Of a stretch of DNA of 64,000 nucleotides, positions 1 through 64,000 are shown piece after piece. Within the stretch, counting starts at the first letter, position 1; each line of letters opens with the position of its first letter. The position numbers and the translations under genes were made by a program. The stretch covers positions 434,001 through 498,000 of the forward strand of contig NZ_FNCC01000004.1 of assembly GCF_900100955.1 (NCBI RefSeq). The letters run 5' to 3'. Below the pieces are notes generated by a model. It was not told the origin of the DNA. It ran no database searches and saw only the letters and a list, made by a program, of their open reading frames with translations. This DNA is from Lentzea fradiae. GTDB taxonomy: Bacteria > Actinomycetota > Actinomycetes > Mycobacteriales > Pseudonocardiaceae.

Positions 1-462
1 CGCTCGCCGCTTTTCGCTGTTGCAAGCTTCGTGACCACGTCGGAAGGCTGCCCAGTAGAGCTGCCCGAAGATCTTCGGTGACCGTGCGTCGGCGACGTCG
101 AGTGCTTGGAGGAAGCCTTCGAGGATTTCGGAGTCCAGGTCGTTGCGGTCACCGCAGAAGCGGGTGCCCAGCTTTCCCGCGATGTGCTTGAGGCCGGGCA
201 TCATCATCGCGGCGGCGATGGTGGTCCACGGTTCGGGTGCCGCGTGTGCCCTTCGGACGAGTTCCTTCCACACGGCGTCCTTGCTCACCCAGCTCGTCTG
301 TCGTTTGAGGAGCAGTACGCGCACACGGTCCAGAGGCAGCTCCTCGTCGGGCAGGCCGCATCCGAGTGCCGCGCAGTCGAGGGTCAGCGGCTGCGGGCCG
401 GCGGTCATCGTGAGGAACCGTTGTTCGATCACGTCCAGGTGCGAGGGGGAGAGCGAGGTCAT
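1..462 (-). CDS. Hypothetical protein with sigma-region-2-like stretch (3' end cut by window edge)
   Basis: An open frame of 154 codons runs from an ATG at 460-462 on the minus strand to the window edge without a stop, so the C-terminus is missing. The N-terminal ~70 residues carry LPLDRVRVLLLKRQTS. The middle reads MPGLKHIAGKLGTRF, GDRNDLDSEILEGFLQAL, then GQLYWAAFRRGHEAC. This resembles sigma-70 region 2 (a DLxSExLxGFLxAL helix) and matches small proteins I remember from actinobacterial mobile elements, but I do not recognise a named family. The Shine-Dalgarno match is weak (aaagg, about 10 nt upstream). Base composition is less GC-biased than the core genes, as in the rest of this island. 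Function is unknown. Confidence 0.6.
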   Translation of the reverse strand, partial: MTSLSPSHLDVIEQRFLTMTAGPQPLTLDCAALGCGLPDEELPLDRVRVLLLKRQTSWVSKDAVWKELVRRAHAAPEPWTTIAAAMMMPGLKHIAGKLGTRFCGDRNDLDSEILEGFLQALDVADARSPKIFGQLYWAAFRRGHEACNSEKRRA

Positions 463-627
463 CGGGGCGGTGCCTTTCGGGCGGGGGACCATCTCACCGC
501 CAAATCCACCTCCAGCGGCGTCCGGTGGCAGAGATTCACCAAACGGGTGGCGTGTCGCTGATGTTGCTCGGCGGAGGTGTGGTTGGAGTGGGAACTGCTT
601 TTTGCGTGCCTGGCAGAATGACCAGCC

Positions 628-2295
628 GTGGCGGTGAGCAGGAGCACGGTGCGAAAGCTGGCTGACGAGAGGTCGTTCGAGCGAGGCGAGCGGTACTTCG
701 CGGCCGGTCAAGTTCGGCGCGTCACGGTGGACGGGTCGACCGTGACCGCAACGGTGGACGGCACCCGGACTTATCGCGTGCGGCTCGACGTTACGCCGAA
801 GGGCTTGCACGGGCGTTGCTCCTGCCCATACGGAGCTGACGGCGTGTTCTGCAAGCATTGCGTCGCCACTTCGCTGGCATGGCTGGAGCAAGGCGGTGAG
901 GTGGGGGAACCGCGTGCAAGACCGTTGTCGGACAAGCGGTTGCGGTTGTTCCTGCGCGGTTGTGATCAAGAGTGGCTGATCGAGCAGCTGATGACGGCCG
1001 CGAAATCGGATCGCGTGCTGCGTGCCCGGCTCGCTGCCGCGGCCGGGCAGAAGAACGCGTTCGACGACCGGGAGATCAGAGACCGTCTGGAACGCGCTAT
1101 CGACATCCCTGATTTCGTCGATTACGGCGGGGCGTACGGCTATTTCCTGCACGTCGGTGAGGCTCTGGACGAAGTCGAACGGCTGATCGGCGCCGGGTTC
1201 GCCGATGCCGCGATCATCCTCGCCGAATATGCGCTGGAACTGCTCGAGTCCTCGGCCGAGCGGGTGGACGACTCCGACGGCGGGCTGTCCGAGGCGATCG
1301 CCCGCGTGGAAGAGATCCACCTTGCGGCGTGTGAGGCGGGCTCACCTGACCAGGTGGAGCTGGCTGAACGTCTGGTCACGCGGGCGCTGAGCACCGACTA
1401 CGAGGTGTTTCTCGACGTGCTGCCCGCCTACGAGGAAGTGCTCGGCTCAGCGGGCTTGGCACGGTACCGGGAACTCGTCGAGCATGCCTGGCAGAAACTG
1501 CCGCCGAAGAAGCCGAACGACTACAGCGCCCGCCGCTTCGTCATCACCCATCTCATGGAGAACCTGGCCGAGTCGTCAGGAGGGGCGGATGGGCTGATCG
1601 AGGTGCTGGCACGGGACTTGTCGAGCGCCTACGACATGCTCCGCATCGCCGAGCGGCTGTGCGCCGACGACCGTGACGACGAGGCGCTGACCTGGCTGGA
1701 ACGCGGCCTGGTCGACTTCGAACCTGACTTCCGCCTGCGCGATCTGGCTGCCGAGATCCACGTGCGCGCGGGTCGGCTCGACCAGGCAGGCGAGATGCTC
1801 TGGTCCAACTTCACCGACCGGCCGAGTCTGGAAACGTTCCGCGCGCTCCGCGAGGCCACCGCCGCCGAATTTCCGCTTTGGCGGGAACGCGCGCTGGCCT
1901 TCCTCGCCGACTTGCCGCCGATCAAGGGATCCTGGTCACCGGGTCGCTCGACGTTGGTGGAGATCCTGCTGGCCGACGACGAGCACGAGGCCGCCTGGCA
2001 AGCAGCGGTCGACGGAGGCTGCTCGGAAGCTCTGTGGCTTCGTCTCGCGCGTGTCCGTGCCGCGAGCCACCCGGCCGACGCGATTCCGATCCTGCTCCGC
2101 GCTGCCGACAGAGCGATCGAAGTGCGCAACCGTGACTCCTACAAGGCGGCCGTTCGCCTGCTGGTCGAGGTCAAGGCGCTATTCGCCCGCTGCGACCGAG
2201 ACGACGACTTCTACGATCACATGGCTGCGGTCCGCGACATGCACCGCACGAAGTGGGCCCTACGCCAGGAACTCGACTGGGCTCGGTTGCCCTGA
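628..2295 (+). CDS. SWIM zinc finger protein
   Basis: Protein of 555 residues. Residues ~1-90 form a SWIM domain: an N-terminal RKLADERSFERGERYFAAG module, then the metal-binding CxCx(n)CxH pattern visible as CSCPYGADGVFCKHC around residues 64-78. The remainder is a long alpha-helical region with TPR-like character (alternating Leu/Ala/Glu helices) up to the C-terminus. SWIM domains bind zinc and are thought to mediate DNA or protein contacts; no catalytic domain is visible. The GTG start at 628 has no Shine-Dalgarno but a possible -10 CAGAAT at 614-619, which fits leaderless expression. It ends 98 bp before the SMC operon on the same strand and shares its weaker GC bias, so it may belong to the same island. 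A direct role in the defence operon is inference. Confidence 0.8.
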   Translation: MAVSRSTVRKLADERSFERGERYFAAGQVRRVTVDGSTVTATVDGTRTYRVRLDVTPKGLHGRCSCPYGADGVFCKHCVATSLAWLEQGGEVGEPRARPLSDKRLRLFLRGCDQEWLIEQLMTAAKSDRVLRARLAAAAGQKNAFDDREIRDRLERAIDIPDFVDYGGAYGYFLHVGEALDEVERLIGAGFADAAIILAEYALELLESSAERVDDSDGGLSEAIARVEEIHLAACEAGSPDQVELAERLVTRALSTDYEVFLDVLPAYEEVLGSAGLARYRELVEHAWQKLPPKKPNDYSARRFVITHLMENLAESSGGADGLIEVLARDLSSAYDMLRIAERLCADDRDDEALTWLERGLVDFEPDFRLRDLAAEIHVRAGRLDQAGEMLWSNFTDRPSLETFRALREATAAEFPLWRERALAFLADLPPIKGSWSPGRSTLVEILLADDEHEAAWQAAVDGGCSEALWLRLARVRAASHPADAIPILLRAADRAIEVRNRDSYKAAVRLLVEVKALFARCDRDDDFYDHMAAVRDMHRTKWALRQELDWARLP

Positions 2296-2355
2296 TTAGC
2301 CGGGACAGGACCCGAACGGTGAAGATTCATCACAACGGGTGATGTGTCGCTGTTG

Positions 2356-2392
2356 TTCGCAGCGCTGCATCTCGCGTTCGTACTCTGGGCAC
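2356..2392 (+). promoter_or_regulatory. Leaderless promoter of the Jet operon
   Basis: TACTCT at 2381-2386 is a good TANNNT -10 box placed six bases before the GTG at 2393. A TTCGCA at 2356-2361 (19-bp spacing) or TTGTTC at 2353 could be the -35. No Shine-Dalgarno precedes the GTG, so transcription probably starts at or next to the start codon. This decides the jetA start against an in-frame GTG at 2339 and an ATG at 2420. Confidence 0.45.
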
Positions 2393-3925
2393 GTGATCGA
2401 CCACGACGAGGCGCCGGAGATGGAGTCACCCGCCGATCCGTGGTCAGCGCTCCTGCCGGGACAGGAACTCGTACCGGCCTACCTGACCTCGCGGTTCGCG
2501 GCACAGTATCGAGTGATCGTCGAGGTCCTGCTGGCCGAACAGGACACCAGCCTGACCGGGTTGTCCTACGACGAGGTCGCCACCGGGATTCGTGCTCGTC
2601 TCGCCGGACAGGTGCCGATCGACGTGATCGACCGTCTGCTCGCACCCGAGGTCCTGCACCTCGACGCACGGTTGGAGCGGCTGGTGCAGTGGCAGGTGTT
2701 GACCCGTTGGCAGGAACCGGCTCGTTCGGGGGAAGACTTCCTGCGCCGGCGTGACCGGTACCAGCTCACCCCGAGAGCAGCGGGTCTGCACGTCTTCTGG
2801 TCATCGGTCGACGACACCGAGGAGGCCGCGGGTGATCTGACACTGGCCCCGCGCGCCATCCACGAACGACTGATCGCCTTCGCGGAGTCTGTTCGCAATG
2901 CGGTGTACACCAACGCAGCTACGGAGTTCCAGCAGGTCGGCGCCATGCACCAGGCGATGGCCACCGCCGCTCGCGGGTGGCAGCGCACCCTGGCACACGC
3001 CCTGTCAGGTGGCCCAGACCCAGCCAAGCAGGACCTGTTGTGGCAGACATTGCGTTCCTACATCGGCATGTGGGGAGAGCAGGTCGACGTTCACACACCG
3101 CGGATCGCGGAGTTGGTCGTCGAGCTGGACCCGCTGCTGACCCCTGACGTGTGGCGGGCCTGTGTTCGCGCCGCGTTGGACACCGATGCCGACGACGAGG
3201 TGGTGGCGTCCCAGGCACGCCGCTGGGCGCACACCTGGGACGCCCTCGGTTCCTGGTTCGGCGGTGTTGACAGCCAGGCCAGAAGGCTGCGTCGTCAGCT
3301 GCGTGACCTGGTCGCTCCCTGGGCGCGCAACATGAACCTCCTACTGGACACCGGCGGCGCGGTAACTCGCCGAGCCGAACTTCTCGCCTTGGCCGTTGCG
3401 GTCGAGCGTGCCCCCGACGACGAAACCGCCTGGCGGATCTGGGACACCGCGGTCGGAGCGTTCTCCACACGCCACCTGATGCTGGCGCCGGACTCTGCCG
3501 ACGACAGCGACTTGAGCTGGACCACCGCGCCGCCCGCGCCGGTCACAGCTCGCTTCCGCGAACAAGGCGCTCGAGCGGCGGTCGGCAGGCGAACCAAGAT
3601 CCCGGACTACTCGACCGGCAAGAGTGCCGCTCGACGGGCCAGGTTGGCAGCCCAAGCCGCCCGCAACGGTGCGGAGGCGGCGCTGCGTCTGCGTTCCGGA
3701 ACGCACCTGGTCGACTGGGGAGAGATCACCGATGCCGAAATGGACCTGCTGTTGGAGTTCGTCGGAGTCGTGCGGCGGACACGGTCGGAGAGCGCTGTGA
3801 CGGGGGACGGTCGCTGGCGGATCACGCTGCGTCGACCACCACAGGCGCACGACACCACCAGCCTGCGCGCCGACAAAGGCAGCATGACGACCTTGAACTG
3901 GTATTTCGAAATGGAACCCGCGTGA
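2393..3925 (+). CDS. jetA: Wadjet-type JetA (TIGR02677/DUF2397 family)
   Basis: First gene of a four-gene operon of the kind catalogued as TIGR02677, TIGR02678, TIGR02680 and TIGR02679. At 510 residues it has the size and opening of the TIGR02677 family (LVPAYLTSRFAAQYRVIVEV, then a winged-helix-like segment around LSYDEVATGIRARLAG). In Wadjet/MukBEF-like complexes this position encodes the kleisin that bridges the SMC heads. The middle is helical; the C-terminal part carries GRWRITLRRP, typical of the family's end. Its stop overlaps the next start by 4 nt (GTGA), so translation is coupled. Family assignment rests on recognised sequence and operon order; the kleisin role is inferred from characterised homologues. 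The start could also be the ATG at 2420. Confidence 0.82.
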   Translation: MIDHDEAPEMESPADPWSALLPGQELVPAYLTSRFAAQYRVIVEVLLAEQDTSLTGLSYDEVATGIRARLAGQVPIDVIDRLLAPEVLHLDARLERLVQWQVLTRWQEPARSGEDFLRRRDRYQLTPRAAGLHVFWSSVDDTEEAAGDLTLAPRAIHERLIAFAESVRNAVYTNAATEFQQVGAMHQAMATAARGWQRTLAHALSGGPDPAKQDLLWQTLRSYIGMWGEQVDVHTPRIAELVVELDPLLTPDVWRACVRAALDTDADDEVVASQARRWAHTWDALGSWFGGVDSQARRLRRQLRDLVAPWARNMNLLLDTGGAVTRRAELLALAVAVERAPDDETAWRIWDTAVGAFSTRHLMLAPDSADDSDLSWTTAPPAPVTARFREQGARAAVGRRTKIPDYSTGKSAARRARLAAQAARNGAEAALRLRSGTHLVDWGEITDAEMDLLLEFVGVVRRTRSESAVTGDGRWRITLRRPPQAHDTTSLRADKGSMTTLNWYFEMEPA

Positions 3926-5067
3926 ACCGCGAGGCTGCGGATCGACAACGGGCGTTCACCGCCCTGCTCCGCTCGCCGGTACTCGACCGGCACACCCACC
4001 CCGAGTTGTGGCCGCTCGTGCGGGTACACCGGGCTACGTTGGGCGAGTGGTTCGCCCAACGGCTCGGCTACCGACTGGTGGTGACCGGCTCCGCCGCCAG
4101 GTTGTTCCGGCTTCCTCTCGACGGTGTCGTCGTCGCGCCCCGACGTTTCATGCCGCCGGCTCGGAGAGTGGTCGTCCTGACGATCCTGGCCGCAGCCGCG
4201 GCTGAGGACGCCGAGGACATCACCACCACCCAGGACCTGTCGGACCGGGTCCGGGCGCTCTCCACGCACGAGGACGTCGAGCTTGCTCACTACGACCCCG
4301 ACCGGTTCGCTGAGCGCATGCTGTTCGTCAAAGCCGTCCACCTGCTGGTGTCCGTGGGTGCGCTGCGGCCGACCGGTCGCGACGACGAGGATCAGCGCGA
4401 GGGTTGGGCGCGCCGCCGTGACGCGATCGGCGGCGCCTATGAAGTCCGCCGCGAGTTGCTGCTGCGTCTGGTCGACCCTGCTTCGTTGCGCGCCGCGCTC
4501 ACCGGAGGCCACGATGAAGGAGCGCCCCACGAAGCAGCAGCGCGGATCGGCTTGATGCGCAAGCTGGTCGAACTGCCCGTGGTCCTGCACGAGGACCTCA
4601 CCGACGCAGAACGGTTCTACCTGACCGGTCAACGGCACCGCGTTCTCAACTGGTGCGTGGAGATGACTGGTTGGGTGGTCGAGCAACGCGCGGAAGGGCT
4701 GGCGCTCATCGCTGCCGATGAGACGGACACAGACCTGCCGTTCCCAAGGCTGCGTGCCGCCGACTTCGCCGCCTTGATGGTCCTCGACGAGTTGGTGCGC
4801 GCGCACGGTGCGGGTTCGGTCATCACAGCCGTGGAACTGAGTTCAGCGGCTACCGCGGTTCGGGAGCGGCACTTCAAGGCGATGACCAACGACTTACGCG
4901 TGGGCAACGCCGTGGAAAACACGGCACGGGATCTGCTGGGAGCGCTGGACCTGTTGCGCCCGACCGGCGCACCGGACAGTTGGCGATTGACCGCTGCTGC
5001 GGCCCGCTACCGCGACCCGCGGGTGGTGGCCGTCAACGCAAGGCTCGACGAGGAGGGCGAGGGTTGA
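3922..5067 (+). CDS. jetB: Wadjet-type JetB (TIGR02678/DUF2398 family)
   Basis: Protein of 381 residues with the TIGR02678 layout. It opens RAFTALLRSPVLDRHTHPEL, followed by LVRVHRATLGEWFAQRLGYR and a winged-helix pair including LPLDGVVVAPRRFMPPA. The centre has KAVHLLVSVGALRPTGRDDE, and the C-terminus has DLLGALDLLRPTGAPDSWRL. In Wadjet complexes this is the KITE-like (MukE-type) subunit that binds kleisin and DNA. It overlaps jetA by 4 nt and jetC by 4 nt (TTGA), so all subunits are probably made in coupled stoichiometry. No catalytic motif is expected or seen. Codon use is less GC3-extreme than in the core genes. Confidence 0.82.
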   Translation: MNREAADRQRAFTALLRSPVLDRHTHPELWPLVRVHRATLGEWFAQRLGYRLVVTGSAARLFRLPLDGVVVAPRRFMPPARRVVVLTILAAAAAEDAEDITTTQDLSDRVRALSTHEDVELAHYDPDRFAERMLFVKAVHLLVSVGALRPTGRDDEDQREGWARRRDAIGGAYEVRRELLLRLVDPASLRAALTGGHDEGAPHEAAARIGLMRKLVELPVVLHEDLTDAERFYLTGQRHRVLNWCVEMTGWVVEQRAEGLALIAADETDTDLPFPRLRAADFAALMVLDELVRAHGAGSVITAVELSSAATAVRERHFKAMTNDLRVGNAVENTARDLLGALDLLRPTGAPDSWRLTAAAARYRDPRVVAVNARLDEEGEG

Positions 5068-8000
5068 GCCGACCAGGACCTGACCGCGAGCAGTGGCTGG
5101 CGGCGGCGATGACGGGTGGTCTCCCGGAGCCGGCTCTGCACCGCTGGCAGCCCCTGCGAGTGGGCATCGTCAACCTGTGGGAGTACGACCGGGCGGAGTT
5201 CTGGTTCGCCGACGGTCGCTTGGTGCTGCGCGGCGGCAACGGTGCGGGCAAGACGAAGGTGCTCGAACTGACGACCTTGATGTTGATGCGCGGGGAGATT
5301 GGTGCCTCGGTGCTCGATCCGTTCGGATCCCAGCACCGCACGATGCGTTTCAACCTGCTGCCCACGGGGGATGACGACGACCCTCGTGCTCCTTCGGACG
5401 CCGGTCTTGGATACGCCTGGGCCGAGTTCGGCAGGCTCGAAGATGACGGCACGCCGCGGTTCTTCGTGTGCGGGCTCGGTGTGAGCGCCCGTCGTGGCAG
5501 CGGCACCTCCCCGGTGACCACGTGGCACCTGATCACGCATCTGCGTCCGGGCCGCGATCTGAAACTGTCCACGGCCGATCGGCCGCTCGACCAGAAGGAA
5601 CTCAAGAAGATCTCCGGTGTCACGGTGCCCGATGGCGCGGCGCGATACCGAACCGTGGTGGCCTCCGAACTGTTCGGATTGGGCTCCGACGCCTACGACA
5701 ACCTGACCGAGCTCCTCAAGCAGCTGCGCAAGCCCAAGCTCGGCGAACGGCTCAACCCCTCCAGTCTGGCGGAGACGCTGCGCGCGGCTCTGCCACCGCT
5801 CGCGACCGCGGAGGTCACCCAACTCGCCGACGGCTGGGACAACCTGGAGAAGCTGCGCACGGCGGTGGAGCAAACCCGCTGTGCGGCAGTGCGGCTGGCC
5901 GGGTTCGTGCGCACCGGCTGGACCCCCTGGGCGCGCACCGTTGTGCGCCATCGCGCCGACGCGTTGACCGCGGCAACCACCGAGCTGGACCGCACCACCA
6001 AGGACCGCCGCGCTGCGGAAACCGCGCTGACCACGGCCCGTGTTGAAGCCGACGAGCTGGACAAGGACATCCGCCAGGCACGAACGCACCAAAGCGACCT
6101 CAGCACGGAGCTACGCGAGTTGCTGGACAGCCAGGCTTTCCAGGATGCGGTGAGCGCCGCGAGCCGTGTCGACGGACTTCGTAACCAACTAGGGGGACTG
6201 GCAGAGCAACTCGGGGGAGTCGAACAGCGCCACGCAGGTGCGGCTGAGGATGTGGCGCGAGTCGCCGAGTCGGAGGCAGAAGCCGCCTCCGTCATCGAGC
6301 TGGCCGAAGCCGATGTGGTTCAGGCGTCCGAACGCGTCGAGGCAGCCGGACGTCCCGCCGGACTGCACCAGTCGGTTGGTCGACATCTGCCCATTCGCGA
6401 TGTGGCCGCGTTGCGCGCAGATCTCTCGGTCCGCCAAGAGCGCTTCACGCGGTTGCAGCGGCTACGGGCGGAGTTCGAGCGGGCCGAGTCGAACGCGGCG
6501 CGTTCGGCCGATCTGCTCGCCGACCGTGAGTCGGACCTGACCGACGCCGCCGAGCAGCGCGAGGTGGCACGTGATGGCGTCGAGACCGCAGTGGACACCT
6601 TGTGCAGGCAGCTCCGGGAATGGAGCACGAGCGTCGTACTCGCCAAGGCCGACGAGCGAACGGTCGAGTCCTGGTGCGATTTGGTGGCCGAGCTGACCGC
6701 TGTGGACCCGTCGGGCGCCCCCGCAGCACAGCGCGGTGCCTCCCCGGCAGCGGCGGTCACCCGGCACGTCGAGGAGGTTCGCGACGCGCTGAGATCGCGG
6801 CGCGCGGCACTCGTCCACGAGCACGGTGCTCTCGGTGTGGAACGAGAGCAGGTCACAGCGGAACTGGCCGGAGTGCTCGACCGGACCGAGCGCCCACCGA
6901 CCTCTCCGGACTCGTGGCACCGTCGCGATCGGCCACAGCCCGACAGCGGGCTAGGTGCGCCGTTCTGGCGGTGCGTGCAGCCCGTCGCCGAGTTGGCGAC
7001 AGACGAAGTCGACTTGCTGGAGGCGACCCTGGCCGCCGCTGGCGTACTCGATGCCTGGCTGAGCGCCGACGGTGAGCTGATCACCCTGGAAGGAGAAGAA
7101 CAGGCGGACACGGTAGTGCGCGCGGGTGGACCTCTGGCTGACAGGAACCTGACGCAGGTTCTGGAGCCCACTCCGGTCGGTGGTGTCACTCAGATCGCCA
7201 TCCACACCGTGCTCACCTCGATCGGCTGGTACGGCTCTCGCCCTGGCGGAGATGAGGCCGGCACCTGGTTGGCGGCGGACGGAACCTGGCGGTGTGCCGC
7301 CCTGACCGGACGCGTAGAGGTGGCCAGACCCGCCTCGTACTTGGGAGCCACCGCCCGCGAGGCCGCAAGGCAGCGCGAGATCATCCGGTTGCGGACCCGA
7401 CTGGCAGCACTTGAAGAGTCGAGGAGCGAGATCGAAGCCAGGATCGGAGAACTCGACGACGATCTGCGCCGCCTCGCCGAGGAGCTCGGGAGGATTCCGG
7501 GCGAGCGGGTGGTCACCGACGCCGTCACCATCTTGCGGGAGAGGGAACGTCAGGCGGCCGACAGCGAACGCAAGGTGATCTCGGCCAGGAACATCCACCG
7601 GGAGAACGAATCCGCCCAGGACACCGCCTGGGCGGACTTTTCCGCGTATGCGGGCGAACACGCCTTCCCGCTGGACGATCTGGAACGCCTCGACTCGGCG
7701 TTGCGGGACTACCACCAGGCCGTGGGCGATCTGGCCCGCCGCAAGGAACTGCTCGACCTGCACACAGCGACCCTCACACGTCTGCGAACCGACCTGGCCG
7801 GCGCTCAACGCAGGCTCGCCGACGTCAATGCCGAACTGCAAGAACTGCGTGGACGAAAGCGCAAGGCGGAGGTCCGCCTGCGCACCGCGGAAGAGGCACT
7901 CACCAGCGACATCCACGCGCAGTTGGACCGCCGAGCCGAACTTGACCGTCTGGTGAAGCAGGTCGGTCATGAACTCGACGGACTCGGGCAGAGGCTCACT

Positions 8001-9275
8001 GGCGCGCTGGTCGCGGTCACCCGTGCCGAAGAAACCCTTGCCCGGCACGAGGAACGTCGCCAGAGCGCGGAAAGCAGGCGCGACTCTGTGCTCTCTGTGT
8101 GGTGGGAGGTCTACGACGCCGGCCTCGCACAGCCCCTCGGACTGGAAGAACCGGAACGCCGAAGCGTGGAATCCGCGCGCGAGTCGACACGCGCCGCACG
8201 CCGGGAACTACCGGACCCAGGCGACGAGGACCGAGCCTGGAGGCTCTGCTACAGCAAGCTCGAAGCACTGCGACAAGACCTGTTGCCCGATCGCGACGCC
8301 CGCGTGCGGGAGCCGGAACAGGGCGGTGCGATCCAACGTGTGGTCGTCCTGGCCGACAGCTCCGCCGGCTGGCAGGCGCCCCCGATCGCCGCAAACCTGC
8401 TCGCCGACCAGGTACGTGCGCAGGAGAACGCGTTCGACTCCGAGCAGCAACGAGTGCTGACCACCCTGCTCGGTTCCACGTTCATCGAGCACCTCAAGGA
8501 CCGGCTCGACTACACCGCCCGGACGTTCACCGACATCAACAAGCAGTTGGCCAGCCACCCGACGCGGCACGGCAACGCCGTGCAGCTGAAGTGGGAACCC
8601 GACCCCAACGACCCCGACGCGGGCACCGTGGTGGACGCGCTGACCCAGGGCTACCAGCAACTCTCACCCGCGCGCCAGGAAACGGTGCGCGCCTTCCTCG
8701 CACGCAAGATCGACACTGCCAGGGCGGACGCGGCTGCCGGGGGTTCTGCTGACTGGCGGGAGCAACTGTCGACCGCGCTGGACTACCGCGGCTGGCTGAA
8801 GATCTCGCTGCAGTACCGTCCCGGTTCCACCAGCCGCTGGGTGCCGTTCGACGCAGCGAAACACGGTGCCAAGTCCGGCGGCGAGAAGGTCGTGCTGCTG
8901 TCCCAGCCGCTGTTCGCCGCCGCGGTGGTTGCCTACAACGCCGCCAGTGGGCGCGCCCCCCGTTGCGTGTGGCTGGACGAGGCGATGACCGGAGTGGACG
9001 ACGAGATCAAGGCTTCGTTCATGGGCCTGACCGTGAGCTTCGACCTGGACGTGATGCTGACCGCCCACGACGAGTGGTGCAAGTACCCGACAGTCCCGGC
9101 GGTCGCCGTGTACGACCTTGCCAGGCACAAGGGGCTGCCCGGAGTCGATGCCGTTCCGTACCTGTGGTGCGGTGGCGAGTTGACCGCGGTCGCACTACCA
9201 CTTTCGAATGTACGCGCGGCGGACGAAGCGCTGATGACGGCCGACGGCCTGTTCGCCGAGGTGGATGCCGAGTGA
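5064..9275 (+). CDS. jetC: Wadjet-type JetC, SMC/MukB-like ATPase (TIGR02680 family)
   Basis: A 1403-residue SMC-like ATPase. The N-terminal head has the P-loop GGNGAGKT at residues 57-64. Long heptad-rich coiled coils follow (roughly 300-560 and 800-1130) around a central globular part (~590-790). The C-terminal head has the ABC signature KSGGEK at 1270-1275 and Walker B CVWLDEAMTG with D1305/E1306, then a switch-like LTAHDEWCKY. This is the motor of the condensin that in Wadjet/EptABCD systems extrudes loops and recognises plasmid DNA. The TTG at 5064 is chosen because it overlaps the jetB stop and follows gaggagggcgaggg; the frame stays open upstream to 4980, but that part is jetB coding. 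The ATG at 5109 is an alternative. All ATPase motifs are intact. Confidence 0.9.
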   Translation: MSRPGPDREQWLAAAMTGGLPEPALHRWQPLRVGIVNLWEYDRAEFWFADGRLVLRGGNGAGKTKVLELTTLMLMRGEIGASVLDPFGSQHRTMRFNLLPTGDDDDPRAPSDAGLGYAWAEFGRLEDDGTPRFFVCGLGVSARRGSGTSPVTTWHLITHLRPGRDLKLSTADRPLDQKELKKISGVTVPDGAARYRTVVASELFGLGSDAYDNLTELLKQLRKPKLGERLNPSSLAETLRAALPPLATAEVTQLADGWDNLEKLRTAVEQTRCAAVRLAGFVRTGWTPWARTVVRHRADALTAATTELDRTTKDRRAAETALTTARVEADELDKDIRQARTHQSDLSTELRELLDSQAFQDAVSAASRVDGLRNQLGGLAEQLGGVEQRHAGAAEDVARVAESEAEAASVIELAEADVVQASERVEAAGRPAGLHQSVGRHLPIRDVAALRADLSVRQERFTRLQRLRAEFERAESNAARSADLLADRESDLTDAAEQREVARDGVETAVDTLCRQLREWSTSVVLAKADERTVESWCDLVAELTAVDPSGAPAAQRGASPAAAVTRHVEEVRDALRSRRAALVHEHGALGVEREQVTAELAGVLDRTERPPTSPDSWHRRDRPQPDSGLGAPFWRCVQPVAELATDEVDLLEATLAAAGVLDAWLSADGELITLEGEEQADTVVRAGGPLADRNLTQVLEPTPVGGVTQIAIHTVLTSIGWYGSRPGGDEAGTWLAADGTWRCAALTGRVEVARPASYLGATAREAARQREIIRLRTRLAALEESRSEIEARIGELDDDLRRLAEELGRIPGERVVTDAVTILRERERQAADSERKVISARNIHRENESAQDTAWADFSAYAGEHAFPLDDLERLDSALRDYHQAVGDLARRKELLDLHTATLTRLRTDLAGAQRRLADVNAELQELRGRKRKAEVRLRTAEEALTSDIHAQLDRRAELDRLVKQVGHELDGLGQRLTGALVAVTRAEETLARHEERRQSAESRRDSVLSVWWEVYDAGLAQPLGLEEPERRSVESARESTRAARRELPDPGDEDRAWRLCYSKLEALRQDLLPDRDARVREPEQGGAIQRVVVLADSSAGWQAPPIAANLLADQVRAQENAFDSEQQRVLTTLLGSTFIEHLKDRLDYTARTFTDINKQLASHPTRHGNAVQLKWEPDPNDPDAGTVVDALTQGYQQLSPARQETVRAFLARKIDTARADAAAGGSADWREQLSTALDYRGWLKISLQYRPGSTSRWVPFDAAKHGAKSGGEKVVLLSQPLFAAAVVAYNAASGRAPRCVWLDEAMTGVDDEIKASFMGLTVSFDLDVMLTAHDEWCKYPTVPAVAVYDLARHKGLPGVDAVPYLWCGGELTAVALPLSNVRAADEALMTADGLFAEVDAE

Positions 9276-10525
9276 TGACCACGATCCCGTCTGGCATCAA
9301 GAACTGGGCACGTCTGTCAGGTCCTGCGGCCGTGCTCGCCACCGTCCACAACCGGGCCAGGCGCGGACACCGCACCGAAACGGGAACTCTCACCGGTGTT
9401 GCGCTGAGCGCGGAGCAGCGGCGGGAGGTTGCGCTGATGCTCGGTACGCGGTGGGAACTGTCCGGTAAACCCGTTCGTCTCCAAGACCTCGCTGCGAAGC
9501 TGGCCGAACACCACCTGACCGTGCTCGGACTCGTTGAGGCACTGCACGGAGAACAGATCGAACCAGACAAGGCACATCGTAGCCGAGCCCAAGCCGAGGC
9601 AACCGCTGAGCGCGACCGCGCGGCCGCGCACCTGACCAAGGCGGGCGTAGCCGCAGACGTGGCGGGAAGGTGGTTGCTCGACGCAGGACTACCTCGGCCA
9701 GGCTCGGGTGAGCTCCAGACCCTCGCCGAACAAACGGCGACCGTCCTGGTTGAACTGCGGTGCACAGGCGGAGGGACAAGGCTCGCTCAACTTGCCGCAG
9801 GCACTCTGCACGATGCCCACGCGCTCGATGCCGATCGACAACTGGGTCGTGGAGTGGCCCGTCTCCTCGCGCTCCTGCACGACTTGCCCCGACCGCAACG
9901 CGCGGGCCGAGCCTGGCGCGCGGCATGGGCCGCCGCGGGGGTGATGTGCGATGGAGTGTCCTCTCGCGTGCTGGTGCTGAACCTCCCGCTGACCGGTGAA
10001 TCTCCGGCTGCACGGCTCTGCGCCGCCGCTCCGGGCGAGCCCGTCTGGCTGACGCTCCGTTCGCTCACGGGCACCTGGACCACATCCGCGAGCGATGTCT
10101 TCGTGTGCGAGAACCCCACGATCGCTGAAGCTGCCGCCGACGCTCTTGGCGCGCATTGCCCACCACTGGTGTGCACCGATGGGATCGCCTCCGGTGCTGC
10201 CCTTGATCTCCTCGCCGGACTCGCTACCGCCGACTGCACGATCCACGCGCGGGCAGACTTCGACCCGGCCGGGTTCACCATTGCCGACCAGGTGCTTTCC
10301 GTGGCACCCAGGTCGAGATCTTGGCGTTTCGATGCGAGAACGTATGCCGAGGAGTGCGGTTTGAGCGGTCATTGCGATGCGCCCGTCGATCTTGCGGCTG
10401 CTGTCGGAGGACTGCGGGACGTTCACGACCTCACGCGCATTGCGGTGCACGAGGAGCGCGTGCTCGCGTTGCTGATGGCTGACCTCGAGGCTGTAGCGCG
10501 CTCTGTTGATCAGCAGCCCCGGTAG
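9275..10525 (+). CDS. jetD: Wadjet-type JetD, Toprim nuclease subunit (TIGR02679/DUF2399)
   Basis: Protein of 416 residues; the ATG at 9275 overlaps the jetC stop by 1 nt (TGATG). The N-terminal half is helical (DUF3323-like). The C-terminal half is the DUF2399 Toprim-like domain, with the acidic residue E279 in VFVCENPTIAEAA and the DxD pair D328/D330 in ARADFDPAGF. In characterised Wadjet systems JetD is the Toprim endonuclease that cuts the circular plasmid after the SMC has processed it. The three acidic residues expected for metal binding are all present, so the nuclease looks active. It is the last gene of the operon; a repeat-bearing spacer and the 3' end of a tRNA-Arg follow. Confidence 0.85.
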   Translation: MTTIPSGIKNWARLSGPAAVLATVHNRARRGHRTETGTLTGVALSAEQRREVALMLGTRWELSGKPVRLQDLAAKLAEHHLTVLGLVEALHGEQIEPDKAHRSRAQAEATAERDRAAAHLTKAGVAADVAGRWLLDAGLPRPGSGELQTLAEQTATVLVELRCTGGGTRLAQLAAGTLHDAHALDADRQLGRGVARLLALLHDLPRPQRAGRAWRAAWAAAGVMCDGVSSRVLVLNLPLTGESPAARLCAAAPGEPVWLTLRSLTGTWTTSASDVFVCENPTIAEAAADALGAHCPPLVCTDGIASGAALDLLAGLATADCTIHARADFDPAGFTIADQVLSVAPRSRSWRFDARTYAEECGLSGHCDAPVDLAAAVGGLRDVHDLTRIAVHEERVLALLMADLEAVARSVDQQPR

Positions 10526-10566
10526 ACACTGTTGTTTCAGTGAGTAGAGCCCCCGGAGGAGACCAA

Positions 10567-10642
10567 GGGGAACAGGGCTGACCTGCGGTTTTGTGTTTTC
10601 TCGCGAGGTCAGCCTCATTAGGGGAACGGGGCTGACCTGCGG
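10567..10642. repeat. 22-bp direct repeat pair with inverted copy beside tRNA-Arg
   Basis: The 22-mers at 10567-10588 and 10621-10642 differ at one base (eighth position, a/g). Between them, aggtcagcc at 10606-10614 is the reverse complement of the ggctgacct core, so 10576-10614 can fold into a 9-12 bp hairpin. The element lies between the jetD stop and the 3' end of the tRNA gene. It may be the operon terminator, an integrase arm-type site, or an att remnant. Confidence 0.55.
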
Positions 10643-10658
10643 AAATGCTTAATCACTG

Positions 10659-10733
10659 TGGTGCCCCCGGCAGGATTCGAACCTGCGCACCCGCCTCCGG
10701 AGGGCGGTGCTCTATCCCCTGAGCTACGGGGGC
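10659..10733 (-). tRNA. tRNA-Arg (anticodon CCG)
   Basis: The minus strand folds into a complete cloverleaf: acceptor GCCCCCG/CGGGGGC, D arm GCTC-AGGGGATA-GAGC, anticodon stem CCGCC/GGCGG around loop CTCCGGA (anticodon CCG, reading CGG Arg), and T arm GCAGG-TTCGAAT-CCTGC. The discriminator is A and CCA is encoded. Its 3' end points toward the Jet island, the usual orientation for a tRNA used as an integration site. Confidence 0.95.
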
Positions 10734-10917
10734 CGTAGCTACGTCGAGAAGCTTAGCGCACGCCGGAACCCGGTTTCGACCACCCCCTCTTGATCGCCCG
10801 GCGGCGCCCGCCGCGCCTGCGACGAACGGCCCGTCTCTCTTGGCTGGTTCCCTTGCGCGCACATGATCTCCGGAGAAGGTTGAAAGTGAAACCACCCCGG
10901 CTCCCCGAGGAGATCAG

Positions 10918-12474
10918 ATGCCGAAGACCGCTTCGAAGAGACGTGTCAAGACGCTCGCCGTCGTCGCCGCGGTGGTGACGGCCGGGTTCGCGCCGGCAGC
11001 CCGGGCCGCGGAAGGTCAGATCCTGGCCGAAGGAGCGCCGGGGGCGATCGCGGGCAGCTACATCGTCGTGCTCAAGGACGCGCCCCTGTCGGCTCAGAGC
11101 GTCGCGGACCAGGTCAAAAGCCTCGCCGGGCGGTACGGCAGCGGGGTCGGCCACACGTACACCGCGGCGTTACGCGGCTTTTCCGGGACGATGAGCAGGC
11201 AGGCGGCGAAGCGGCTGGCCGCCGATCCCGCCGTCAGCCACGTGGTGCAGGACCGGACGGTCCGGCTGGCCGCCGACCAGGCCGATCCGCCGTCGTGGGG
11301 GTTGGACCGCGTCGACCAGCGTGCGCTTCCGCTCGACCGGAACTACTCGTACGTGGAAGGGGCGGGGGCGGTCACCGCATATGTGATCGACACCGGTATC
11401 CGCGCCACGCACAGTGACTTCGGTGGGCGTGTCACGTGGGGGATCAACACCACCGGGGACGGTGTCGACACCGACTGCAACGGACACGGCACGCACGTCG
11501 CCGGGACTCTCGGTGGTGCGGCTCACGGGGTGGCCAAGAACGTCAACCTCGTCGCGGTCAAGGTGCTCGACTGCTCCGGCACCGGCTCGTTCGCCGGGGT
11601 CACCGCGGGGATCGACTGGGTGACGCAGCACCACACCTCCGGGCCCGCCGTGGCCAACATGAGCTTGAGCGCCTCGGGGTCGGACGTGGCGTTGGAGAGG
11701 GCGCTGCAGAACTCGGTGGCCGACGGCGTCGCCTACGTCGTGGCGGCGGGCAACTCCAACGCGAACGCCTGTTTCGTCACGCCTGCCAAGCTTGCCGCGG
11801 CGATCACCGTCAACGCCTCCACGGACTCGGACGCGCGAGCCGCGTTCTCGAACTCCGGGCCCTGCACCGACATCTTCGCGCCCGGTCAGGCCATCACGTC
11901 CGCGTGGCACACGAGTGACACAGCGACCAACACGATCAACGGCACGTCGATGGCCGCTCCGCACGTGGCCGGTGCGGCGGCGTTGTTCCTGGCGCGGAAC
12001 CCCGGTGCGTCGCCCGCGGTCGTGAAGGCGCGGCTCAAGGCGGAGGCCACGCCGAACAAGATCACCGGCATCGGTGTCGACACGCCGAACCTGTTGGTGC
12101 ACACGGGTCCCGCGGTCAACCCGTTGCAGAACCCCTGCGCCGCGGCGACCAACTCGGCCGACTACCCGATCGGGGACGACGCGACCGCCTCCAGCCCGCT
12201 GGCGCTCACCGGCTGCACGGGCGTCGCCGGTGGGGCGGCCACGGTCGAGGTGCACATCGAGAACGGGTTCGCGTCCGACTGGGTGGTCGAGCTCATCAGT
12301 CCCGCCGGCACCGTCTACACGCTGCAGAACCGGACGGGCCTCGCGTGGGGCATCCACACCACCTACACCGTCAACCTCTCCGCCGAGCGGGTCGAGGGCA
12401 CCTGGACCCTGCGGATCCGGGACCTGGTGCTCTGGTCGGTCGGCCGGATCGACAGCTGGACGCTGGACGTCTGA
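10918..12474 (+). CDS. Secreted subtilisin-like serine protease (S8) with P domain
   Basis: Preproenzyme of 518 residues. It has an N-terminal signal peptide (basic start, hydrophobic [16 protein letters not shown], cleavage near ARAAE), an I9 propeptide (~45-120, [17 protein letters not shown]) and a proteinase K-type S8 catalytic domain. The triad is D158 (VIDTGIR), H190 (GHGTHVAG) and S344 ([12 protein letters not shown]). Residues ~405-518 form a proprotein-convertase P domain ([14 protein letters not shown] to the C-terminus), typical of actinobacterial exoproteases. The ATG at 10918 follows ccccgaggag. It is monocistronic: no terminator is obvious, and the hydrolase gene starts 115 bp later. 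It is expected to be exported and matured by autoprocessing to degrade extracellular protein. Confidence 0.93.
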
Positions 12475-12551
12475 CCTTGTCCCCCGGGAGAGCTACCGGG
12501 AAGTGTCCACTGCGCGGTGACGTTCCGGGCGGCGGAAATCCATAGCGTTTG

Positions 12552-12571
12552 CGGTGTCAGAAACGACACCG
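12552..12571. promoter_or_regulatory. Inverted repeat upstream of the hydrolase gene
   Basis: cggtgtc (12552-12558) and gacaccg (12565-12571) form perfect 7-bp arms around agaaac, 19 bp before the ATG at 12590. It is either a repressor operator or a leader hairpin; nothing shows which. Confidence 0.35.
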
Positions 12572-12589
12572 ACTCGTCCGGGAGATCCG

Positions 12590-13438
12590 ATGTTCCGCCA
12601 CTTCAAGACGTCCGCCGCGCTCGCCCTGGTCGCCGCCGCGGCCACCGCCGGGGTCGCGGTCGCCGGTCCGTCCAAGCCGGACGTGCGGTCCGTCGAGGTC
12701 GGCGGGGGCAAGTCGGTCCACGTGTCGTGCTCGGGCGTGCAGAAGCGGGACAGGCCGGTCGTGGTCCTCATGGCCGGTCTCGGGGACGGCCTGGACGCGA
12801 TGGCCGGGTTCCAGGAGACGCTGAGCCGGTCTGACCGGGTCTGCTCCTACGACCGGCTCGGTGAGGGTCGCAGCGACCAGCCGAACGGGCCGCAGAGCAT
12901 GAAGAGCACCGGCGCGGTGCTGACGAAGGTCATCAAGAAGACGGCGGGCGGGCGGCCGGTCGTGCTCGTCGGGCACTCGCTCGGCGGGCTGATCGCCGCC
13001 CGGTACGCCCCGGAGCACCGGGACACCGTCAAGGGCGTCGTGCTGCTGGACGCCACGTCGCCCACGATGGTCGCCGACCTCAAGCGCTCCATCCCGGCGC
13101 ACGCCACCGGTCCCGCTGCGGACGTCCGGGCGCAGTCGCTCGCCGTCTTCGCCGGGCAGAGCCCCGAGCGGCTCGTGGTCGAGGACGGGCCGGTGCGCTC
13201 GGCGGGCAGCATCCCCGTCGAGGTCGTCGAGCACGGTCAGCGCTACCTCGAGGCGCTCCCGCAGTACGGCCCCGCCCTGGAGAAGGCGTGGGCGGCCGGT
13301 CAGCGCTCGTGGCTCAAGCTGTCCTGGAACTCCTCGATCCGGACCGCGAAGGACGCGGGCCACTACGTCCACGTCGACGCGCCGCGGGTGGCCGTGGACG
13401 CCGTCCAGCGGGTGGTGGCCAAGGCTTCCCACCGGTGA
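12590..13438 (+). CDS. Exported alpha/beta hydrolase
   Basis: Protein of 282 residues. The N-terminus MFRHFKTSAALALVAAAATA followed by an Ala-rich stretch is a signal peptide. The alpha/beta hydrolase fold shows VVVLMAGLGDGLDAM (oxyanion region), CSYDRLGEGRSDQP and the nucleophile elbow VGHSLGGL with S130; VVLLDATSP follows. The C-terminal His is probably within DAGHYVHVDAP, close to the end. Substrate is unknown; esterase, lipase or lactonase are all possible. The ATG at 12590 is preferred over an open extension to 12554 because it has gggag upstream and starts the signal peptide directly. A GC-rich hairpin follows the stop. Confidence 0.85.
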   Translation: MFRHFKTSAALALVAAAATAGVAVAGPSKPDVRSVEVGGGKSVHVSCSGVQKRDRPVVVLMAGLGDGLDAMAGFQETLSRSDRVCSYDRLGEGRSDQPNGPQSMKSTGAVLTKVIKKTAGGRPVVLVGHSLGGLIAARYAPEHRDTVKGVVLLDATSPTMVADLKRSIPAHATGPAADVRAQSLAVFAGQSPERLVVEDGPVRSAGSIPVEVVEHGQRYLEALPQYGPALEKAWAAGQRSWLKLSWNSSIRTAKDAGHYVHVDAPRVAVDAVQRVVAKASHR

Positions 13439-13449
13439 GCGTCAGCAGA

Positions 13450-13478
13450 GCCGCCCGGTCTCCCAGAGGCCGGGCGGC
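13450..13478 (+). terminator. Hairpin terminator after the hydrolase gene
   Basis: gccgcccgg (13450-13458) pairs with ccgggcggc (13470-13478), with an 11-nt loop. There is no T-run; it is a GC-rich actinobacterial-style terminator 12 bp after the stop. Confidence 0.55.
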
Positions 13479-13501
13479 TTCCGCGCGTGCCGAATTGCAT
13501 T

Positions 13502-13529
13502 CATGCGCATGTCGCTATATGTTCCGGGC
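13502..13529 (+). promoter_or_regulatory. Putative promoter and palindrome upstream of the CDF exporter
   Basis: catgcgcatg at 13502-13511 is a perfect 10-bp palindrome beside a -10-like TATATG (13516-13521), which lies about 8 nt before the ATG at 13530. A metal sensor of the ArsR/SmtB or MerR type could bind here; that is inference from gene content only. Confidence 0.35.
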
Positions 13530-14438
13530 ATGGGTCATGGCCACGGTCACGGGTCGGCGTCGGCGAGCGGGCGGCACGCCGGCAAGTTGTGGGTCGCGTT
13601 CGGCATCGGCGCCGTCTTCATGGTGGTCGAGTTCGTCGTCGGGTTCGCCACCTCGTCGCTCGCGCTGATCTCGGACGCCGCCCACATGCTCACCGACGTG
13701 CTCGGCGTCGGCATGGCGCTGGCGGCGATCATGGTCGCCAGACGGGCCAAGGCCGGGCGCAACCGCACGTTCGGCTTCTACCGGGCGGAGGTCCTCGCCG
13801 CGCTCGCCAACGCCGTGCTGCTGTTCGGCGTGGCCGGGTACGTGGTCTACGAGGCCGTCGGGCGCTTCCAGGACCCGCCGAGCGTGCCGGGGTGGCCCGT
13901 GCTGATCGCGGCGGCGCTCGGGCTCGGGGCCAACCTGGTCAGCTTCGCCGTGCTGCGCGACGGCGCCAAGGAGAGCATCAACGTCCGCGGCGCCTACCTG
14001 GAGGTGCTGGCCGACCTCGTCGGCTCGGTGGGCGTGCTCGTCTCCGCCGTCGTCACCATCACGACCGGGTGGAAGTACGCGGACCCGATCATGGGTGTGC
14101 TGATCGGCGTCTGGGTGCTGCCGCGGACGTACAGCCTCGCGAAGAACGCCCTGCACATCCTGTTCCAGCACGCCCCCGAGCGGCTGGACGTCACGGAGAT
14201 GCAGAAGAGCCTCGCGCGGCTCCCCGGTGTCACCGAGGCCCACGACCTGCACGTGTGGACGCTCACCAGCGGCATGGAGGTGGCGTCCGCGCACCTCACG
14301 ACCACCGCCGACGCCGACCACGAGAGCGTGCTCAAGGCCGCTCAGTCGCTGCTCGCGACCAAGTACCACATCGAGCACGCCACGTTGCAGGTCGAGGGCG
14401 GCTCGTCAGCGCAGAGGTGCCGGGAGCTTTCCTGGTGA
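13530..14438 (+). CDS. Cation diffusion facilitator (CDF) metal exporter
   Basis: Protein of 302 residues starting MGHGHGHG, a His-rich metal-binding tail. Six membrane segments follow from KLWVAFGIGAVFMVVEFVVG. The TM2 metal site reads SDAAHMLTD; the TM5 site reads YLEVLADLVGS, with Glu where zinc CDFs such as CzcD usually have His. The cytoplasmic C-terminal ferredoxin-like domain (PERLDVTEM, VTEAHDLHVWTLTSG) dimerises and senses metal. It exports Zn or a related divalent ion by proton antiport. The frame is open to an ATG at 13503, but a -10-like box lies between the two ATGs and CDF proteins commonly begin at the His-rich MGH, so 13530 is chosen. It runs toward the minus-strand GH92 gene and shares a terminator with it. 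Confidence 0.9.
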   Translation: MGHGHGHGSASASGRHAGKLWVAFGIGAVFMVVEFVVGFATSSLALISDAAHMLTDVLGVGMALAAIMVARRAKAGRNRTFGFYRAEVLAALANAVLLFGVAGYVVYEAVGRFQDPPSVPGWPVLIAAALGLGANLVSFAVLRDGAKESINVRGAYLEVLADLVGSVGVLVSAVVTITTGWKYADPIMGVLIGVWVLPRTYSLAKNALHILFQHAPERLDVTEMQKSLARLPGVTEAHDLHVWTLTSGMEVASAHLTTTADADHESVLKAAQSLLATKYHIEHATLQVEGGSSAQRCRELSW

Positions 14439-14640
14439 CGCCGGGAGGTCCCGCAGGCCGTCCTTCGTGGACGGGGCCCCTGTCCGTGACGGAATTGTCT
14501 CCGTGCGGGGCCGGGGGACCGGTACCCGGACACGGCCTCGTTCGAACGGAACCACAGCTGCCTCCCCGACACCGCACAACGAACGCCAAGATCCCATCGG
14601 AGTATGTCCGATTCGGATAGATCCTTTCAGGTGAATGAGA

Positions 14641-14671
14641 AAAGCCGCGTTCCGTGACGGAACGCGGCTTT
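14641..14671. terminator. Bidirectional terminator between the CDF and GH92 genes
   Basis: aaagccgcgttcc (14641-14653) pairs perfectly with ggaacgcggcttt (14659-14671) around a 5-nt loop. A's precede and T's follow the stem on both strands, so it can stop both convergent genes. The 200 bp between the CDF stop and this hairpin hold no supportable gene. Confidence 0.85.
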
Positions 14672-14687
14672 CCACCTCAGTTGGGCA

Positions 14688-17600
14688 TTACAGCCCAGCG
14701 CACTGTCCTGCCTTCGGACCCTTCACGTCGTTCGGGAAGCCGTTGCCGACCGGCGCCGGGTCGTTGCCGGTGCACGACAACGGTCCGCCGACCGACGAGA
14801 AGGCCACCACCGACCGCGTCTTGTTCGACGTCAGCGACACCGGGCCGCCGACCGACGTGTTCTCGAGCGCGACCTCCGTGACGGAACCGTTGACCGACAC
14901 GGGGCCGTTCACGCGGGTGCCGACGAACACGACCGAGGCCGCGTCCGACGCCGTCACCGGGCCCCGGATCTCACCGCCGAAGACGTAGAGCGTGGCGCCG
15001 CGGGCGACGGTCACCGGACCGCTGATCGTCGCCCCGTCCACGTACGTCACGCCCTTGACCTGCATCGGGCCGTCCACCGCACCGGTCACCGTGGTGGTGG
15101 GCGCGGTCAGCGGCTTCGACAGCAGCTCGAACTCCGCCAGCGCGACGTCCTCGGAGAACTCCAGCCGGTAGAAGCTGTAGCGGCCCGGCGAGGCGATCTT
15201 GAACGACCGGGTGTACTGCTGCCACTGGAACTTCTCGCCGGAACGCTTGTCGACGGTCGCCCACGTCTTGCCGTCGTAGGAGCCCTTCAGCTCCCACGAC
15301 GACGGCGAGGTGCCGGTCTTCGCGTTGGTCAGCGTGTAGAACTCCGCCTTCTCCTTGGCGTCGGCCGCCGTGAAGTCGAACGTGCGGACCGTCGCCGCGG
15401 TGGTGGAGTTGTTGTCCACCAGCGCCGCCGTCGAGACGCCCGTGGCGACGTCGCGCAACGGCGTCGGAACGGCGTCACCCTTGGTGATCGACTCCGGCAC
15501 GTCGTCCTTGCCCGTGCCCCACTTCGACGGCTTCGGGCCCATGTCGAAGTCGATCGTGCCGCCGGCGGCGAGCACGTCGTGCGGCAGCGACGTCTTGTTC
15601 CACGGCTTGCCGTTGACCTTCACGCCCTGCACGTAGATGTTCTTCGTGCTGTTCTTGGGCGCGTTGATGACGAGCTTCTTGCCGTTCTCCAGCTTGACGG
15701 TCGCCTTGGTGAACAGCGGCGAGCCGATCGCGTAGGCGGGCTTGCCCATCTGCAGCGGGTAGAAGCCGAGCGCCGAGAACAGGTACCACGCCGACATCTC
15801 GCCGTTGTCCTCGTCGCCCGCGTAGCCCTGGCCCTCCTGCGAGCCGACGTAGAGCCGGGACAGGACCTCGCGCACCTTCTCCGCCGTCTTCGCGGGCTGG
15901 CCCGCGTAGTTGTACATGTAGGGGATGTGGTGCGACGGCTGGTTGGAGTGGCCGTACTGGCCCATCCGCACGTCCCGCGCCTCGACCATCTCGTGGATCA
16001 CGCCGCCGTAGCCGCCGGGGAACTTCGCGGTCTCCGGCGTCGAGAAGAACGTGTCGAGCTTCTGCGCCAGCTTGTCCCGCCCGCCGTACAGGTTCGCGAG
16101 ACCCTGCCCGTCGTGCGGCACCGTGAACGCCATGTTCCAGCCGTTCGTCTCGGTGTAGTCGTGGCGCCAGTCGCGCGGCTCGTACTTCGCCGGGTCCTGG
16201 ACGCGCCACGAGCCGTCGACCTTGCGGCCCTGGAAGAAGCCGATCCGCTCGTCGAAGGTCAGCACGTAGTTCTGGGCGCGGTTGAGGAAGTACTCGTACT
16301 CCTCGGCGTACCGCTTCTCGCCCGTCCTCTCGTGCAGCGCCTTCGCCATCGACGCGATGCCGAAGTCGTTGAGGTAGCCCTCGATGGCCCACGACCACGC
16401 CTCGTCGAGCTGGTCGCTGCCGGTCCAGCCGAGGAAGATCGACCGGTCCATGCCCTTGCGGCCGACCGCCCTGTTCGGCGGCAGCACGGAGGCGTTCTTG
16501 ACCGCGGCGTCGTAGGCGCTCTTGATGTCGAAGTTCGTGACGCCCTTGAGGTAGGCGTCGGCGAACGCGACGTCGGAGCTCGTGCCGGTCATCAGGTCCG
16601 CGTAGCCGGGGGAGGACCAGCGCGAGACCCAGCCGCCGTCGCGGTACTGCTCGACGAAGCCGTCGGCCAGCTCACCCGCCTTGGACGGGGTGAAGAAGCT
16701 GTAGGCGGGCCAGGTCGTGCGGTAGGTGTCCCAGAACCCGTTGTTGACGTAGATCTTGCCGTCCACGATCTTCGCACCGGTCCGCGTCGGCGTGTTCTGA
16801 CCGGTCGCGGGCGACACCGGGGACGCGTACTGGTACTTGTCGCCGACCTTCTCGAAGCCCGAGTTCGGGTAGAGGTAGAGCCGGTACATGTTGGAGTACA
16901 GCGTGATCAGCTGGTCCTCGGTCGCACCCTCGACGGTGACGATGCCGAGGACGTCGTCCCACGCCGCCTGCGCGCGGTCGCGCACGGCCTCGAACGTGTC
17001 CGAGTCCCTGATCTCCTGCTCCAGGTTCGACTTCGCCTGGTCGACGGAGATCAGCGAGGTGGCGATGCGCAGCTGCACCGTCTTGTCCGCGAACGAGAAG
17101 TAGCCGCCGACGTTGTCCCGCCCGGCGCCGGTGAGCTTGCCGCTCGCCGTGACGGGCTTGTCGACCTTGCCGTAGACGAACATGCGGGTCGCGCCCGCCA
17201 TGAGGTTGAAGTCGGAGTAGCCGGTGACGACACCGTTCGCCGGGTCGAGCGTGAGGCCGCCGTCGTTCTCGATGTTGTCGAAGACGACGTTCTTCTGGCC
17301 CTCGTCGTTGAACGTGAACCGGAACATCGCCGCGTGGTCCGTCGGCGCGATCTCGGTCTTCATGCCGTTCTCGAACGTCACGCCGTAGTAGTGCGCCTTC
17401 GCGACCTCGTTGTCGTGGCGGAACGTGAGCCCGCGCAGCGCGCGGTCCTGGGTGGGCGCCTTGTCGGAGGGCATCACCTGGAACGTCTGCCGGTCGGTCA
17501 TCCACGGGCTCGGCTCGTGGGAGGCCGTGAACGCCTGCAACGACGGCAGGTTCTGGTCGTTGTTGTACTGCTGGTAGGCGTACAGCCACCGGTTCGTGCC

Positions 17601-18920
17601 CGCGTTCGTCATCGGGCTCCAGAAGTTGAAGCCGTGCGGCACCGCGGTGGCCGGGAAGTTGTTGCCGCGCGAGAACGAGCCGTTCGAGTTCGTGCCGCGG
17701 GTGGTCAGCACGTAGTCCGAGGGCTTGGCGTACTGCTTCTTCACCGGCGCGTCGGTGATCTTGAGGTCGTCGAGCCAGCCGCCGAACTCCGTCGGGCCCT
17801 TCGGCCCGTCGTAGGCGACGAGGATCCGCTTGATCGTCTTGCCGGCCGCGACGGCGCCGATCGTGGACGCCACCTTGTTCCACTGGCCCGCGTACAGGAA
17901 CTTGCCAGCGCCCTGGCCCTGCGGCGACAGCACCGCGCCGTGCTGGTCGACGGCCTTGAGGTCGCTCAGGTAGGTGCCGTCGGAGAACGCGAGGTCGACC
18001 GACACGTACGTGCTCGGGTAGCCGAAGTTGTCGTCGACCCAGTTCGGGAAGATCATGTACGACAGCTCGGTCGAGCGCTTGACCGGGACGTCGACCTCGA
18101 AGACCTTGTTGTAGCTGTAGGCGCGGCCTTCGGCGGTGTGCCTGCCCTGGTAGCGGAACGCCCGCACGCCGGTCCAGCCCACGCGGGACTTGGCCGTGTA
18201 GCCGCCCGTGGGGCCGTTGCCGACGACGCTGCGCATAGTGGGCGGCGGCGGGGTGTCGCTGCCGTCGGAGAGCTGGACCTCGGCGAGCTGGATGACGCCG
18301 GACGCGCCGTTGTTGCGCGTGATGTCGAGCTTGTAGTGCGTGTACGCGCCGGGGTTCGCGATGTCGAACACCCTGGTCTGGAACGGCTCGTCGGTGAACG
18401 AGAAGCCGGTGCGGGTGTCGACCACGGTCCAGTCGGTGCCGTTGGTGGACCCTTGCAGCGTCCAGTCACGCGGGTTGCGCGTGGGTTCGTCGTTGGCGGA
18501 CGTCAAGGCGTACTTCCTGATCGTCTGCTCCGCGCCGAAGCGGAACGACGCCCACGCCTGGTTGGTGAAGACCAGCCACTTGGTCGTGACGCTGCCGTCG
18601 ACGAGGTTCTCCTTGACCTCGTTCGCCTCGGGGAACTCGCCGCTGGCCTTGACCTCCAGGACCTGGTCGGCGACGTTGCCGGGGATCCCCGACCCGTCCG
18701 AGCCGAGCACACCCGACGTCTTCGGGTTGCCCGAGGCGTCGGTCTCGACCGTGTTCGCCCACGAGGGCAGTGCCTGTCCGTCCTCAAAGGACGTCGAAAA
18801 GCCCACGCCTTGCTCCTCTGGTGCGGCGGCCGCGTGGCCGTTGGTGACGCCGCCCACCAGTGTCGCAGTGATCGCAACGCTCAACAGAGCCCTGGTTCGT
18901 CTCTTCACCAGTTGCCTCAT
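14688..18920 (-). CDS. Secreted GH92 alpha-mannosidase with F5/8-type carbohydrate-binding domains
   Basis: A 1410-residue secreted enzyme. Order: signal peptide (RALLSVAITATLVGGV, cleavage near residue 32); F5/8 type C (CBM32-like) domain ~90-222; GH92 N-terminal beta-sandwich from ~245 (GNGPTGGYTAKSRVGW); GH92 (alpha/alpha)6 catalytic domain with NNGFWDTYRTTWPAY and the hallmark GDEDNGEMSAWY near 1030-1046; a second F5/8-like domain ~1165-1275; and a C-terminal tail of six GPVxV-type repeats. GH92 enzymes are Ca2+-dependent exo-alpha-mannosidases acting on mannan or N-glycan mannose. The ATG at 18920 is preferred over the longer frame (to 19244) because ggaaggg precedes it and it begins a signal peptide. 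A consensus promoter with a LacI-type operator lies just upstream. Confidence 0.93.
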   Translation of the reverse strand: MRQLVKRRTRALLSVAITATLVGGVTNGHAAAAPEEQGVGFSTSFEDGQALPSWANTVETDASGNPKTSGVLGSDGSGIPGNVADQVLEVKASGEFPEANEVKENLVDGSVTTKWLVFTNQAWASFRFGAEQTIRKYALTSANDEPTRNPRDWTLQGSTNGTDWTVVDTRTGFSFTDEPFQTRVFDIANPGAYTHYKLDITRNNGASGVIQLAEVQLSDGSDTPPPPTMRSVVGNGPTGGYTAKSRVGWTGVRAFRYQGRHTAEGRAYSYNKVFEVDVPVKRSTELSYMIFPNWVDDNFGYPSTYVSVDLAFSDGTYLSDLKAVDQHGAVLSPQGQGAGKFLYAGQWNKVASTIGAVAAGKTIKRILVAYDGPKGPTEFGGWLDDLKITDAPVKKQYAKPSDYVLTTRGTNSNGSFSRGNNFPATAVPHGFNFWSPMTNAGTNRWLYAYQQYNNDQNLPSLQAFTASHEPSPWMTDRQTFQVMPSDKAPTQDRALRGLTFRHDNEVAKAHYYGVTFENGMKTEIAPTDHAAMFRFTFNDEGQKNVVFDNIENDGGLTLDPANGVVTGYSDFNLMAGATRMFVYGKVDKPVTASGKLTGAGRDNVGGYFSFADKTVQLRIATSLISVDQAKSNLEQEIRDSDTFEAVRDRAQAAWDDVLGIVTVEGATEDQLITLYSNMYRLYLYPNSGFEKVGDKYQYASPVSPATGQNTPTRTGAKIVDGKIYVNNGFWDTYRTTWPAYSFFTPSKAGELADGFVEQYRDGGWVSRWSSPGYADLMTGTSSDVAFADAYLKGVTNFDIKSAYDAAVKNASVLPPNRAVGRKGMDRSIFLGWTGSDQLDEAWSWAIEGYLNDFGIASMAKALHERTGEKRYAEEYEYFLNRAQNYVLTFDERIGFFQGRKVDGSWRVQDPAKYEPRDWRHDYTETNGWNMAFTVPHDGQGLANLYGGRDKLAQKLDTFFSTPETAKFPGGYGGVIHEMVEARDVRMGQYGHSNQPSHHIPYMYNYAGQPAKTAEKVREVLSRLYVGSQEGQGYAGDEDNGEMSAWYLFSALGFYPLQMGKPAYAIGSPLFTKATVKLENGKKLVINAPKNSTKNIYVQGVKVNGKPWNKTSLPHDVLAAGGTIDFDMGPKPSKWGTGKDDVPESITKGDAVPTPLRDVATGVSTAALVDNNSTTAATVRTFDFTAADAKEKAEFYTLTNAKTGTSPSSWELKGSYDGKTWATVDKRSGEKFQWQQYTRSFKIASPGRYSFYRLEFSEDVALAEFELLSKPLTAPTTTVTGAVDGPMQVKGVTYVDGATISGPVTVARGATLYVFGGEIRGPVTASDAASVVFVGTRVNGPVSVNGSVTEVALENTSVGGPVSLTSNKTRSVVAFSSVGGPLSCTGNDPAPVGNGFPNDVKGPKAGQCAGL

Positions 18921-18960
18921 TGCAACCCTTCCGCCGCCGAGCCTCACCCTTCGTGCTCGG

Positions 18961-18989
18961 AGCGTTTCGACACGTGACATCGTTGTCAA
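18961..18989 (-). promoter_or_regulatory. GH92 promoter with LacI-like operator
   Basis: On the minus strand TTGACA (18989-18984) and AACGCT (18966-18961) are separated by 17 bp, a near-consensus promoter giving a ~35-nt leader. The inverted repeat tgacatcgttgtca at 18975-18988 (TGACA arms, central CG) overlaps the -35 and has the shape of LacI-family operators. Repression lifted by mannoside-derived sugar is the likely mode. No LacI gene is in the window. Confidence 0.6.
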
Positions 18990-19385
18990 GAGAGGGGCCG
19001 CGAATTGTCTGCCAACCTGTCCTTTTCCACAGTTGCCCGTAGTGGACCAGACCAAGATCGAGAGAATCGCCAGGTGAACGGCTGCGAGCCGGCCGCGACG
19101 TACGCCGGTGCGGTGCCGGCCGAACTTGCCGGGCCGGGTGGCCGGCGGCCGGGAAGGCGCGCCCGAGAGTCCACTTAGGACGTCTACAGTGGACAGTTGG
19201 CGCGCCGGTCGGCCACTTCCGGGCCTCGGAGTGGCCTGCGACACAGTGCTCTAAGTTACTCTCTGAGAGTAGTCAGATGACCCCTACCTGGTAGTTCACT
19301 CGTATGTCGTAACAGTTAACGGTGTTTTGTGGCTTAGCGTTACGACACCTCCTCCTGGAGGGTGTGTCCTTCCGTTGCAGGGAGT

Positions 19386-19420
19386 CGGTAGGGGGATGCG
19401 GGGGACGTAGCCCCCTACCG
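19386..19420. terminator. Perfect 10-bp hairpin
   Basis: cggtaggggg (19386-19395) pairs with ccccctaccg (19411-19420) around a 15-nt loop. It is the second hairpin downstream of the acyl-CoA dehydrogenase gene and may be a back-up terminator or part of a structured RNA. Confidence 0.45.
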
Positions 19421-19426
19421 GCCGAT

Positions 19427-19473
19427 GCACTGGGCAGGTGCCGCGCCCGCACCACCATCAGCCTGCCCAGTGC
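19427..19473 (-). terminator. Terminator hairpin of the acyl-CoA dehydrogenase gene
   Basis: gcactgggcagg (19427-19438) pairs perfectly with cctgcccagtgc (19462-19473) over 12 bp with a 23-nt loop. It starts 24 nt beyond the minus-strand stop at 19497. No T-tract is present. Confidence 0.5.
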
Positions 19474-19496
19474 AGCAACGGGGGCCACGCACGCCG

Positions 19497-21371
19497 CTAA
19501 CGCGGTGTCCGGCGGTGGACGTTCTCCGCCGTCGACGCGCGGTGAGCCGAGTCCGCGATCCACCTCCCGGGGATGGACGTGTCGACGACGCCCTCCTCCA
19601 GCCACGTGAAGCGTCCGGCGAGGACCTGCCCGGCCAGCGCCAGGTCGCTGTCGTCGGTGTTCGTCCACAGCTTCTCGAAGAGCTCGTCGACCCGCACCCG
19701 CGCCTGCTCGGCGAACGCGCCGGCCAGCAGCCGGGAGCCGGGGTTGTCGTCCTGGGCCGCCCGGACGCACGTGGCGCTGATCGCGAACAGCTCGGCGCCG
19801 ATGTCGACGATCCGGCTGAGGAACCGCTGCTTGCGCTCCATCTTCCCCTGCCACCGCGACATCGCGTAGAACGTCTGCCGCGCGAGCTTGCGCGCGGACC
19901 GCTCGACGAACCGCAGGTGCTTGGCGAGCGGCCCGAACTCCGCGTACCCGGCCGGGCTCTGGCCCTTGCCGACGACGAGCGTGGGGAACCACTTCGCGTA
20001 GAACCCGCCTGCCCGCGCCGCGGCCTTCACCTTGGCCTGCCGGTCGGCATCGGGGTCGATGATGTCGCCCGCCACGCTGAGGTGCGCGTCGACGGCCTCG
20101 CGCGCGATCAGCAGGTGCATGATCTCGGTGGAGCCCTCGAAGATGCGGTTGATCCGCAGGTCGCGCAGCACCTGCTCGGCCGCGATGCCGCGTTCGCCGC
20201 GCGCCGCCTGGCTCTCGGCGGTCTCGTAGCCGCGCCCGCCGCGGATCTGCACCAGCTCGTCGGCCACCAGCCAGGCTTTCTCGCTCGCCCAGAGCTTCGC
20301 GAGCGCGGCCTCGATGCGGATGTCGTGGCTGCCCGCGTCGGCCAGCTCCGAGCTCAGGTCCAGCACGGCCTCCAGCGCGTAGGCGGTCGCCGCGATGAAG
20401 GCGACCTTGCCCGCGACGGCCTCGTGCCTGCCCACCGGCAGCCCCCACTGGACGCGTTCGCCGCTCCACTCGCGGGCGATCTTGAGGCACCACTTGGCGC
20501 TGCCCGCGCAGAGGGCGGGCAGGCTCAGCCTGCCGGTGTTCAGGGTGGCCAGCGCGATCTTGAGACCGGCGCCCTCCTTGCCGATCACGTTCTTCTTCGG
20601 GACCCTGACCCGGTGGAACCGCGTGACGCCGTTCTCCAGGCCGCGCAGGCCCATGAACGCGTTGCGGTTCTCGACCGTGATGCCCTCCGCGTCCGCCTCC
20701 ACGACGAACGCCGTGATGCCGCGGCCGGGCACCTGGGCCATCACGACGAGCAGGTCCGCCACGACGCCGTTGGTGGTCCACAGCTTCACGCCGTCGAGGA
20801 CGTAGTCGTCGCCGTCGGGGGTGGCGGTGGTGCCGAGCCGCGCCGGGTCGGAGCCCACGTCCGGCTCGGTCAGCAGGAACGCGGTGATCTCGCCCGCGGC
20901 GCAGCGGGGGAGGAACTCCCGCTTCTGCTCGTCGCTGCCGAACATCGCGACCGGCTGCGGCACGCCGATGGACTGGTGCGCGGAGAGCATGGCGCCGACC
21001 GCCGGGCTCGCGCTGCCGAGGAGCATCAGCGCCTTGTTGTAGTAGACCTGGGTGAGGCCGATGCCGCCGTACTCGGGCTTGATCTTCATGCCGAACGCGC
21101 CGAGGTCCTTCAGTCCCGTGAGGACGTCGTCGGGGATGCGCGCGTCGCGTTCGATGACGGCGTTGTCGATCCTGGTCTCGGCGAACTCGCGCAGCTTCGC
21201 GAGGAACGCCTCGCCCCGGTCGCGGTCCTCGGCGCTGCCGGTGGGGTGCGGGTGGACGAGGTCCAGGCGGAAGTGGCCGAGGAAGAGCTCCTTGCCGAAG
21301 CTCGGCCGTTGCCAGCGGGTCTCCCGTGCTTGTTCGGCGACCTGCCGGGCCGCGCGCTCGTCGACGGACAT
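19497..21371 (-). CDS. Acyl-CoA dehydrogenase (large, ~620-residue type)
   Basis: FAD-dependent acyl-CoA dehydrogenase of 624 residues, longer than the ~380-residue short/medium-chain enzymes and like the VLCAD/FadE class with an extra C-terminal helical domain. Visible signatures: KPEYGGIGLTQVYYNKALML, the flavin-contacting FLLTEPDVGSD and LWTTNGVVADLLVVM, IRGGRGYETAESQAARGER, and RINRIFEGSTEIMHLLIARE near residue 420, where the catalytic Glu of this subclass lies. It oxidises acyl-CoA to trans-2-enoyl-CoA in fatty-acid or amino-acid degradation; chain length cannot be read from sequence. The ATG at 21371 has a strong ggaggtaacc. It is monocistronic: hairpins follow, and the next upstream gene ends 126 bp away. 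Confidence 0.92.
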   Translation of the reverse strand: MSVDERAARQVAEQARETRWQRPSFGKELFLGHFRLDLVHPHPTGSAEDRDRGEAFLAKLREFAETRIDNAVIERDARIPDDVLTGLKDLGAFGMKIKPEYGGIGLTQVYYNKALMLLGSASPAVGAMLSAHQSIGVPQPVAMFGSDEQKREFLPRCAAGEITAFLLTEPDVGSDPARLGTTATPDGDDYVLDGVKLWTTNGVVADLLVVMAQVPGRGITAFVVEADAEGITVENRNAFMGLRGLENGVTRFHRVRVPKKNVIGKEGAGLKIALATLNTGRLSLPALCAGSAKWCLKIAREWSGERVQWGLPVGRHEAVAGKVAFIAATAYALEAVLDLSSELADAGSHDIRIEAALAKLWASEKAWLVADELVQIRGGRGYETAESQAARGERGIAAEQVLRDLRINRIFEGSTEIMHLLIAREAVDAHLSVAGDIIDPDADRQAKVKAAARAGGFYAKWFPTLVVGKGQSPAGYAEFGPLAKHLRFVERSARKLARQTFYAMSRWQGKMERKQRFLSRIVDIGAELFAISATCVRAAQDDNPGSRLLAGAFAEQARVRVDELFEKLWTNTDDSDLALAGQVLAGRFTWLEEGVVDTSIPGRWIADSAHRASTAENVHRRTPR

Positions 21372-21451
21372 GGTTACCTCCGAGTAGGGGTGTGACCCAC
21401 GTTACTCAGGGGTAGGCGGTTGTCCACCGCTCACGGGCACGGGTGGCCGAA

Positions 21452-21478
21452 AGGGCCGCCCCCGCTGGGAACGGCCCT
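21452..21478 (-). terminator. Possible terminator after the DUF305 gene
   Basis: agggccg (21452-21458) pairs with cggccct (21472-21478) over 7 bp, 20 nt beyond the minus-strand stop. It is short and has no T-run. Confidence 0.35.
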
Positions 21479-21497
21479 CGCGCCAGGACGGCACCGG

Positions 21498-22190
21498 CTA
21501 CGGCAGCGGGGCGGCTCCGCGCTTCGCCAGGTAGTCCTTCATCAGCTCGGTCTCCGAGCTCTGGGACTTCAGCATGTTCTCGGCGAGCGTCCGGATGAAC
21601 GGCTGGCTCGCCCGCGTCGAGGCGTACTCGGCCATCGGGGCCCCGCCCACGTGGTGGCGCAGCATGAGCTGCAGGAAGTACACGTCGAGGTCGCGGCCGG
21701 GCGGCATCGTGCGGAGCTTGGTGAGCTCGTCGGTGACCGCCATGCCGGGCATCAGGGGCTTGCCTGCCTCCGGGGTCGTGGCGCCGTGCCCGTGCACGCC
21801 CGAATCGTTCATCCACGACATGTAGACGCCGGAGAGGTTCTGCTCGTGCTCGTTCCACATCATCAGCCAGCCCTTCATGCGGCCGATCTGCTCCAGCTGG
21901 GTGGAGGCGATGTCGAACGCGAGCTGGCGGACCTCCGGATCGGTGGAGCGGTCCCGCGCGATGTTGGCCATCTGGACGCCCTGCAGGTGGTGCTGGGACA
22001 TGTCCTGGCAGAACCCGACGTCCACGGAACCGGAGGGCGGTACCGCGGACATCGAGGTGGAGCCGGGGAGCTTTACGAGCAGGCCCACCGCGGCGCCGAG
22101 GAGCAGGACGGCCAGCACGGCGGCGCCGATGACGAGGACGCGGGCGGCTCCGGAGGGCCGCCCGGTCGTCTCGCCGGTGGGAGAGGCCAT
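21498..22190 (-). CDS. Membrane-anchored DUF305 protein
   Basis: Protein of 230 residues. One N-terminal membrane segment (VLVIGAAVLAVLLLGAAVGL) anchors an extracytoplasmic DUF305 domain. That domain is a ferritin-like helical fold with two half-repeats, each carrying metal-ligand-like His: FCQDMSQHHLQGVQMA and YFLQLMLRHHVGGAPMAEYA. There are also Met-rich segments (RMKGWLMMWNEHEQNL). DUF305 proteins are often linked to copper or redox stress; the paired HH motifs and Met/His content fit metal binding, but function is unproven. It overlaps the DUF3105 stop by 1 nt (TGATG), so the two are translated together. Confidence 0.88.
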   Translation of the reverse strand: MASPTGETTGRPSGAARVLVIGAAVLAVLLLGAAVGLLVKLPGSTSMSAVPPSGSVDVGFCQDMSQHHLQGVQMANIARDRSTDPEVRQLAFDIASTQLEQIGRMKGWLMMWNEHEQNLSGVYMSWMNDSGVHGHGATTPEAGKPLMPGMAVTDELTKLRTMPPGRDLDVYFLQLMLRHHVGGAPMAEYASTRASQPFIRTLAENMLKSQSSETELMKDYLAKRGAAPLP

Positions 22191-23026
22191 CAGCTCGACG
22201 GGGGCGTCGAGACCGACTCGGACGCGGGCGGCGTGCTCATGTCCGGCTGTTGCGGCGCCTGCTCCTCGGTCACGGACTCCTGCTTGCCACCGTCCATCGG
22301 GACGGCGTCGGGGCCCGGCGCCTCGGCCACGAACGGGGCCGGGTTCGACAGGAACGCCGTGTTCTCACACGTCGCGCCGACCTCGGGGTAGGTGTTCGGG
22401 TTGCGCAGCAGCGACGAGATGAACTGGTCGATGCGCTCGTCGTCGGCGTTGTCCAGCTTCAGCTGGTGGCCCCAGGACTGCAGCGAGACCGGCTTGTCGA
22501 GACCGGGGAACGGCGACAGCATCATGTACGGGATGCCCTCGACCCTGCTCTTGAGCTTGGCCAGGGCGTCGTCCTTGACCTGGTCGGGGTTGTACGCGAT
22601 CCAGACGGCGCCGTGCTCCAGGCCGTGGACCATGTTCTCCGTGCGGACGGCCTGGTCGTAGACGACACCCGTGCAGTCGGCCCACTGGGCGTCGTGCGGG
22701 CCGCCGAACGCGGGCGTCTGGTCGTAGGCGACGCGCTGGTTCGGCTCGACGTGGCGGGAACCCTCGTAGGTCTTGGTGACGATGCCCGCGAGCGCCAGCG
22801 ACGGGTCCTTGTTCTCGTCGGAGGGCTTCCACTTGGCCAGCGCGGCCTCCTTGGCGTTGTTCTCCTGGATCTGCGTGAACGCGTATCCGAAAACACCGCC
22901 CGCGAGGCCCAGCACGGCGATCACCGCGATGATCGTGCCCCACGGCTTGGGCTTGCTGCCCACCACCGAGGAACGGGCCGCGGCCACGCTGTTGCGCGTC
23001 GCCTTAGTCTTCTTGCCGCTTACCAT
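22190..23026 (-). CDS. Membrane-anchored DUF3105 protein
   Basis: Protein of 278 residues with a short basic cytoplasmic start, one membrane helix (GTIIAVIAVLGLAGGVFGYA) and an extracytoplasmic DUF3105 domain. The domain shows SRHVEPNQRVAYDQTPAFGG, HDAQWADCTGVVYDQ and MVHGLEHGAVWIAYNP, with conserved His/Cys residues that could bind metal. The tail is Pro/Glu/Ser-rich and low in complexity. DUF3105-DUF305 pairs recur in actinobacteria, and the 1-nt overlap here supports a shared role. The ATG at 23026 follows gaggcgg. It is divergent from argS. Biochemical function is unknown. Confidence 0.87.
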   Translation of the reverse strand: MVSGKKTKATRNSVAAARSSVVGSKPKPWGTIIAVIAVLGLAGGVFGYAFTQIQENNAKEAALAKWKPSDENKDPSLALAGIVTKTYEGSRHVEPNQRVAYDQTPAFGGPHDAQWADCTGVVYDQAVRTENMVHGLEHGAVWIAYNPDQVKDDALAKLKSRVEGIPYMMLSPFPGLDKPVSLQSWGHQLKLDNADDERIDQFISSLLRNPNTYPEVGATCENTAFLSNPAPFVAEAPGPDAVPMDGGKQESVTEEQAPQQPDMSTPPASESVSTPPSS

Positions 23027-23158
23027 GTCCGCCTCAGATGTCGTCCCGGGTCAACCGGCGTCAGTGTAGGGACACCATGTCTGGTCGCTGTCAGCACAGG
23101 GCGATACCACGTGCGCGTTAACACTTGCCGTCTCACCCTCCGAGACCCGGTAACCCGG

Positions 23159-23188
23159 TCGAGACCTGCGACAACGCTTCTCTAGACT
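23159..23188 (+). promoter_or_regulatory. argS promoter
   Basis: TCGAGA (23159-23164) and TAGACT (23183-23188) with 18-bp spacing. The GTG at 23197 lies eight bases after the -10 with no Shine-Dalgarno, so the mRNA is probably leaderless. This disfavours the GTG at 23191, which would sit only 2 nt after the -10. Confidence 0.5.
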
Positions 23189-23196
23189 CAGTGGTC

Positions 23197-24825
23197 GTGA
23201 CCCCTGAAGCGCTCGCCGACCTGGTTCGGACCACGGTTGCCCGGCTGCTGGCCGACCGGCGTCTGGACACCTCGCTCACCCCCGAGCGGGTGACGGTGGA
23301 GCGCCCGAGAAACCCCGGGCACGGCGACTACGCCACGAACGTGGCCCTGCAGCTCGCGAAGAAGGCCGGCGCGCAGCCCCGCGAGTTCGCCACCTGGCTC
23401 GCCGAGGCCCTGCAGGCCCAGGACGCCATCGCGAAGGCCGAGGTGGCGGGGCCGGGCTTCCTCAACCTCACGATCGCCACCGAGGCGCGGGGAGCGATCG
23501 TCCGCGCGGCGCTCGCCGACGGCTACGGCACCGGCACCGAGCTGGCCGGGCAGAGGATCAACCTGGAGTTCGTCTCGGCGAACCCGACCGGCCCCATCCA
23601 CCTGGGCGGCGCGCGCTGGGCGGCCGTGGGCGACGCGCTCGGCCGGGTCCTGGCGGCCCGCGGCGCCGAGGTCACCCGCGAGTACTACTTCAACGACGCC
23701 GGCGCTCAGATCGACAGGTTCGTCCGGTCGCTGATCGCCGCCGCGAAGGGCGAGCCCGCCCCCGAGGACGGCTACTCGGGCACCTACGTGAGCGACATCG
23801 CGGCGGAGGTGCTGCGCCGCGAACCGGGCGCGCTCTCCGACCCCGAGACCGTCCGCAGGGTCGGCGTCGGGCTGATGTTCGACGAGATCAAGCGCACCCT
23901 GCACGACTTCGGCACCGACTTCGACGTCTACTTCCACGAGGACTCGCTGCACACCGGCGGCCGGGTGGACGAGGCCGTCGCGAAGCTCAAGGCCAACGGC
24001 TCGCTGTACGAGAAGGACGGCGCCTGGTGGCTGCGGTCCACCGACTTCGGCGACGACAAGGACCGCGTCGTCATCAAGAGCGACGGTGACCCGGCCTACA
24101 TCGCGGGCGACATCGCCTACCTCGTCGACAAGCGCGGCCGCGGCTTCGACCTGTGCATCTACATGCTCGGGGCCGACCACCACGGCTACGTGGCGCGGCT
24201 GAAGGCCGCTGCCGCCGCCCTGGGCGACGACCCGGCGTGCGTCGAGGTGCTCATCGGCCAGCTCGTCAACCTCGTGAGCGAGGGCCAGCCGGTGCGCATG
24301 AGCAAGCGCGCGGGCACCGTCATCACGATGGAGGACCTGGTCGACGCCGTCGGCGTGGACGCGGCGCGCTACGCGATGGCCCGGTCGTCGGTCGACTCGT
24401 CCCTGGACATCGACCTCGACCTGCTGCGCAAGCACAACAACGAGAACCCGGTCTACTACGTCCAGTACGCGCACGCGCGCACTGCGTCGATCCAGCGCAA
24501 CGCCGCAGACCTCGGCATCACCCCCGGTGAGGACTTCGCGCTGCTCACCCACGAGCGCGAGGGCGACCTCATCCGCACCATCGGCGAGTTCCCGCGAGTG
24601 GTGGCCACCGCCGCCGAGCTGCGTGAACCTCACCGCGTCGCCCGCTTCCTCGAGGAGCTCGCGGGCACGTACCACCGCTTCCAGCAGGACTGCCGCGTCC
24701 TCCCGCGCGGCGATGAGGAGACGACTCCGTTGCACCAGGTCAGGCTTCAGCTCGTGAACGCCACGAGGCGTGTCTTCGCCGCAGGTCTCGGCCTGCTCGG
24801 CGTGAGCGCCCCGGAGCGCATGTGA
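23197..24825 (+). CDS. argS: Arginyl-tRNA synthetase
   Basis: Class I synthetase of 542 residues that charges tRNA-Arg. The N-terminal additional domain begins [14 protein letters not shown]. The HIGH-equivalent motif is PTGPIHLG at 130-137, and the KMSKS-equivalent is VRMSK at 366-370. The C-terminal DALR anticodon-binding domain contains [12 protein letters not shown] and [14 protein letters not shown]. The frame is open back to 23125, but the -10 box and family start favour 23197. Its stop overlaps the lysA start (TGATG), and the argS-lysA-hom-thrC-thrB order, known from mycobacteria, makes one long operon. Confidence 0.96.
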
Positions 24826-26243
24826 TGCGCGCGCACCCGGCCGGACCCCGGCACGCCGACGTCGTGGTCCCCGGCAACACCGCCGGTGACCGCCCCTCCA
24901 CCGCCGACCAGCTCGACCACCTCGACCCGCACGTGTGGCCCCGCAACGCCCGGCGCGCCGAGTCCGGTGCCGTCGAACTGGCCGGTGTGGACGTTCGCGC
25001 GCTCGCCGAGCAGTACGGCACCCCGTTGTTCGTCATGGACGAGCAGGACTTCCGCGCACGTTGCCGCGAGCACGCGGAGGCGTTCGGCGACCCGGCGCTC
25101 GTGCACTACGCGTCGAAGGCGTTCCTGAGCGTGCAGATCGCGAAGTGGGTGGCCGAAGAGGGCCTCTCGATCGACGTCTGCAGCGGCGGCGAGCTGGCCG
25201 TCGCGCTGCGCGCCGACTTCCCCGCCGAGCGGATCGCGTTGCACGGCAACAACAAGAGCGTGGCCGAGCTGACCGCCGCCGTCGAGGCGGGCGTCGGCGG
25301 GATCGTCGTCGACTCGTTCCTGGAGATCGCGCGCCTCGACCAGATCGCGCGCGACCGCGGTGTCGTGCAGCCGGTCCTGATCCGCGTCACGGTCGGCGTC
25401 GAGGCGCACACGCACGAGTTCATCGCGACCGCGCACGAGGACCAGAAGTTCGGCTTCTCGCTGTCCTCCGGTGACGCGGCCGAGGCCGTGCGCCGCGTGC
25501 TCAAGGCGAGCGGCCTCGAACTGGCCGGTCTGCACAGCCACATCGGCTCGCAGATCTTCGACGCCTCCGGCTTCGAGGTCGCGGCCCGCAGGGTCATCGG
25601 CCTGCTCGCGGACATCCGCTCCGAGCACGGCGGCATCGACTCGCTCACCACCGTCGACCTCGGCGGCGGTCTCGGCATCGCGTACACGCCGGACGACGAC
25701 CCGCCCCCGCCCGCCGAGCTGGCGCGGCAGCTGCACAACATCGTGCAGAAGGAGTGCGAGCACAACGGGCTGGGCATGCCCCGCATCGCGGTCGAGCCCG
25801 GCCGCGCGATCGTCGGCCCCGGCACGGTCACCGTGTACGAGGTCGGCACCATCAAGGACATCGAGCTCGACGGCGGCGCGCGGCGCCGGTACGTCAGCGT
25901 CGACGGCGGCATGAGCGACAACATCCGCACGGCGCTCTACGACGCGGTCTACGACTGCAAGCTCGTCTCACGGGCCGCGGAGCCCGAGTCGCGGGCTGTG
26001 CTGTGCCGCGTGGTCGGCAAGCACTGCGAGTCCGGCGACATCGTGGTGCGCGACTGCTGGCTGCCCGACGACCTCGCGCCGGGCGACCTGGTGGCGGTCG
26101 CTGCGACCGGGGCCTACTGCTACTCGATGGCGAGCGGGTACAACCGACTTCCGAGGCCCGCGCTCGCCGCGGTGACCGACGGTGAGGCGCGGCTCCTGCT
26201 GCGCCGCGAGACCGAGGACGACCTGTTCCGTCTGGAGGTATAG
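24825..26243 (+). CDS. lysA: Diaminopimelate decarboxylase
   Basis: PLP-dependent decarboxylase of 472 residues performing the last step of lysine synthesis (meso-diaminopimelate to L-lysine). The PLP lysine is K98 in [38 protein letters not shown] (phosphate-binding Gly loop) and EPGRAIVGP mark the alanine-racemase-like barrel. [11 protein letters not shown] and [13 protein letters not shown] lie in the C-terminal beta domain and the dimer active site. The ATG at 24825 overlaps argS by 1 nt; a GTG 3 nt earlier is possible. The following hom gene starts 3 nt after the stop. Confidence 0.96.
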
Positions 26244-26246
26244 GCA

Positions 26247-27563
26247 GTGTCAGTCAAAGAGACGGGCCCCGGGAAGCCCATCCGTGTCGCCCTGCTCGGG
26301 TGCGGCACGGTGGGAACGGAGGTAGTCCGGCTGCTGACGGACCAGGCCGAGGACCTCACCCAGCGCATCGGCGCGCCGGTTGAGCTCGCGGGCATCGCCG
26401 TGCGCAGGCCGAACAAGCACCGCGAGGTGCCGGAGCACCTGCTGACCACGGACGCCTCGGCACTGGTGAAGTCGGACGACGTGGACGTCGTCGTCGAGGT
26501 CATCGGCGGCATCGACCCGACGCGCGGCCTGCTGCTGGAGGCCCTGCGCAACGGCAAGTCCGTCGTGACGGCCAACAAGGCGCTGCTCGCCGAGCACGGT
26601 TCCGACCTGTTCGAGGCGGCCGACGCGTCCGGCGCGGACCTCTACTTCGAGGCCGCCGTCGCCGGCGCGATCCCGTTGCTGCGCCCGCTGCGGGAGTCCC
26701 TCGCGGGCGACCGCATCACGCGCGTCATGGGCATCGTGAACGGCACGACGAACTTCGTGCTGTCCGCGATGGACGCCACCGGCGCCGGCTACGCCGAGAC
26801 GCTGGAGGAGGCGTCGCGCCTCGGGTACGCGGAGGCCGACCCGACCGCCGACGTCGACGGGTTCGACGCGGCGTCGAAGGCCGCGATCCTCGCGTCGCTG
26901 GCGTTCCACACCCGCGTGACGGCCTCGGACGTGCACCGCGAGGGCATCCGCGCGGTGTCCGCCGCCGACGTCGCCGCGGCCAAGGGCCTCGGGCGCACGG
27001 TGAAGCTGCTCGCGATCTGCGAGCGCGTCACGAGCCCGTCCGGCCAAGAGTCAGTCGCCGTTCGAGTCCACCCGGCCATGATCCCCAGGACGCACCCGCT
27101 GGCGAGCGTCAACGGTGCGTTCAACGCGGTGTTCGTCGAGGCAGACGCGGCGGGGGAGATGATGTTCTACGGGCAGGGCGCCGGTGGCGCCCCGACGGCG
27201 AGCGCTGTGCTCGGCGACCTGGTCGCCGTGGCGCGCAACAAGGTCGCGAGCGGACGCGGTCCGCGCGAGTCGGCCTACGCGGCGCTTCCCGTGCAGCCCA
27301 TGGGGAACACGCCCACGAGGTACCACATCAGCCTCGACGTGGCGGACAAGGCGGGTGTCCTGTCGCAGGTCGCAGCCGTGTTCGCCGAACACGACGTCAG
27401 CATCGCCGCGGTGCGCCAGGAAGGCCGCACCGAGGACGCGAGCCTGGTGATCGTGACGCACGCGGCGACCGACGCCGCACTGCGGTCCACTGTGGACAAG
27501 ATCGGCGGCCTGCCCGTGGTGCGGGAGGTCGTGAGCGTGATGAGGGTGGAGGGCGAGGAATGA
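26247..27563 (+). CDS. hom: Homoserine dehydrogenase
   Basis: NAD(P)-dependent enzyme of 438 residues reducing aspartate semialdehyde to homoserine, the shared precursor of threonine and methionine. The nucleotide-binding motif is [11 protein letters not shown] near residue 14. [11 protein letters not shown], the catalytic-region [21 protein letters not shown] and [20 protein letters not shown] are all intact. A C-terminal ACT domain ([20 protein letters not shown]) fits feedback control by threonine. The GTG start is 3 nt after lysA, and the stop overlaps thrC by 4 nt. Confidence 0.96.
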
Positions 27564-28615
27564 ACGCCGCTGCGAGAGCCGGCTGGCCCGGGCTCATCAA
27601 CGCTTACCGGGACCGCATCGAGATCCCGGCGGGCGCGGAGGTCGTGACGCTGCACGAGGGCGGCACGCCGCTGGTGCACGCCAAGCGCCTGTCCGAGGCG
27701 ACCGGGTGCGACGTGCACGTGAAGGTCGAGGGCGCGAACCCGACCGGCTCGTTCAAGGACCGCGGCATGACCGTGGCCATGACGTACGCGCTCGCCTCCG
27801 GCCTCAAGGCCGTGATCTGCGCCTCCACCGGCAACACGTCGGCCTCCGCCGCGGCCTACGCGGCCAAGGCGGGCCTGACGGCGGCCGTGCTGGTGCCCAG
27901 CGGCAAGATCGCGATGGGCAAGCTCGCGCAGGCCGTCATGCACGGCGCGAAGATCCTGCAGATCGACGGCAACTTCGACGACTGCCTGGAGCTCGCCTCC
28001 AAGACCGCCGCCGAGTACCCGGTCACGCTCGTGAACTCGGTCAACCCGGTGCGGCTCGTCGGCCAGCAGACCGCCGCGTGGGAGGTCTGCGACGTGCTCG
28101 GCCGCGCGCCGGACGTGCACTGCCTGCCGGTCGGCAACGCGGGCAACATCACCGCGTACTGGAAGGGCTACACGTCCTACGACCAGGGCCTGCCCCGGAT
28201 GTTCGGCTTCCAGGCCGCGGGGGCCGCGCCGCTGGTCAGCGGGCAGCCGGTGCCGAACCCGGAGACCATCGCCACCGCGATCCGCATCGGCTCGCCGGCG
28301 TCGTGGACGGGCGCGGTCAACGCGCGCGACGAGTCCGGCGGTCTCATCGACGCCGTGACCGACGAGCAGATCCTGGCCGCCTACCGGCTGCTGGCGTCGT
28401 CGGAGGGCATCTTCGTCGAGCCCGCGTCCGCCGCGTCCATCGCCGGTCTGCTGATGGCCGCCGAGGACGGCAGGCTGCCGAAGGGCTCCACTGTCGTGTG
28501 CACCGTCACCGGCCACGGCCTGAAGGACCCGGACACGGCGCTGCTCGGCACGACCGAGGTCGAGCCGGTCCCGGTCGACCCCGGTGCCGTCGCGCACGCG
28601 CTGGAGCTGGCGTGA
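27560..28615 (+). CDS. thrC: Threonine synthase
   Basis: PLP enzyme of 351 residues (short, class II type) converting O-phosphohomoserine to threonine. The PLP-binding lysine is K66 in [26 protein letters not shown] and the phosphate-binding [15 protein letters not shown] are visible. [17 protein letters not shown] and [10 protein letters not shown] lie near the C-terminus. The ATG overlaps the hom stop by 4 nt, and the thrC stop overlaps the thrB GTG by 4 nt, so hom, thrC and thrB are translationally coupled. Confidence 0.96.
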
Positions 28616-29457
28616 GGTTCCTCGTCTCCGTCCCCGCGTCGACCGCGAACCTCGGTTCGGGGTTCGACGCGCTGGGCATGGCGCTCGGCATGTACGACGA
28701 CGTGGAGGTCGCCACCGCGGACGGCCTCTCGGTCGTCGTCGACGGCGCCGGTTCGGGTGAGGTCCCGCTCGACGAGAGCCACCTCGTCGTGCGGGCCGTG
28801 CGGGCCGCCGGGTACACCGGCGGCCTCGCGCTGCGCTGCCGCAACACCATTCCGCACGCACGGGGACTGGGCTCGTCGGCCGCCGCGATCGTGGCGGGTG
28901 TCGCAGCGGGATTCACCCTGACGGGTCGCGAGCTGGACGCGGACGCGTTGCAGATCGCGGCCGAGTTCGAAGGTCACGCGGACAACGTCGCCGCCTCCCT
29001 GTTCGGGGGTGTCGTCGTCGCGTGGTCGGAAGGTGAGCGTTATCGCAGTGTCCGGATGGACGCGGACGCACGCGTGCGTCCGGTCGTGCTGATCCCCGCG
29101 CAGGAGTCGTCCACCAAGACGACGCGCGGCCTGCTTCCGGCCGAGGTGCCGCACGCCGACGCGGCGCACGCCGCCGGCCGGGCCGCCCTCGCCGTGCACG
29201 CGCTGACGTCCGATCCTTCCGTTCTCCTTGCGGCTACTGAGGATCGCCTCCACCAGAACTACCGCGAGCCCGCGTGGCCCGACACCGTCCGAGTGATCAA
29301 CGATCTCCGCAAGCTCGGAGTTCCCGCCTGCGTGTCCGGAGCGGGACCCACCGTGATCGCGTTCGGGGGCCTCCCGCCCGAGGTCGACGTGCACGGCTTC
29401 GACGTGCGGAGACTCGACGTCGACCGGTCCGGCGTGCGCGTTCGTCCATTGGACTGA
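28612..29457 (+). CDS. thrB: Homoserine kinase
   Basis: GHMP-family kinase of 281 residues that phosphorylates homoserine for ThrC. The N-terminal [20 protein letters not shown] is the family's typical opening, [16 protein letters not shown] is the ATP-binding GHMP motif, and the C-terminal [10 protein letters not shown] is GHMP motif 3. The GTG at 28612 overlaps the thrC stop by 4 nt; the frame is open far upstream only as a shadow of thrC. It is the last gene of the argS-thrB operon; the rho promoter follows after ~20 bp. Confidence 0.95.
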
Positions 29458-29778
29458 CACGCCCGACCCCGGTTGTTGCATGGTGGACAAGCGACGTCTA
29501 CCCTCGGGGGCGATCAGTCACCGCGCGCACGGGCGCCGGTGTCGCGCCCGGACACTCGTTCCGGGTCGCAATCCTTTTGTGTTCCGGCTCTGTGCCGTGC
29601 GGGCGGGGCGGACGCAAAAGAGGCACCCGATCGCCGTGTGACCTGAGAAAAGTCCCGTGCTTGCCGGAAGCGGTGTGTGCTTCCGTCTTCATCGGACTGA
29701 CCGTCGTTCCCCAGTTGACGTGGGAAGGCGGGTCCGCTGGGCCGCGTAGGAGGCGGGGCCTGGTCAGGAAGGACATGT
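29458..29778 (+). promoter_or_regulatory. rho promoter and long 5' leader
   Basis: TTGCAT (29476-29481) and TACCCT (29499-29504) with exact 17-bp spacing form a good promoter, giving a leader of about 265 nt before the rho GTG. The leader contains a cgggcg/cgcccg hairpin shortly after the start and no supportable peptide gene. Long rho leaders are known sites of autogenous control by Rho-dependent termination in other bacteria; the same here is inference. Confidence 0.6.
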
Positions 29779-31770
29779 GTGAGCAACACCGATTTGCTGA
29801 GCAGCGAAGTCGCAGCTGCGTCAGGTTCTGGAGCCGAGGAGACCGCTCTGTCCACCCCTTCGAACGGCACGACGCCGCGCAGGCGCGCGGGTCTGTCCGG
29901 CATGGTCCTCGCTGAGCTCCGCGAGCTCGCCGGCCAACTGGGCATCACCGGAACCGCAGGTCTGCGCAAGGGCGACCTCATCGCGGCCATCAAGGAGAAG
30001 CAGGGCTCCGGCGCCCCCGCGAAAGCGGAGAAGCCCGCGAAGGCCCCCAAGGCCGCCGCGAAGGCCGAGGCCCCCGCCGAGCAGCCCGCGGTCGCCAAGA
30101 CGGTCGAGCAGCCCGCCGAGAAGCCTGTTCAGCAGCAGCTCGACGTGGCCGAGAAGCCCGCCGCCGCTGCCCCCGCCGAGACCGGCACCTCCGGTGAGGA
30201 GGGCGGCCGCCGGGGCAACCGGCGCCGTCGTTCCGGCCGTGGTGGCGGCAACGCGGAGGCGGGCGAGGGCCAGCAGCCCGAGCAGCGTTCCGAGCGGCAG
30301 GAACGCTCCGAGCGGCAGGAACGCTCCGAGCGGTCCGACCGCGCCGAGCGTTCCGACCGTCCGGAGCGTTCCGAGCGGTCCGACCGGGGCGAGCGCTCCG
30401 AGCGGTCCGACCGGGGTGAGCGTTCCGACCGCGGTGACCGCGGCGAGCGTTCCGACCGCGGGGAGCGGGGCGGCCGTGACCGCAACCGCGACCGCGGCGA
30501 CCGCCAGGGCGGTAACCAGCAGGACGACGACGGTGACGGCCGTCGTGGCCGCTTCCGCGACCGCCGCCGCCGTGGTGGCCGCGGTGAGGGCGGCGAGCGT
30601 CCCGACCGCGAGACCGAGGTGCGCGACGACGACGTCCTGCTCCCGGTGGCGGGCATCCTCGACGTGCTGGAGAACTACGCGTTCGTCCGCACGTCGGGCT
30701 ACCTGGCCGGCTCGAACGACGTCTACGTGTCGCTGTCGCTGGTCCGCAAGTACGGCCTGCGCCGCGGTGACGCCATCACGGGCGCCGTCCGCCAGCCGCG
30801 CGAGGGCGAGCAGCAGCGCCAGAAGTTCAACCCGCTGGTCCGCGTCGACAAGATCAACGGCCTGGACCCGGACGAGGCGCGCAACCGCCCGGACTTCACG
30901 AAGCTGACGCCGCTCTACCCGAACGAGCGCCTGCGCCTGGAGACCGAGCCGCACATCCTCACCACCCGCGTCATCGACCTGGTGATGCCGATCGGCAAGG
31001 GCCAGCGCGCCCTGATCGTGTCGCCGCCGAAGGCGGGCAAGACCTCGGTGCTGCAGTCGATCGCCAACGCGATCACGAAGAACAACCCCGAGTGCCACCT
31101 GATGGTCGTGCTCGTGGACGAGCGCCCGGAAGAGGTCACCGACATGCAGCGCTCGGTGAAGGGCGAGGTCATCGCCTCGACCTTCGACCGGCCGCCGTCG
31201 GACCACACGACCATCTCCGAGCTCGCCATCGAGCGGGCGAAGCGCCTGGTCGAGATGGGTCACGACGTGGTCGTGCTGCTCGACTCGATCACGCGTCTGG
31301 GTCGTGCGTACAACCTGGCGGCACCGGCGTCGGGCCGCATCCTGTCCGGTGGTGTCGACTCGACGGCGCTGTACCCGCCGAAGCGCTTCCTGGGTGCCGC
31401 GCGCAACATCGAGGGCGGCGGTTCGCTGACCGTCATCGCGACGGCGCTGGTCGAGACTGGCTCCGCGGGTGACTCGGTGATCTTCGAGGAGTTCAAGGGC
31501 ACCGGCAACGCCGAGCTCAAGCTCGACCGCAAGATCGCCGACAAGCGGACCTTCCCGGCCGTGGACGTCGACTCGTCGGGCACGCGCAAGGAAGAGTTGC
31601 TGCTGTCGCCGGACGAGATGGCCGTGACGCACAAGCTGCGCCGCGTCCTGCACGCCCTCGACGGTCAGCAGGCCATCGACCTGCTGCTCGACCGCCTGCG
31701 CAAGTCCCGCACCAACATCGAGTTCCTGATGCAGGTCGCGAAGACCACGCCGGGCGCAGAGCAGGACTGA
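29779..31770 (+). CDS. rho: Transcription termination factor Rho (actinobacterial long form)
   Basis: Hexameric RNA helicase of 663 residues ending transcription at unstructured C-rich RNA. An N-terminal Rho_N (SAP-like) domain (LAELRELAGQLGITG...LRKGDLI) is followed by Ala/Lys/Pro-rich linker. Next comes an Arg/Ser/Asp/Gly-rich low-complexity insertion (~135-285, ERSDRG-type repeats). The cold-shock RNA-binding domain follows (VAGILDVLENYAFVRTSGYL), then the RecA-type ATPase with P-loop SPPKAGKTS at 415-423 and VLLDSITRLGRAYN. E. coli Rho is 419 residues; the extra length is the insertion, a known actinobacterial feature that adds RNA contacts. The GTG at 29779 follows aggaagga. Terminator and parS-like site follow immediately. 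Confidence 0.96.
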   Translation: MSNTDLLSSEVAAASGSGAEETALSTPSNGTTPRRRAGLSGMVLAELRELAGQLGITGTAGLRKGDLIAAIKEKQGSGAPAKAEKPAKAPKAAAKAEAPAEQPAVAKTVEQPAEKPVQQQLDVAEKPAAAAPAETGTSGEEGGRRGNRRRRSGRGGGNAEAGEGQQPEQRSERQERSERQERSERSDRAERSDRPERSERSDRGERSERSDRGERSDRGDRGERSDRGERGGRDRNRDRGDRQGGNQQDDDGDGRRGRFRDRRRRGGRGEGGERPDRETEVRDDDVLLPVAGILDVLENYAFVRTSGYLAGSNDVYVSLSLVRKYGLRRGDAITGAVRQPREGEQQRQKFNPLVRVDKINGLDPDEARNRPDFTKLTPLYPNERLRLETEPHILTTRVIDLVMPIGKGQRALIVSPPKAGKTSVLQSIANAITKNNPECHLMVVLVDERPEEVTDMQRSVKGEVIASTFDRPPSDHTTISELAIERAKRLVEMGHDVVVLLDSITRLGRAYNLAAPASGRILSGGVDSTALYPPKRFLGAARNIEGGGSLTVIATALVETGSAGDSVIFEEFKGTGNAELKLDRKIADKRTFPAVDVDSSGTRKEELLLSPDEMAVTHKLRRVLHALDGQQAIDLLLDRLRKSRTNIEFLMQVAKTTPGAEQD

Positions 31771-31774
31771 GCGC

Positions 31775-31788
31775 GTTTCACGTGAAAT
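31775..31788. promoter_or_regulatory. parS-like site
   Basis: gtttcacgtgaaat matches the chromosomal parS core GTTTCACGTGAAAC at 13 of 14 positions, including the complete 12-bp palindrome tttcacgtgaaa. It lies 4 bp after the rho stop and just before the rho terminator. Confidence 0.5.
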
Positions 31789-31789
31789 T

Positions 31790-31819
31790 GCCCCCGCCGC
31801 AGGTCGGCGGGGGCTTTTT
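31790..31819 (+). terminator. Intrinsic terminator of rho
   Basis: gcccccgccg (31790-31799) and cggcgggggc (31805-31814) form a perfect 10-bp stem with a 5-nt loop, followed by ttttt. Confidence 0.93.
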
Positions 31820-31849
31820 CGTGCCGTTCACTCGAATGCCGGGCGGCGG

Positions 31850-32236
31850 TCAGCGGGAGTCGGACGCGGACCAGTTCTCGTCGGACTCCACAAGGCACAG
31901 GAACACCAGCCCCAGCAGCACCGGGAGCCCCACGACGGTCGTCACGAGCGCGGGCACCTCCACCGCCCCGACGATCACCCCGGAAGTCAGCAGTGCCACC
32001 AGGTACGGCCACCGCAGCCAGACCCGCTGCCAGGGCCGCGTCCACCGGACCTCGCCCGAGACGCCGATGGCCACCGCGATCCCGGCCCCGGACACCACCG
32101 GGGACAGCCCCACGGTGCTCCAGGAAGCCGTGACCAGCCCGGCCGACCCCATCAGGCCGAACACGGCGGCGGTGAACAGGAACGGGACCGAGAGCCACAA
32201 CGCGAGGTTCATCGGGCGTTCGGCGGCGCAGAACAC
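31850..32236 (-). CDS. Small membrane protein, function unknown
   Basis: Protein of 128 residues with four hydrophobic segments: ALWLSVPFLFTAAVFGLMG, VGLSPVVSGAGIAVAIG, YLVALLTSGVIVGAVEV and ALVTTVVGLPVLLGLVFL. I recognise no family. The GTG at 32236 is chosen because CAGACT sits 7 nt upstream (leaderless pattern); the ATG at 32212 is an alternative. It lies convergent to rho and divergent from rpmE, a place where small poorly conserved proteins occur in actinobacteria. Confidence 0.6.
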   Translation of the reverse strand: MFCAAERPMNLALWLSVPFLFTAAVFGLMGSAGLVTASWSTVGLSPVVSGAGIAVAIGVSGEVRWTRPWQRVWLRWPYLVALLTSGVIVGAVEVPALVTTVVGLPVLLGLVFLCLVESDENWSASDSR

Positions 32237-32387
32237 GGCGAACAGTCTGATGGACCCGAACCAATTTCTTGGGGCGGTATCCGGCCGACGGCCGCACCTT
32301 GCGCTGAACGGCCTACAGGGGACGGTGAACGGCTGTGACCTACCGCACGGCGACGGGCGTCGGGACGTCCGGGGAACAACCGCGTTT

Positions 32388-32490
32388 TTGCACGTGTTGA
32401 ACGGTCTGGCAAACTAAACGGTCGAGTCCGGCTCCGGTTCACCCGTTCACCAACTGGGACCCGGCGGCCATCCTTGAAAGGGACAAGATC
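32388..32490 (+). promoter_or_regulatory. rpmE promoter and leader
   Basis: TTGCAC (32388-32393) and CAAACT (32410-32415) with 16-bp spacing predict a start near 32422 and a leader of ~70 nt. Actinobacterial L31 genes can carry an autoregulatory leader; I cannot confirm a fold here by eye. Confidence 0.4.
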
Positions 32491-32703
32491 TTGAAGACTG
32501 GAATTCACCCGGAGTACACCACCACCGAGGTGACGTGCAGCTGTGGCAACAGCTTCACCACCCGCAGCACCACCTCGGCGGCCGAGGTCCGCGTCGAGAT
32601 GTGCTCCAACTGCCACCCGTTCTACACGGGCAAGCAGCGCATCCTGGACACCGGCGGTCGCGTCGCGCGCTTCGAGGCGCGGTACGGCAAGCGCAACAAG
32701 TAG
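32491..32703 (+). CDS. rpmE: 50S ribosomal protein L31
   Basis: Protein of 70 residues, full length for L31. It is the zinc-binding (C+) form: CSC at 16-18 and CSNC at 37-40 supply the four cysteines, so a zinc-independent paralogue under Zur control may exist elsewhere. The TTG start at 32491 follows gaaaggga with proper spacing. It is flanked by its own promoter and an 18-bp hairpin terminator. Location between rho and prfA is the common actinobacterial order. Confidence 0.97.
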
Positions 32704-32712
32704 CTGCTTCCA

Positions 32713-32752
32713 CGGCGCCTGATCCCGGCAGAACTGCCGGGGTCAGGCGCCG
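32713..32752 (+). terminator. rpmE terminator hairpin
   Basis: An 18-bp stem (32713-32730 with 32735-32752, one T-G wobble) and a gaac loop, followed by ttgtcgt. Located 10 bp after rpmE. Confidence 0.85.
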
Positions 32753-32791
32753 TTGTCGTCCGCACAGCCCATCTCAGAGGAGCCGAAGACC

Positions 32792-33856
32792 GTGTCGCAG
32801 TCGCTTCCCAGCCTGCTCGCCGAGTACGACGAGCTCGAGAAGAAGCTCGCCGATCCCGGCGTGCACGCCGACCAGGCGGGGGCGCGCAAGCTCGGCAAGC
32901 GCTACGCGCAGCTCGGCCCGATCGTGCGGACGGCGCGGGAGATCGAGCAGCTGCGCGACGACCTGGAGGCGGCGAAGGAGCTCGCCGCCGAGGACAGGAC
33001 GTTCCAGGACGAGGTGGACCAGCTGCAGGACCAGCTGCCGAAGCTGGAGGAGAAGCTCAGCGAGCTGCTGCTGCCGCGCGACCCGCACGACTCCGACGAC
33101 GTGCTGCTGGAGATCAAGTCCGGTGAGGGCGGCGAGGAGTCCGCGCTGTTCGCGGGTGACCTGCTGCGCATGTACACGCGGTACGCCGAGCGCCAGGGCT
33201 GGAAGGTCGAGATGCTCGACGGCACCGACTCCGACCTGGGCGGCTTCAAGGACGTCACGGTGTCCATCAAGACCAAGAGCCCCACGCCCGACGGCGTGTG
33301 GAGCCGGTTGAAGTGGGAGGGCGGCGTGCACCGGGTGCAGCGCGTGCCCGTCACCGAGTCGCAGGGCCGCATCCACACCTCCGCCGCCGGCGTGCTGGTC
33401 TTCCCGGAGACCGAGGAGACCGCCGAGGTCGAGATCGACGAGAAGGACCTGCGCGTCGACGTCTACCGGTCCAGCGGCAAGGGCGGCCAGTCGGTCAACA
33501 CCACCGACTCCGCGGTGCGCATCACGCACCTGCCGACCGGCATCGTCGTCTCCTGCCAGAACGAGCGCAGCCAGCTGCAGAACAAGGCCCGCGCCATGCA
33601 GGTGCTGCAGTCGCGGCTCGCCGCGCTGGCCGAGGAGCAGAAGGCGCAGGAGCAGTCCGACGCCCGCCGCACCCAGATCCGCACGGTCGACCGCAGCGAG
33701 CGCGTGCGGACGTACAACTTCCCCGAATCACGCATCTCCGACCACCGGGTTGGGTACAAAGCGCATAACCTGGACCAGGTGCTCGACGGCGACCTGGACG
33801 CGGTGGTGGAGGCTCTCGCCGCCGCTGACCGGGCGGAACGGCTCGCAGGCGGGTAG
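32792..33856 (+). CDS. prfA: Peptide chain release factor 1
   Basis: Release factor of 354 residues reading UAA and UAG. The anticodon-like tripeptide is PVT at 186-188 (PxT of RF1, not SPF of RF2), and the catalytic GGQ is at 231-233 in [16 protein letters not shown]. The Q is the substrate of PrmC, encoded 2.6 kb downstream. The GTG at 32792 follows agaggagccg; the frame is open to 32753, but that segment lies in the rpmE terminator. The gene ends 19 bp before a BAAT-type hydrolase gene. Confidence 0.96.
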
Positions 33857-33875
33857 ACCGACGTGAGAGGGGCGC

Positions 33876-35087
33876 GTGGTGGCCGAGATCCTGGTGGAAC
33901 CGCTCAGCGCGCCTCTGGACGCACCGGTCGAGATCAGGGTGGCGGGGCTGAAACCCGGCCAGTCGATCACCGTCGCGCTGTCCACCGGTGACCGCGCCTC
34001 CCGTGCCGTCTTCGAGGCCGACGACCGCGGTCTGGTCGACCTGACCCGGCACGCCCCCGCCGAGGGCGCCTACTCCGGTGTGGACCCGATGGGCCTGTTC
34101 TGGACGCTGGAACGCACCGGCGGCAAGGCGGGCCCGGTCGTGCTGTCCGTCGAGGGCGTCGGCGACCGCGTGCTGGAGCGGCTCGCCGTTCCCGAGGGCG
34201 TGGAACGGCAGGAGGTCCGGGAGAACGGTCTCGTGGGCACCCTCTTCGCCCCTGAGGACGACGGTGGCGACCTGCCGGGCGTGATCGTGCTGGGCGGCTC
34301 CGAGGGCGGTCTCCAGGAGACGGACGCGGCGTTGCTGGCCGCGCACGGGTTCGTCACGCTGGCGCTGGGCTACTTCGGCGTCGAGGGCCTGCCGGACCAC
34401 CTCGTCGACATCCCGCTGGAGTACTTCGGCGACGCGATCGAGTACCTGTCCGAGCGGGCGAGCGGCATCGGTGTCGTGGGCGGGTCGCGCGGCGGTGAGC
34501 TGGCGCTGCTGGTCGGCTCGACGTTCCCGCAGGTGAAGGCGGTCGTCAGCGTGGTGGGCAGTGGCGTGGTGACGCAGGCGATCGGGCCCGGCGCGAACCT
34601 GCTGCAGAAGCTCTCGTACGAAGCCGCCTCGTGGACGCGCAAGGGCGAGCCGCTGCCGTACCTGCCGTACTACGTGGGCGAGGAGCTGCGGGCCAAGATG
34701 GTCGACGGCGAACCGGTGCCGCTGCGGCTCGCGTTCGACCTGGAGGACGGCGTCCCGGAGGAGGCCGAGATCCCCGTCGAACGGATCTCCGGCGGTGTGT
34801 TGCTCATCTCGTCCGGGCACGACGACTCGTGGCCCTGCGTGGAGCTGAGCGAGGTCGCGCTGCGGCGCTTGAAGGACCACGACCACCCCTTCCCGCACGA
34901 GCACGTCGTGTATCCCGAGGCAGGACACCTGATCGCGGGCCCGCCCCACCGGCCGGTCACCGACGTCACCTACCCGGGGCCCGGTGTCACCTTCTCGGGT
35001 GGTGGTGTTCCGCGCGCCACCGCGCACGCCAGGGTGGACGCCTGGAAACGGACGGTTGAGTTCTTGCGGGAGCAGCTCGGGACCTAG
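33876..35087 (+). CDS. Acyl-CoA thioesterase / BAAT-like hydrolase
   Basis: Protein of 403 residues. Residues ~5-130 form a beta-sandwich N-terminal domain of the acyl-CoA thioester hydrolase/BAAT family (LVEPLSAPLDAPVEIRVAGL, YSGVDPMGLFWTLERTGG). The C-terminal alpha/beta hydrolase has GGSEGGLQETDAALLA and the nucleophile elbow GGSRGGE with S204. The Asp is probably in ISSGHDDSWPC and the His in PEAGHLIAGPP. Relatives hydrolyse acyl-CoA or transfer the acyl group to an amino acid; the substrate is unknown. GTG start after gagagggg. It sits between prfA and lpd, which is unusual, and is probably cotranscribed with one of them. Confidence 0.88.
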   Translation: MVAEILVEPLSAPLDAPVEIRVAGLKPGQSITVALSTGDRASRAVFEADDRGLVDLTRHAPAEGAYSGVDPMGLFWTLERTGGKAGPVVLSVEGVGDRVLERLAVPEGVERQEVRENGLVGTLFAPEDDGGDLPGVIVLGGSEGGLQETDAALLAAHGFVTLALGYFGVEGLPDHLVDIPLEYFGDAIEYLSERASGIGVVGGSRGGELALLVGSTFPQVKAVVSVVGSGVVTQAIGPGANLLQKLSYEAASWTRKGEPLPYLPYYVGEELRAKMVDGEPVPLRLAFDLEDGVPEEAEIPVERISGGVLLISSGHDDSWPCVELSEVALRRLKDHDHPFPHEHVVYPEAGHLIAGPPHRPVTDVTYPGPGVTFSGGGVPRATAHARVDAWKRTVEFLREQLGT

Positions 35088-35096
35088 GGTGTGCTC

Positions 35097-36482
<1,386 letters not shown>

Positions 36483-36493
36483 GGTCCCGACCG

Positions 36494-37366
36494 ATGATGA
36501 ACCGGCAGCCGCTCCGCCTCGCCGTCTCCGAGGCGGCCAGGATCCTCGCGGACGCGGGGGTGGACAGCCCGCGCGTCGACGCGGAGTACCTGGCCGCCCA
36601 CGTGCTCGGCGTGGAACGGGGGCGGCTGCCGCTCATTCCGCTGGTCGACCCGCCGGTGATCGACCAGCTGCACAAGCTCGTGCGGGTGCGCGCCTCGCGC
36701 ATCCCGTTGCAGCACATCCTCGGCTGGGCTCCGATGGGGCCCGTGGACGTCGAGGTCGGGCCGGGGGTCTTCGTGCCGCGGCCGGAGACCGAGCTGCTGC
36801 TGGAGTGGGGCCTGAAGGCGGTGGCGGGCGTTACGGCACCCGTGGTCGTCGACCTGTGCACGGGCACGGGCGCCCTGGCGCTGGCCATCGCGGCGTCCCG
36901 GCCGGACGCCGTCGTGCACGCCGTGGAGATCGACCCGCAGGCGCTGGCGTGGACCCGCCGCAACGCCGACGCCCGCATCGCGGCGGGGGACACCCCGATC
37001 CGCCTGCACTCCGGTGACGCCACCGACCCGTCCCTGCTGTCCGATCTGGACGGTCAGGTCGACCTGGTGGTGTGCAACCCGCCCTACGTGCCGGAGGGAA
37101 CCCCGGTGCAGCCCGAGGTGGGCGAGCACGACCCGCACCACGCGGTGTTCTCCGGCGCGGACGGCCTGGACGTGATCCGGCACGTCGTGTCGGCCGCCGC
37201 CCGGTGGCTGCGTCCCGGCGGTGCCGTGGCGATCGAGCACGACGACACGCACGGCGAGTCGGTGCCGGCGCTGCTGTCGGCACGCCGGGTGCTCACGGAC
37301 GTGGCCGACCACGCCGACCTGGCCGGACGGCCGCGGTTCGCGACCGCCCGCAAAGCCGGTCTCTGA
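36494..37366 (+). CDS. prmC: Release factor glutamine methyltransferase
   Basis: SAM-dependent enzyme of 290 residues that methylates the Gln of the GGQ motif in RF1/RF2. The N-terminal helical domain ends in SRIPLQHILGWAPMG, followed by VFVPRPETELLLEWGL. The SAM pocket is DLCTGTGALALAIA, and the catalytic NPPY is at 195-198 (VCNPPYVPEG). The ATG at 36494 is 9 nt after gagg; an ATG 3 nt later is equally possible. It normally follows prfA directly in actinobacteria; here two metabolic genes separate them. Confidence 0.95.
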   Translation: MMNRQPLRLAVSEAARILADAGVDSPRVDAEYLAAHVLGVERGRLPLIPLVDPPVIDQLHKLVRVRASRIPLQHILGWAPMGPVDVEVGPGVFVPRPETELLLEWGLKAVAGVTAPVVVDLCTGTGALALAIAASRPDAVVHAVEIDPQALAWTRRNADARIAAGDTPIRLHSGDATDPSLLSDLDGQVDLVVCNPPYVPEGTPVQPEVGEHDPHHAVFSGADGLDVIRHVVSAAARWLRPGGAVAIEHDDTHGESVPALLSARRVLTDVADHADLAGRPRFATARKAGL

Positions 37367-37373
37367 GCCTGCC

Positions 37374-37418
37374 TCCGGCAATGCCGTCCGTAACCTTCCG
37401 GCAATGCCGTCCGTAACC
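37374..37418. repeat. Perfect 22-bp tandem repeat
   Basis: Two identical 22-bp units at 37374-37395 and 37397-37418 (unit starts tccggcaatg, ends ccgtaacc), one base apart, just after the prmC stop. They could be paired protein-binding sites or a recent duplication. Confidence 0.8.
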
Positions 37419-37454
37419 CCTCTGCCCCGCTCGCAACTCTCTTTCGCGTTTCCC

Positions 37455-37510
37455 TTGCCGCACGCGGGGCCCTTTCGTACTGTCTCGGCGTACGCGGGGT
37501 CCCCGCGTAC
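37455..37510 (+). promoter_or_regulatory. Promoter-like sequence followed by a 21-bp palindrome
   Basis: TTGCCG (37455-37460) and TACTGT (37478-37483) with 17-bp spacing point rightward. The predicted start falls on a palindrome with arms gtacgcgggg (37490-37499) and ccccgcgtac (37501-37510) around one base. No plus-strand gene follows; the transcript would run antisense into the small motif protein gene. The palindrome could also be an operator or a terminator for prmC. Confidence 0.4.
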
Positions 37511-37605
37511 TAAAGCCACGTCACGCGGGGGAGGCGGGGACCGCTGGGCGGATGACACACGGGGGTGTGATGGGCAAAGGCGGAACGGCACCTCTGGCAC
37601 AGCGC

Positions 37606-37929
37606 TCAGAAGAGCGCGTCGAAGGCCCTCGCCAGGTCCTTCATCTGCTCGCCGACGCCGCGGTCGGCCAGCTCCTCCATCAGGTGGTGCGCGACGTCCC
37701 TGCTCGGCCTGGGCTTGCGCGCCTCCGCCCGCAGGTCGTCGACCGCCTCGATGGTCGCCGTCGGCGCCAGGGTCGCGCGCAGCTCGGCGCGCAGCTCGTC
37801 GAGCAGCCGCAGGACGGCGCTGACGTCCTGGATGCGTCCGATGTGGACGTTGCCGGTCCTGGCGGAGCCGCTGGTGCCCACGTTGCTGCCGATCACCGGT
37901 CCGCGGATCTCGAAGTTCCGTTCGTTCAT
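37606..37929 (-). CDS. Small protein with homotypic-motif-like N-terminus
   Basis: Protein of 107 residues. Residues 4-31 hold the motif GPVIxSNxxTxGxARTG (flanked by N..I before and ..I after), nearly the same as the C-terminus of the upstream membrane protein. The rest is a helical domain (AVLRLLDELRAELRATL, then ARKPRPSRDVAHHLMEEL). The ATG at 37929 overlaps the membrane-protein stop by 4 nt (ATGA), so both are made together. The short Gly/Asn-rich hydrophobic pattern resembles RHIM/BASS-type amyloid signalling motifs in being short, terminal and shared between neighbouring genes, but I cannot assign it to a named motif. It has no enzymatic residues and looks like an adaptor. Confidence 0.72.
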   Translation of the reverse strand: MNERNFEIRGPVIGSNVGTSGSARTGNVHIGRIQDVSAVLRLLDELRAELRATLAPTATIEAVDDLRAEARKPRPSRDVAHHLMEELADRGVGEQMKDLARAFDALF

Positions 37930-39656
37930 GAGCGTTCCTTGGCCTTGCGGATGGACGTGTCACCGGTGCGCGCCTTGCCGGCCGTGGCGATGTTGCTGGA
38001 GATCACCGGGCCGGTGATGTGCACGTTGTTGTTCGTCACCTGCATGGCCTGTTCCATGAACTCGGTGACCGAGATGCCCCTGCTCTCCAGGAACTCGCCC
38101 AGCGTCCGCAGCAGCCGCGACTCCAGCACCTTGATGTAGCGCTCGACGTCGGTGAGCTGGAAGTAGTTGTCGACCTCCTTCCTGCTGGCGAGCTCGCGCA
38201 GGCTGGTCTTGGCGCCGTAGCGCTCGGCGACGAACGTGCCCTCCGCCTGGTGGATGGGCGTCATCCAGCTGACCGCCGTCGCGAACCGCTTCGCGAGCGT
38301 CGCCGGGAACCTCACCAGGTCGGCGGCGGCCTCCAGCAGTGGTCGGCCCGACTGCTCCGGCAGCACGTCGATCTCGCGGTGGCGTTCCACGATCGGGTGC
38401 AGGATGCACGGAGTCCACTCGGCGTAGAGCATCTCGTCGTCGAGCCCGAACGTCAGGTAGGCCGACACGACGACGTCGCGGTCCCACGTCTCGACCTGGA
38501 ACGCGCGATAGTGGCGCATCCACTCCATCGGCCGGGACACCAGACCGTCCACGACGGACCTGTCGACGGTCGTGCGCGGCGAGTGGTCCCTGTCCGGCAG
38601 GACGATCCGCGCCGCCTCGTCGTCGATGTGGTCGACCAGCTCGACCGAGGAGACGACGACCTTGTCGCTCGTCCTGAGCTCCCGCAGCCGGTGGCCGGGC
38701 GAGAGCGAGGGCGACCTGCCCGTCTTCAGCAGCTCCGCGGTGAGGTGCTCGTACAGCTCGACCAGGGTGAACCCGGGCAGCGGCACGTCGGTCTTCGCGC
38801 CTCGGGCGGGCTTCAGCGGCAGCGCCATCGACCACGGCTCGAACATCGTCCCGGACCCGACGAACGGCCGGTAGCCGTGGTAGACGACCACCTGGGCCGC
38901 GTCCGGGTCGTCAGGTTCCTCGTCCTCGTCGACCGGGTACAGCGCGAGCGCTTCGACGTAGCTCGAGTGCCCGAGCCGCCGCAGTTTCCACTCGTTGCGC
39001 CAGAGCCCCTCCTCGCCCGCGCTCGTGCGGAAGTGCGTGCGGCGGAAGCTCTTCGTGACCAGCAGCCAGACGACGACCCGGTCGGCCAGCAGCACCGCGA
39101 AGAGCAGGATCACCGCGACGATCGTGATCGCGAGCCCGGCGTCGTAGCTCTCCGGCTCGTACTCCTCCCAGTAGTAGCTGCTGTACCTGTCGGCGGCGGC
39201 GAGATCTTCCGTGAACTTGTAGAGCACGAAGAACAGCGCGATGACGCTGGCGATCGTGCCGAGCGCGAGCGGTCCGCGCATGTGCGGCGGCAGGGCCTGC
39301 CGCGGCTTGCGCTCGAACGCCGGCCGCGCCGAGGTGGCGAGCGCCGCGCCCACCGCGACCAGGAACCACGCCCCGAGGAACGTTCCGCTTCCGGCGAAGA
39401 GCGCCACCACCGCCAGCACCAGCGCCAGCGAGTCGCGCACCTTGCGCCGCGTGCGCGCCGCCACCGCCTCCCGCAGCACCGCGCCGGCGTTGACGCCCGG
39501 CGAGCGGGGAATCGACCGGGTCGCCTCCACGAGGTACTCGCGAATGGCCGAGTCCGCGAACTCCTCGTCGCGGTGAGCGGCTCCGCAGAGGAAGCGCGTT
39601 GTGTCGTCGCGTAACTTCGGAACTGCCTTTCCTGTCGCTTCCGGCGGAGTTGACAT
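37926..39656 (-). CDS. Membrane protein with C-terminal shared signalling motif
   Basis: Protein of 576 residues. The N-terminal ~70 residues form a cytoplasmic helical segment (RDDTTRFLCGAAHRDEEFA). Hydrophobic segments follow at ~75-110 (SLALVLAVVALFAGSGTFLG), ~130-150 (LALGTIASVIALFFVLY) and ~172-200 (AGLAITIVAVILLFAVLLAD). A large soluble domain extends from ~205 to ~535, with VVVYHGYRPFVGSGTMFEPW and HREIDVLPEQSGRPLLEAA. The last ~35 residues are NVHIT-GPVISSNIATAGKARTG-D, matching the small partner at 15 of 28 positions. I recognise no named family. The ATG at 39656 is chosen over the GTG at 39668. It is divergent from the TIR gene with 175 bp between, suggesting joint control. Confidence 0.72.
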   Translation of the reverse strand: MSTPPEATGKAVPKLRDDTTRFLCGAAHRDEEFADSAIREYLVEATRSIPRSPGVNAGAVLREAVAARTRRKVRDSLALVLAVVALFAGSGTFLGAWFLVAVGAALATSARPAFERKPRQALPPHMRGPLALGTIASVIALFFVLYKFTEDLAAADRYSSYYWEEYEPESYDAGLAITIVAVILLFAVLLADRVVVWLLVTKSFRRTHFRTSAGEEGLWRNEWKLRRLGHSSYVEALALYPVDEDEEPDDPDAAQVVVYHGYRPFVGSGTMFEPWSMALPLKPARGAKTDVPLPGFTLVELYEHLTAELLKTGRSPSLSPGHRLRELRTSDKVVVSSVELVDHIDDEAARIVLPDRDHSPRTTVDRSVVDGLVSRPMEWMRHYRAFQVETWDRDVVVSAYLTFGLDDEMLYAEWTPCILHPIVERHREIDVLPEQSGRPLLEAAADLVRFPATLAKRFATAVSWMTPIHQAEGTFVAERYGAKTSLRELASRKEVDNYFQLTDVERYIKVLESRLLRTLGEFLESRGISVTEFMEQAMQVTNNNVHITGPVISSNIATAGKARTGDTSIRKAKERS

Positions 39657-39831
39657 TGTCCTGTCCACTTTCTGTCATTGAATTAAGCGACGGGTGTCTG
39701 TGCTGGTCACGGACGTGCTGAGACAGCGGACAACGCATATTTCACCCTATCGGTGGCACAATAACGGTGCCAGCTCGGAATGGGGTGCGAATGCCGGAAC
39801 AGCGAATTGTCAATGCGCCGAACGAGGGCAG

Positions 39832-40779
39832 ATGACGCCCTTCCCGGACGCTCCGCCGATCCGCCTCTTCCTCAGCTACGCGCGGCAGGACGACGTGGTG
39901 ATGGACTTCGTCGGCCCGTTCGCCGAGTCGCTGCGGCACTACGCCCACGCCGACCGCGGCCGGGCGCTGGAGGTGTTCCTCGACCGCGACCAGATCGGCT
40001 GGGGCGACCTCGTGCAGCCGGTCCTGCGCGCGGCGGTGCGCGGCGCCACCGCGTTCGTCCCCGTGCTGACCCGCCGCTACTTCGACCGCCCGTACTGCCG
40101 CGAAGAGCTGTTCCTGTTCCACAACCAGGCCGTCGTCGACGGCGTGCGCGGCCTGCTCCTGCCGGTCGTGCTGCTGGGCGAGGACTTCCTCACCGAGGAC
40201 AACGAGGACCTGGCCGTCCGGATCGTGCGCGAACGCCAGCACCGCAGCGTCCGCGAAGCGTGGCTGGAGGGTCCGGGCTCACCGGCGTGGCGACGCACGA
40301 TGGTGGCGCTGGCGTCCGAGGTGGTCGACGCCGTCGAGGCGGCCGAGCAGGCGCTGGCGGCCGGCACCCCCGCCGCCCCCGCCGACGCCGCCGGTGAGCT
40401 GGACCGGTTCTCGGCGGACGTCTCCCGCATGGCCGAGGTCGCGGGCGCCGTCGTCGCGGAGTTCCGGACCCGGCTCGGCGACTGGTCCGGTCTGCTCGCG
40501 GCGGCCACCCGGCTGCGGGACGCCGGTCGCGCGTTCGAACGCCGCGCCTTCGAGGTGGACCGGGTCCTGCGCGTGACCGGTGCGTCGTGGGCGTTCCCGC
40601 CGGAGCTCGACGACGTGCTCCCCGGAGTGGAGGCGTTGCTGGCGAGCACCCACCGCCTGGAGGTCTCCGACGTGCCCGCCCGCCGCACGATGGCGGTGTT
40701 CCGGGAAGGGCTCGTCGCGCTGCGCAGCGGCACGCGGGTCGTCCAGACGTGGCCGGAGTTGCCAAAACCTGGTCAATAA
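39832..40779 (+). CDS. TIR-domain protein
   Basis: Protein of 315 residues. Residues ~8-150 are a TIR domain: box 1 IRLFLSYARQDDVV, the EVFLDRDQIGWGD segment, and VPVLTRRYFDRPYCREELFL with the putative NADase glutamate E91 or E92. VVLLGEDFLTEDN follows. Residues ~165-315 are helical (SADVSRMAEVAGAVVAEFRT, then DDVLPGVEALLASTHRLEV) with no recognised domain; this part may sense a signal. Bacterial TIR domains cleave NAD+ or make signalling nucleotides in defence, and the retained Glu suggests activity. The ATG at 39832 follows gaacgagggcag; the frame is open to 39694 but that segment has no coding look. It is followed by a large hairpin. Confidence 0.85.
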   Translation: MTPFPDAPPIRLFLSYARQDDVVMDFVGPFAESLRHYAHADRGRALEVFLDRDQIGWGDLVQPVLRAAVRGATAFVPVLTRRYFDRPYCREELFLFHNQAVVDGVRGLLLPVVLLGEDFLTEDNEDLAVRIVRERQHRSVREAWLEGPGSPAWRRTMVALASEVVDAVEAAEQALAAGTPAAPADAAGELDRFSADVSRMAEVAGAVVAEFRTRLGDWSGLLAAATRLRDAGRAFERRAFEVDRVLRVTGASWAFPPELDDVLPGVEALLASTHRLEVSDVPARRTMAVFREGLVALRSGTRVVQTWPELPKPGQ

Positions 40780-40835
40780 CGCGACGTCAGAAGGTTTTCA
40801 GGGCCGAACGGACGTAAGTTCTGCTGCGGGGAGGG

Positions 40836-40884
40836 CACGCGGTCACGCGCCCGGAGGAACCGTCGCCTCGCGCGTGACCGCGTG
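40836..40884 (+). terminator. Large hairpin after the TIR gene
   Basis: cacgcggtcacgcg (40836-40849) pairs perfectly with cgcgtgaccgcgtg (40871-40884) over 14 bp with a 21-nt loop. It has no T-tract. It lies between the TIR gene and the tsaC promoter. Confidence 0.6.
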
Positions 40885-40972
40885 TGCGGCCGGTCCGGGG
40901 AGCGGACCCGTTCGGAGGGCACATCGCGGGCCTTGCGCCACCCGCCGGGGACGGCTGGCTAGGCTCAGCGAG

Positions 40973-41623
40973 GTGAGCACGGTCTACGACTGCAGCGAAC
41001 CGGACAACCGCGCGGCGGGACTCGCCGCGGCAGCCGGCGCGGTGCGCAGCGGGCGCCTCGTCGTCCTGCCGACCGACACCGTCTACGGGCTCGGCTGCGA
41101 CGCGTTCGACGCCGAAGCCGTCCGGAGTCTTCTCGCCGCCAAGGGCCGCGGGCCCGACATGCCGGTGCCGGTGCTGGTCGGCTCCTGGACCACCATCGAC
41201 GGGCTGGTCCTGAGCGTCCCCCGCCAGGCGCGGGCGCTCATCGAGGCGTTCTGGCCCGGCGGGCTGAGCATCGTGCTGCCGCACGCGCCCAGCCTCGCGT
41301 GGGACCTCGGGCAGACCCGCGGCACGGTCATGCTGCGCATGCCGCTGCACCCGGTCGCGCTCGAGCTGCTGCGCGACGTCGGCCCGATGGCCGTGTCCAG
41401 CGCGAACAAGACGGGGCACCCGCCCGCCGCCAGCGCGCGGGAGGCGCTCGACCAGCTCGGCGACGCCGTGCCGGTGTACCTCGACGGAGGGCTCAGCGGG
41501 GAGAACATCCCCTCGACCATCGTCGACCTCACCGGCCCCGACGCGGTGATCCTGCGCGAGGGCGCGGTCAGCGGAGCCGAGGTCAACGAGGTGCTCGGTG
41601 TCGAGGTGGACGTCGCGCGCTGA
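40973..41623 (+). CDS. tsaC: Threonylcarbamoyl-AMP synthase (YrdC/Sua5 domain)
   Basis: Protein of 216 residues making threonylcarbamoyl-AMP from Thr, bicarbonate and ATP for the t6A37 modification of tRNAs reading ANN codons. YrdC motifs: GRLVVLPTDTVYGLGCDAFD at the start, KGRGPDMPVPVLVG, FWPGGLSIVLPHA, VMLRMPLHPVALELL and the nucleotide-site SSANKTGHPPA. Short TsaC-type without the Sua5 C-terminal domain. The GTG at 40973 lies 7 nt after TAGGCT (40960-40965), with no Shine-Dalgarno, so the mRNA is probably leaderless. It is Rv1301-like and heads the conserved tsaC-wecA-atpI-atp block. Confidence 0.94.
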   Translation: MSTVYDCSEPDNRAAGLAAAAGAVRSGRLVVLPTDTVYGLGCDAFDAEAVRSLLAAKGRGPDMPVPVLVGSWTTIDGLVLSVPRQARALIEAFWPGGLSIVLPHAPSLAWDLGQTRGTVMLRMPLHPVALELLRDVGPMAVSSANKTGHPPAASAREALDQLGDAVPVYLDGGLSGENIPSTIVDLTGPDAVILREGAVSGAEVNEVLGVEVDVAR

Positions 41624-41750
41624 GGCGCGGCTGCCAGAATTGATCATGACGCCGCGAGTACCGTGGCGAGCACCCCGACCGACCCCGAAATGATCCAACC
41701 CCCGAATGATTGGTAGGCCCGTGGGGCCCGCATCCTCGTTCGTCCTTCCC

Positions 41751-42860
41751 GTGCGCGAGTACCTGCTCGTCGCGCTGATCGCCGCCGTCGTCACGTTCCT
41801 GCTCGTCGGGCTGGTGCGCGCGATGGCGTTCCGGCTCGGTGCGGTGGCCTACCCGCGGCAGCGCGACGTGCACGTGCAGCCCATGCCCCGCATGGGCGGC
41901 GTCGCCATCTACGGCGGCGTGCTGTGCGGCATGTTCGTGGCGCACCAGCTGCCGGTGCTGCGGGCGGCGTTCGACTTCTCCAACGACCCGTACGGCGTGA
42001 TCGTCGCCGGCGGTGTCATCGTGCTCGTGGGCGCGATCGACGACAGGTTCGAGCTCGACTCGCTCACCAAGCTCGCGGGACAGGTCACCGCGGCGGGCAT
42101 CCTCGTGCTGTTCGGCCTCCAGTGGATGATCGCGTGGGTGCCGTGGGACGGCGGCGCGACCATCTCGCTCGACCAGAACCAGGGCGCGCTGCTGACCGTG
42201 CTGCTCGCGGTCACCATGATCAACGCGATGAACTTCGTCGACGGCCTCGACGGCCTGGCCGCCGGCATCGGGCTCATCGCCGCCGCCGCCACCTGCGCGT
42301 TCTCGATCGGGCTGCTGGTCGAGCGGCAGGGCGCGGTCGAGGCGTACCCGCCCGCGCTGATCGCCGCCGCGCTCGCGGGCGCCTGCCTGGGGTTCCTGCC
42401 GCACAACTTCAACCCCGCGCGCATCTTCATGGGCGACTCGGGGTCCATGCTCATCGGCCTCATGCTCGCCGCCGCCACGACCAGCGCCTCCGGCAAGATC
42501 AACCAGGCCACCGGCAGCGCCGCGGACCTGCTCGGTCTGCTCTCGCCGCTGATCGTCGTCGCCGCCGTGCTGTTCGTGCCGCTGCTCGACCTGCTGATGG
42601 CCATCATCCGGCGCACCCGGCGCGGCGAGAGCCCGTTCTCGCCGGACAAGATGCACCTGCACCACCGGCTGCTGGAGATCGGCCACTCGCAGCGCCGCGC
42701 CGTGCTGCTCATCTACCTGTGGGCGGGCGTGCTGGCGTTCGGCGCGGTGGCGCTGACGTTGTTCGACCCGGTCATCGTGGCGACCTGTTTCGTCATCGGT
42801 CTGGTCGTGACGTTCGTGGTCTCGGTCATCCCGCGGTTGCGCGAAGCGCGCAAGCCGTGA
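41751..42860 (+). CDS. wecA: Undecaprenyl/decaprenyl-phosphate GlcNAc-1-phosphate transferase
   Basis: Polytopic enzyme of 369 residues (about 11 membrane helices) of the MraY/WecA superfamily. It transfers GlcNAc-1-P from UDP-GlcNAc to polyprenyl phosphate, starting the linkage unit of arabinogalactan or other cell-wall polymers. Landmarks: PMPRMGGVAIYGG, the Asp pair of GAIDDRFELD, NAMNFVDGLDGLAAG, ARIFMGDSGSMLIG and the His-rich loop KMHLHHRLLEIGHSQRRAV. The GTG at 41751 (MREYLLV start, typical of actinobacterial relatives) is chosen; the ATG at 41706 or GTG at 41721 are in frame. It sits between tsaC and atpI, as in mycobacteria. Confidence 0.92.
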   Translation: MREYLLVALIAAVVTFLLVGLVRAMAFRLGAVAYPRQRDVHVQPMPRMGGVAIYGGVLCGMFVAHQLPVLRAAFDFSNDPYGVIVAGGVIVLVGAIDDRFELDSLTKLAGQVTAAGILVLFGLQWMIAWVPWDGGATISLDQNQGALLTVLLAVTMINAMNFVDGLDGLAAGIGLIAAAATCAFSIGLLVERQGAVEAYPPALIAAALAGACLGFLPHNFNPARIFMGDSGSMLIGLMLAAATTSASGKINQATGSAADLLGLLSPLIVVAAVLFVPLLDLLMAIIRRTRRGESPFSPDKMHLHHRLLEIGHSQRRAVLLIYLWAGVLAFGAVALTLFDPVIVATCFVIGLVVTFVVSVIPRLREARKP

Positions 42861-42966
42861 CCCGGTGACACCGGAATGACCGGCGCGGTGTGTTCCAGGT
42901 CGCTTTAACCGCCGTTAACCGGGGCTGCCTGCGAGAACCCCGAAGTCGGCCCCTAAACTCCGAGTC

Positions 42967-43413
42967 ATGAGCGACGCGGACAAGGCCGTCACGCACGAGC
43001 TGACCGTCCAGCGACTCGCCGGGGAAATGTTCCGCGAGGCCGCGTGGGCCGCGCTCGGCACCTTTGTCCTCGGCGTGGTCGTGTCAACGGTGATCTGGGG
43101 GACCGAGGGTCTCGCCGGGTCGTTGATCGGTGGTGCGATCGCCATCGGCTCGAGCCTCGCCACGCTGTTGTTGATGCGCAAGACGGCGGCGCTCGACCCG
43201 ATGTTCGTGATGGTCGCCGCACTCGGCGGATTCATGGGCAAGCTGATCGTCCTGCTGGCAGCGGTGATCCTGCTGCGCAACCAGGACTGGCTCGAACCCA
43301 AGGCGCTCGGAATCACGCTGGTGGCGACTGTTCTCGTCACGTCGTTCCTGGAGGCCAGGGCCTCGAAGCGCAGTCGCAGCCAGATGGTCGTCCCCGCCTC
43401 AGAAGGCGCCTAG
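42967..43413 (+). CDS. atpI: AtpI-like membrane protein of the ATP synthase cluster
   Basis: Protein of 148 residues with four hydrophobic segments (WAALGTFVLGVVVSTVIWG, GSLIGGAIAIGSSLATLLL, MFVMVAALGGFMGKLIVLLA, LGITLVATVLVTSFLEA). It is Rv1303-like, in the place of atpI, and probably helps F0 assembly as AtpI does for the c-ring. TAAACT at 42954-42959 lies 7 nt before the ATG with no Shine-Dalgarno, suggesting a leaderless transcript starting here. About 150 bp separate it from atpB. Confidence 0.82.
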   Translation: MSDADKAVTHELTVQRLAGEMFREAAWAALGTFVLGVVVSTVIWGTEGLAGSLIGGAIAIGSSLATLLLMRKTAALDPMFVMVAALGGFMGKLIVLLAAVILLRNQDWLEPKALGITLVATVLVTSFLEARASKRSRSQMVVPASEGA

Positions 43414-43562
43414 ACCTGCTGATATGGTCCGCGCAGGCCAGGGACACCCGAAGGCAGGGGTGCCTCTGGCAGTCGCTTGCGGACCGTAAGGTACGTTAAG
43501 TCCAGATCGTGACGATTCCCCCGGCGGAGTGAACGCCGGCCGGGAGAACCGGAAGGAACACA

Positions 43563-44339
43563 GTGACCAAGTTGCTGGCTTCGGGGAGTGAGTTCGTAGC
43601 TCCGGGTGTGAAGGACTTCTTCCTCCCGCCGATCTTCGGCTCGGTCACGAAGCCGATGGTTCTCCTGGTGCTGTCGATCTTGATCATCGGCGCCTTCTTC
43701 ATCGCGGCGACCCGCAACCTCAAGGTCGTTCCCGGGAAGTTCCAGTTCGCCGCCGAGTCGCTTTACGACTTCGGGCGCAACAACATCGCGCGTGAGCAGA
43801 TCGGCGCGAAGGACTTCAAGCCCTTCATCCCGCTGATCCTCACCATCTTCACCTTCATCCTCGTGAACAACCTGTTCGGGCTCATCCCGATCATCCAGTT
43901 CCCGACGATGTCGCACATCGGCTTCCCGCTCGCCGTCTCGTTGCTCGTCGTTTACCCGGTCTACCACTTCGTCGGGTTCAAGCGGCACGGCTTCGTGGGC
44001 TACCTGAAGCACCAGACGGTTCCGCCGGGCGCGCCCTGGTTCGTGCTCCCGCTGCTGATCCCGATCGAGTTCTTCCAGAAGTTCATCCTGAACCCGCTCA
44101 CGCTGGCGATCCGAGTCTTCGCGGCCATGTTCGCGGGTCACCTCCTGCTGCTGGTGTTCACCCTGGCCGGTGAGTTCCTGCTGCTCAACGGCGGGCTGAC
44201 CGTCATCGTGGCGCCGGTGTCCTTCGCCTTCGCCATCGCGCTGACCTTCCTGGAGGCACTGATCATGTGCCTGCAGGCGTACATCTTCGCGCTGCTGTCT
44301 GCCAGCTACATCGGCATGGCGCTGGCAGAAGAGCACTGA
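43563..44339 (+). CDS. atpB: ATP synthase F0 subunit a
   Basis: Membrane subunit of 258 residues forming the proton half-channels beside the c-ring. The essential Arg is in LTLAIRVFAAMFAGHLLLL; the C-terminal helix reads LEALIMCLQAYIFALLSASY. GTG start after ggaaggaaca. It starts the main atp operon; the preceding 149 bp contain a TTGCGG and TACGTT/TAAGTC elements and a small ggcagg hairpin, but no promoter with standard spacing could be fixed. Confidence 0.97.
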   Translation: MTKLLASGSEFVAPGVKDFFLPPIFGSVTKPMVLLVLSILIIGAFFIAATRNLKVVPGKFQFAAESLYDFGRNNIAREQIGAKDFKPFIPLILTIFTFILVNNLFGLIPIIQFPTMSHIGFPLAVSLLVVYPVYHFVGFKRHGFVGYLKHQTVPPGAPWFVLPLLIPIEFFQKFILNPLTLAIRVFAAMFAGHLLLLVFTLAGEFLLLNGGLTVIVAPVSFAFAIALTFLEALIMCLQAYIFALLSASYIGMALAEEH

Positions 44340-44343
44340 GTAA

Positions 44344-44652
<309 letters not shown>

Positions 44653-44681
44653 CCTAACCCTTCAACGCGTTAGGAGACGTC

Positions 44682-45230
44682 GTGTACGACACCCTGATCC
44701 TGGCTGCGGGGGACGAGGTCAACCCTGTCATTCCGCACACCTCGGAGATCATCCTCGGTCTCGTCGCGTTCCTGCTCCTCTTCTTCGTCATCAAGAAGTT
44801 CGTGTCACCGCGCTTCGAGGCGCTGTACGCGGAGCGGACGGCCAAGATCGAGGGTGGCATCGAGAAGGCGGAGCAGGCTCAGGCCGATGCTCAGCGCACT
44901 CTCGAGCAGTACAAGGAGCAGCTGGCCGAGGCTCGCGCCGAGGCCGCCCGCATCCGCGACGACGCGCGGGCCGAGGGCCTGCAGATCGTCGAGGAGATGC
45001 GCGAGCAGGCGCAGGCCGAGTCCGCGCGCATCATCGCGCAGGGCCAGCACCAGCTCGACGCTCAGCGCGCCCAGATCGTCGCCGAGCTGCGCGCCGACCT
45101 CGGCCGCACCGCCGTCGAGCTGGCGAGCAAGGTCGTGGGCGAGTCCCTGGAGGACGAGTCCCGCCGCCGCGGCACCGTCGACCGCTTCCTCAACGAGCTG
45201 GACGCCGTCGCGGCGCCCGCGGGCAAGTAG
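44682..45230 (+). CDS. atpF: ATP synthase F0 subunit b
   Basis: Peripheral-stalk subunit of 182 residues. It has one N-terminal membrane helix (EIILGLVAFLLLFFVIKKF) and a long charged coiled coil (EKAEQAQADAQRTLEQYKEQ onward) that binds the delta subunit. GTG start after aggagacgtc. Ten nt separate it from atpH. Confidence 0.96.
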   Translation: MYDTLILAAGDEVNPVIPHTSEIILGLVAFLLLFFVIKKFVSPRFEALYAERTAKIEGGIEKAEQAQADAQRTLEQYKEQLAEARAEAARIRDDARAEGLQIVEEMREQAQAESARIIAQGQHQLDAQRAQIVAELRADLGRTAVELASKVVGESLEDESRRRGTVDRFLNELDAVAAPAGK

Positions 45231-45239
45231 AGGCAGCCG

Positions 45240-46067
45240 ATGACGTTGCATGCCGCAAGTCGTGAAGCTCTGGCAGCCGCGGAACTGCGGCTGCTGGAGC
45301 TGGCCGACGCCACCACGTCGACGGACGACCTCGCCAAGCTCGGCGAGGAGCTCTTCTCCGTGCTCGACCTGCTGGTCGCGCAGCGCTCGCTGCGCGGCGC
45401 GCTCGCCGACGCCTCCTCCGAGGCGGGCGGTCGTGAGCAGCTGGTCCGCGGCCTGTTCGCGGGCAAGGTGGGCGACGCGACCCTGCAGGTCCTCGTCGCC
45501 GTCGTGACCGCGCGCTGGTCCAGCCCGCGCGAGCTCGTCGACGGTGTCGAGTCGCTCGCCCGCACCGCTCTGCTGGTGCGCGCCGAGCGCGCCGGTCAGC
45601 TCGACTCGACCGAGGACGAGCTGTTCCGGCTCGGCCGCATCGTCGCCGGGTCGAACGAGCTCGAGCTGTTGCTGGCGGACCCCGCCGGCGACACCGCGGG
45701 CAAGGTCGCACTGGTCGACTCCCTCATCCAGGGGAAGGTCAGCCCGGTCACCAAGACGCTCGTCGACCAGCTGGTCCGCAACCCCCGCGGGATGCGCGTG
45801 GCGGACGGGCTCTCCGAGCTCGCCGACCTGGCGGCCAAGCGCCGTCAGCGGTCCGTCGCGCACGTGAAGTCCGCGGTGGAGCTGACCGCCGAGCAGATCG
45901 ACCGCTTGACCGCGACGCTGACCACGATCTACTCGCGCCCGATCGCGCTGCACGTGGAGGTCGACCCCTCGCTGGGTGGCGGCCTCTCGATCAAGATCGG
46001 CGACGAGATCATCGACGGAAGCATCGCCGGCCGGTTGGCGGCACTGCGCCGCAATCTCGCCAGCTAG
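45240..46067 (+). CDS. atpH: ATP synthase F1 subunit delta
   Basis: Protein of 275 residues, the longer actinobacterial form (E. coli delta is 177). Here the OSCP/delta fold is preceded by ~90 residues of extra helices (REALAAAELRLLELADATTS). The C-terminal signature is RPIALHVEVDPSLGGGLSIKIGDEIIDGSIAGRL. It couples the b-subunit stalk to the F1 head. The ATG at 45240 is used; there is only a weak gagg upstream, and translational coupling to atpF is likely. Unlike in mycobacteria, it is not fused to a b-like domain. Confidence 0.95.
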   Translation: MTLHAASREALAAAELRLLELADATTSTDDLAKLGEELFSVLDLLVAQRSLRGALADASSEAGGREQLVRGLFAGKVGDATLQVLVAVVTARWSSPRELVDGVESLARTALLVRAERAGQLDSTEDELFRLGRIVAGSNELELLLADPAGDTAGKVALVDSLIQGKVSPVTKTLVDQLVRNPRGMRVADGLSELADLAAKRRQRSVAHVKSAVELTAEQIDRLTATLTTIYSRPIALHVEVDPSLGGGLSIKIGDEIIDGSIAGRLAALRRNLAS

Positions 46068-46113
46068 CCCCCGAGCCATTTCCCAGAAACGTTGAAGTGA
46101 GAGCAGGAACGAC

Positions 46114-47760
46114 ATGGCGGAGCTGACGATCTCGTCGGACGAGATCCGCAGTGCGATCGAGAAGTACGTCTCGAGCTACTCCCCGGAGGTCAGCCGGGAA
46201 GAGGTCGGTACCGTCTCCGAGACCTACGACGGCATCGCCATCGTCGAGGGCCTTCCGGGCACGATGACCAACGAGCTGCTCGAGTTCCCCGGTGGCGTCC
46301 TCGGCGTCGCCCTGAACCTCGAGGTCCGCGAGATCGGTGCGGTCATCCTCGGTGACTTCGACAAGATCGAAGAAGGCCAGGAGGTCCGCCGCACGGGCAA
46401 GGTCCTCTCCGTGCCGGTCGGCGACGGCTTCCTCGGCCGTGTCGTCAACCCGCTGGGCCAGCCGATCGACGGCCTGGGCGACATCGTCGCCGACGACAAC
46501 CGCGCCCTCGAGCTGCAGGCCGCGACCGTGCTGCAGCGCCAGCCGGTGTCCGAGCCGATGCAGACCGGCATCAAGGCCATCGACGCCATGACGCCGATCG
46601 GCCGCGGCCAGCGCCAGCTGATCATCGGTGACCGCAAGACCGGCAAGACCGCGGTCTGCATCGACACGATCATCAACCAGAAGAAGGCGTGGGAGTCGGG
46701 CGACCCCAAGCAGCAGGTCCGCTGCGTCTACGTCGCCATCGGCCAGAAGGGCTCCACCATCGCGGGCGTCAAGACCGCGCTGGAGGAGGCGGGCGCGCTC
46801 GAGTACACGACGATCGTCGCCGCCCCGGCCTCGGACTCCGCCGGCTTCAAGTGGCTGGCGCCGTACACCGGCTCCGCCATCGGCCAGCACTGGATGTACC
46901 AGGGCAAGCACGTCCTCATCATCTTCGACGACCTGACCAAGCAGGCCGAGGCGTACCGCGCGATCTCGCTGCTGCTGCGCCGCCCGCCGGGCCGCGAGGC
47001 GTACCCCGGCGACGTCTTCTACTTGCACTCGCGTCTCCTCGAGCGTTGCGCGAAGCTGTCGGACGAGCTCGGCGGCGGTTCGATGACGGGTCTGCCGATC
47101 ATCGAGACCAAGGCGAACGACGTGTCGGCGTACATCCCGACCAACGTCATCTCGATCACCGACGGTCAGTGCTTCCTCGAGTCCGACCTGTTCAACGCCG
47201 GTGTCCGCCCGGCCGTCAACGTGGGTATCTCCGTCTCCCGCGTCGGTGGTGCCGCGCAGATCAAGGCGATGAAGTCGGTCGCGGGCTCGCTGCGCCTCGA
47301 CCTGTCGCAGTTCCGCGAGCTGGAGGCGTTCTCCGCGTTCGCGTCCGACCTCGACGCCGCCTCGCGCGCCCAGCTGGACCGCGGTGCCCGTCTGGTCGAG
47401 CTGCTCAAGCAGGGCCAGTACTCGCCGGTCCCCGTCGAGGAGCAGGTCGTCGAGATCTTCGCCGCGACCAAGGGCTACCTGGACGACGTCGCCGTCGGCG
47501 ACATCCGCCGGTTCGTCGCCGAGTTCAAGGACTCGCTGCGCCGCAACCACGCGGACGTGCTCAACGGCATCGTCGAGACCAAGGTCTTCTCCGACGACTC
47601 GCAGAGCCGGGTGGCCGACGCGATCGCCGAGTTCAAGAAGCAGTTCACCGCTTCGGACGGCTCGACGGTCGTGAACGAGGCTCCGGAGAAGGCGATGGAC
47701 GCCGACAAGGTCGGCCAGGAGTCGGTGAAGGTCCACAAGCCCGAGCCCACCGAGAAGTGA
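46114..47760 (+). CDS. atpA: ATP synthase F1 subunit alpha
   Basis: Non-catalytic nucleotide-binding subunit of 548 residues. P-loop GDRKTGKT at 172-179; [22 protein letters not shown] is the family signature near residue 365-386; the adenine-contact region [18 protein letters not shown] is intact. The C-terminal tail (~30 residues past the E. coli end, [17 protein letters not shown]) is a typical actinobacterial extension linked in mycobacteria to suppressed ATP hydrolysis. ATG start after gagagcaggaac. Confidence 0.98.
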
Positions 47761-47768
47761 TCTGAGCC

Positions 47769-50112
<2,344 letters not shown>

Positions 50113-50129
50113 GCCAGCTCTCTTCCTGT

Positions 50130-50167
50130 CAGCAGGGCCGGAACCCGGAAGGGTTCCGGCCCTGCTG
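50130..50167 (+). terminator. Strong terminator after atpD
   Basis: A perfect 17-bp stem (50130-50146 with 50151-50167) with a ggaa loop, followed by cgtttatt. It lies 18 bp after the atpD stop and would cut off any read-through toward atpC. Confidence 0.88.
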
Positions 50168-50229
50168 CGTTTATTGCGCGCGTTTGTCAGCGCCACCTGC
50201 AATCCTTGACGTGAACTTGGGAGGAAACG

Positions 50230-51948
50230 GTGCTAGGTGGACTCGGCAGCGAGCAGACCGCGACTTCGTTCGACGTGGAGAGCCTCGTCAAGTGGACGTG
50301 GGACGGACGTATTCGTGTTCCGTACTTCCAGCGTGACTTCCGCTGGGGCCAGCAGGATGTGACGCGTCTCTTCGACAGTATCGTCAAGCGCTATCCGATC
50401 GGCAGCTTGTTGCTGTGGCAGAAGCCCGCTCCAGCGGACGAACTTGTCCTCGGCAATCTACGTGTGAGCGCTGCCGAAACCAGCCGGGCGCATTTCGTGG
50501 TCGATGGTCAGCAGCGGCTTGTCAGTCTCGCCAACGCCTTGCACCGCGAAGGCTCTCGGCGCGCGCCGTTTTCGCTGTTCTACGACCTGCACGAGCAGGC
50601 GTTCACCACGAAGGGCTCGACTGTCAGGGGGGCGACCGCCAAGCCGTGGGTCGTTCCGCTGCCGGTCCTGTTCGACCTGCAGGAGTTGTTGCGGTGGTTC
50701 GCGGACAACCCCGCGATCGGCGATCGCCTCGATCAGGCGACCGAGATCGCGAAGATCCTGCGGCAGTACCAGGTTCCGGCGTATGTCGTCAGCCACCACG
50801 ACGAGCACGTTCTGCAGGACATCTTCGACCGGATGAACAACTACGGCAAGCGGCTGACGAAGGCCGAGGTTTTCTCCGCGCTGAACTCGAAGAGCGGAAC
50901 GGCAAGCGATGACAACTTCGACTTCTCCCTCATCGCGGATCGGGTCGCCGCCGATCTGAACTTCGGGAAGATCGACGAGAACACGGTGCTGAGGGCACTG
51001 CTCGCCAGGCGAGGTCCGGACGTCGAACGAGAGATCAGGCTTGAGTTCTCACCTGATCGGAAGGGACAGGTGGACTTTCCTCTCGAGGAGAAGGACACCT
51101 TCTTCCAAGAAGGAGAAGCGGCTCTGGTGCGCGCCGTGCGGTTCCTCCAGGAGGTGGCCGGCGTTCCGCACATCACGATGGTCGCGTACAAGTTCCTGCT
51201 CATCGTGCTGACCAGAGTGTTCGCGCACCACCCGGACCCTGATCCTCGTAACCTCCAGCTGTTGCGTCGCTGGTACTGGCGCACAGCCCTGGCAGGCCCC
51301 AGCCTGTTCAAAGGCAGCACCACCGGCACGACCCGGCAGCTCACCAACCGGGTGCGGCCGGGGGACCTGTCCGGCACGGTTCAGGATCTGTTGGCGACGG
51401 TTCCCGGCAACAGGTACCCGCTGCCTGATCTGGGCAAGTTCTGGACGAACGTGGGCGAGGGCAAGATTGTGCTCGCCGCGTGGTGGAACGCTGGGCCGAG
51501 ATCACTTCTCACGGGGGAGCAGTACGAACAGGCAGAGTTGTCAGCGGCGCTCCAGGACAGCAGCACCGCGGCGAACGCGGTGCATACGGTGTTCGATCGT
51601 CGCATCGTGCGGGAAACTCTGCGCAGTTCGGCTGCGAACCGCATCCTCGCTCCCGACGAAGGGCTCCCCAAAGAGGGGATCGACACCGAACTGATGAGCA
51701 GGCCGTTGAACATGGGCGATGAGGCATGGGCGACTGTCTTGAACACCCATGCGATCACGCCGCCGATGTCGGAGCTTCTGGCCAACGGCCGTGTGGAAGA
51801 GTTCATCGCGAGCAGGAGGAGTCTTCTCGAGAAGCAGTTGGAGCAGTTCCTCCAGCGAATGTGCGAATGGGATTTCGAGAACACTCCGCCGCTGGAGGAC
51901 CTCGTGATCGACGAGGGGCAGGACGAGGACGAAGATGGTTCTTTCTGA
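50230..51948 (+). CDS. DUF262 protein (ParB/GmrS-like)
   Basis: Protein of 572 residues. The N-terminal DUF262 domain has VPYFQRDFRW at 30-39 and VVDGQQRLVSL at 90-100, the two hallmark motifs (Q-R and DGQQR); this fold is related to ParB/Srx and is the N-terminal half of GmrSD-type restriction enzymes. QDIFDRMNNYGKRLTKAEVF (about 198-217) is the conserved domain end. The C-terminal ~300 residues are helical and lack a DUF1524 HNH motif (no HxxP/HNH cluster seen), so this is not a full GmrSD. GTG start after gggaggaaac. It overlaps the HipA N-domain frame by 14 nt, so the two are coupled. Codon use is less GC3-rich than in the atp genes, a sign of transfer. Confidence 0.86.
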   Translation: MLGGLGSEQTATSFDVESLVKWTWDGRIRVPYFQRDFRWGQQDVTRLFDSIVKRYPIGSLLLWQKPAPADELVLGNLRVSAAETSRAHFVVDGQQRLVSLANALHREGSRRAPFSLFYDLHEQAFTTKGSTVRGATAKPWVVPLPVLFDLQELLRWFADNPAIGDRLDQATEIAKILRQYQVPAYVVSHHDEHVLQDIFDRMNNYGKRLTKAEVFSALNSKSGTASDDNFDFSLIADRVAADLNFGKIDENTVLRALLARRGPDVEREIRLEFSPDRKGQVDFPLEEKDTFFQEGEAALVRAVRFLQEVAGVPHITMVAYKFLLIVLTRVFAHHPDPDPRNLQLLRRWYWRTALAGPSLFKGSTTGTTRQLTNRVRPGDLSGTVQDLLATVPGNRYPLPDLGKFWTNVGEGKIVLAAWWNAGPRSLLTGEQYEQAELSAALQDSSTAANAVHTVFDRRIVRETLRSSAANRILAPDEGLPKEGIDTELMSRPLNMGDEAWATVLNTHAITPPMSELLANGRVEEFIASRRSLLEKQLEQFLQRMCEWDFENTPPLEDLVIDEGQDEDEDGSF

Positions 51949-52402
51949 GTCCCGTTTCGAAGTGCGTCTGCACGGCCGGCGCGTGGGCACTCTTCACCAG
52001 CGTGGTGATCACACCCGGTTCGTCCTGGCTGACGCGTACGTGGACGATCCTGAGCGTCCTGTCCTCGGGTTGGTGTTCGAGCAGGACCTCTCTGCCGTTC
52101 ATGCCGCGGCGTTGCGGCTGCCTCCGTGGTTCTCCAACCTGCTTCACGAAGGCGTGCAGCGTCGTTGGATCGCCACGGCACGGCACGTGTCACCTGACCG
52201 AGAGATGGAACTGCTCGCGGAGGTCGGGTATGACCTACCCGGAGCTGTGCGGGTTGTTCCCGCCCGGCGAAGAGGCACCGGATCTCGATTGGGACACCGC
52301 TCCCGCTCCCCGGCTGACCGCGCGGTCCGAGAACGACTACCGCCGGCTCAAGTTCTCACTCGCGGGCGTGACCATGAAGTTCTCGATGGTGGCGACCGGT
52401 GA
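51935..52402 (+). CDS. HipA N-terminal subdomain (HipS-like) frame
   Basis: The frame opens with ATG at 51935 inside the DUF262 end. Its first ~107 residues are the HipA N1 domain: FEVRLHGRRVGTLHQRGDHT, LPPWFSNLLHEGVQRR, then MELLAEVGYDLPGAVRVVPA. After 'VVPA' (about 52260) the frame turns into an Arg-rich sequence without family likeness and stops at 52402, while the family continues in another frame from GEEAPDLDW. One extra C in cccgcccggc (52257-52266) would explain the break. So this is either a frame-shifted HipA or a HipS-type separate subunit whose tail is not conserved. Confidence 0.7.
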   Translation: MVLSESRFEVRLHGRRVGTLHQRGDHTRFVLADAYVDDPERPVLGLVFEQDLSAVHAAALRLPPWFSNLLHEGVQRRWIATARHVSPDREMELLAEVGYDLPGAVRVVPARRRGTGSRLGHRSRSPADRAVRERLPPAQVLTRGRDHEVLDGGDR

Positions 52403-53168
52403 GCGGCTCACCTTGCCTGCGTACGGCGAGGGCGGTGACTGGATCGTCAAGCTGCCGGACAGCGAGTTCCCCCACGTACCGCACAACGAGTACGCGATGA
52501 TGACCCTGGCGGCGGCTTGTGGCGTTGAGGTGCCCGACGTGCGGTTGGTGCACCGGGAACAGATCGACGGACTACCTGATCGCCTGTGGCCCAACGGAGA
52601 GTCGTGGGCCTACGCCGTGAGACGGTTCGATCGTGACGAGAATCGGCGCTTGGTCCACATCGAGGATCTGGCGCAGGTGAGGAACTTCTACCCGCCCGCC
52701 AAGTACCAGGGCAACTTCGAGACGGTTGCCGCGTTGATCTACCGGCGTCATGACCTTGCCGCGTTGCAGGAGTTCGCAAGACGGCTTGCCTTCAACATCC
52801 TGATTTCGAACGGCGATGCCCATCTGAAGAACTGGTCGTTGATCTACCGCGATCCCCGCGTGCCCACGCTTGCCCCCGCGTACGACCTGGTGTCCACCGC
52901 TCCGTACATGGAGCGCGAGGATCTCGGACTGAAGTTCGGTGGTTCGAGGCGGTTCGAACGAGCGTCGCTCGGCACTTTCAAGCTGCTGGAACACCGCATT
53001 GGTGTGTCGGGTGCGGACCTGGTCGAACACGCCGCTGAGACCACGGATCTGGTGCGCACGCGGTGGCCGGAGCTCGCGGACACGCTCATGCCGGATCCCA
53101 AGCTGCGGGCGGCGATCACGAACAGCATCGACCAGCGGTTGCGCACCTTGCTGGTCTCCTCTGACTAG
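52230..53168 (+). CDS. hipA: HipA-like Ser/Thr kinase domain
   Basis: Kinase part of a HipA-family protein, 312 residues from the ATG at 52230, which has a ggagg six bases upstream and overlaps the N-domain frame. Family features: KFSLAGVTMKFSMV (Lys of the ATP site), HNEYAMMTLAAACGVEVPDV, YAVRRFDRDE, the catalytic loop SNGDAHLKNW with D196, and the metal-binding D219 in APAYDLVSTA. HipA kinases phosphorylate translation targets such as aminoacyl-tRNA synthetases and are normally held by HipB; no HTH antitoxin gene is adjacent, only the DUF262 gene. The kinase core looks intact. The first ~10 residues (TYPELCGLFPPG) are out-of-frame relative to the family and may not be native. Confidence 0.8.
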   Translation: MTYPELCGLFPPGEEAPDLDWDTAPAPRLTARSENDYRRLKFSLAGVTMKFSMVATGERLTLPAYGEGGDWIVKLPDSEFPHVPHNEYAMMTLAAACGVEVPDVRLVHREQIDGLPDRLWPNGESWAYAVRRFDRDENRRLVHIEDLAQVRNFYPPAKYQGNFETVAALIYRRHDLAALQEFARRLAFNILISNGDAHLKNWSLIYRDPRVPTLAPAYDLVSTAPYMEREDLGLKFGGSRRFERASLGTFKLLEHRIGVSGADLVEHAAETTDLVRTRWPELADTLMPDPKLRAAITNSIDQRLRTLLVSSD

Positions 53169-53185
53169 CTTCGCGTTGTCGCGAT

Positions 53186-53230
53186 GCCGGTAGGGCCGTT
53201 CCTCCTTTGTGGAGGGACGGCCCTACCGGC
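53186..53230 (+). terminator. Terminator after the HipA gene
   Basis: A 20-bp stem (53186-53205 with 53211-53230, one T-G wobble) closed by tttgt, 18 bp after the stop. One of the strongest hairpins in the window. Confidence 0.8.
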
Positions 53231-53289
53231 GTTCCGGGCCTTGAGCGAAATCGGTCGTGCCGCGCGGCGGGTGGTGGCAGGGTCGGGGC

Positions 53290-54798
53290 ATGGGCCGACA
53301 CGCACCGTACGACGATCCGGGCACACCGGACGTTCGATCGCCCTGGCGGTACCTGTGGTGGCTGGTGCTCGCGCAACGCCGCAGGGTGCTCGCCGGAGCG
53401 TGGTGGGGGTCGTTGTGGATGTGCGGGCTGGTCCTGCCGCCCTACCTCATCTCCAGGGCCATTGAGGACGGTCTGCGCGGCGGTGACCGCACGGCGCTGG
53501 TGTGGTGGTGCGCGGCGCTCACCGTCGTGGTGGCGCTGCTGGCGTTGATCGGGGTGGCCCGGCACCGCACGATGACGCTGGTGCGCACGGATGCCGCGCT
53601 GCGCACGGCCCAACTGGTCGTGGAGCACGTCACCAGGCTCGGCGGGGTGGTGCGGCGCAAGCTGTCCGCTGGCGACCTGACGTACCTGCAGAACGGCGAC
53701 ACGACGCGGATCGCGCACGCGCTCACCAGCACGGGGCCCGGTGTGGGGGCGGTGGTCGCGTACGCGGTCACGGCGGTGCTGCTGGTGCGGATCTCACCGG
53801 TGGTCGCGGTGGTGGTGCTGCTGGGCGTGCCGGTGCTGGCGGTGGTCACCACGCCCGTCCTGCGGCGGCTGCACGTGGTGGAGGCCGGGTACCGGCAGAG
53901 CCAGGGCGAGCTGAGCTCGCGGGCCGGGGACATCGTGGCCGGGCTGAAGGTGCTGTCCGGGATCGGCGGCAAGCCGGCGTTCGAGGAGCGTTTCCGGGCC
54001 AAGTCGCGGGACGTGCTGCGCGACGGGTACCGGGTGTCGGTCTGGCTGAGCTGGGTGCAGGTGCTGTGGGGGCTGCCGACGCTGTTCCTCGGTGTCGTCA
54101 CGTGGATCGTGGCGCGGATGGCCGTGAGCGGCGCCATCACGGTCGCGGAGATGGTCGCGGTCTACCTGTACGTCGGGACGCTGATCGTGCCGGTGAGCTT
54201 CTTCGTGGAGGGTGCGGACGCGATCCCGCGGGCGCTGGTGTCGGCGCGCCGGGTCGTGGATCTTCTGAGCCTGCGGCCGGAGGAGCGTTCCGGCGACGGT
54301 GAGCCCTTGGAGGTGAAGCCCGGTGCGTTGACGGTGCTGGTCTCCTCGGACGCGGCGGCGGCTCGGGAGGCCGTGGAACGGTTGCCTGGACAGGTCGTCG
54401 TGGCGGACAACGACGACTACCTGTTCCCCGGACCGGTGCGGGAGGCGGTGTCGGTGGGGGAGCACGACGACGCCTCGGTGCGGCGGGCGATCTGGGCCGC
54501 GGCGGCGGGTGACGTCGTGGAGGCGATGCCGGACGGGCTCGACTCGCACCTGGAGTCGCAGGGGCGCAACGTGTCCGGCGGGCAGCGCCAGAGGCTGCGG
54601 CTCGTGCGGGCGTTGCTGAGCGACCCGGAGGTGCTGGTGCTCGTGGAACCGACGTCGGCACTGGACGCGGTGACCGAGGCCGCGGTGGCCGAGCGCGTCA
54701 AGGAGGCCAGGCGCGGGCGGACCACGGTGGTCGTCTCGTCGTCGCCGCTGTGGGCGGGACAGGCCGACGAAGCGCTGTGCCTGGAGGGAACCCGATGA
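53290..54798 (+). CDS. ABC exporter half-transporter with degenerate ATP-binding site
   Basis: Protein of 502 residues: a six-helix type IV ABC exporter membrane domain (~25-325) and a shortened nucleotide-binding domain. The P-loop is gone: where GxxGxGKS should be, the protein reads LTVLVSSDAAAAREAVE. The signature NVSGGQRQRLRLVRALL is intact. Walker B is VLVLVEPTSALD, with Val replacing the Asp. So this subunit cannot bind ATP normally but can supply its signature to its partner's site. The ATG at 53290 is used; the frame is open to 53257. The stop overlaps the partner start by 4 nt (ATGA), giving a heterodimer. Confidence 0.88.
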   Translation: MGRHAPYDDPGTPDVRSPWRYLWWLVLAQRRRVLAGAWWGSLWMCGLVLPPYLISRAIEDGLRGGDRTALVWWCAALTVVVALLALIGVARHRTMTLVRTDAALRTAQLVVEHVTRLGGVVRRKLSAGDLTYLQNGDTTRIAHALTSTGPGVGAVVAYAVTAVLLVRISPVVAVVVLLGVPVLAVVTTPVLRRLHVVEAGYRQSQGELSSRAGDIVAGLKVLSGIGGKPAFEERFRAKSRDVLRDGYRVSVWLSWVQVLWGLPTLFLGVVTWIVARMAVSGAITVAEMVAVYLYVGTLIVPVSFFVEGADAIPRALVSARRVVDLLSLRPEERSGDGEPLEVKPGALTVLVSSDAAAAREAVERLPGQVVVADNDDYLFPGPVREAVSVGEHDDASVRRAIWAAAAGDVVEAMPDGLDSHLESQGRNVSGGQRQRLRLVRALLSDPEVLVLVEPTSALDAVTEAAVAERVKEARRGRTTVVVSSSPLWAGQADEALCLEGTR

Positions 54799-56525
54799 CG
54801 CGGCTGCCCATCGCGGAGCGGCACGAGGTGCGGCGGGCGGCCGTGCGGCTGCTGCGCGGCGAACGGCGGGCGCTCGCCGTGGTCCTGGTGCTGACGTCGC
54901 TGGCGGCGTTGACCGGGCTGGTGGCGCCGTACCTGGTCGGCAAGATCGTCGGCGGCGTCGAGGACGGCACGCTGACGCTGTCCACTGTGGACATGATCGC
55001 GCTCGGGGTGCTCGCCTCCGCGGTCGTGCACCTGTTCCTGGTGCGCTACAGCGGGTTGCAGACGTTCCGGCTCGGTGAGCGGTTCCTGGCCTCGTTGCGC
55101 GAGGAGGCGGTGACGCGCTCGCTCGCGCTGCCCGCGCGGGTCGTGGACCGGCTGAGCACCGGCGACCTGCTCACCCGCGTGACCAGCGACGTCGGTGTCG
55201 TCGGGCAGGCGCTGCGGGACGGCGTGCCGGAGGTGTTCACCGGGACGGTGAACCTGCTGGTCGTGCTCGTGGCGACGTTCGTGCTGGACCCGGTGCTGGG
55301 CCTGGCCGCGCTCGCCGGGATGCCGTTCGTCGCGTGGGTGCTGCACTGGTACCTCAAGCGGGCGCGTCCCGCCTACCTCGCGGAGAGCCAGGCGGCGGGT
55401 GACGTGGCGGAGATCTCCGCGGCCGTCGGCGAGGGCAGCAGGACGATCCAGACCTACGGGCTGCGCGACCGGTTGGTGGGGAAGGCGCACGCCTCGATCG
55501 CGTCCCACTACGACGCCCGGCTGCGGACGTTGCGGCTGCGCAACGTGCTGTTTCCGGTCATCAACTTCGTCAGCATGGTCCCGACCGCGCTGGTGCTGCT
55601 CGCCGGTGGCCTGTTCTACGCGGGGGACGCCGTCGAGATCGAGGTCGTCGTCACCGGCAGCCTCTACGTGTGGCGGCTCGTGGAACCGTTGGAACGCATC
55701 ATGATGTGGGTCGAGTTCCTCCAGCGCGGCGCGGCGTCCTTCGCACGGGTCGAGGGGATCGGGGCGAACGCCGAAAGCGCGCCCGCGGTCGGTGAACCGG
55801 AGAGCGACCTCGTGGAGGTGCGCGGCGTCCGTTACTCCTATGTGGACGGACACGAGGTGTTGCACGGCGTCGACCTCGTGGTGCGGCCCGGCGAACGGCT
55901 CGCGGTCGTCGGTGTGTCCGGTGCCGGGAAGTCGACCCTGGGCCGGTTGATCGCCGGGGTGGACCGGCCGTCGGAGGGGTCGGTGCGCGTCGGCGGCGTG
56001 CCGGTGGCCGACCTCGCGGCGGCGGGTGAGCAGCCGATCGTGCTCGTGACGCAGGAGCACCACGTGTTCATCGGGACTCTGCGGGAGAACCTGGCGCTCG
56101 CCGTGCCGGACGCCTCGGACGACCGGCTCGTGGAGGCGTTGCGGACCGTGGACGCGCGGTGGTTCGACGACCTGCCGGACGGGCTCGACACGCCGCTCGG
56201 CGCGGGCGGACTGGAGCTCGATCCCGCGCAGGCGCAACAGCTCGCGCTCGCCAGGGTCGAGGTCGCCGACCCGCACACGCTGGTGCTGGACGAGGCGACG
56301 TCGTCACTCGACCCGGCCACAGCGAGGCACGCCGAGCGCGCGATCGCGGCCGTGCGGGGGAGTCGCACGGTGATCGCGATCGCGCACCGGCTGCAGACCG
56401 CGCGTGATGCCGACCGGATCGCGGTCGTCGACGCGGGCCGCGTCGTGGAACTGGGATCCCACGACGACCTGGTGGCCAGGAACGGCACCTACGCGACGCT
56501 CTGGCGTTCCTGGCACGGTGACTAG
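54795..56525 (+). CDS. ABC exporter half-transporter, catalytic partner
   Basis: Protein of 576 residues with a six-helix membrane domain (~30-310) and a nucleotide-binding domain. P-loop GVSGAGKST and Walker B LVLDEATSSLD are intact, and the H-loop IAIAHRL is present. The signature is lost: GLELDPAQAQQLALAR stands where LSGGQ should be. Combined with the partner, one site is complete (this P-loop with the partner's SGGQ) and the other lacks both P-loop and signature. Substrate is unknown; lipid, peptide or drug export are possible. The ATG at 54795 overlaps the partner by 4 nt. It runs convergent with the sigma-partner gene (4-nt overlap of ends). Confidence 0.9.
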   Translation: MTRLPIAERHEVRRAAVRLLRGERRALAVVLVLTSLAALTGLVAPYLVGKIVGGVEDGTLTLSTVDMIALGVLASAVVHLFLVRYSGLQTFRLGERFLASLREEAVTRSLALPARVVDRLSTGDLLTRVTSDVGVVGQALRDGVPEVFTGTVNLLVVLVATFVLDPVLGLAALAGMPFVAWVLHWYLKRARPAYLAESQAAGDVAEISAAVGEGSRTIQTYGLRDRLVGKAHASIASHYDARLRTLRLRNVLFPVINFVSMVPTALVLLAGGLFYAGDAVEIEVVVTGSLYVWRLVEPLERIMMWVEFLQRGAASFARVEGIGANAESAPAVGEPESDLVEVRGVRYSYVDGHEVLHGVDLVVRPGERLAVVGVSGAGKSTLGRLIAGVDRPSEGSVRVGGVPVADLAAAGEQPIVLVTQEHHVFIGTLRENLALAVPDASDDRLVEALRTVDARWFDDLPDGLDTPLGAGGLELDPAQAQQLALARVEVADPHTLVLDEATSSLDPATARHAERAIAAVRGSRTVIAIAHRLQTARDADRIAVVDAGRVVELGSHDDLVARNGTYATLWRSWHGD

Positions 56526-57742
56526 GGAAGGGGCACGACCTTGGGGGTGTCGCCCTCCCAGACAGTCACCTCCGTCGTGCCCGCGGGTGCGAGCCAGGCG
56601 TCGGGGCGCTCGTCCGGGCCGATGCGCGTGCCGTACCGGATGACGAACGTGCCCTGGCCGTCCGGCAGCGGCACGAGCATGGGCTCCACCGCAGAGACCG
56701 GCCCGCCGAGCACAGCGGCGCTGAACTCGCCGTCCGGCCGGTGGATCAGGCCGTACAGCTCACCGAGCGACTCGATCACCTCGGCATGCCTTCCGTCCGG
56801 CAGCCACGCGTGCGCCATCCACGCGCCGATGTCGTTCCACCCGACCGCGTAGTCGAGGAACGCCTTCTCACGCAGCTCCTGGTCCGGCGACAGCGCACGG
56901 GCCGGTGGCGTCAAAGGTGCGCCCTCCGGCAGGTCCGCCGCGAGCAGCCGGCCCTTCCAGCCGAGGCCGGGGTGAGGGTAGAACGCGTTGTCGGGACGCT
57001 TGTCCTCCCTCGCGGTCAGCGGCTCGCGCGTGAAGTCGTCCGGCGCCGGGGCCGTGTCGCCGCGGACGAACACCGGCCGGTCGGACTGCTTCGCGCTCAC
57101 CACCGCGACCCCGCCGGGCCCCGTGGCCTCCTGCCAGGCGCGCGTCAGGCGGCCGTCGCCGCCCCTGACCGGGTTGACCGACCAGAACACCCTGCTGCCC
57201 AGCGTCTGCACGATGTGGGTGGACCGCTCCTTGCCGAGCTGGAACAGCCCGGACTCGCGGCCGAAGTCGATCTCCCGGTCCACCACGTTGCCCCCGGACA
57301 CGAGCCCGACGACGGTGCGGGACTCCGACTGGCCGTCCAGCCGCACGGCCTGGGCGACCAGCGCCGCCGGGCCCTCCGGCGTGGTGCCGGCCCAGAAGAC
57401 GTTCGCCTCGGCGGAGAGGTCCTTCACCTGCCCGGCCTGCCGCCACGACTGCTCGGGGCCGTTGTTCCACGTCGCCAGCGCCCGCGAGACGAAGTCCGCG
57501 TCCCCGGCGAGGTCACCGGCCGGTGCCGCGGTCAGCCGGTGGTCGCCCGAGTCGGGCGGCAGCGTGGACGACCGCGTGAGCACCACCCCGGTCACCACCC
57601 CCGCGAGCAACGCCACCGCCGCCGTCACCGCGACCAGCTTGCGCGTCTGCCTGCGCCGTGCCCCTGCCATGACGTCCCCCACGAATCCCGGCCGCACGTC
57701 GAGGTCCGCCGTCGCCGCCTCCATCGCCTGCTTCAGCTCCAC
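56522..57742 (-). CDS. Membrane-anchored partner of the SigE-family sigma factor
   Basis: Protein of 406 residues: a short cytoplasmic N-terminus ([23 protein letters not shown], then basic ARRRQTRK), one membrane helix (VAVTAAVALLAGVVTGVVL) and a large extracytoplasmic region with beta-rich, Gly-containing segments (VVGLVSGGNVVDREIDFG, EVTVWEGDTPKVVPLP). No zinc anti-sigma HxxxCxxC motif is seen. The GTG at 57742 overlaps the sigma gene by 10 nt, so the two are coupled, as is usual for SigE-family sigma factors with their membrane regulators. An anti-sigma or co-regulator role is inferred from context. Confidence 0.75.
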   Translation of the reverse strand: MELKQAMEAATADLDVRPGFVGDVMAGARRRQTRKLVAVTAAVALLAGVVTGVVLTRSSTLPPDSGDHRLTAAPAGDLAGDADFVSRALATWNNGPEQSWRQAGQVKDLSAEANVFWAGTTPEGPAALVAQAVRLDGQSESRTVVGLVSGGNVVDREIDFGRESGLFQLGKERSTHIVQTLGSRVFWSVNPVRGGDGRLTRAWQEATGPGGVAVVSAKQSDRPVFVRGDTAPAPDDFTREPLTAREDKRPDNAFYPHPGLGWKGRLLAADLPEGAPLTPPARALSPDQELREKAFLDYAVGWNDIGAWMAHAWLPDGRHAEVIESLGELYGLIHRPDGEFSAAVLGGPVSAVEPMLVPLPDGQGTFVIRYGTRIGPDERPDAWLAPAGTTEVTVWEGDTPKVVPLP

Positions 57743-58221
57743 GTCAACACCTGCTCACCCATGAGCTCCCGCATCCGCGCGAGCCCGCGCGAGGTCTGGC
57801 TCTTCACCGTGCCGACACCACAGCCGAGAGCGCGAGCCGTGTCGGCTTCGCTGAGGTCGTCGAAGAACCGCAGCACCAGAACGGCACGCATCTTCTTCGG
57901 CAACTGCGCCAGTGCTCGCACGACCGTCTCCGAGTTCACGACCCGTTGCTCATGTCCCGCTGTGACCGGCGTCTCCGCGTGCTCGAACGGCGCCTCCGGC
58001 TTGCGGGCCCGCCGCCGCCACCTGTTCGCCGCCGCGTTCGCGATCGATGCGCGCGCATAAGCCTCGGGTGAGGTCTTGATCCGGCGCCACTTGCCGTACA
58101 TGCCCATGAGAACGTCCTGCAGGATGTCCTCGGCAGCGCCTCTGTCTCCGCCGCACAGCAGGTAGGCGGTGCGCAGCAAGCTTTGTGAGCGCAACGCCAC
58201 GAAGTCCTCGAAGTCCTGCAT
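57733..58221 (-). CDS. SigE-family ECF RNA polymerase sigma factor
   Basis: Sigma factor of 162 residues. Region 2: [40 protein letters not shown]. Region 4: [40 protein letters not shown] followed by TSRGLARM. It matches the compact SigE family (TIGR02983-like, common in actinobacteria), with no extra C-terminal domain. ATG start after ggaggggg. It is divergent from atpC, 105 bp away. Its regulon is unknown; autoregulation and control of the downstream membrane gene are likely. Confidence 0.92.
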
Positions 58222-58288
58222 GTCCCCCTCCGGCGGTTGTCGAAGGTACTGACACCGGGCGGGGCGGCGAGGTTGTCAGGCGACCGTT

Positions 58289-58326
58289 TAGACTCAACCC
58301 GACTCCAGACGACGAGGGAGATACGC
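58289..58326 (+). promoter_or_regulatory. Separate atpC promoter
   Basis: TAGACT at 58289-58294 (same box as at argS) predicts a start near 58301 and a ~26-nt leader with gaggga before the GTG at 58327. No good -35 is at standard spacing. It is needed because atpC is cut off from the main atp operon. Confidence 0.45.
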
Positions 58327-58692
58327 GTGGCCGAGATGACCGTTGAACTGGTCGCCGTTGAACGCCGTTTGTGGTCCGGTACGGCCACCTCCGTTTCGGC
58401 GCAGACGACCGAGGGCGAGATCGGCATCCTGCCCGGTCACGAGCCCGTGCTGGGCCAGCTGGTCGAGGGTGGCGTGGTGCGCATCCGCACGACCGACGGT
58501 GGCCTTGTCACCGCCGCCGTGCACGGTGGCTTCCTGTCCGTGACCGGCTCGGGCGTGTCGATTCTCGCCGAGGACGCCGACCTCGCGGACGAGATCGACG
58601 TGAACGCGGCGCGGTCGGCGCTGCAGGACGCGGACGACGCCGAGCGCGCACGGGCGGCAGCGCGCGTGCGGGCCGTGGAACAGTCGGCCTGA
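58327..58692 (+). CDS. atpC: ATP synthase F1 subunit epsilon
   Basis: Protein of 121 residues. The beta-sandwich domain has [40 protein letters not shown] and [20 protein letters not shown]. The C-terminal part is the short actinobacterial type ([20 protein letters not shown]), shorter than in E. coli. It links the rotor and can restrain hydrolysis. GTG start after acgagggaga. It belongs to the atp operon in relatives but here lies 8.2 kb downstream of atpD behind other genes. Confidence 0.95.
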
Positions 58693-58714
58693 GACAGGGC
58701 GCGAGGGCCCAGCC

Positions 58715-59146
58715 GTGGGGATCACCGAGATTGCCGGACTGGTCCTTCTCGGAGTGGCGGTCATCATCTGCTACTTCGCCTGGCGCCGCGTCCGGCTGCT
58801 GCGTGAAGGCGGAGTGCACGTGGCGCTCCGCAGCCAGTTCGACGACCGCGGTCGCGGCTGGCATCTGGGTGTAGGGCACTACCGGGGCGACTCGTTCGCC
58901 TGGTTCCGCGTCCTGTCGCTCGGGTCCCGGCCCGACCAGCTGATCTCGCGGGACGGGCTGGAGATCGACGCCCGGCGGGAACCGACGGGGCCCGAGGCGT
59001 ACGCGATGCCCGTCGGGGCCACGGTGCTGCGGTGCCGGTCCGGTTCCGGCGAGGTGGAGATCGCGATGGGGCCGGATGCTTTGACCGGGTTCCTGTCCTG
59101 GCTGGAGGCGTCTCCGCCGGGACGCTCGATTCCCTGGGCCTCTTGA
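58715..59146 (+). CDS. DUF2550 membrane protein
   Basis: Protein of 143 residues with an N-terminal membrane helix (IAGLVLLGVAVIICYFAW) and a soluble domain (GGVHVALRSQFDDRGRGWHL, VLRCRSGSGEVEIAMGPD, ending FLSWLEASPPG). It is the Rv1312-like gene that follows atpC in mycobacteria; function unknown, though association with atpC suggests a membrane-energetics or envelope role. GTG start 22 nt after atpC, probably cotranscribed. Confidence 0.88.
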   Translation: MGITEIAGLVLLGVAVIICYFAWRRVRLLREGGVHVALRSQFDDRGRGWHLGVGHYRGDSFAWFRVLSLGSRPDQLISRDGLEIDARREPTGPEAYAMPVGATVLRCRSGSGEVEIAMGPDALTGFLSWLEASPPGRSIPWAS

Positions 59147-59154
59147 GCTGCACC

Positions 59155-59186
59155 GAAGGGCGCCTCCCGCGTGGGAGGCGCCCTTC
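59155..59186. terminator. Bidirectional terminator
   Basis: gaagggcgcctccc (59155-59168) pairs perfectly with gggaggcgcccttc (59173-59186), loop gcgt. It lies between the convergent DUF2550 and adenosyltransferase genes. Confidence 0.9.
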
Positions 59187-59209
59187 GTGGTCACCGGGTG
59201 CCGTGTGCG

Positions 59210-59782
59210 TCAGGCGTTCTCGCCCGGCTGCCAGAGCACGTCGCCGTCCGGGTTCGCCACCCTGGCGAGGATGAAGAGCAGGTCCGACAGGCGGTTCAGG
59301 TACTTCGCGGTCAGGACGTTGGTGTGCTCGGCGTCGGCGTCGATGAGCGCCCAGGTGCGTCGTTCCGCCCGGCGGGCGACGGTGCGGGCCTGGTGCAGGA
59401 GGGCCGCTCCCGGGGTGCCGCCGTTCAGGATGAAGGAGTCCAGTTTGCCCAGGCGTTCGTTGAACTCGTCGCAGTAGCCCTCCAGGCGGTCCACGTATGC
59501 CTGGGTGATGCGCAGGGGCGGGTACTCCGGGTCGGGGACGATCGGGGTGCAGAGGTCTGCTCCGACGTCGAAGAGGTCGTTCTGGACCTTGCGGACCACT
59601 TCGTGGACGTCCGGGGCCAGCTGGCCCAGGGCCAGTGCCACGCCCAGGGACGCGTTGGTCTCGTCGACGTCCGCGTACGCCTCGATCCGGGGGTCCGTCT
59701 TCGGGACGCGGGAGAAATCGCCCAGACCGGTCGTGCCGTCGTCGCCTACGCGTGTGTAGATCTTCGTGAGATGTACCGCCAT
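59210..59782 (-). CDS. Cob(I)alamin adenosyltransferase (PduO type)
   Basis: Protein of 190 residues converting cob(I)alamin and ATP to adenosylcobalamin. ATP-binding N-terminus KIYTRVGDDGTTGLGD; DVDETNASLGVAL; the C-terminal helix NRLSDLLFILARVANPDGDV is the PduO signature. The ATG at 59782 is 7 nt after TAGAGT (minus strand) without a Shine-Dalgarno, so leaderless; the frame is open to 59851. Rv1314c-like, divergent from murA with 35 bp between. Its product is the cofactor of MeaA, encoded 1.7 kb away. Confidence 0.93.
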   Translation of the reverse strand: MAVHLTKIYTRVGDDGTTGLGDFSRVPKTDPRIEAYADVDETNASLGVALALGQLAPDVHEVVRKVQNDLFDVGADLCTPIVPDPEYPPLRITQAYVDRLEGYCDEFNERLGKLDSFILNGGTPGAALLHQARTVARRAERRTWALIDADAEHTNVLTAKYLNRLSDLLFILARVANPDGDVLWQPGENA

Positions 59783-59817
59783 GAGTGGCACTCTATGACC
59801 GTCCGTAGGATTGCCGC

Positions 59818-61083
59818 GTGAGCGAGCATTTCCGGGTACACGGTGGCGCACGGCTGGTCGGCGAAGTCGACGTCGTCGGGGCCAAGAACAGCGTTCTCAA
59901 GCTGATGGCGGCCGCCCTGCTCGCTGAGGGCACCACGACCATCACCAACTGCCCGGACATCCTCGACGTGCCGTTGATGGCCGACGCGCTGCGCAGTCTC
60001 GGGTGCCAGGTCGAGCTCGAAGGGGACGTGGCGAGGATCACCACGCCCGCCGAGCTGAGCTACCAGGCCGACTCCGAGGCGATGGGCAAGCTGCGGGCCA
60101 GCATCTGCGTGCTCGGACCGCTCGTCGGGCGGTGCAAGCGGGCCGTCGTGGCGTTGCCGGGTGGGGACGCGATCGGGTCGCGGCCGCTCGACATGCACCA
60201 GAGCGGGCTGGAGAAGCTCGGTGCCACCACGTCGATCGAGCACGGGTGCATCGTCGCCGAGGCCGAGGGGCTGCACGGCGCGCAGATCTGGCTCGACTTC
60301 CCGAGCATGGGCGCCACCGAGAACATCCTGATGGCGGCGGTGCTGGCGAACGGCACGACGGTCATCGACAACGCGGCTCGCGAGCCGGAGATCGTCGACC
60401 TCTGCCTGATGCTGACCCAGATGGGCGCGAAGGTCGAAGGGGCCGGCACGTCCACGTTGACGGTGCACGGCGTCAAGGAGCTCAAGCCGACCGAGCACCG
60501 CGTCATCGGCGACCGGATCGTCGGTGCCACGTGGGGGTTCGCCGCCGCCATGACGCGCGGTGACGTGCGGGTGCGCGGGGTGAACCCGCACCACCTCGAC
60601 CTGGTGCTGGAGAAGCTGCGGATGGCGGGCGCCGAGGTGACCGTCTACGAGGGCGAGGACGAGGGCTTCCGGGTCGTCATGGAGGACAGGCCGAAGGCCG
60701 TCGACTTCGTGACGCTGCCCTACCCCGGCTTCGCCACGGACAACCAGCCGTTCGCGATCGCGCTGTCCGCGGTCGCCGAGGGCACCTCGATGATCACCGA
60801 GAACCTGTTCGAGGCCCGGTTCCGGTTCATCGACGAGATGATCCGGCTGGGTGCCGACGCGCGCACGGACGGCCATCACGCCGTGATCCGCGGTGTCGAG
60901 AAGCTGTCCAGCGCGCCGGTGTGGGCGAGCGACATCCGGGCGGGGGCCGGGCTGGTGCTCGCCGGGCTGTGCGCGGACGGGGCCACCGAGGTCTACGAGA
61001 TCTTCCACATCGAGCGCGGCTACCCCGGTTTCGTGGAGAACCTCCGCAAGCTGGGCGCCGACGTGGAGCGGGTCAGCTCCTGA
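59818..61083 (+). CDS. murA: UDP-N-acetylglucosamine 1-carboxyvinyltransferase
   Basis: Enzyme of 421 residues for the first committed step of peptidoglycan synthesis (enolpyruvyl transfer from PEP to UDP-GlcNAc). [17 protein letters not shown] holds the conserved Lys-Asn pair. The active-site loop is [15 protein letters not shown] with D117 where most bacteria have Cys (C115 in E. coli), the same change as in M. tuberculosis. C-terminal [19 protein letters not shown] is typical. The GTG at 59818 lies 6 nt after TAGGAT (59806-59811), leaderless. Its end overlaps the converging small gene by 11 nt. Confidence 0.96.
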
Positions 61084-61360
61084 GCACGAGCCGCGCGTTC
61101 GCGACGTCCTGCGGGAAGACCATCACCCGGTAGGGCGCGTGGCGCGAGCGCGTGGCCCGCACGCCGTTGGCCTTCAGCTTGCGCACGAGGACCTTCGCCG
61201 CCTCCTCGGTGGGCACGAGCGCCACCTCGCTCAGCAACCCGAAGTCGGTGCCGTCCAGGTCGGGCACCGGCCGCCGGTCGTCGCCCGCGAAGTACCTCAG
61301 CACCAGTGCCAGCAAGCCGAGAACGGCGAAGACCACGACGATCTGGTAAAGGCCCGTCAC
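61073..61360 (-). CDS. Small membrane protein with DUF2007-like domain
   Basis: Protein of 95 residues: an N-terminal membrane helix ([18 protein letters not shown]) and a soluble part reading [20 protein letters not shown] then [17 protein letters not shown], like the DUF2007 signal-transduction fold (position-specific Val/Leu and final A..L). GTG start at 61360 next to ggagag. It overlaps the murA end tail-to-tail. Family placement is tentative. Confidence 0.65.
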
Positions 61361-61463
61361 CTCTCCATCATGCGCTCAGTGGACTCGATTCAGTGAGCAA
61401 TCGCACGCGCGCCAACAGTTACTGGCCAGTACGCTCCGGACAACGACGTTGTGGGAGGTTGCT

Positions 61464-63458
61464 GTGCCGTATCCGGCTGACCGTGAACGCGACCGCCCCT
61501 GGGTGATGCGCACGTACGCGGGCCACTCCTCGGCAGCGGCGTCCAACGCGCTGTACCGCCGCAACCTCGCCAAGGGGCAGACGGGTCTCTCCGTCGCGTT
61601 CGACCTGCCGACGCAGACCGGCTACGACCCCGACGACGAGCTCGCCAAGGGCGAGGTCGGCAAGGTCGGCGTGCCGATCAGCCACATCGGCGACATGCGG
61701 CAGCTGTTCGACCAGATCCCGCTCGCGGGCGCCAACACGTCGATGACGATCAACGCGACGGCCATGTGGCTGCTCGCCCTCTACGTCACCGTGGCCGAGG
61801 AGCAGGGCGCGGACCCGGCGGCACTGGCCGGCACGACGCAGAACGACATCATCAAGGAGTACCTGTCGCGCGGGACGTACGTGTTCCCGCCGGGACCGTC
61901 GCTGCGGCTGATCACCGACATGGTCGCGTGGACCGTGTCGAACGTGCCGAAGTGGAACCCGATCAACATCTGCAGCTACCACCTCCAGGAGGTCGGCGCG
62001 ACACCGGCGCAGGAGGTCGCGTACGCGATGTGCACGGCGATCGCGGTCCTCGACTCGGTGCGCGACTCCGGGCAGGTGCCGCAGGAGAAGTTCGGTGACG
62101 TCGTCGCCCGCATCTCCTTCTTCGTGAACGCCGGTGTGCGGTTCGTCGAAGAGATGTGCAAGATGCGTGCGTTCGCCCAGATCTGGGACGAGATCACGCG
62201 GGAGCGTTACGGCGTCGAGAACCCGAAGCACCGCCGTTTCCGCTACGGCGTGCAGGTCAACTCGCTGGGGCTGACCGAGGCGCAGCCGGAGAACAACGTC
62301 CAGCGCATCGTGCTGGAGATGCTCGCGGTGTCGTTGTCCCGCAACGCCCGTGCCCGCGCCATCCAGCTGCCCGCGTGGAACGAGGCGCTGGGCCTGCCGC
62401 GTCCGTGGGACCAGCAGTGGGCGCTGCGCATGCAGCAGGTGCTCGCGTACGAGACGGACCTGCTGGAGTACGAGGACATCTTCGACGGCTCGCCCGTCAT
62501 CGAGGCCAAGGTGAACGAGATCCTCGCCGGTGCGCGCGAGGAGATCGACCGCGTGCAGTCGATGGGCGGTGCCGTCGCGGCCGTCGAGTCCGGCTACATG
62601 AAGTCGCAGCTCGTCTCGTCGCTCGCGGACCGGCGCCGTCGCGTCGAGTCGGGCGAGGAGATCGTGGTCGGCGTCAACAAGTTCGACACGACCGAGCCGT
62701 CGCCGTTGCAGGCCGAGGGCGCCAACGCGATCGAGACCATCGACCCGATCGTCGAGCTGCACGCCGTCGAGGCGATCCAGCAGTGGCGCGCGAACCGCGA
62801 CAACGCGGCCGTCGAGGCGTCGCTGGACGCGTTGCGCGAAGCCGCCAAGACCGATCAGAACCTCGTCGAGGTGACGCTGGCGTGTGCGCGCGCCGGTGTG
62901 ACGACGGGCGAGTGGTCGCAGGCGCTGCGGGACACGTTCGGCGAGTACCGCGCACCGACCGGTGTCTCCGGCGCCTCGGCTTCCGGTGAGGCCGGGTCGG
63001 AGATCGCACGGGTCAGGGACCGGGTGCGCGCGACGGGCGAGGAGATCGGCGAGCGGCTGCGGATGCTGGTCGGCAAGCCGGGCCTCGACGGGCACTCCAA
63101 CGGCGCCGAACAGGTCGCCGTGCGGGCCCGCGACGTCGGCTTCGAGGTCGTCTACCAGGGCATCCGCCTGACCCCGGCGCAGATCGTGGCCGCCGCCGTG
63201 CAGGAGGACGTGCACGTCGTCGGCCTCTCGATCCTGTCCGGCTCGCACCTCGAGGTCGTGCCCGCGGTGGTCGACGGTCTGCGGGAGGCAGGCGCCGGGG
63301 ACATCCCCGTGATCGTGGGCGGCATCATCCCGCCGGACGACGCCGCCAAGCTGCGCGAACGAGGCGTGGCGCGGGTCTTCACGCCGAAGGACTACGAGCT
63401 GACCGAGATCATGGACGAGATCGTCACCGTGATCCGAGAGGTGCGTTCTCCGGCCTAG
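61464..63458 (+). CDS. meaA: Ethylmalonyl-CoA mutase-type protein MeaA (AdoCbl-dependent)
   Basis: Single-chain mutase of 664 residues. The N-terminal TIM-barrel shows RTYAGHSSAAASNALYRRNL, SVAFDLPTQTGYDPDDELAK, NTSMTINATAMWLLALY and GTTQNDIIKEYLSRGTY. The C-terminal B12 domain has the base-off motif DxHxxG as GLDGHSNGAEQV (D542, H544, G547) and VVGLSILSGSHLEVVPAVV. The pattern matches MeaA of Streptomyces rather than methylmalonyl-CoA mutase; it isomerises ethylmalonyl-CoA to methylsuccinyl-CoA in the ethylmalonyl-CoA pathway and feeds polyketide precursors. The GTG at 61464 with ggagg is chosen over the TTG at 61449. It is followed after 17 bp by an enoyl-CoA hydratase gene. Confidence 0.92.
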   Translation: MPYPADRERDRPWVMRTYAGHSSAAASNALYRRNLAKGQTGLSVAFDLPTQTGYDPDDELAKGEVGKVGVPISHIGDMRQLFDQIPLAGANTSMTINATAMWLLALYVTVAEEQGADPAALAGTTQNDIIKEYLSRGTYVFPPGPSLRLITDMVAWTVSNVPKWNPINICSYHLQEVGATPAQEVAYAMCTAIAVLDSVRDSGQVPQEKFGDVVARISFFVNAGVRFVEEMCKMRAFAQIWDEITRERYGVENPKHRRFRYGVQVNSLGLTEAQPENNVQRIVLEMLAVSLSRNARARAIQLPAWNEALGLPRPWDQQWALRMQQVLAYETDLLEYEDIFDGSPVIEAKVNEILAGAREEIDRVQSMGGAVAAVESGYMKSQLVSSLADRRRRVESGEEIVVGVNKFDTTEPSPLQAEGANAIETIDPIVELHAVEAIQQWRANRDNAAVEASLDALREAAKTDQNLVEVTLACARAGVTTGEWSQALRDTFGEYRAPTGVSGASASGEAGSEIARVRDRVRATGEEIGERLRMLVGKPGLDGHSNGAEQVAVRARDVGFEVVYQGIRLTPAQIVAAAVQEDVHVVGLSILSGSHLEVVPAVVDGLREAGAGDIPVIVGGIIPPDDAAKLRERGVARVFTPKDYELTEIMDEIVTVIREVRSPA

Positions 63459-63475
63459 GGCCTTAGATTCGCTGA

Positions 63476-64000
63476 ATGGTCGACGTTGCCCGGGACGGGT
63501 CGGTTGTCCGCATCACGATGAACCGGGTCGCCCGGCGCAACGCGTTGTCCGCCGAGCACCTGACAGAGCTGCTGGAGGCGTTCCGCGAAGCCGGTGCGTC
63601 CGACGCGGCCGGGATCGTGCTGGGCGCCGAAGGCCCGGTTTTCTCGGCAGGACACGACTTCGCGGACGTGCACGCACGTGACGAAGAGGGCGTGCGGCTG
63701 CTGCTGGAGCTGTGCACGGTGCTGATGAAGACCATCCAGGCCGTGCCGCAGGTCGTCATCGCACGAGTGCAGGGCCTGGCGACCGCCGCAGGCTGCCAGC
63801 TGGTGGCGTCCTGCGACCTCGCCGTGGCCGCGGACACGGCAGGGTTCTCGTTGCCGGGCGGCAAAGCCGGGTGGTTCTGCCACACGCCCGCGGTGCCGGT
63901 CGCGAGGTCGATCGGCCGCAAGCGGCTGATGGAGCTGGTGCTGACCGGCGACGTCATCGACGCGGCGACGGCCGTGGACTGGGGCCTGATCAACCGCGCG
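63476..64000 (+). CDS. Enoyl-CoA hydratase/isomerase family protein (3' end cut by window edge)
   Basis: The frame gives 175 residues and runs off the window. Crotonase fold: VVRITMNRVARRNALSAEHL, the oxyanion-hole segment FSAGHDFADVHARD, IARVQGLATAAGCQLVASCD and the second segment FSLPGGKAGWFCHTPAVPV. The usual hydratase Glu pair cannot be clearly assigned (GLATAAGCQL replaces GxxxGGGxE), so it may be an isomerase-like or atypical member. The ATG at 63476 lies 6 nt after TAGATT (63464-63469), leaderless. Closeness to meaA suggests a role in the same acyl-CoA route, which is inference. Confidence 0.88.
   Translation, partial: MVDVARDGSVVRITMNRVARRNALSAEHLTELLEAFREAGASDAAGIVLGAEGPVFSAGHDFADVHARDEEGVRLLLELCTVLMKTIQAVPQVVIARVQGLATAAGCQLVASCDLAVAADTAGFSLPGGKAGWFCHTPAVPVARSIGRKRLMELVLTGDVIDAATAVDWGLINRA

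Follow-up and report, generated by a model that had tools for sequence, protein, structure and literature searches.

Organization of the P1/P2 locus

The analysed window comprises 64,000 nucleotides of the Lentzea fradiae genome (contig NZ_FNCC01000004.1) and contains an overlapping pair of genes next to a divergent gene of a TIR-domain protein (Table 1). The pair encodes a small protein, designated P1, and a membrane protein, designated P2. The two genes share 4 bp (ATGA), and a tight overlap of the P1 and P2 genes was found at many other loci as well. The module is flanked by positions 36494-37366 and 40973-41623, which by reading of the sequence we take to be prmC and tsaC, respectively. 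In mycobacteria, prmC and tsaC are adjacent. The named P2 loci nearest to that of the window were from Lentzea, Pseudonocardiaceae, and pairs of the P1/P2 type are carried in soil actinobacteria and a few cyanobacteria.

Table 1. Positions of the genes, predicted domains and motifs in the window.
Feature	Position	Strand	Description
P1 gene	37606..37929	(-)	107 aa; small partner of P2
P1 predicted four-helix bundle	37612..37842	(-)	residues 30-106; AlphaFold pLDDT 71-91 in ten-residue blocks
P1 head motif NFEIRGPVIGSNVGTSGSARTGNVHI	37840..37917	(-)	residues 5-30; motif comparison with P2 tail
P2 gene	37926..39656	(-)	576 aa counted from ATG; alternative GTG at 39668
P2 tail motif NVHITGPVISSNIATAGKARTGDTSI	37950..38027	(-)	residues 544-569; motif comparison with P1 head
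P2 predicted alpha/beta domain	38028..38900	(-)	residues 253-543
P2 membrane part, four predicted TM segments	39048..39488	(-)	residues 57-203; AlphaFold and hydropathy
TIR-domain protein gene	39832..40779	(+)	315 aa from ATG 39832; GTG at 39694; divergent from P2

Predicted structures of P1 and P2

The AlphaFold model of P2 had a pLDDT of 84 and a pTM of 0.85. Helices of its membrane part were predicted at residues 57-88, 91-109, 124-160 and 171-203, and a simple hydropathy scan resulted in three peaks at a looser setting and four at a stricter one. With these data, four TM helices are the most plausible reading of the membrane part, in place of the three that were initially proposed. The loop charges, judged by eye, suggest that the N- and C-termini of P2 are both cytosolic. 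The predicted fold of the alpha/beta domain is possibly START/SRPBCC (helix-grip)-like; the comparison of P2 with Pfam gave no family at E<=1. The pLDDT of residues 547-576 was below 50, corresponding to predicted disorder of the tail motif.

Disorder was predicted likewise for the head motif region of P1 (residues 1-31, pLDDT <50). The PDB search with the predicted P1 structure gave no informative match, and in the Pfam scan P1 itself had neither a DUF5955 match nor a recognisable enzyme domain. Among 11 small partners scanned, one (L122, 32.3 bits) exceeded the gathering cut-off of DUF5955 (PF19380; 27.1 bits), six were sub-threshold and four gave no match. P1 can be described as DUF5955-like via its homologues only.

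Match between the P2 tail and the P1 head

The P2 tail and the P1 head of the window were identical at 15 of 26 positions in an ungapped comparison and at 16 of 33 in a local alignment. The score of the match was 81, a value reached by none of 20,000 shuffled tails (maximum 49), and the motif common to the end of the membrane protein and the start of the small protein, as noted in the preliminary description, is real. Among the P2-partner pairs, 55 of 63 had a score of at least 45; related pairs were all retained in this set. In the control with other adjacent same-strand gene pairs of loci L031-L140 and the window, 1 of 748 reached 45, and this was a low-complexity pair.

The search with the Lentzea motif covered 24 genomes of the genus. 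Two copies at one locus (E<1e-5), with nothing else under E 0.03, were found in 19 genomes; three others had one copy, one had a weak match only and one had none. Two motif subtypes were searched, and each gave two copies and no further strong match. By these searches the motif of Lentzea is confined to the P1/P2 pair, and it is therefore not widespread in unlinked proteins, an occurrence that would have spoken against the proposed signalling role.

Coevolution of tails and heads

The P2 tail clearly matched the head of the adjoining gene in 47 of 57 P2 lineages, with motif sequences almost completely different between lineages. The N-termini, which were the only partner ends compared, match the P2 tails across lineages. 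The mean score of cognate tail-head pairs was 68.0 (n = 57 lineages), compared with 29.2 for non-cognate pairs, 32.3 for tail-tail and 36.6 for head-head comparisons. At three clustering levels, the own head was ranked first, with ties counted as first, in 37/57, 25/37 and 15/19 lineages. The corresponding sums of cognate scores, 3875, 2453 and 1326, exceeded the maxima of 20,000 permutations (2131, 1394 and 889). With 19 lineages, tail similarity tracked head similarity (rho 0.46) and not the identity of the P2 body (rho -0.01).

Joint changes were observed on a smaller scale too. Within the Lentzea clade (17 loci), a T-to-A change was shared by tail and head: 13 loci were T/T, three A/A and one T/A. 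By eye, the tail and head motifs of L066 (= L193) were missing together. In two of three cyanobacterial genomes the gene order was reversed, P1 lying upstream of P2, and the motif match was kept. Judged from the scores, tail and head coevolve across lineages, which gives strong support to the homotypic-motif part of the earlier reading and suggests that P1 and P2 recognise each other by an amyloid-like handshake, with no involvement of the immune receptors on which known systems of this kind depend.

Identical tail-head residues had the same codon in 475 of 740 cases, compared with 426.8 expected from pooled usage. The excess of 48 (3.6 sd if codons are independent) may be due to local codon usage or some common DNA history. 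The codon use speaks against a recent gene conversion as the principal source of the tail-head likeness.

The own head was not top-ranked for 20 of the 57 tails, and 10 of the 57 pairs scored below 45; one of these, L074, was a start-codon error and the others remain misses. In the gene call, 25 of 137 P2 homologues had no close downstream same-strand gene, although in at least one of them (L163) the caller overlooked a short head that matches. In L. waywayandensis (L177), the P2 match ends at residue 249 and P1 is retained. At L047 and L049 the position of P1 is occupied by a cyclase-like protein, i.e. the same place holds another domain. In one lineage (L090) it is perhaps occupied by a nucleoside phosphorylase (PNP), the tail-head match of which was weak (score 34, rank 15/59).

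The neighbouring TIR gene

The TIR-domain protein matched Pfam TIR_2 with an E-value of 2.6e-8, and its score with FxsC_Nterm, 33.6 bits, was far under the cut-off of 130. Its residues E91/E92 (CREEL) are numbered from the ATG. Homologues were detected in 9 of 18 Lentzea-clade genomes, eight at the P2 locus and one on a separate contig beside a P2 fragment. Of the remaining genomes, eight lacked a homologue in the fetched locus and one had a 21-residue remnant. No homologues were found at the other P2 loci examined (phmmer E<=1e-5), and no copy of the P2/P1 motif was seen in the TIR protein. A conserved link between the pair and the TIR gene was rejected due to this patchy distribution, and the locus does not hold up as the TIR signalling module that it was first taken for. 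Rather than belonging to the conserved pair, the TIR gene is an accessory neighbour.

RHIM-like tails in other P2 lineages

A RHIM-like profile with a VQAG-type centre matched 9 of 137 P2 tails at E<0.01 (seven distinct genomes) and none of 3572 background termini. The tail and head of the window gave no match to this profile at E<=1. Three P2 lineages have a RHIM/BASS3-like tail and are without a linked matched partner. In the genomes of these P2 proteins, the RHIM-like motif was present on NB-ARC/NACHT proteins in six of seven scanned, and the same motif type was also found on Bell-sized and SEFIR/TIR proteins.

Interpretation of the P1/P2 pair

We lean, with modest confidence, towards reading P1/P2 as a receptor/effector pair that resembles amyloid signalling systems but would work without an NLR, and in which the motif positions are inverted. 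For this pair we infer direct contact, an amyloid fold, the direction of signalling, a trigger and an outcome. P2 would be a membrane-anchored sensor, the disordered and probably cytosolic tail of which bears a private homotypic motif of ~25 residues. P1, with its four helices, would be the small counterpart that displays the matching motif on a disordered N-terminus. The trigger of P2 might be a hydrophobic ligand, such as a lipid, in the alpha/beta domain. The clustered tails would then assume a beta-rich, amyloid-like structure and impose it on the P1 heads by templating. P1 would be gathered at the membrane and its helical domain switched on as an effector or adaptor. A cyclase-like protein would take the place of P1 in two other lineages, and a nucleoside phosphorylase perhaps in one. 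Since each lineage keeps its own motif, the pairs would be insulated from one another. The few lineages with a RHIM/BASS3-like P2 tail may plug into unlinked proteins bearing a RHIM/BASS3-like motif.

It is also conceivable, but rather unlikely, that tail and head form a fixed non-amyloid complex, e.g. a small heteromeric beta-sheet, which simply keeps P1 attached to P2 at the membrane. Coevolution and privacy demand a specific contact only and not polymerisation; however, tail and head resemble each other, and self-complementary stacking fits this better than a two-sided interface does. The RHIM/BASS3-like tail of three lineages also speaks against a fixed complex, BASS3 fibrils being mentioned in a passage of PMC7885112. 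We consider it improbable that P1 is a negative regulator, the head of which caps the P2 tail and blocks the assembly or action of P2, as in an antidote-like pair with P2 as the active component. The tight gene overlap and the lack of a recognisable enzyme domain in P1 would agree with such a role, whereas the enzyme-like domains that can hold the P1 position (L047, L049, perhaps the PNP protein of L090) are effector-like, and L177 keeps P1 though its P2 is truncated. A role of P1/P2 in sensing on behalf of the divergent TIR enzyme is very doubtful: the TIR_2 domain adjoins the pair, and in the window as well as in L141, L149 and L152 the TIR gene lies directly upstream of P2, but its restriction, among the loci examined, to half of the Lentzea-clade genomes and the lack of a motif copy oppose this. 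That the likeness of tail and head stems from a recent duplication, from gene conversion or from an artefact of the overlapping ORFs is hardly credible, as the codon agreement, somewhat over expectation, is far from identity, and the match persists where P1 is upstream of P2, despite the gene overlap in the window and at many other loci.

A wider reading of the receptor/effector pair is held tentatively, its chances falling slightly short of even. On this view, multicellular bacteria would possess an extensive, hitherto unrecognised class of amyloid signalosomes that are independent of NLRs, where a membrane sensor nucleates a helical effector via a private, fast-changing amyloid barcode, with dozens of orthogonal prion-like codes on one scaffold that are exchangeable for the RHIM/BASS3 code. 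The P1/P2 family allows a direct test: on a common scaffold it contains numerous natural motif pairs that have diverged together, and evolution has provided both the matched and the mismatched controls. Should the motifs prove to be amyloid, they would constitute a collection of orthogonal self-assembly tags that is ready for use, as well as an example of assembly started by a membrane protein in place of an NLR. Even otherwise, natural systems in which short motifs pair in an insulated manner are rare, and the family would be one of them.

Comparison with known signalling systems

Passages of PMC7889193, PMC8086366 and PMC12261475 describe BASS as amyloid signalling sequences of bacteria that are associated with NLRs and have Bell effectors. 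The BASS criterion is a motif of ~20-40 aa at protein termini common to neighbouring genes, and P1 and P2 carry such a motif. In these passages BASS show several features that are also seen in P1/P2: short terminal motifs that match from one gene to its neighbour, a multitude of sequence families, a small alpha-helical partner and occurrence in actinobacteria and cyanobacteria. In contrast, the BASS partner described there is an NLR with an N-terminal motif, whereas P2 is a predicted four-TM protein with a C-terminal one; the motif of the BASS effector, often Bell, is C-terminal and that of the window P1 N-terminal. The tails of three P2 lineages are RHIM/BASS3-like, but most P2 lineages, including that of the window, carry other motifs.

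The effector-associated and Death-like adaptor domains, as presented in parts of PMC8195603, are likewise modular terminal homotypic adaptors linking effectors to sensors; they are mostly folded and alpha-helical, unlike the predicted disordered ~25-residue motif of P1/P2. The fungal PUASM and HET-S/NWD2 systems, in the passages of PMC9815663 and PMC7889193 that deal with them, also consist of two adjacent genes whose products carry matched motifs at their ends, and PNP_UDP effectors occur. These fungal systems differ in being NLR-dependent and in having the effector motif at the C-terminus. By eye only, the PUASM peptide printed in PMC9815663 resembles the motifs of L086-L088.

The gene pair and its TIR neighbour

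The pair consisted of the genes of a membrane protein (P2), whose C-terminal ~26 residues are referred to as the tail, and of a small partner (P1), in which a head of ~26 N-terminal residues precedes a helical domain. The two genes overlapped by 4 bp; among named organisms, Lentzea species had the most closely related loci. The motif that the preliminary description had placed at both the end of P2 and the start of P1 was confirmed, 15 of 26 positions being identical without gaps. The local score of the two ends was 81; those of 20,000 shuffles did not exceed 49.

Coordinates of the gene pair and of neighbouring genes. Positions without a prefix refer to the window (G000:C27:434001-498000, part of an 8.5-Mb genome); L037 is a fetched P2 locus.
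Feature	Position	Strand	Remarks
P2	37926-39656	minus	576 aa
P1	37606-37929	minus	107 aa
TIR-domain gene	39832-40779	+	divergent from P2
~170-aa divergent neighbour, hydrophobic C-terminal part	L037:11051-11584	+	relatives in 12 P2 lineages
~190-220-aa neighbour just upstream of P2, 'IPxGW' region	L037:10278-10841	-	relatives in 10 P2 lineages

Full-length TIR homologues were located near the pair in the window and in the P2 loci L141, L149, L150, L152, L153, L154 and L156, and that of L. indica (L186) was found on another contig, which also carried a fragment of P2. This resulted in 9 of 18 Lentzea-clade genomes (one titled 'Nocardia sp.'); one genome held a 21-residue remnant, and no homologue was found in the fetched locus of 8. 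In the other L031-L200 loci, no homologue was detected at E<=1e-5. In L177 (7001-8037), the P2 match ended at residue 249, the TIR gene was reduced to a remnant and an insertion was seen within the motif of the remaining P1.

Distribution of P2 and its partners

Of 200 genomes from the window's family, 66 had a P2 homologue, and these spanned 21 of 46 genera. Among cyanobacteria the count was 3 of 339 genomes, and across the phylum 15 of 396, the window's own included. Eleven of these 15 belong to one genus, g53, which we take to be Streptomyces. Four distant homologues of this genus (L137-L140) had neither tail nor partner; each was adjoined by a similar opposite-strand gene, HIT-family-like in appearance.

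In the fetched loci, 137 P2 homologues were called with an in-house script; some genomes occur in both the L031-L140 and the L141-L200 set. A same-strand gene followed within 120 bp in 112 and was missing in 25, at least one of which (L163) had a short matching head overlooked by the gene caller; this short ORF lies directly after P2 (8686) and ends early. A helical-domain profile built from 27 of the 112 downstream partners matched 92 of them (E<1e-3).

Coevolution of the tail and the head

The tails were almost wholly different between lineages; most nevertheless matched the adjoining head, as in L053 (tail ITITGTNNAPIVTGGVNQGTISGGT, head IAVTGVSNAPIVTGGENHGTISGGT) and L077 (tail NSFNNSQFLGPQNFGEGGSAV, head FNFEGNSFHGPQNFAPGGSAY). 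For the comparison, 109 pairs were thinned by P2 identity, L069, L177 and L197 being left out as having no usable tail. At <60% identity (n=57), the mean score of a tail with the head of its own neighbouring gene (cognate) was 68.0 and with heads from other loci 29.2; the tail-tail and head-head means were 32.3 and 36.6, respectively. The own head was top-ranked, ties counting as first, in 37 of 57. The cognate and non-cognate means were 66.3 and 28.9 at <45% (n=37; own head first in 25), and 69.8 and 28.4 at <35% (n=19; first in 15). The own head resembled the tail at least as much as any other P2 tail did in 14/19, 21/37 and 24/57 cases at <35%, <45% and <60%, respectively. None of 20,000 permutations approached the observed cognate sums.

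For n=19, tail similarity correlated with head similarity (rho 0.46) and not with P2 body identity (rho -0.01); the corresponding values for n=57 were 0.29 and 0.20. Among 17 Lentzea-clade loci, one motif position co-varied (T/T 13, A/A 3, T/A 1). In 748 other adjacent same-strand gene pairs, drawn from loci L031-L140 and the window, the mean tail/head score was 22.0 and a score of >=45 was reached once, by a low-complexity pair; 55 of 63 P2-partner pairs, not thinned for relatedness, reached it. The data show that the two disordered ends coevolve specifically.

The own head was not ranked first for 20 of the 57 tails, and the cognate score was below 45 in 10 pairs. The low score of L074 was due to a start-codon error, the true head INISGGSFVGAHSWGSRSKA matching the tail. 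The remaining misses were the two L042 P2 copies, L056, L059, L062, L066, L089, L090 and L190. Neither motif was seen in L066 (= L193), a joint absence. The L090 partner is a nucleoside phosphorylase (PNP_UDP_1, 6.8e-25) with a weak likeness to the tail (score 34, rank 15 of 59). In L075 (~7800-8300, minus strand), one motif occurred on three consecutive ORFs: the P2 tail, a 54-aa ORF and the small partner.

Two motif subtypes were largely private in searches in which part of the first-look candidates was scored. In 19 of 24 genus genomes, the Lentzea motif occurred twice within a single locus (E<1e-5), with no third match below E 0.03. G665, G140 and G182 had one copy each, G656 a weak match alone (0.089), and in G653 the motif was not found. 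The VGNQAVG subtype matched in 5 of 296 class genomes: three had just two strong copies, both in the same locus, and the others a single weaker match each (E 3e-4 and 0.009).

RHIM-like motifs

The P2 tails of Crossiella (L040, L041, L043) and a few others were RHIM-like, and no matched partner adjoined them (11 tails, E<1). An HMM of 16 non-P2 motifs, fetched with a profile containing P2 tails and thus by a partly circular search step, matched 9 of 137 P2 tails at E<0.01 (7 distinct genomes, L040/L158 and L043/L160 being duplicates). At this threshold it matched none of the 112 heads and none of 3572 background termini, one of which came to 0.014. When the 73 P2 bodies left after thinning at 70% identity were placed on a tree, well-supported branches made three changes necessary to explain the three RHIM-like rows; Crossiella was the sister group of the window's clade (98/85).

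A profile search of 14 genomes detected RHIM-like motifs in 12 (E<=0.1). They were on a SEFIR/TIR protein and on Bell-sized proteins of 106-115 aa, in the latter at the C-terminus. Of seven large proteins scanned with the motif at the N-terminus, five passed the NB-ARC and one the NACHT cut-off. Passages of PMC7889193 describe this architecture for BASS systems, and the scan strengthens the interpretation of the RHIM-like network as BASS. In our reading, made from the RHIM core given in a section of PMC7885112 and not from a BASS3 profile, the motif would be BASS3 itself. In Crossiella G055 and G108, an unlinked 248-aa protein, cyclase-like by eye, has a RHIM-like C-terminus (L247:1480-2226 and L248:1480-2226, both minus strand); it may be what the RHIM-like P2 tail pairs with in trans. 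The window's genome carries N-terminal RHIM-like motifs outside the window on a DUF7019 and an NB-ARC protein (L271, L283), of a type separate from the pair's motif.

Partner domains and conserved neighbours

When 11 small partners were scanned for DUF5955, that of L122 was above the cut-off (32.3 against 27.1 bits), six matched below it and four, window P1 included, did not match. DUF5955 was present in 53 of 61 Streptomyces-like genomes, mostly as a core gene (L201-L230), and no head motif was seen in the 12 such loci viewed. In L047 (= L175) and L049 (= L178), the head motif was on a 221-225-aa protein, cyclase-like by eye, which library and PDB searches left unnamed. The interchangeable domains behind the head suggest an effector or adaptor position. 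The ~170-aa and ~190-220-aa genes are older neighbours of the pair; Pfam and NCBIfam gave nothing above chance for them.

Possible mechanism

A direct, self-like contact is the simplest cause of the specific coevolution. Tail and head possibly form a fixed heterodimer; amyloid templating fits best, since the two sides look alike, lie at protein ends and are rich in G/N, and in view of the hosts concerned and of the RHIM-like exceptions. Templating would couple the tail to the head, P1 would act as effector, and the trigger may be a lipid or otherwise hydrophobic; there may also be a link to cell death. BASS systems, in the portions of PMC7889193, PMC8086366 and PMC12261475 concerned, match the N-terminus of an NLR with the C-terminus of an effector. 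In contrast, P1/P2 lacks an NLR and its motif positions are inverted, therefore it falls outside the definition of a BASS system, although it seems to work like one. NLR-independent signalling amyloids are named as an open question in a passage of PMC7889193.

In the 47 of 57 pairs scoring >=45, the same codon was used at 475 of 740 identical residues, with 426.8 expected from pooled usage; the excess of 48 corresponds to 3.6 sd if codons are independent. Genome-specific codon usage could be its source. The excess slightly weakens the case against a DNA-level artefact; taken together with the strengthened BASS interpretation, it leaves the overall odds the same. Some shared DNA history may lie behind the likeness, probably not as its main source. 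P1 was upstream of P2 in two cyanobacterial genomes (L189/L250, L251) and downstream in the third (L252), and the head matched the tail in all three, in either gene order; codon use and gene order thus speak against a DNA artefact as the main source of the likeness.
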